From: Mesorhizobium sp.
GTDB taxonomy: Bacteria; Pseudomonadota; Alphaproteobacteria; Rhizobiales; Rhizobiaceae
Direction: 5' to 3'
Assembly: GCA_019509685.1 (NCBI GenBank)
Contig: JAEKLU010000092.1
Location: 1-8,751, forward strand
DNA: 8,751 bases
A program made the translations under genes and the position numbers. The notes beneath the pieces were generated by a model, which ran no database searches, had not been told where the DNA came from, and worked only from the letters and a program-made list of their open reading frames with translations. Below are positions 1 to 8,751 of this stretch, one piece after another. Positions within the stretch are counted from its first letter, which is position 1; every line of letters begins with the position of its first letter.

Positions 1-491
1 TAGGCAAGCAATGTCTGTTCGAGAAGGTCGCGGCCGATGCGCGCGCCGATGCCCTGGTCGCCGACCTGGAATCCCCAGCCGCCGATGGCGCGCGACTTGC
101 CTTGTCTGCGCGCCATGTAGGCGGTGCCGGTGCCGAGGATCGCCATGGCGCCGTCGCCTGATCCGACGGCGCCTTCCAGCGCGATCTCGGCATCGGTCTC
201 GACGCGGCTGACGCTGAACGGCAGAACCGCTTCGAGCTGCTGCCGGTAGGTGCCGACATTGGCGCCGGCAAGGCCCAGAATGGCCGGTGTCTGCGGGATC
301 AGCGCCGGGTCCTGCCCGGCGGCGATGAACGCCTGCCGCGCCGCCTCGACGATGTTCGAACGGGCGCCGGTAAGGTCGGTGCGGATGTTGGCGGCGCCGC
401 TTTTGGCACGGCCGAGGACCATGCCGTCCGCATTTGCCAGGGCGGCCCTGCAGCTGGTGCCACCGCCATCGATACCGAGCACGAAATTCAC
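1..491 (-). CDS. BadF/BadG-family amino-sugar kinase (N-acetylglucosamine / MurNAc kinase type), 3' part missing
   Basis: ATP-dependent sugar kinase of the BadF/BadG/BcrA/BcrD family (actin-like ATPase fold), expected to phosphorylate GlcNAc or a related amino sugar in the cytoplasm. The visible 163 residues are the N-terminal half of a family usually near 290-300 residues; the rest lies beyond the left edge. Seen: phosphate-1 loop GIDGGGTSCR at residues 6-15, a TDAEIALEGA segment at 99-108 with the likely catalytic Asp100, phosphate-2 loop ILGTGTAYM at 118-126, and GGWGFQVGDQG at 137-147, typical of GlcNAc kinases. The start is GTG at 491-489: GGAGGAG at 507-501 sits 7 nt upstream, and the DGGGTS loop then falls at the usual distance from the N-terminus. 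It is transcribed divergently from murQ. The same family includes MurK of Clostridium, which phosphorylates both MurNAc and GlcNAc, so the pairing with murQ fits. Exact substrate is not decidable here. Confidence 0.9.
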   Translation of the reverse strand, partial: MNFVLGIDGGGTSCRAALANADGMVLGRAKSGAANIRTDLTGARSNIVEAARQAFIAAGQDPALIPQTPAILGLAGANVGTYRQQLEAVLPFSVSRVETDAEIALEGAVGSGDGAMAILGTGTAYMARRQGKSRAIGGWGFQVGDQGIGARIGRDLLEQTLLA

Positions 492-500
492 GTGATTTCT

Positions 501-507
501 CCTCCGG
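501..507 (-). promoter_or_regulatory. Ribosome binding site of the kinase gene
   Basis: GGAGGAG on the minus strand, 7 nt before the GTG at 491. It decides the start, because no in-frame ATG lies nearby and a second in-frame GTG (482-480) would be 16 nt away and cut into the N-terminal strand. Confidence 0.75.
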
Positions 508-511
508 CCGG

Positions 512-539
512 ATAATACCAATAAAATACCAATAGCCAA
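512..539 (-). promoter_or_regulatory. Candidate kinase promoter with embedded TGGTATT operator repeats
   Basis: Reading the minus strand, TTGGCT (539-534) is a candidate -35 and TATTAT (517-512) a good -10, with a 16-nt spacer. Two exact TGGTATT copies lie at 531-525 and 520-514, 11 bp apart; the second supplies the first four bases of the -10. A protein bound to the repeats would cover the promoter, so repression is the natural reading. The predicted transcription start (about 505) lies within the GGAGGAG, leaving a very short leader, so the exact promoter may be elsewhere. The repeats are seen; promoter assignment is inference. Confidence 0.5.
514..531 (-). repeat. Two TGGTATT direct repeats, 11-bp period (kinase side)
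   Basis: On the plus strand AATACCAATA occurs at 514-523 and again at 525-534, identical over 10 bases and offset by 11. On the minus strand the core is TGGTATT, pointing at the kinase gene. Three further copies of the same core, with the same offset, lie on the opposite strand before murQ (649-677), so both divergent genes carry the same element. TGGTAT resembles a half-site of HutC-subfamily GntR regulators such as NagR/DasR or PhnF (family knowledge), but here the copies are direct, not palindromic. The regulator gene is not in the window. Confidence 0.75.
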
Positions 540-640
540 GGGTTAATTTCCGTTTCAAAAAGATTAAGGCGTATTTTATTGAAAATCCTGGGCATTTCGC
601 CGGCTCAGCGATTTCCAGGCCGCGAATTCGTTAATGCTTG

Positions 641-668
641 TGGACAAGTGGTATTTTTTTGGTATTGT
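641..668 (+). promoter_or_regulatory. Candidate murQ-operon promoter with embedded TGGTATT repeats
   Basis: TGGACA (641-646, 5 of 6 to TTGACA) and TATTGT (663-668) are separated by 16 nt. TGGTATT begins exactly 2 nt after the -35 (649-655) and again 11 nt later (660-666), the second copy providing the first four bases of the -10. This is the same arrangement, base for base in spacing, as on the kinase side. The predicted start is near 675, giving a leader of about 15 nt that still contains the GGAGGA at 678-683. Assignment is inference from pattern and symmetry. Confidence 0.5.
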
Positions 669-677
669 TCTGGTATT
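649..677 (+). repeat. Three TGGTATT direct repeats, exact 11-bp period (murQ side)
   Basis: TGGTATT occurs at 649-655, 660-666 and 671-677, each offset by exactly 11 bp, about one helical turn, so all three lie on one face of the DNA. The third copy directly abuts the GGAGGA ribosome site (678-683) and would overlap the predicted transcription start. With the two inverted copies at 514-531 this looks like a shared operator set for the divergent genes. Confidence 0.75.
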
Positions 678-689
678 GGAGGACCAGGG

Positions 690-1555
690 ATGGCCGAAAC
701 GCGCACCGAAGCGCTTCACAGGAATGCCGAGGGGCTGGATATCCAGGCCCCGGAAGCCATCCTTGCTTCGCTGGCCGATGCGCAGGTCGAGGCCGCCAAG
801 GCCGTCCGCAACGCCATTCCGTCCATCGCCAAGGCAGCCGAGATCATCGCCGACAGGCTGAATGGCGGCGGCAGGCTTGCCTATGCCGCGGCCGGCAGTT
901 CCGGCCTGATGGCGCTGGCCGATGCGTTGGAATTGCCCGGCACCTTCGGCATAGAACGCGACCGTATCGCCATCCTGATCGCCGGCGGCGACGAGGCTTT
1001 CAGGGCGCTCGCCGGTGGGCCCGAGGATGACACGGAGGAGGCCGCTGCAGCGGTCGCCAGTGCGGGCATCGGCAAGGGCGACTGCCTGATCGCCGTTTCG
1101 GCCATTCGGCCCTGCTCCAGCAGGCTGGAACCGCCATCCTGCTCGAAACGCCACCGGAAGTGATCGCCGGCTCGACGCGCATGGGCGCCGGCACCGCCCA
1201 GAAGATCGCGCTCAACATGCTGTCGACCTTGACTGCCGTCCATCTCGGCCACGTGCATGACGGCTACATGGTCAACCTCATGGCCGACAACATCAAGCTG
1301 CGCGACCGCGCCGCGCGCATCGTCGCCGCCATCAGCGGGCGCGGCACGGATGAAGCCGCCCGGCTGCTCGAGAAGAGCGGCGGCGCGGTCAAGACCGCCA
1401 TTCTGCTCGCTGCCGGCGCCGACAGTGCCGATGCGGCGCGGAAGATACTGGAGGGGACCGGCCAGAAGCTGCGGCCAGCCCTTTCCGCGCTGGAGCATGA
1501 TCCCGAAAAGTGGAACCCACTTTTCGGAAAAGATCGTGCTCGAACAAAGAAGTAG
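690..1555 (+). pseudogene. murQ: N-acetylmuramic acid 6-phosphate etherase, broken by internal deletion and frameshift
   Basis: An intact MurQ cleaves the lactyl ether of MurNAc-6-phosphate to give GlcNAc-6-phosphate and D-lactate, in cytoplasmic peptidoglycan recycling. ATG 690 has GGAGGA 6 nt upstream. The first frame (690-1163) carries the SIS-domain core: GGGRL at 59-63, GSSG at 69-72, ADALELPGTFG at 77-87 (Glu81 matches the catalytic Glu of the family) and PEDD at 111-114. Homology stops at Ala138 (IAVSA), where E. coli MurQ continues SGRTPYV. It resumes in another frame from about 1106 (SALLQQAGTAILL), then PPEVIAGSTRMGAGTAQ and the C-terminal domain to TAG 1553-1555. Compared from memory with E. 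coli MurQ, about 28-29 codons are missing, an estimated 85 bp with the frame lost. The first frame ends in TGA (1161-1163) overlapping a GTG (1160-1162) that opens the second, so two fragments could be made, but the SG.TPY phosphate-loop segment is absent from both. The last 20 codons are repeat-derived. Confidence 0.85.
1493..1541. repeat. Two-step palindromic intergenic repeat forming the 3' end of murQ
   Basis: Outer arms GAGCATGATC (1493-1502) and GATCGTGCTC (1532-1541) pair over 10 bp with one G-U. Inner arms CCGAAAAGTGG (1503-1513) and CCACTTTTCGG (1517-1527) pair perfectly over 11 bp around an AAC loop; AAAA (1528-1531) bulges on the right. From memory, near-identical palindromes, often read as a protein tail of the HDPEKW..FGKD type, are scattered in Mesorhizobium and related genomes. 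Here it lies inside the reading frame and gives murQ its last residues. No T-tract follows, so it is not a classic terminator. Confidence 0.8.
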
Positions 1556-1560
1556 GGCTT

Positions 1561-1590
1561 GTTTCATCCCGATTTCCATCGGGGTGAAAC
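1561..1590. repeat. Second hairpin of the murQ-SBP intergenic repeat, flanked by GGGCTTG copies
   Basis: GTTTCATCCCGAT (1561-1573) and ATCGGGGTGAAAC (1578-1590) pair over 13 bp with one G-U around a TTCC loop. GGGCTTG precedes it (1555-1561) and follows it (1591-1597), so the hairpin sits between 7-bp direct repeats. There is no U-run after the stem. It lies 19 bp after the 1493-1541 palindrome and may be the second half of one composite repeat. A role as an mRNA-stabilising hairpin or partial barrier between murQ and the transporter genes is possible. Confidence 0.65.
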
Positions 1591-1608
1591 GGGCTTGCGA
1601 GGGGAGCA

Positions 1609-1663
1609 AGGGGTCAAAAGCCCCTGTTCTCATCAAAACCGAACCTGAAAAAGGTCAACAGGG
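1609..1663 (+). promoter_or_regulatory. Possible alternative leader pairing that masks the binding-protein ribosome site
   Basis: CCCTGTT (1622-1628) is complementary to AACAGGG (1657-1663), whose GGG is part of the GGGAG ribosome site (1661-1665) for the gene starting at 1673. The same CCCCT (1621-1625) could instead pair with AGGGG (1609-1613), so the two pairings exclude each other. The stems are short (7 and 5 bp) and unsupported by comparison, so this is a tentative call. Otherwise 1591-1672 shows no recognisable promoter or gene. Confidence 0.25.
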
Positions 1664-1672
1664 AGACTGAGC

Positions 1673-2932
1673 ATGACAACGAAACTACTGACGGCACTGC
1701 TTCTGGGCACCAGCATTCTCGGCTCGGCCGGGTTGGCTCACGCCGCTGACGTAACCCTCAACATCGAAAGCTGGCGCGGCGACGACCTTGCCATCTGGAA
1801 GGACAAGCTGATCCCGGCTTTCGAAGCCAAGAACCCCGGCATCAAAGTGGTGTTCGCACCTTCGGCGCCGACCGAATATGACGCCGCGCTCGGCGCCAAG
1901 CTCGCCGCCGGCTCGGCTGGCGACCTGATCACCTGCCGCCCGTTCGACAAGTCGCTCGAACTGTTCAAGAAGGGCAATCTGGCCGACCTGTCGGGGCTGC
2001 CCGGCATGGACAACTTCTCGCCGGTGGCCAAGGCGGCCTGGAAGACCGACGACGGCAAGTCGAGCTTCTGCGCGCCGATGGCCTCGGTTATTCACGGCTT
2101 CATCTACAACAAGGACGCCTTCGACAAGCTCGGCATCAAGGTGCCGACGACGCGTGACGAGTTCTTTGCCGCGCTCGACAAGATCAAGGCCGATGGCACC
2201 TACATTCCGATGGCGATGGGCACCAAGGATCTCTGGGAAGCCGCGACCATGGGCTACCAGAACATCGGCCCGAACTACTGGAAGGGCGAAGACGGCCGCG
2301 CAGCTCTTATCAAGGGCGAACAGAAGCTGACCGACAAGGACTGGGTTGCTCCTTATGAGGAACTCGCCAAGTGGAAGCCTTACCTCGGCGACGGCTTCGA
2401 AGCCCAGACCTATCCGGACAGCCAGAACCTGTTCACGCTCGGCCGCGCCGCCATCTACCCGGCCGGCTCGTGGGAAATCGGCCTGTTCAACACCCAGGCC
2501 CAGTTCAAGATGGGCGCCTTCCCGCCGCCGGTCGAGAAGGCCGGCGACACCTGCTACATCTCCGACCATACCGATATCGGCATGGGCCTGAATGCGGCGT
2601 CGAAGAATGCCGACGCGGCCAAGACCTTCCTGTCCTGGGTCGCCTCGCCTGACTTCGCCACCATCTATGCCAACGCGCTGCCGGGCTTCTTCAGCCTGAA
2701 CTCCGCGCCGGTGAAGATGGCGGATCCGCTGGCGCAGGAATTCGTCTCCTGGCGCGGCAAGTGCAAGTCGACGATCCGCTCGACCTACCAGATCCTGTCG
2801 CGCGGCACGCCGAACCTGGAAAACGAGACCTGGGTTGAATCGGCCAACGTGATCAACGGCACCGACACCCCCGAAGCTGCCGCCAAGAAGCTGCAGACCG
2901 GTCTCGACGGCTGGTACAAGCCGGCGAAGTAA
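1673..2932 (+). CDS. Extracellular solute-binding protein of a carbohydrate ABC importer (family 1)
   Basis: Periplasmic receptor that captures the sugar and delivers it to the membrane permeases encoded downstream. The 419-residue protein opens with a Sec signal peptide: Lys4, a hydrophobic core LLTALLLGTSILG, and cleavage site AHA|AD after residue 24. The mature part has the family-1 (CUT1, UgpB/MalE-like) start, VTLNIESWRGDDLAIWKD, with KLIPAFEAKNPGIKVVF following, and a mid-protein FTLGRAAIYPAGSWE segment typical of these proteins. Four cysteines (in LITCRP, SSFCAP, GDTCYI and RGKCKS) could form disulphides in the periplasm. ATG 1673 is preceded by GGGAG at 1661-1665 with 7-nt spacing. 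The gene follows the murQ remnant by 117 bp of hairpin-rich DNA and precedes a strong hairpin, the usual arrangement that lets receptor mRNA outnumber permease mRNA. Context favours an amino sugar or amino-sugar oligomer as ligand, but the sequence alone does not fix it. Confidence 0.93.
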   Translation: MTTKLLTALLLGTSILGSAGLAHAADVTLNIESWRGDDLAIWKDKLIPAFEAKNPGIKVVFAPSAPTEYDAALGAKLAAGSAGDLITCRPFDKSLELFKKGNLADLSGLPGMDNFSPVAKAAWKTDDGKSSFCAPMASVIHGFIYNKDAFDKLGIKVPTTRDEFFAALDKIKADGTYIPMAMGTKDLWEAATMGYQNIGPNYWKGEDGRAALIKGEQKLTDKDWVAPYEELAKWKPYLGDGFEAQTYPDSQNLFTLGRAAIYPAGSWEIGLFNTQAQFKMGAFPPPVEKAGDTCYISDHTDIGMGLNAASKNADAAKTFLSWVASPDFATIYANALPGFFSLNSAPVKMADPLAQEFVSWRGKCKSTIRSTYQILSRGTPNLENETWVESANVINGTDTPEAAAKKLQTGLDGWYKPAK

Positions 2933-2947
2933 GACCTCGACAACAGG

Positions 2948-2971
2948 CCGGCCGGGCGCTTGCCCGGCCGG
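2948..2971 (+). terminator. GC-rich intercistronic hairpin after the binding-protein gene
   Basis: CCGGCCGGGC (2948-2957) and GCCCGGCCGG (2962-2971) form a perfect 10-bp stem with a GCTT loop, 15 nt after the TAA at 2930-2932. No T-run follows (GTACACTG comes next), so it is not a standard intrinsic terminator. It more likely stabilises the receptor message and partly limits read-through to the permeases, as in many binding-protein operons. The function is inference; the stem is seen. Confidence 0.6.
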
Positions 2972-3029
2972 TACACTGCCCGTTTTGAGATAACGATTGT
3001 CGGCGCAGCCTCTCGGTCCTACCCTTATT

Positions 3030-3148
3030 TGGCGGGGAAGACGAAGCCGGACAATCGCAGGCCTTGTCCTCACCTGGCGGGGACAATCAAGCCGTGCATC
3101 GAGGCGTCAGCTAGCATCATTTGACCTGGAACCGAGAGACGGCGGGGA
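3030..3148 (+). repeat. Repeated GGCGGGGA leader with alternative GGACAA/TTGTCC stems
   Basis: The octamer GGCGGGGA occurs three times in the gene-free leader, at 3031-3038, 3076-3083 and 3141-3148. The first two head a 20-bp imperfect direct repeat (3030-3049 and 3075-3094, both opening TGGCGGGGA and ending AAGCCG). The third contains the ribosome site of the permease gene at 3157. GGACAATC at 3049-3056 and 3081-3088 flanks TTGTCC at 3064-3069, which could pair with either copy but not both. The rest of 2972-3156 shows no gene or convincing promoter. Confidence 0.5.
3144..3148 (+). promoter_or_regulatory. Ribosome binding site deciding the first permease start
   Basis: GGGGA, 8 nt before ATG 3157. 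An in-frame TTG at 3121 would add 12 residues but has no purine-rich site upstream, so ATG 3157 is preferred. Confidence 0.65.
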
Positions 3149-3156
3149 CCGAACTC

Positions 3157-4086
3157 ATGGCCGCAGAAATACGACCGAAAAGACCGTTTCGCTGGCATAT
3201 CGGCGTCTTCCTGGCGCCGGCTGTGCTGGTCTACACGGCCATCATGATCCTGCCGCTCGCCGGCACGCTGCAGCTTTCGCTGTTCCGCAATGTGAGTGAA
3301 TCGCAGGTCTTCGTCGGGCTTGGCAATTTCCGCACGCTGTTCGGCGACCCCAACTGGTCGGTGGGTTTCTGGAACGCGCTGAGGAACAATGTCTGGTTCT
3401 TCGTCATCCACATGCTGGTGCAGAACCCGATCGGCGTGCTTCTGGCGGCATTGCTCTCCAGCCCGAGGCTGCGGTTCGCAGTGTTCTACCGTACGGCGAT
3501 CTTCGTGCCGACGATCCTGTCCTTCGTCATTGTAGGCTTCGCCTGGAAGCTGATCCTGTCGCCGCTGTGGGGCGTGGCGCCGCATCTCATGGACTTCGTC
3601 GGCTTGAAGAGCCTGTTCACGCCATGGCTCGGCAAGGAACAGTATGCGCTGACCGCGCTCAGCCTGGTCTCGGTATGGCAGTTCGTCGGCATCCCGATGA
3701 TGCTGATCTATGCCGCACTGCTATCGATCCCCGAAGAAGTCATAGAGGCCGCCGAATGCGACGGCATCACCGGCATGGCGCAATTCTGGAAGATCAAGCT
3801 GCCGCTGATCCTGCCGTCGATCGGTATCATCTCGATCCTGACCTTCGTCGGCAATTTCAACGCCTTCGATCTGATCTACACGGCGCAAGGCGCGCTCGCC
3901 GGGCCGAATTATTCGACCGACATCCTCGGCACCTTCCTCTACCGCGCCTTCTTCGGCTTCCAGCTGCAGGTCGGCGATCCCAATATGGGCGCGGCGATCG
4001 CCACGATGATGTTCCTGATCATCCTCGGCGGCGTCTGCGTCTACCTGTTCCTCGTGCAGACGCGCCTGCGTCGCTACCAGTTCTGA
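3157..4086 (+). CDS. Sugar ABC transporter permease, UgpA/MalF-like (CUT1)
   Basis: Inner-membrane subunit that forms the channel with the next gene's product. The protein has 309 residues, normal for the family. Six hydrophobic segments are visible at roughly 14-36, 76-100, 110-133, 165-188, 218-240 and 278-301. The cytoplasmic EAA loop that docks on the ATPase runs from about 193 to 222 and reads EEVIEAAECDGITG, with the conserved Gly at 203. The N-terminus is cytoplasmic and basic (RPKRPFRW). The C-terminus ends LFLVQTRLRRYQF, a common pattern in this family. ATG 3157 is chosen over TTG 3121 because of the GGGGA at 3144-3148. The stop is only 8 nt before the second permease, so the two are surely cotranscribed. 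Substrate specificity cannot be read from the permease. Confidence 0.93.
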   Translation: MAAEIRPKRPFRWHIGVFLAPAVLVYTAIMILPLAGTLQLSLFRNVSESQVFVGLGNFRTLFGDPNWSVGFWNALRNNVWFFVIHMLVQNPIGVLLAALLSSPRLRFAVFYRTAIFVPTILSFVIVGFAWKLILSPLWGVAPHLMDFVGLKSLFTPWLGKEQYALTALSLVSVWQFVGIPMMLIYAALLSIPEEVIEAAECDGITGMAQFWKIKLPLILPSIGIISILTFVGNFNAFDLIYTAQGALAGPNYSTDILGTFLYRAFFGFQLQVGDPNMGAAIATMMFLIILGGVCVYLFLVQTRLRRYQF

Positions 4087-4094
4087 GGCGCGCC

Positions 4095-4934
4095 ATGAGC
4101 ACTGCGACCCGCTCCCTTCCCCGCACCATCGGCGCCCACGCGATCCTGTTGACCTACACGGCGATCGCGCTGTTTCCGGTGATCCTGGTGATCATGAACT
4201 CTTTCAAATCCCGCGCCGGCATCTTCGGCGCACCGCTGACGCCGCCGACGCCAAAAACCTTCGACCTGATCGGCTACACAACGGTGATCGGCCAGGGCGA
4301 CTTCATCCATTATTTCCAGAACAGCTTCGTCGTCACCGTCGGATCGCTGTTCTTCGTGCTGCTGTTCGGCGCCATGGCGGCGTTTGCGCTTTCGGAATAT
4401 CGCTTTCGCGGCAACACGCTGATGGGGCTTTATCTGGCGCTCGGCATCATGATCCCGATCCGCCTCGCTACTGTCGCCATCCTGCAGCTGATGGTGGCGA
4501 GCGGGCTGGTCAACACGCTGACGTCGCTGATCCTGGTCTACACCGCGCAAGGCCTGCCGCTGGCGATCTTCATCCTGTCGGAATTCATGAAGCAGGTGTC
4601 CGACGATCTGAAGAATGCCGGCCGCATCGACGGGCTGTCGGAATACACGATCTTCTTCCGGCTGGTGCTGCCGCTGGTGCGGCCCTCGATGGCGACGGTC
4701 GCCGTCTTCACCATGATCCCGATCTGGAACGATCTGTGGTTCCCGCTGATCCTGGCGCCGTCGGAACAGACCAAGACGGTGACGCTCGGCGCGCAGCTCT
4801 TCCTCGGCCAGTTCGTCACCAACTGGAACGCGATCCTGGCGGCACTTTCGCTGGCGATCCTGCCGGTGCTGATCCTCTATGTCATCTTCTCGCGGCAGCT
4901 GATCCGCGGCATCACGTCGGGAGCCGTCAAGTGA
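4095..4934 (+). CDS. Sugar ABC transporter permease, UgpE/MalG-like (CUT1)
   Basis: Second inner-membrane subunit of the importer. The protein has 279 residues, typical length. Hydrophobic segments lie near 13-35, 77-99, 108-130, 141-163, 198-220 and 246-267. The short periplasmic segment after the first helix and the FQNSFVVTVGS motif (74-84) are characteristic of MalG-type permeases. The EAA loop spans about 168-199; its core reads KNAGRIDGLSEYTIFFRLVL, so the canonical EAA is NAG here while the conserved Gly180 is kept, a common variant. The end LIRGITSGAVK is a family hallmark. ATG 4095 has GAGG at 4085-4088, overlapping the upstream stop codon. The stop codon overlaps the next gene's GTG in a GTGA, implying translational coupling. 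Confidence 0.93.
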   Translation: MSTATRSLPRTIGAHAILLTYTAIALFPVILVIMNSFKSRAGIFGAPLTPPTPKTFDLIGYTTVIGQGDFIHYFQNSFVVTVGSLFFVLLFGAMAAFALSEYRFRGNTLMGLYLALGIMIPIRLATVAILQLMVASGLVNTLTSLILVYTAQGLPLAIFILSEFMKQVSDDLKNAGRIDGLSEYTIFFRLVLPLVRPSMATVAVFTMIPIWNDLWFPLILAPSEQTKTVTLGAQLFLGQFVTNWNAILAALSLAILPVLILYVIFSRQLIRGITSGAVK

Positions 4935-5992
4935 GTTTTCAGAAACCTCTTCGTGTCGTTGTCGCCGGGCTCGGCAATATGGGGCGCAGCCATGCGCTCG
5001 CCTACCACAACAATGCCGGCTTCGAGATCGCGGCGCTGATCAACCGCTCCGACGTGCCACTGCCGGGCGGTCTTGCCGGCCATGAGATCCGGCGCTCGTT
5101 CGAAGACGCATTGCGCGACGAGAAGCCGGATGTCGCCGCGATCGCCACCTATTCCGACAGCCATGCCGACTACGCGGTGCGGGCGTTCGAGGCCGGCTGC
5201 CATGTCTTCGTCGAGAAGCCGCTGGCAACCACGGTGGCGGACGCGCAACGCGTCGTCGACGCCGCCAAGGCCAACGGCAGGAAGCTGGTGATAGGCTATA
5301 TTTTGCGCCACCACCCGTCCTGGATGCGCTTGATCGCCGAAGCACGCAAGCTAGGCGGGCCCTATGTCTTCCGCATGAACCTCAACCAGCAGTCCTCTGG
5401 CCCTACCTGGGGGACGCACAAGCAGCTGATGCAGACGACATCGCCGATCGTCGACTGTGGCGTGCATTATCTCGACGTCATGCTGCAGATCACCGATGCC
5501 AAGCCGGTCGAAGTGCGCGGCATGGGGGTGCGGCTCACCGACGAGATCGCGCCCACCATGTACAATTACGGCCATCTGCAGGTGCTGTTCGAGGACGGCT
5601 CGGTCGGCTGGTACGAAGCTGGCTGGGGGCCGATGATTTCGGAGACGGCGTTCTTCGTGAAGGACGTGATCTCACCCAAGGGCTGTGTGTCGATCGTGAT
5701 GAAGGAAGGCGTGAAGTCCGACGACATCGACACCCATACCAAGACCTCGACCATCCGCCTGCACAGTGCGGCCACCGGACCGGACGGCAAATTCGTCAGG
5801 CCAGACGAGCTGCTGTCGATGGAAGGAGAACCCGGCCATCAAGAACTCTGCGATGCCGAGCAGGCCTTCCTGCTCAAGGCGATCCGCGAGGATGTCGACC
5901 TCACCCGCCACATGGACGATGCCGTGAAATCGCTCGCCGTCTGCCTTGCCGCAGACGAGAGCGTGCGCAGCGGCAACGCCGTGAAACTCTAG
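4931..5992 (+). CDS. Gfo/Idh/MocA-family NAD(P)-dependent oxidoreductase
   Basis: Cytoplasmic sugar or inositol-type dehydrogenase, 353 residues, family-normal. The N-terminal Rossmann fold has VVVAGLGNMGRSHALAY at 9-25 with the GxGxxG at 13-18. The conserved HVFVEKPLA includes Glu95-Lys96-Pro97, whose Lys contacts cofactor and substrate in this family. DCGVHYLDVM starts at Asp175, placing the catalytic-type Asp175 and His179 pair. The C-terminal domain carries the substrate site. The start is GTG 4931, overlapping the permease TGA by four bases (GTGA), which fixes it and implies coupling. Placement between the permeases and the ATPase means the enzyme is made with the importer and probably acts on the imported sugar or its product. 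The substrate is unknown; an amino-sugar derivative is a guess from context. Confidence 0.9.
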   Translation: MSFQKPLRVVVAGLGNMGRSHALAYHNNAGFEIAALINRSDVPLPGGLAGHEIRRSFEDALRDEKPDVAAIATYSDSHADYAVRAFEAGCHVFVEKPLATTVADAQRVVDAAKANGRKLVIGYILRHHPSWMRLIAEARKLGGPYVFRMNLNQQSSGPTWGTHKQLMQTTSPIVDCGVHYLDVMLQITDAKPVEVRGMGVRLTDEIAPTMYNYGHLQVLFEDGSVGWYEAGWGPMISETAFFVKDVISPKGCVSIVMKEGVKSDDIDTHTKTSTIRLHSAATGPDGKFVRPDELLSMEGEPGHQELCDAEQAFLLKAIREDVDLTRHMDDAVKSLAVCLAADESVRSGNAVKL

Positions 5993-6007
5993 AACAGGAA
6001 CGACGCC

Positions 6008-7006
6008 GTGGGCTCGCTGAAGATCGAGAATGTGAAGAAGGCCTTCGGGCCGGTCGAGGTGCTGAAGGGCATCGACCTGGACGTGACCGACGGCGAATTC
6101 GTCGTCTTCGTCGGTCCCTCCGGTTGCGGAAAGTCGACGCTGCTCAGGGTCATCGCCGGCCTGGAGGATTCGACCTCCGGCCGGGTGCTGATCGACGGCG
6201 CGGACGTCTCGATCACGCCACCCGCCAAGCGCGGTATCGCCATGGTGTTCCAGACCTATGCGCTCTACCCGCATCTGACGGTCAAGAACAACATGGCGCT
6301 GGGTCTGAAGCAGGCAAGCACGCCGGCCGCCGAGATCGAGCGCCGCATCGGCATCGCGTCCGCCATGCTGTCGCTGGAGCCATATTTGGAGAGACGTCCG
6401 GCCGAACTGTCGGGTGGCCAGCGCCAGCGCGTCGCCATTGGCCGCGCCGTGGTGCGCGAGCCGAAGCTGTTCCTGTTCGACGAGCCGCTGTCGAATCTCG
6501 ACGCCGCGTTGCGTGTCAACACAAGGCTGGAGATCGCGCAGCTGCACCGCCGGCTCAAGGCAACCATGATCTATGTCACCCACGACCAGGTCGAGGCGAT
6601 GACGCTGGCCGACAAGATCGTCGTGCTCAATGCCGGCCGGATCGAGCAGATCGGCGGACCGATGGAACTCTACAATTCGCCGGCAAACGAGTTCGTCGCC
6701 GGCTTCATCGGATCTCCGAAGATGAATTTTGTGGACGGCGCCAGGCTTGGCGAGACGGCCAAGACCATCGGCGTGCGGCCGGAGCACCTGACGGTCGATC
6801 CGAAATCCGGCGCCTGGAAGGGCACGGTTGTGCATGCCGAGCATCTCGGCGCCGACACCAACCTCTATCTAGACTGCGAGAAGGCCGGGCTGATCACGGT
6901 GCGGATTTTCGGGGTGTATGATGCCGAGCCCGGCGCGACGCTTTATGCGACGCCGGAACCAGGAAAGACCTATCGGTTTGGGACTGATGGGAAGGTGCTG
7001 AAGTAG
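6008..7006 (+). CDS. Sugar ABC transporter ATP-binding protein, UgpC/MsmX/MalK-like
   Basis: ATPase that powers the importer. All motifs are intact: Walker [10 protein letters not shown] at 36-44, Q-loop Gln82 in [12 protein letters not shown], signature LSGGQRQR at 134-141, Walker B LFLFDE at 154-159, D-loop SNLD at 162-165, and H-loop His192. A C-terminal TOBE-like regulatory domain follows, recognised by FIGSPKMNF (233-241) and VRPEHL (256-261). At 332 residues it is slightly shorter than most MalK/UgpC proteins (about 350-370), and the shortfall is in the C-terminal domain. GTG 6008 has AGGAA at 5996-6000, 7 nt upstream, and lies 15 nt after the oxidoreductase stop, so it is the last gene of the operon. 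Its last 113 bp are overlapped antisense by the extended reading frame of the converging FAH-family gene. Confidence 0.95.
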
Positions 7007-8039
7007 ATATGCCGGCGCTCCCTTCCTCTCCCTCCGGAGGGGGGAGAGGTGGCGCCGCGAAGCGGCGACGGAGTGGGGGAAGCCGGCGCCCCAAGCACAG
7101 TCGCCGAAAGGCAGGCACGACCCAGTGAGCGCCTAAACTAGTCTCTCGCCGAGCAGTCGACCCCCACTCCGTCGAGCTTCGCTCGACACCTCTCCCCCGA
7201 TCGACGGTGAAGGTCTGCTTCTGCTGGCCGAGCCCTTCGATGCCCAGCTCCACCACATCGCCGGCCTTCAAGAACACCGGGGGCTTCATGCCAAGGCCGA
7301 CGCCGGGCGGCGTGCCTGTCGAAATAATGTCGCCCGGATGCAGCGACATGAACTGGCTGAGATAGGAGACCAGATATTTGACGCCGTAGACCATGGTCTT
7401 GGTCGAACCGTTCTGCATGGTCTTGCCGTTGACGGTCAGCCACATTTTGAGGTTCTGCGGATCGGCCACTTCGTCCTTGGTCACCAGCCACGGGCCGGTC
7501 GGGCCGAAGGTGTCGCAGGACTTGCCCTTGGTCCACTGACCCTGGCGTTCGGCCTGGAAAGCGCGCTCGGAAACGTCGTGCGCGACGCAATAGCCGGCAA
7601 CATAATCCAGCGCGTCGTCCTCGCTGACATATTTCGCCGTCTTGCCGATGACCACGGCAAGCTCGACCTCCCAGTCGGTCTTTTCAGAGCCGCGCGGGAT
7701 CAGCACGTCGTCATCCGGCCCGACGATCGCCGAGCTTGCCTTCATGAAGATGATCGGCTCCGGCGGCACGGTGGCGCCGGTCTCGGCGGCGTGGTCGGAA
7801 TAGTTGAGGCCGATGCAGATGAATTTTCCAGTGCCGGCGACGCAGGCGCCCATGCGCGGCCTGCCCGAAACCGCCGGCAGCGATTTCGGATCGAGTTTGG
7901 CGATCATCTCCAGCGAGGCCGGATGAAGCGTCGTGCCGGCGATATCGGCAACATAAGCCGAGAGATCACGGATCGTCCCATCCGCATCGAGCAGGCCGGG
8001 TTTTTCGCTGCCTGCTTCGCCATAGCGCAACAATTTCAT
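6894..8039 (-). CDS. Fumarylacetoacetate hydrolase-family enzyme with repeat-derived C-terminal extension
   Basis: Metal-dependent C-C hydrolase of the FAH family, probably cleaving a 2,4-diketo acid. With the neighbouring BDH2-like dehydrogenase, the best guess is 2,4-diketo-3-deoxy-L-fuconate hydrolase (to pyruvate and L-lactate); a ureidoglycolate-lyase-like or other diketo-acid role is not excluded. The core covers residues 1-280: [10 protein letters not shown] at 77-86, [11 protein letters not shown] at 122-132 with likely metal ligands Glu124 and Glu126, Asp155 in [10 protein letters not shown], and STGTPPGVG at 240-248. ATG 8039 has GGAGAG about 6 nt upstream. Family members usually end soon after [10 protein letters not shown], near residue 280-285. 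Here the frame runs on for about 100 low-complexity, Arg- and Pro-rich residues through the mosaic repeat (7199-7021) to TGA 6896-6894, inside the antisense strand of the ATPase gene. The repeat begins at residue 281, so the original stop was probably lost there. Confidence 0.85.
7025..7049. repeat. Near-palindrome after the transporter operon
   Basis: CCTCTCCC (7025-7032) pairs with GGGAGAGG (7042-7049) around TCCGGAGGG, 18 nt after the ATPase stop. It overlaps the left unit of the composite repeat. It could act as a transcript-end hairpin for the operon, but no T-run follows. Confidence 0.5.
7040..7079 (+). repeat. Mosaic intergenic repeat, left unit
   Basis: The unit consists of GGGGGAGAGGTG (7040-7051), a hairpin CGCCGC-GAA-GCGGCG (7053-7067), and GACGGAGTGGGGG (7067-7079). 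The same outer blocks recur inverted at 7161-7198. From memory, units with these G-rich blocks are frequent between genes in Mesorhizobium genomes. Confidence 0.75.
7161..7198 (-). repeat. Mosaic intergenic repeat, right unit (inverted)
   Basis: The plus strand reads CCCCCACTCCGTC (7161-7173) and CACCTCTCCCCC (7187-7198), exact reverse complements of the outer blocks of the left unit. Between them GTCGAGC (7171-7177) and GCTCGAC (7181-7187) form a perfect 7-bp stem with a TTC loop, GAA on the minus strand as in the left unit. The stem bases differ from the left unit but pairing is kept. The 81 bp between units (7080-7160) hold no gene I recognise; GCCGGCGC recurs at 7011-7018 and 7082-7089. 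Confidence 0.75.
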
Positions 8040-8224
8040 CTTTTCTCTCCACCTTGCGGCCAGCGGCCGTTTTCAAAAATTCCCGTCAAAACCAGCGGAC
8101 CGTAGTCGCCGGCCCCACCGGCGGCAAGCGCGCCATCTGTTCGAGCCGGCTAACGCTTCGATCCACCAACGCGGGGACCGGGTCTTGTCTTCCCGTTCAG
8201 CCGTCTATCCTGTTCGGTTCTCCG
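8040..8224. other. Spacer between the FAH-family and dehydrogenase genes
   Basis: This 185-bp stretch holds the FAH ribosome site (GGAGAG, minus strand, about 8050-8045) and one small hairpin, GTCGCCGG (8105-8112) with CCGGCGGC (8118-8125), 8 bp with one G-U around CCCCA. No open frame of interest or clear promoter is visible. The spacing is long for a tight operon, so the FAH gene could have its own promoter, or the gap may be an eroded repeat. Confidence 0.4.
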
Positions 8225-8751
8225 TCAGATCGACCAACCGCCGTCAATGTTGTAGGCCTGCCCGGACGTATAGGTGGCGCCGGCCAGATAGACGGCGAGA
8301 TCGGCGATCTCTTCCGGCGTGCCGAGCCGGCCCATGGGCTGGCGGGCGATAAAGGCCGCGCGGGCCGCTTCATAGTCGCCTTGCGCATGCATGCGATCCT
8401 GCAGCGACGGACTTTCGACGGTGCCCGGACAAATGGCGTTGCAGCGAATGCCCTTGGCGACATAGTCGGCTGCGACGGCCTTGGTCAGGCCGATGACCGC
8501 CGCCTTGCTCAGGCCGTAAGCGAAGCGGTTCGGCACGCCCTTCTGCGAGCTTGCCAGCGAGGCCATGTTGATGATCGAGCCGTCGCCCCGCTCGAGCATC
8601 CCAGGCAACACAGCGCGGATGGTGCGGATCATGGCGCGGACATTGAGGTTCAAAGCGAAATCGAGGTCCTCGTCCTTCATCTCCAGGATGGAGCCGGAAT
8701 GGACGAAGCCGGCGCAATTGAACAGCACATCGACGCGACCGATTTCGGTGA
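8225..8751 (-). CDS. Short-chain dehydrogenase, BDH2-like (probable 2-keto-3-deoxy-L-fuconate dehydrogenase), 5' part missing
   Basis: NAD(P)-dependent dehydrogenase of the classical SDR family. About 175 C-terminal residues of an expected 245-255 are visible; the Rossmann TGxxxGIG lies beyond the right edge. Reading from the edge: EIGRVDVLFNCAG (NNAG variant NCAG), NMASLASS with catalytic Ser (codon 8560-8558), YGLSK with catalytic Tyr (8518-8516) and Lys (8506-8504), then NAICPGTVESPSLQDRM and the terminal YNIDGGWSI. The run from GIRCN to the PSLQ motif and the final DGGWS closely match my memory of BDH2/DHRS6 and bacterial 2-keto-3-deoxy-L-fuconate dehydrogenases. That enzyme makes the substrate of the FAH-family hydrolase encoded next, so the pair fits the non-phosphorylating L-fucose-type pathway. 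The GTG at 8728 is internal, since the frame and homology continue upstream to the edge. Confidence 0.88.
   Translation of the reverse strand, partial: TEIGRVDVLFNCAGFVHSGSILEMKDEDLDFALNLNVRAMIRTIRAVLPGMLERGDGSIINMASLASSQKGVPNRFAYGLSKAAVIGLTKAVAADYVAKGIRCNAICPGTVESPSLQDRMHAQGDYEAARAAFIARQPMGRLGTPEEIADLAVYLAGATYTSGQAYNIDGGWSI

Follow-up and report, generated by a model that had tools for sequence, protein, structure and literature searches.

The window, that is, the whole stretch of 8,751 bases analysed here, contains a spacer from which a nagK-like kinase gene is read leftward and murQ, followed by transporter genes, is read rightward. Its features are as follows.

1..491, minus strand: nagK-like kinase of the BadF/BadG ATPase family (Pfam PF01869), with a GTG start read at 491-489, cut by the window edge
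512..539, minus strand (539-512): leftward promoter-like sequence TTGGCT-16-TATTAT on the nagK side (consensus scan)
514..531, minus strand: putative left operator array TGGTATT-N4-TGGTATT, copies 531-525 and 520-514 (exact matches; near-invariant in 78 aligned spacers)
540..640, no strand: spacer middle, poorly conserved in sequence and nearly constant in length (identity and length comparison)
641..668, plus strand: rightward promoter-like sequence TGGACA-16-TATTGT on the murQ side (consensus scan)
649..666, plus strand: putative right operator array TGGTATT-N4-TGGTATT (exact matches; conserved)
671..677, plus strand: third right TGGTATT, adjoining the GGAGGA ribosome site and not general (exact match; also exact at 11 of 199 other loci)
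690..1555, plus strand: murQ, N-acetylmuramic acid 6-phosphate etherase, lacking 85 nt that relatives have (two partial ORFs)
1673..7006, plus strand: solute-binding protein, two permeases, Gfo/Idh oxidoreductase and ABC ATPase (Pfam)

The genes that follow the kinase were read from a relative, Mesorhizobium erdmanii (locus L001), where the leftward order is kinase, GntR/UTRA regulator, NagB-II-like SIS deaminase and NagA. In that locus the NCBIfam models NagK_SO3507 and NagB_SO3506 match below their curated cut-offs and TIGR00221 (nagA) matches above its own. The regulator gene (L001:7180-7962, minus strand) encodes a GntR helix-turn-helix and a UTRA domain according to Pfam, and overlaps the end of the kinase gene by a few bases. 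The window stops short of it; by the L001 layout its start would lie about 0.4 kb past the left edge. The solved structures nearest to the L001 regulator by sequence are those of YvoA (NagR) and DasR, whose operators are palindromic and not direct repeats. On the rightward side, the first part of the window murQ has SIS-type Pfam matches and the second part has none. Alignment with L001, L010 and L013 showed that 85 nt are absent at the junction 1103/1104, with a shift of frame; the intact L001 counterpart passes NCBIfam PRK05441, and the gap reflects either a damaged gene or an assembly error.

Five exact copies of TGGTATT lie in the spacer, two on the minus strand (514-520 and 525-531) and three on the plus strand (649-655, 660-666 and 671-677), and the window holds no further copies. 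These are the positions given in a first-pass annotation of the sequence, and the 11-bp offset that it reported between neighbouring copies is exact throughout the window. Within each array all copies have the same orientation, head to tail. In 200 dinucleotide shuffles of the window TGGTATT occurred 0.21 times on average and at most twice, which rules out a chance origin of the five copies.

A scan for sigma-70-type consensus sequences found exactly two promoter-like sites between positions 490 and 700, against a shuffle mean of 0.4. Both have 9 of 12 consensus matches, with TG preceding the second hexamer, and represent predicted rather than mapped starts. Each array covers its own -35 and -10 elements, the second repeat running into the -10, and the mirror-image layout with repeats built into the -10 boxes, proposed in the annotation, holds. 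Both -35 elements are closely preceded by TTAA-containing blocks (543-546 and 631-634), which recur in many relatives, each a possible UP element or site of a second regulator.

Relatives of the locus were obtained by scanning species genomes with the solute-binding protein, and the best 80 of 581 loci formed the first set, mostly from Mesorhizobium, with Aminobacter, Ensifer/Sinorhizobium and Rhizobium-type relatives. A pair of arrays with the 11-bp offset on both sides was present in 78 of the 80 loci, at no more than three mismatches per array, and both arrays were exact in 58. Aligning the spacers of related rhizobia, which had been suggested as a check, thus showed that the spacing is kept. 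Two loci lack the pair: L060, which is truncated on the left, and L025, whose right copies are offset by 10 bp (L025:8999-9015), the sole such case noticed among the 80. Alignment of 78 spacers, that of the window among them, shows arrays that are near-invariant, unlike the middle. One mid-spacer block, ATTTTATTGAAAA at 573-585, is kept in most of these mainly Mesorhizobium spacers and is not kept in the more distant spacers shown in the same alignment. Over a wider range, 77 representatives were chosen for arrays with at most four mismatches in all; CTTGG, 5-9 nt to the inner side of the left array, and CTGGACAA, immediately before the right array in most of them, did not enter into that choice and are also conserved.

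The extra copy on the murQ side is exact in the window, as had been described, and is shared by just 11 of the 199 other loci with a measurable array pair (L001, L003, L007, L008, L010, L012, L013, L014, L021, L169 and L170). We therefore rejected it as a general feature: it is restricted to some close Mesorhizobium relatives and cannot be the general reason for unequal control. The earlier proposal of one regulator controlling both directions with different strength is retained in its first half, a single GntR-type regulator being most likely, and loses the extra copy as a general explanation of inequality.

Direct repeats of TGGTATT are a published motif. NagQ is described as a HutC-subfamily GntR factor of N-acetylglucosamine use that reads such repeats, and is left out of the correlation analysis of the same paper (PMC4494728); its motif is given elsewhere as a tandem repeat, in alpha- and betaproteobacteria and some gammaproteobacteria (PMC5343134). 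The 11-bp offset itself was not seen stated in the accessible portions of these sources. Since the site found here is the published NagQ motif and NagQ is a HutC-type GntR protein, the arrays differ from NagR/DasR palindromes and not from known GntR biology. The contrast drawn in the annotation between direct repeats and palindromic sites is correct as such, and the direct-repeat operator was already known for a GntR regulator, NagQ (PMC4494728, PMC5343134). The locus is probably a further instance of this operator and its regulator, the tandem direct repeats being found in the window and the GntR and UTRA domains in the relative L001, outside the window's limits. Like the NagQ regulon of Yang et al. 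2006, as cited in PMC4494728 and PMC5343134, the locus combines tandem TGGTATT with a GntR gene beside kinase, nagB-II-like and nagA genes in an alphaproteobacterium. It differs in having a divergent pair of operators whose separation is nearly fixed, in its linkage to murQ and an ABC transporter, and in that the exact tandem is confined to one locus in the first nine genomes searched whole.

Those nine genomes gave 19 exact tandem matches, all in the nagK/murQ-type spacer, and the reversed-pattern control gave none. The predicted recurrence before other amino-sugar genes was not borne out, the exact tandem being confined to one spacer in each of the nine. With up to two mismatches the search of three genomes yielded 12, 13 and 16 matches, and the reversed control 11, 8 and 1. 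In wider samples, exact sites were found in 52 genomes of the family (199 sampled) and in 52 of the order (397 sampled). Leaving out one order-sample match (G259), 77 of the 96 exact-match loci fall in the divergent spacer between nagK/nagQ and murQ/solute-binding protein genes, 7 have just a NagQ-like GntR gene for a neighbour and the remaining 12 show no homologue close by. Among the 199 family genomes, 95 have a strong NagQ match (E of at most 1e-85), and 49 of these carry the exact site, compared with 3 of the 104 others (Fisher p 2.6e-16, from a table tallied by hand); in one of these three, G043, NagQ is split over contig ends. Of the NagQ-positive genomes, 46 lack an exact site; 42 of these have degenerate arrays on both sides (28 at 133-136 bp, 11 at 145-146 bp and three at 105, 108 and 140 bp), and the other four are without a pair.

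Because the GntR/UTRA gene directly follows nagK in relatives, the window arrays look like autoregulatory NagQ operators. The name NagQ for the linked regulator, resting on motif, domains and gene neighbours, is a probable assignment, and would give the nagK/nagQ/nagB/nagA and murQ/ABC locus of many rhizobia a likely regulator and operators. Two other readings of the arrays were weighed. They might be promoter elements only, an extended -10 with an AT-rich spacer, with no repressor reading TGGTATT, as would suit the overlap of each second repeat with a -10. We consider this highly unlikely: the inner TGGTATT, which lies in the promoter spacer, is conserved to about the same degree as the outer one (among representatives selected to have both), the nine genomes contain no exact tandem elsewhere, and the tandem tracks the GntR/UTRA gene and is the published motif of a regulator. 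Equally unlikely is a regulator of another type, either a NanR-like, FadR-type GntR protein or a palindrome reader like NagR/DasR. E. coli NanR, of the FadR subfamily, also reads tandem repeats, GntR dimers binding GGTATA cooperatively at sialic acid genes, yet its repeats lie less than half a turn apart (PMC8012715), and here we find TGGTATT at an 11-bp offset, one full turn. The linked protein, moreover, carries a UTRA domain of the HutC type. Its closeness to YvoA and DasR among solved structures would favour the palindrome reader; the head-to-tail copies within each array rule out a palindromic NagR/DasR-type site.

The more unusual feature of the locus, missed in the first-pass annotation, is the fixed distance between the two arrays. 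Distance was taken start to start, the pair being chosen by fewest mismatches, blind to distance within 30-260 bp. Rows L081-L113 (repeat loci or mismatch matches) and L209 (which overlaps L187) were dropped before counting, as were 12 of the 212 oriented loci that had no pair at up to three mismatches per array. In the resulting 200 loci the distance is near-constant at about 135 bp: 148 loci are at 133-137 bp, 16 at 144-147, 10 at 130-132, 8 at 123-125, 4 at 111-113, 4 at 99-102 and 10 elsewhere. In the first set of 78 loci the standard deviation was 0.6 bp and 99% of distances lay within 1 bp of the mode. Five control gaps in the same loci varied more: 12% within 1 bp of the mode for solute-binding protein to permease (SD 49, n 80), 18% upstream of the SDR gene (SD 241, n 44), 23% for a further gap (SD 83, n 40), 49% for murQ to solute-binding protein (SD 43, n 76) and 56% for Gfo to ABC (SD 52, n 77). 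The last two gaps are short and, apart from outliers, fairly constant in about half of the loci; because of this, and because none of the five is a divergent promoter region, the control is imperfect.

A constant distance could also be a mere matter of shared ancestry with few insertions or deletions, considering that most of the 78 loci come from one genus and that two control gaps of the five likewise stay constant in roughly half of the loci. We think this improbable, since the three other control gaps reach 12-23% where the arrays reach 99%, and since the distance persists where the middle sequence is near saturation. Among 49 representatives of less than 80% NagQ identity, the median identity of the middle was 0.50 compared with 0.47 for shuffled sequence; 1019 of 1176 pairs were at background identity, and 201 of these share their distance within 1 bp. 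On a tree of 77 rows, which left out the window and loci with more than four mismatches, the distance changes by no more than 3 bp in 24 of 31 independent pairs.

The distances outside 133-137 bp invite a helical reading. With NagQ clustered at 95, 90, 85 and 80% identity and up to four mismatches allowed, 21 of 41 (p 0.001), 17 of 34 (p 0.004), 15 of 29 (p 0.004) and 10 of 23 (p 0.07) of them fell within 1 bp of 135+11k, five of the 200 loci having been dropped from this analysis. At two mismatches or fewer the counts were 14 of 30, 10 of 23, 10 of 20 and 8 of 18 (p 0.018-0.09). Clustering at the 85% threshold gave a best period of about 11.2 bp. Distance differences in the 1019 background pairs, which are not independent of one another, peak at 1, 11 and 33-35 bp, with a flat rise at about 20-24 bp. 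Yet among independent tree pairs that differ by at least 4 bp, only 4 of 13 are in phase for 11-bp steps, which is the chance level. Through a third partial copy, some arrays (for example in L142, L145, L160, L248 and L251) allow two readings that are 11 bp out of register, and this ambiguity could add 11-bp steps. We therefore rejected a strict claim of helical phasing, given cluster p values of 0.001-0.09 and 4 of 13 in the tree test, and regard the fixed array distance as shown and a phase rule for it as suggestive.

We propose that the spacer controls a divergent locus for amino sugars and peptidoglycan sugars, with one NagQ-type operator per side, each made of two head-to-tail half-sites one helical turn apart over the -35 and -10 elements. 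NagQ, a HutC-type GntR protein whose gene comes immediately behind nagK in the leftward operon of related loci, would bind both arrays and exclude RNA polymerase from both promoters, including its own (autoregulation through the nagK operon), and would be released as a sugar phosphate, GlcNAc-6P for example, builds up. The nearly fixed separation of about 135 bp is suggestive of contact between the operators when both are occupied, in a loop or a cooperative complex. In our judgement it is very probable that NagQ represses both operons through paired operators on the divergent promoters, with a distance suggestive of contact between them.

The main rival accepts NagQ and takes its two operators as independent, each serving its own promoter, the distance being kept by a third factor bound in the middle or by mutual constraint of the promoters. 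We regard this as a serious possibility, if on balance not the probable one. Each array does lie over its own -35 and -10, the TTAA-containing blocks recur upstream of both -35 elements, and out-of-phase distances exist (119, 130-132, 139, 140 and 154 bp); against it, the middle is near the shuffled level, with no strongly conserved site beyond the TTAA blocks, and still the distance is largely kept. In GntR divergons generally, a constant distance between sites has been taken to indicate cooperation, and a distance that grows with the spacer to indicate separate sites (PMC4494728). By that measure distance tracks intergenic length in 45 compact spacers (r 0.69), which favours independence, and hardly does so over all 75 representatives (r 0.13), so that both patterns hold in part. 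The same paper describes pairs of GntR-family sites between divergent operons, a subset of them at relatively constant distance and read as cooperative; its section on these pairs gives no helical or 135-bp rule.

Contact between operators has a precedent in E. coli NagC, which has two operators at the divergent amino-sugar promoters of nagE-nagB, and where altered operator phasing derepresses both operons by preventing the repression loop from forming (PMC2946308). NagC belongs to the ROK family (PMC5343134) and its loop is reported, whereas the regulator linked to the present locus is GntR/UTRA and its loop would be a prediction; the locus perhaps works like the NagC loop without being a member of that system. 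AraR of B. subtilis offers a second likeness in operators, cooperativity and DNA looping, to judge from a cited title. NagC is the nearest working model for the present locus; if looping is true, NagC and NagQ, from unrelated repressor families, would use the same loop design for the same pathway. AraR has a GntR-type DNA-binding domain, and its effector domain and operators differ from NagQ-type ones. More specifically, tandem GntR operators may stand some 12-13 turns apart because NagQ closes a loop, evolved independently of NagC and with length changing mainly in steps of about one turn (about 101, 112, 124, 135 and 146 bp); we put this forward tentatively, as a proposal that may almost as well be right as wrong. 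Among the matches listed, chiefly open texts, we found no statement of NagQ operator pairs or of looping by NagQ. The natural series of exceptions (about 101, 112, 124, 131 and 146 bp) could be used to test looping by a direct-repeat GntR repressor.

Related sites were also seen away from the divergent spacer. One genome with a regular pair carries in addition a one-mismatch tandem (G004:C1:1875527-1875544) beside another NagQ-like GntR gene of 48% identity. Three-copy TGGTATT arrays with 11-bp offsets lie at L175:1998-2026 and L177:1995-2023, with no nagK, murQ or solute-binding protein homologue in the 4 kb covered, their neighbour being a second GntR gene with about 48% identity to NagQ; judged by sequence, they are the same type of site in a paralogous system.
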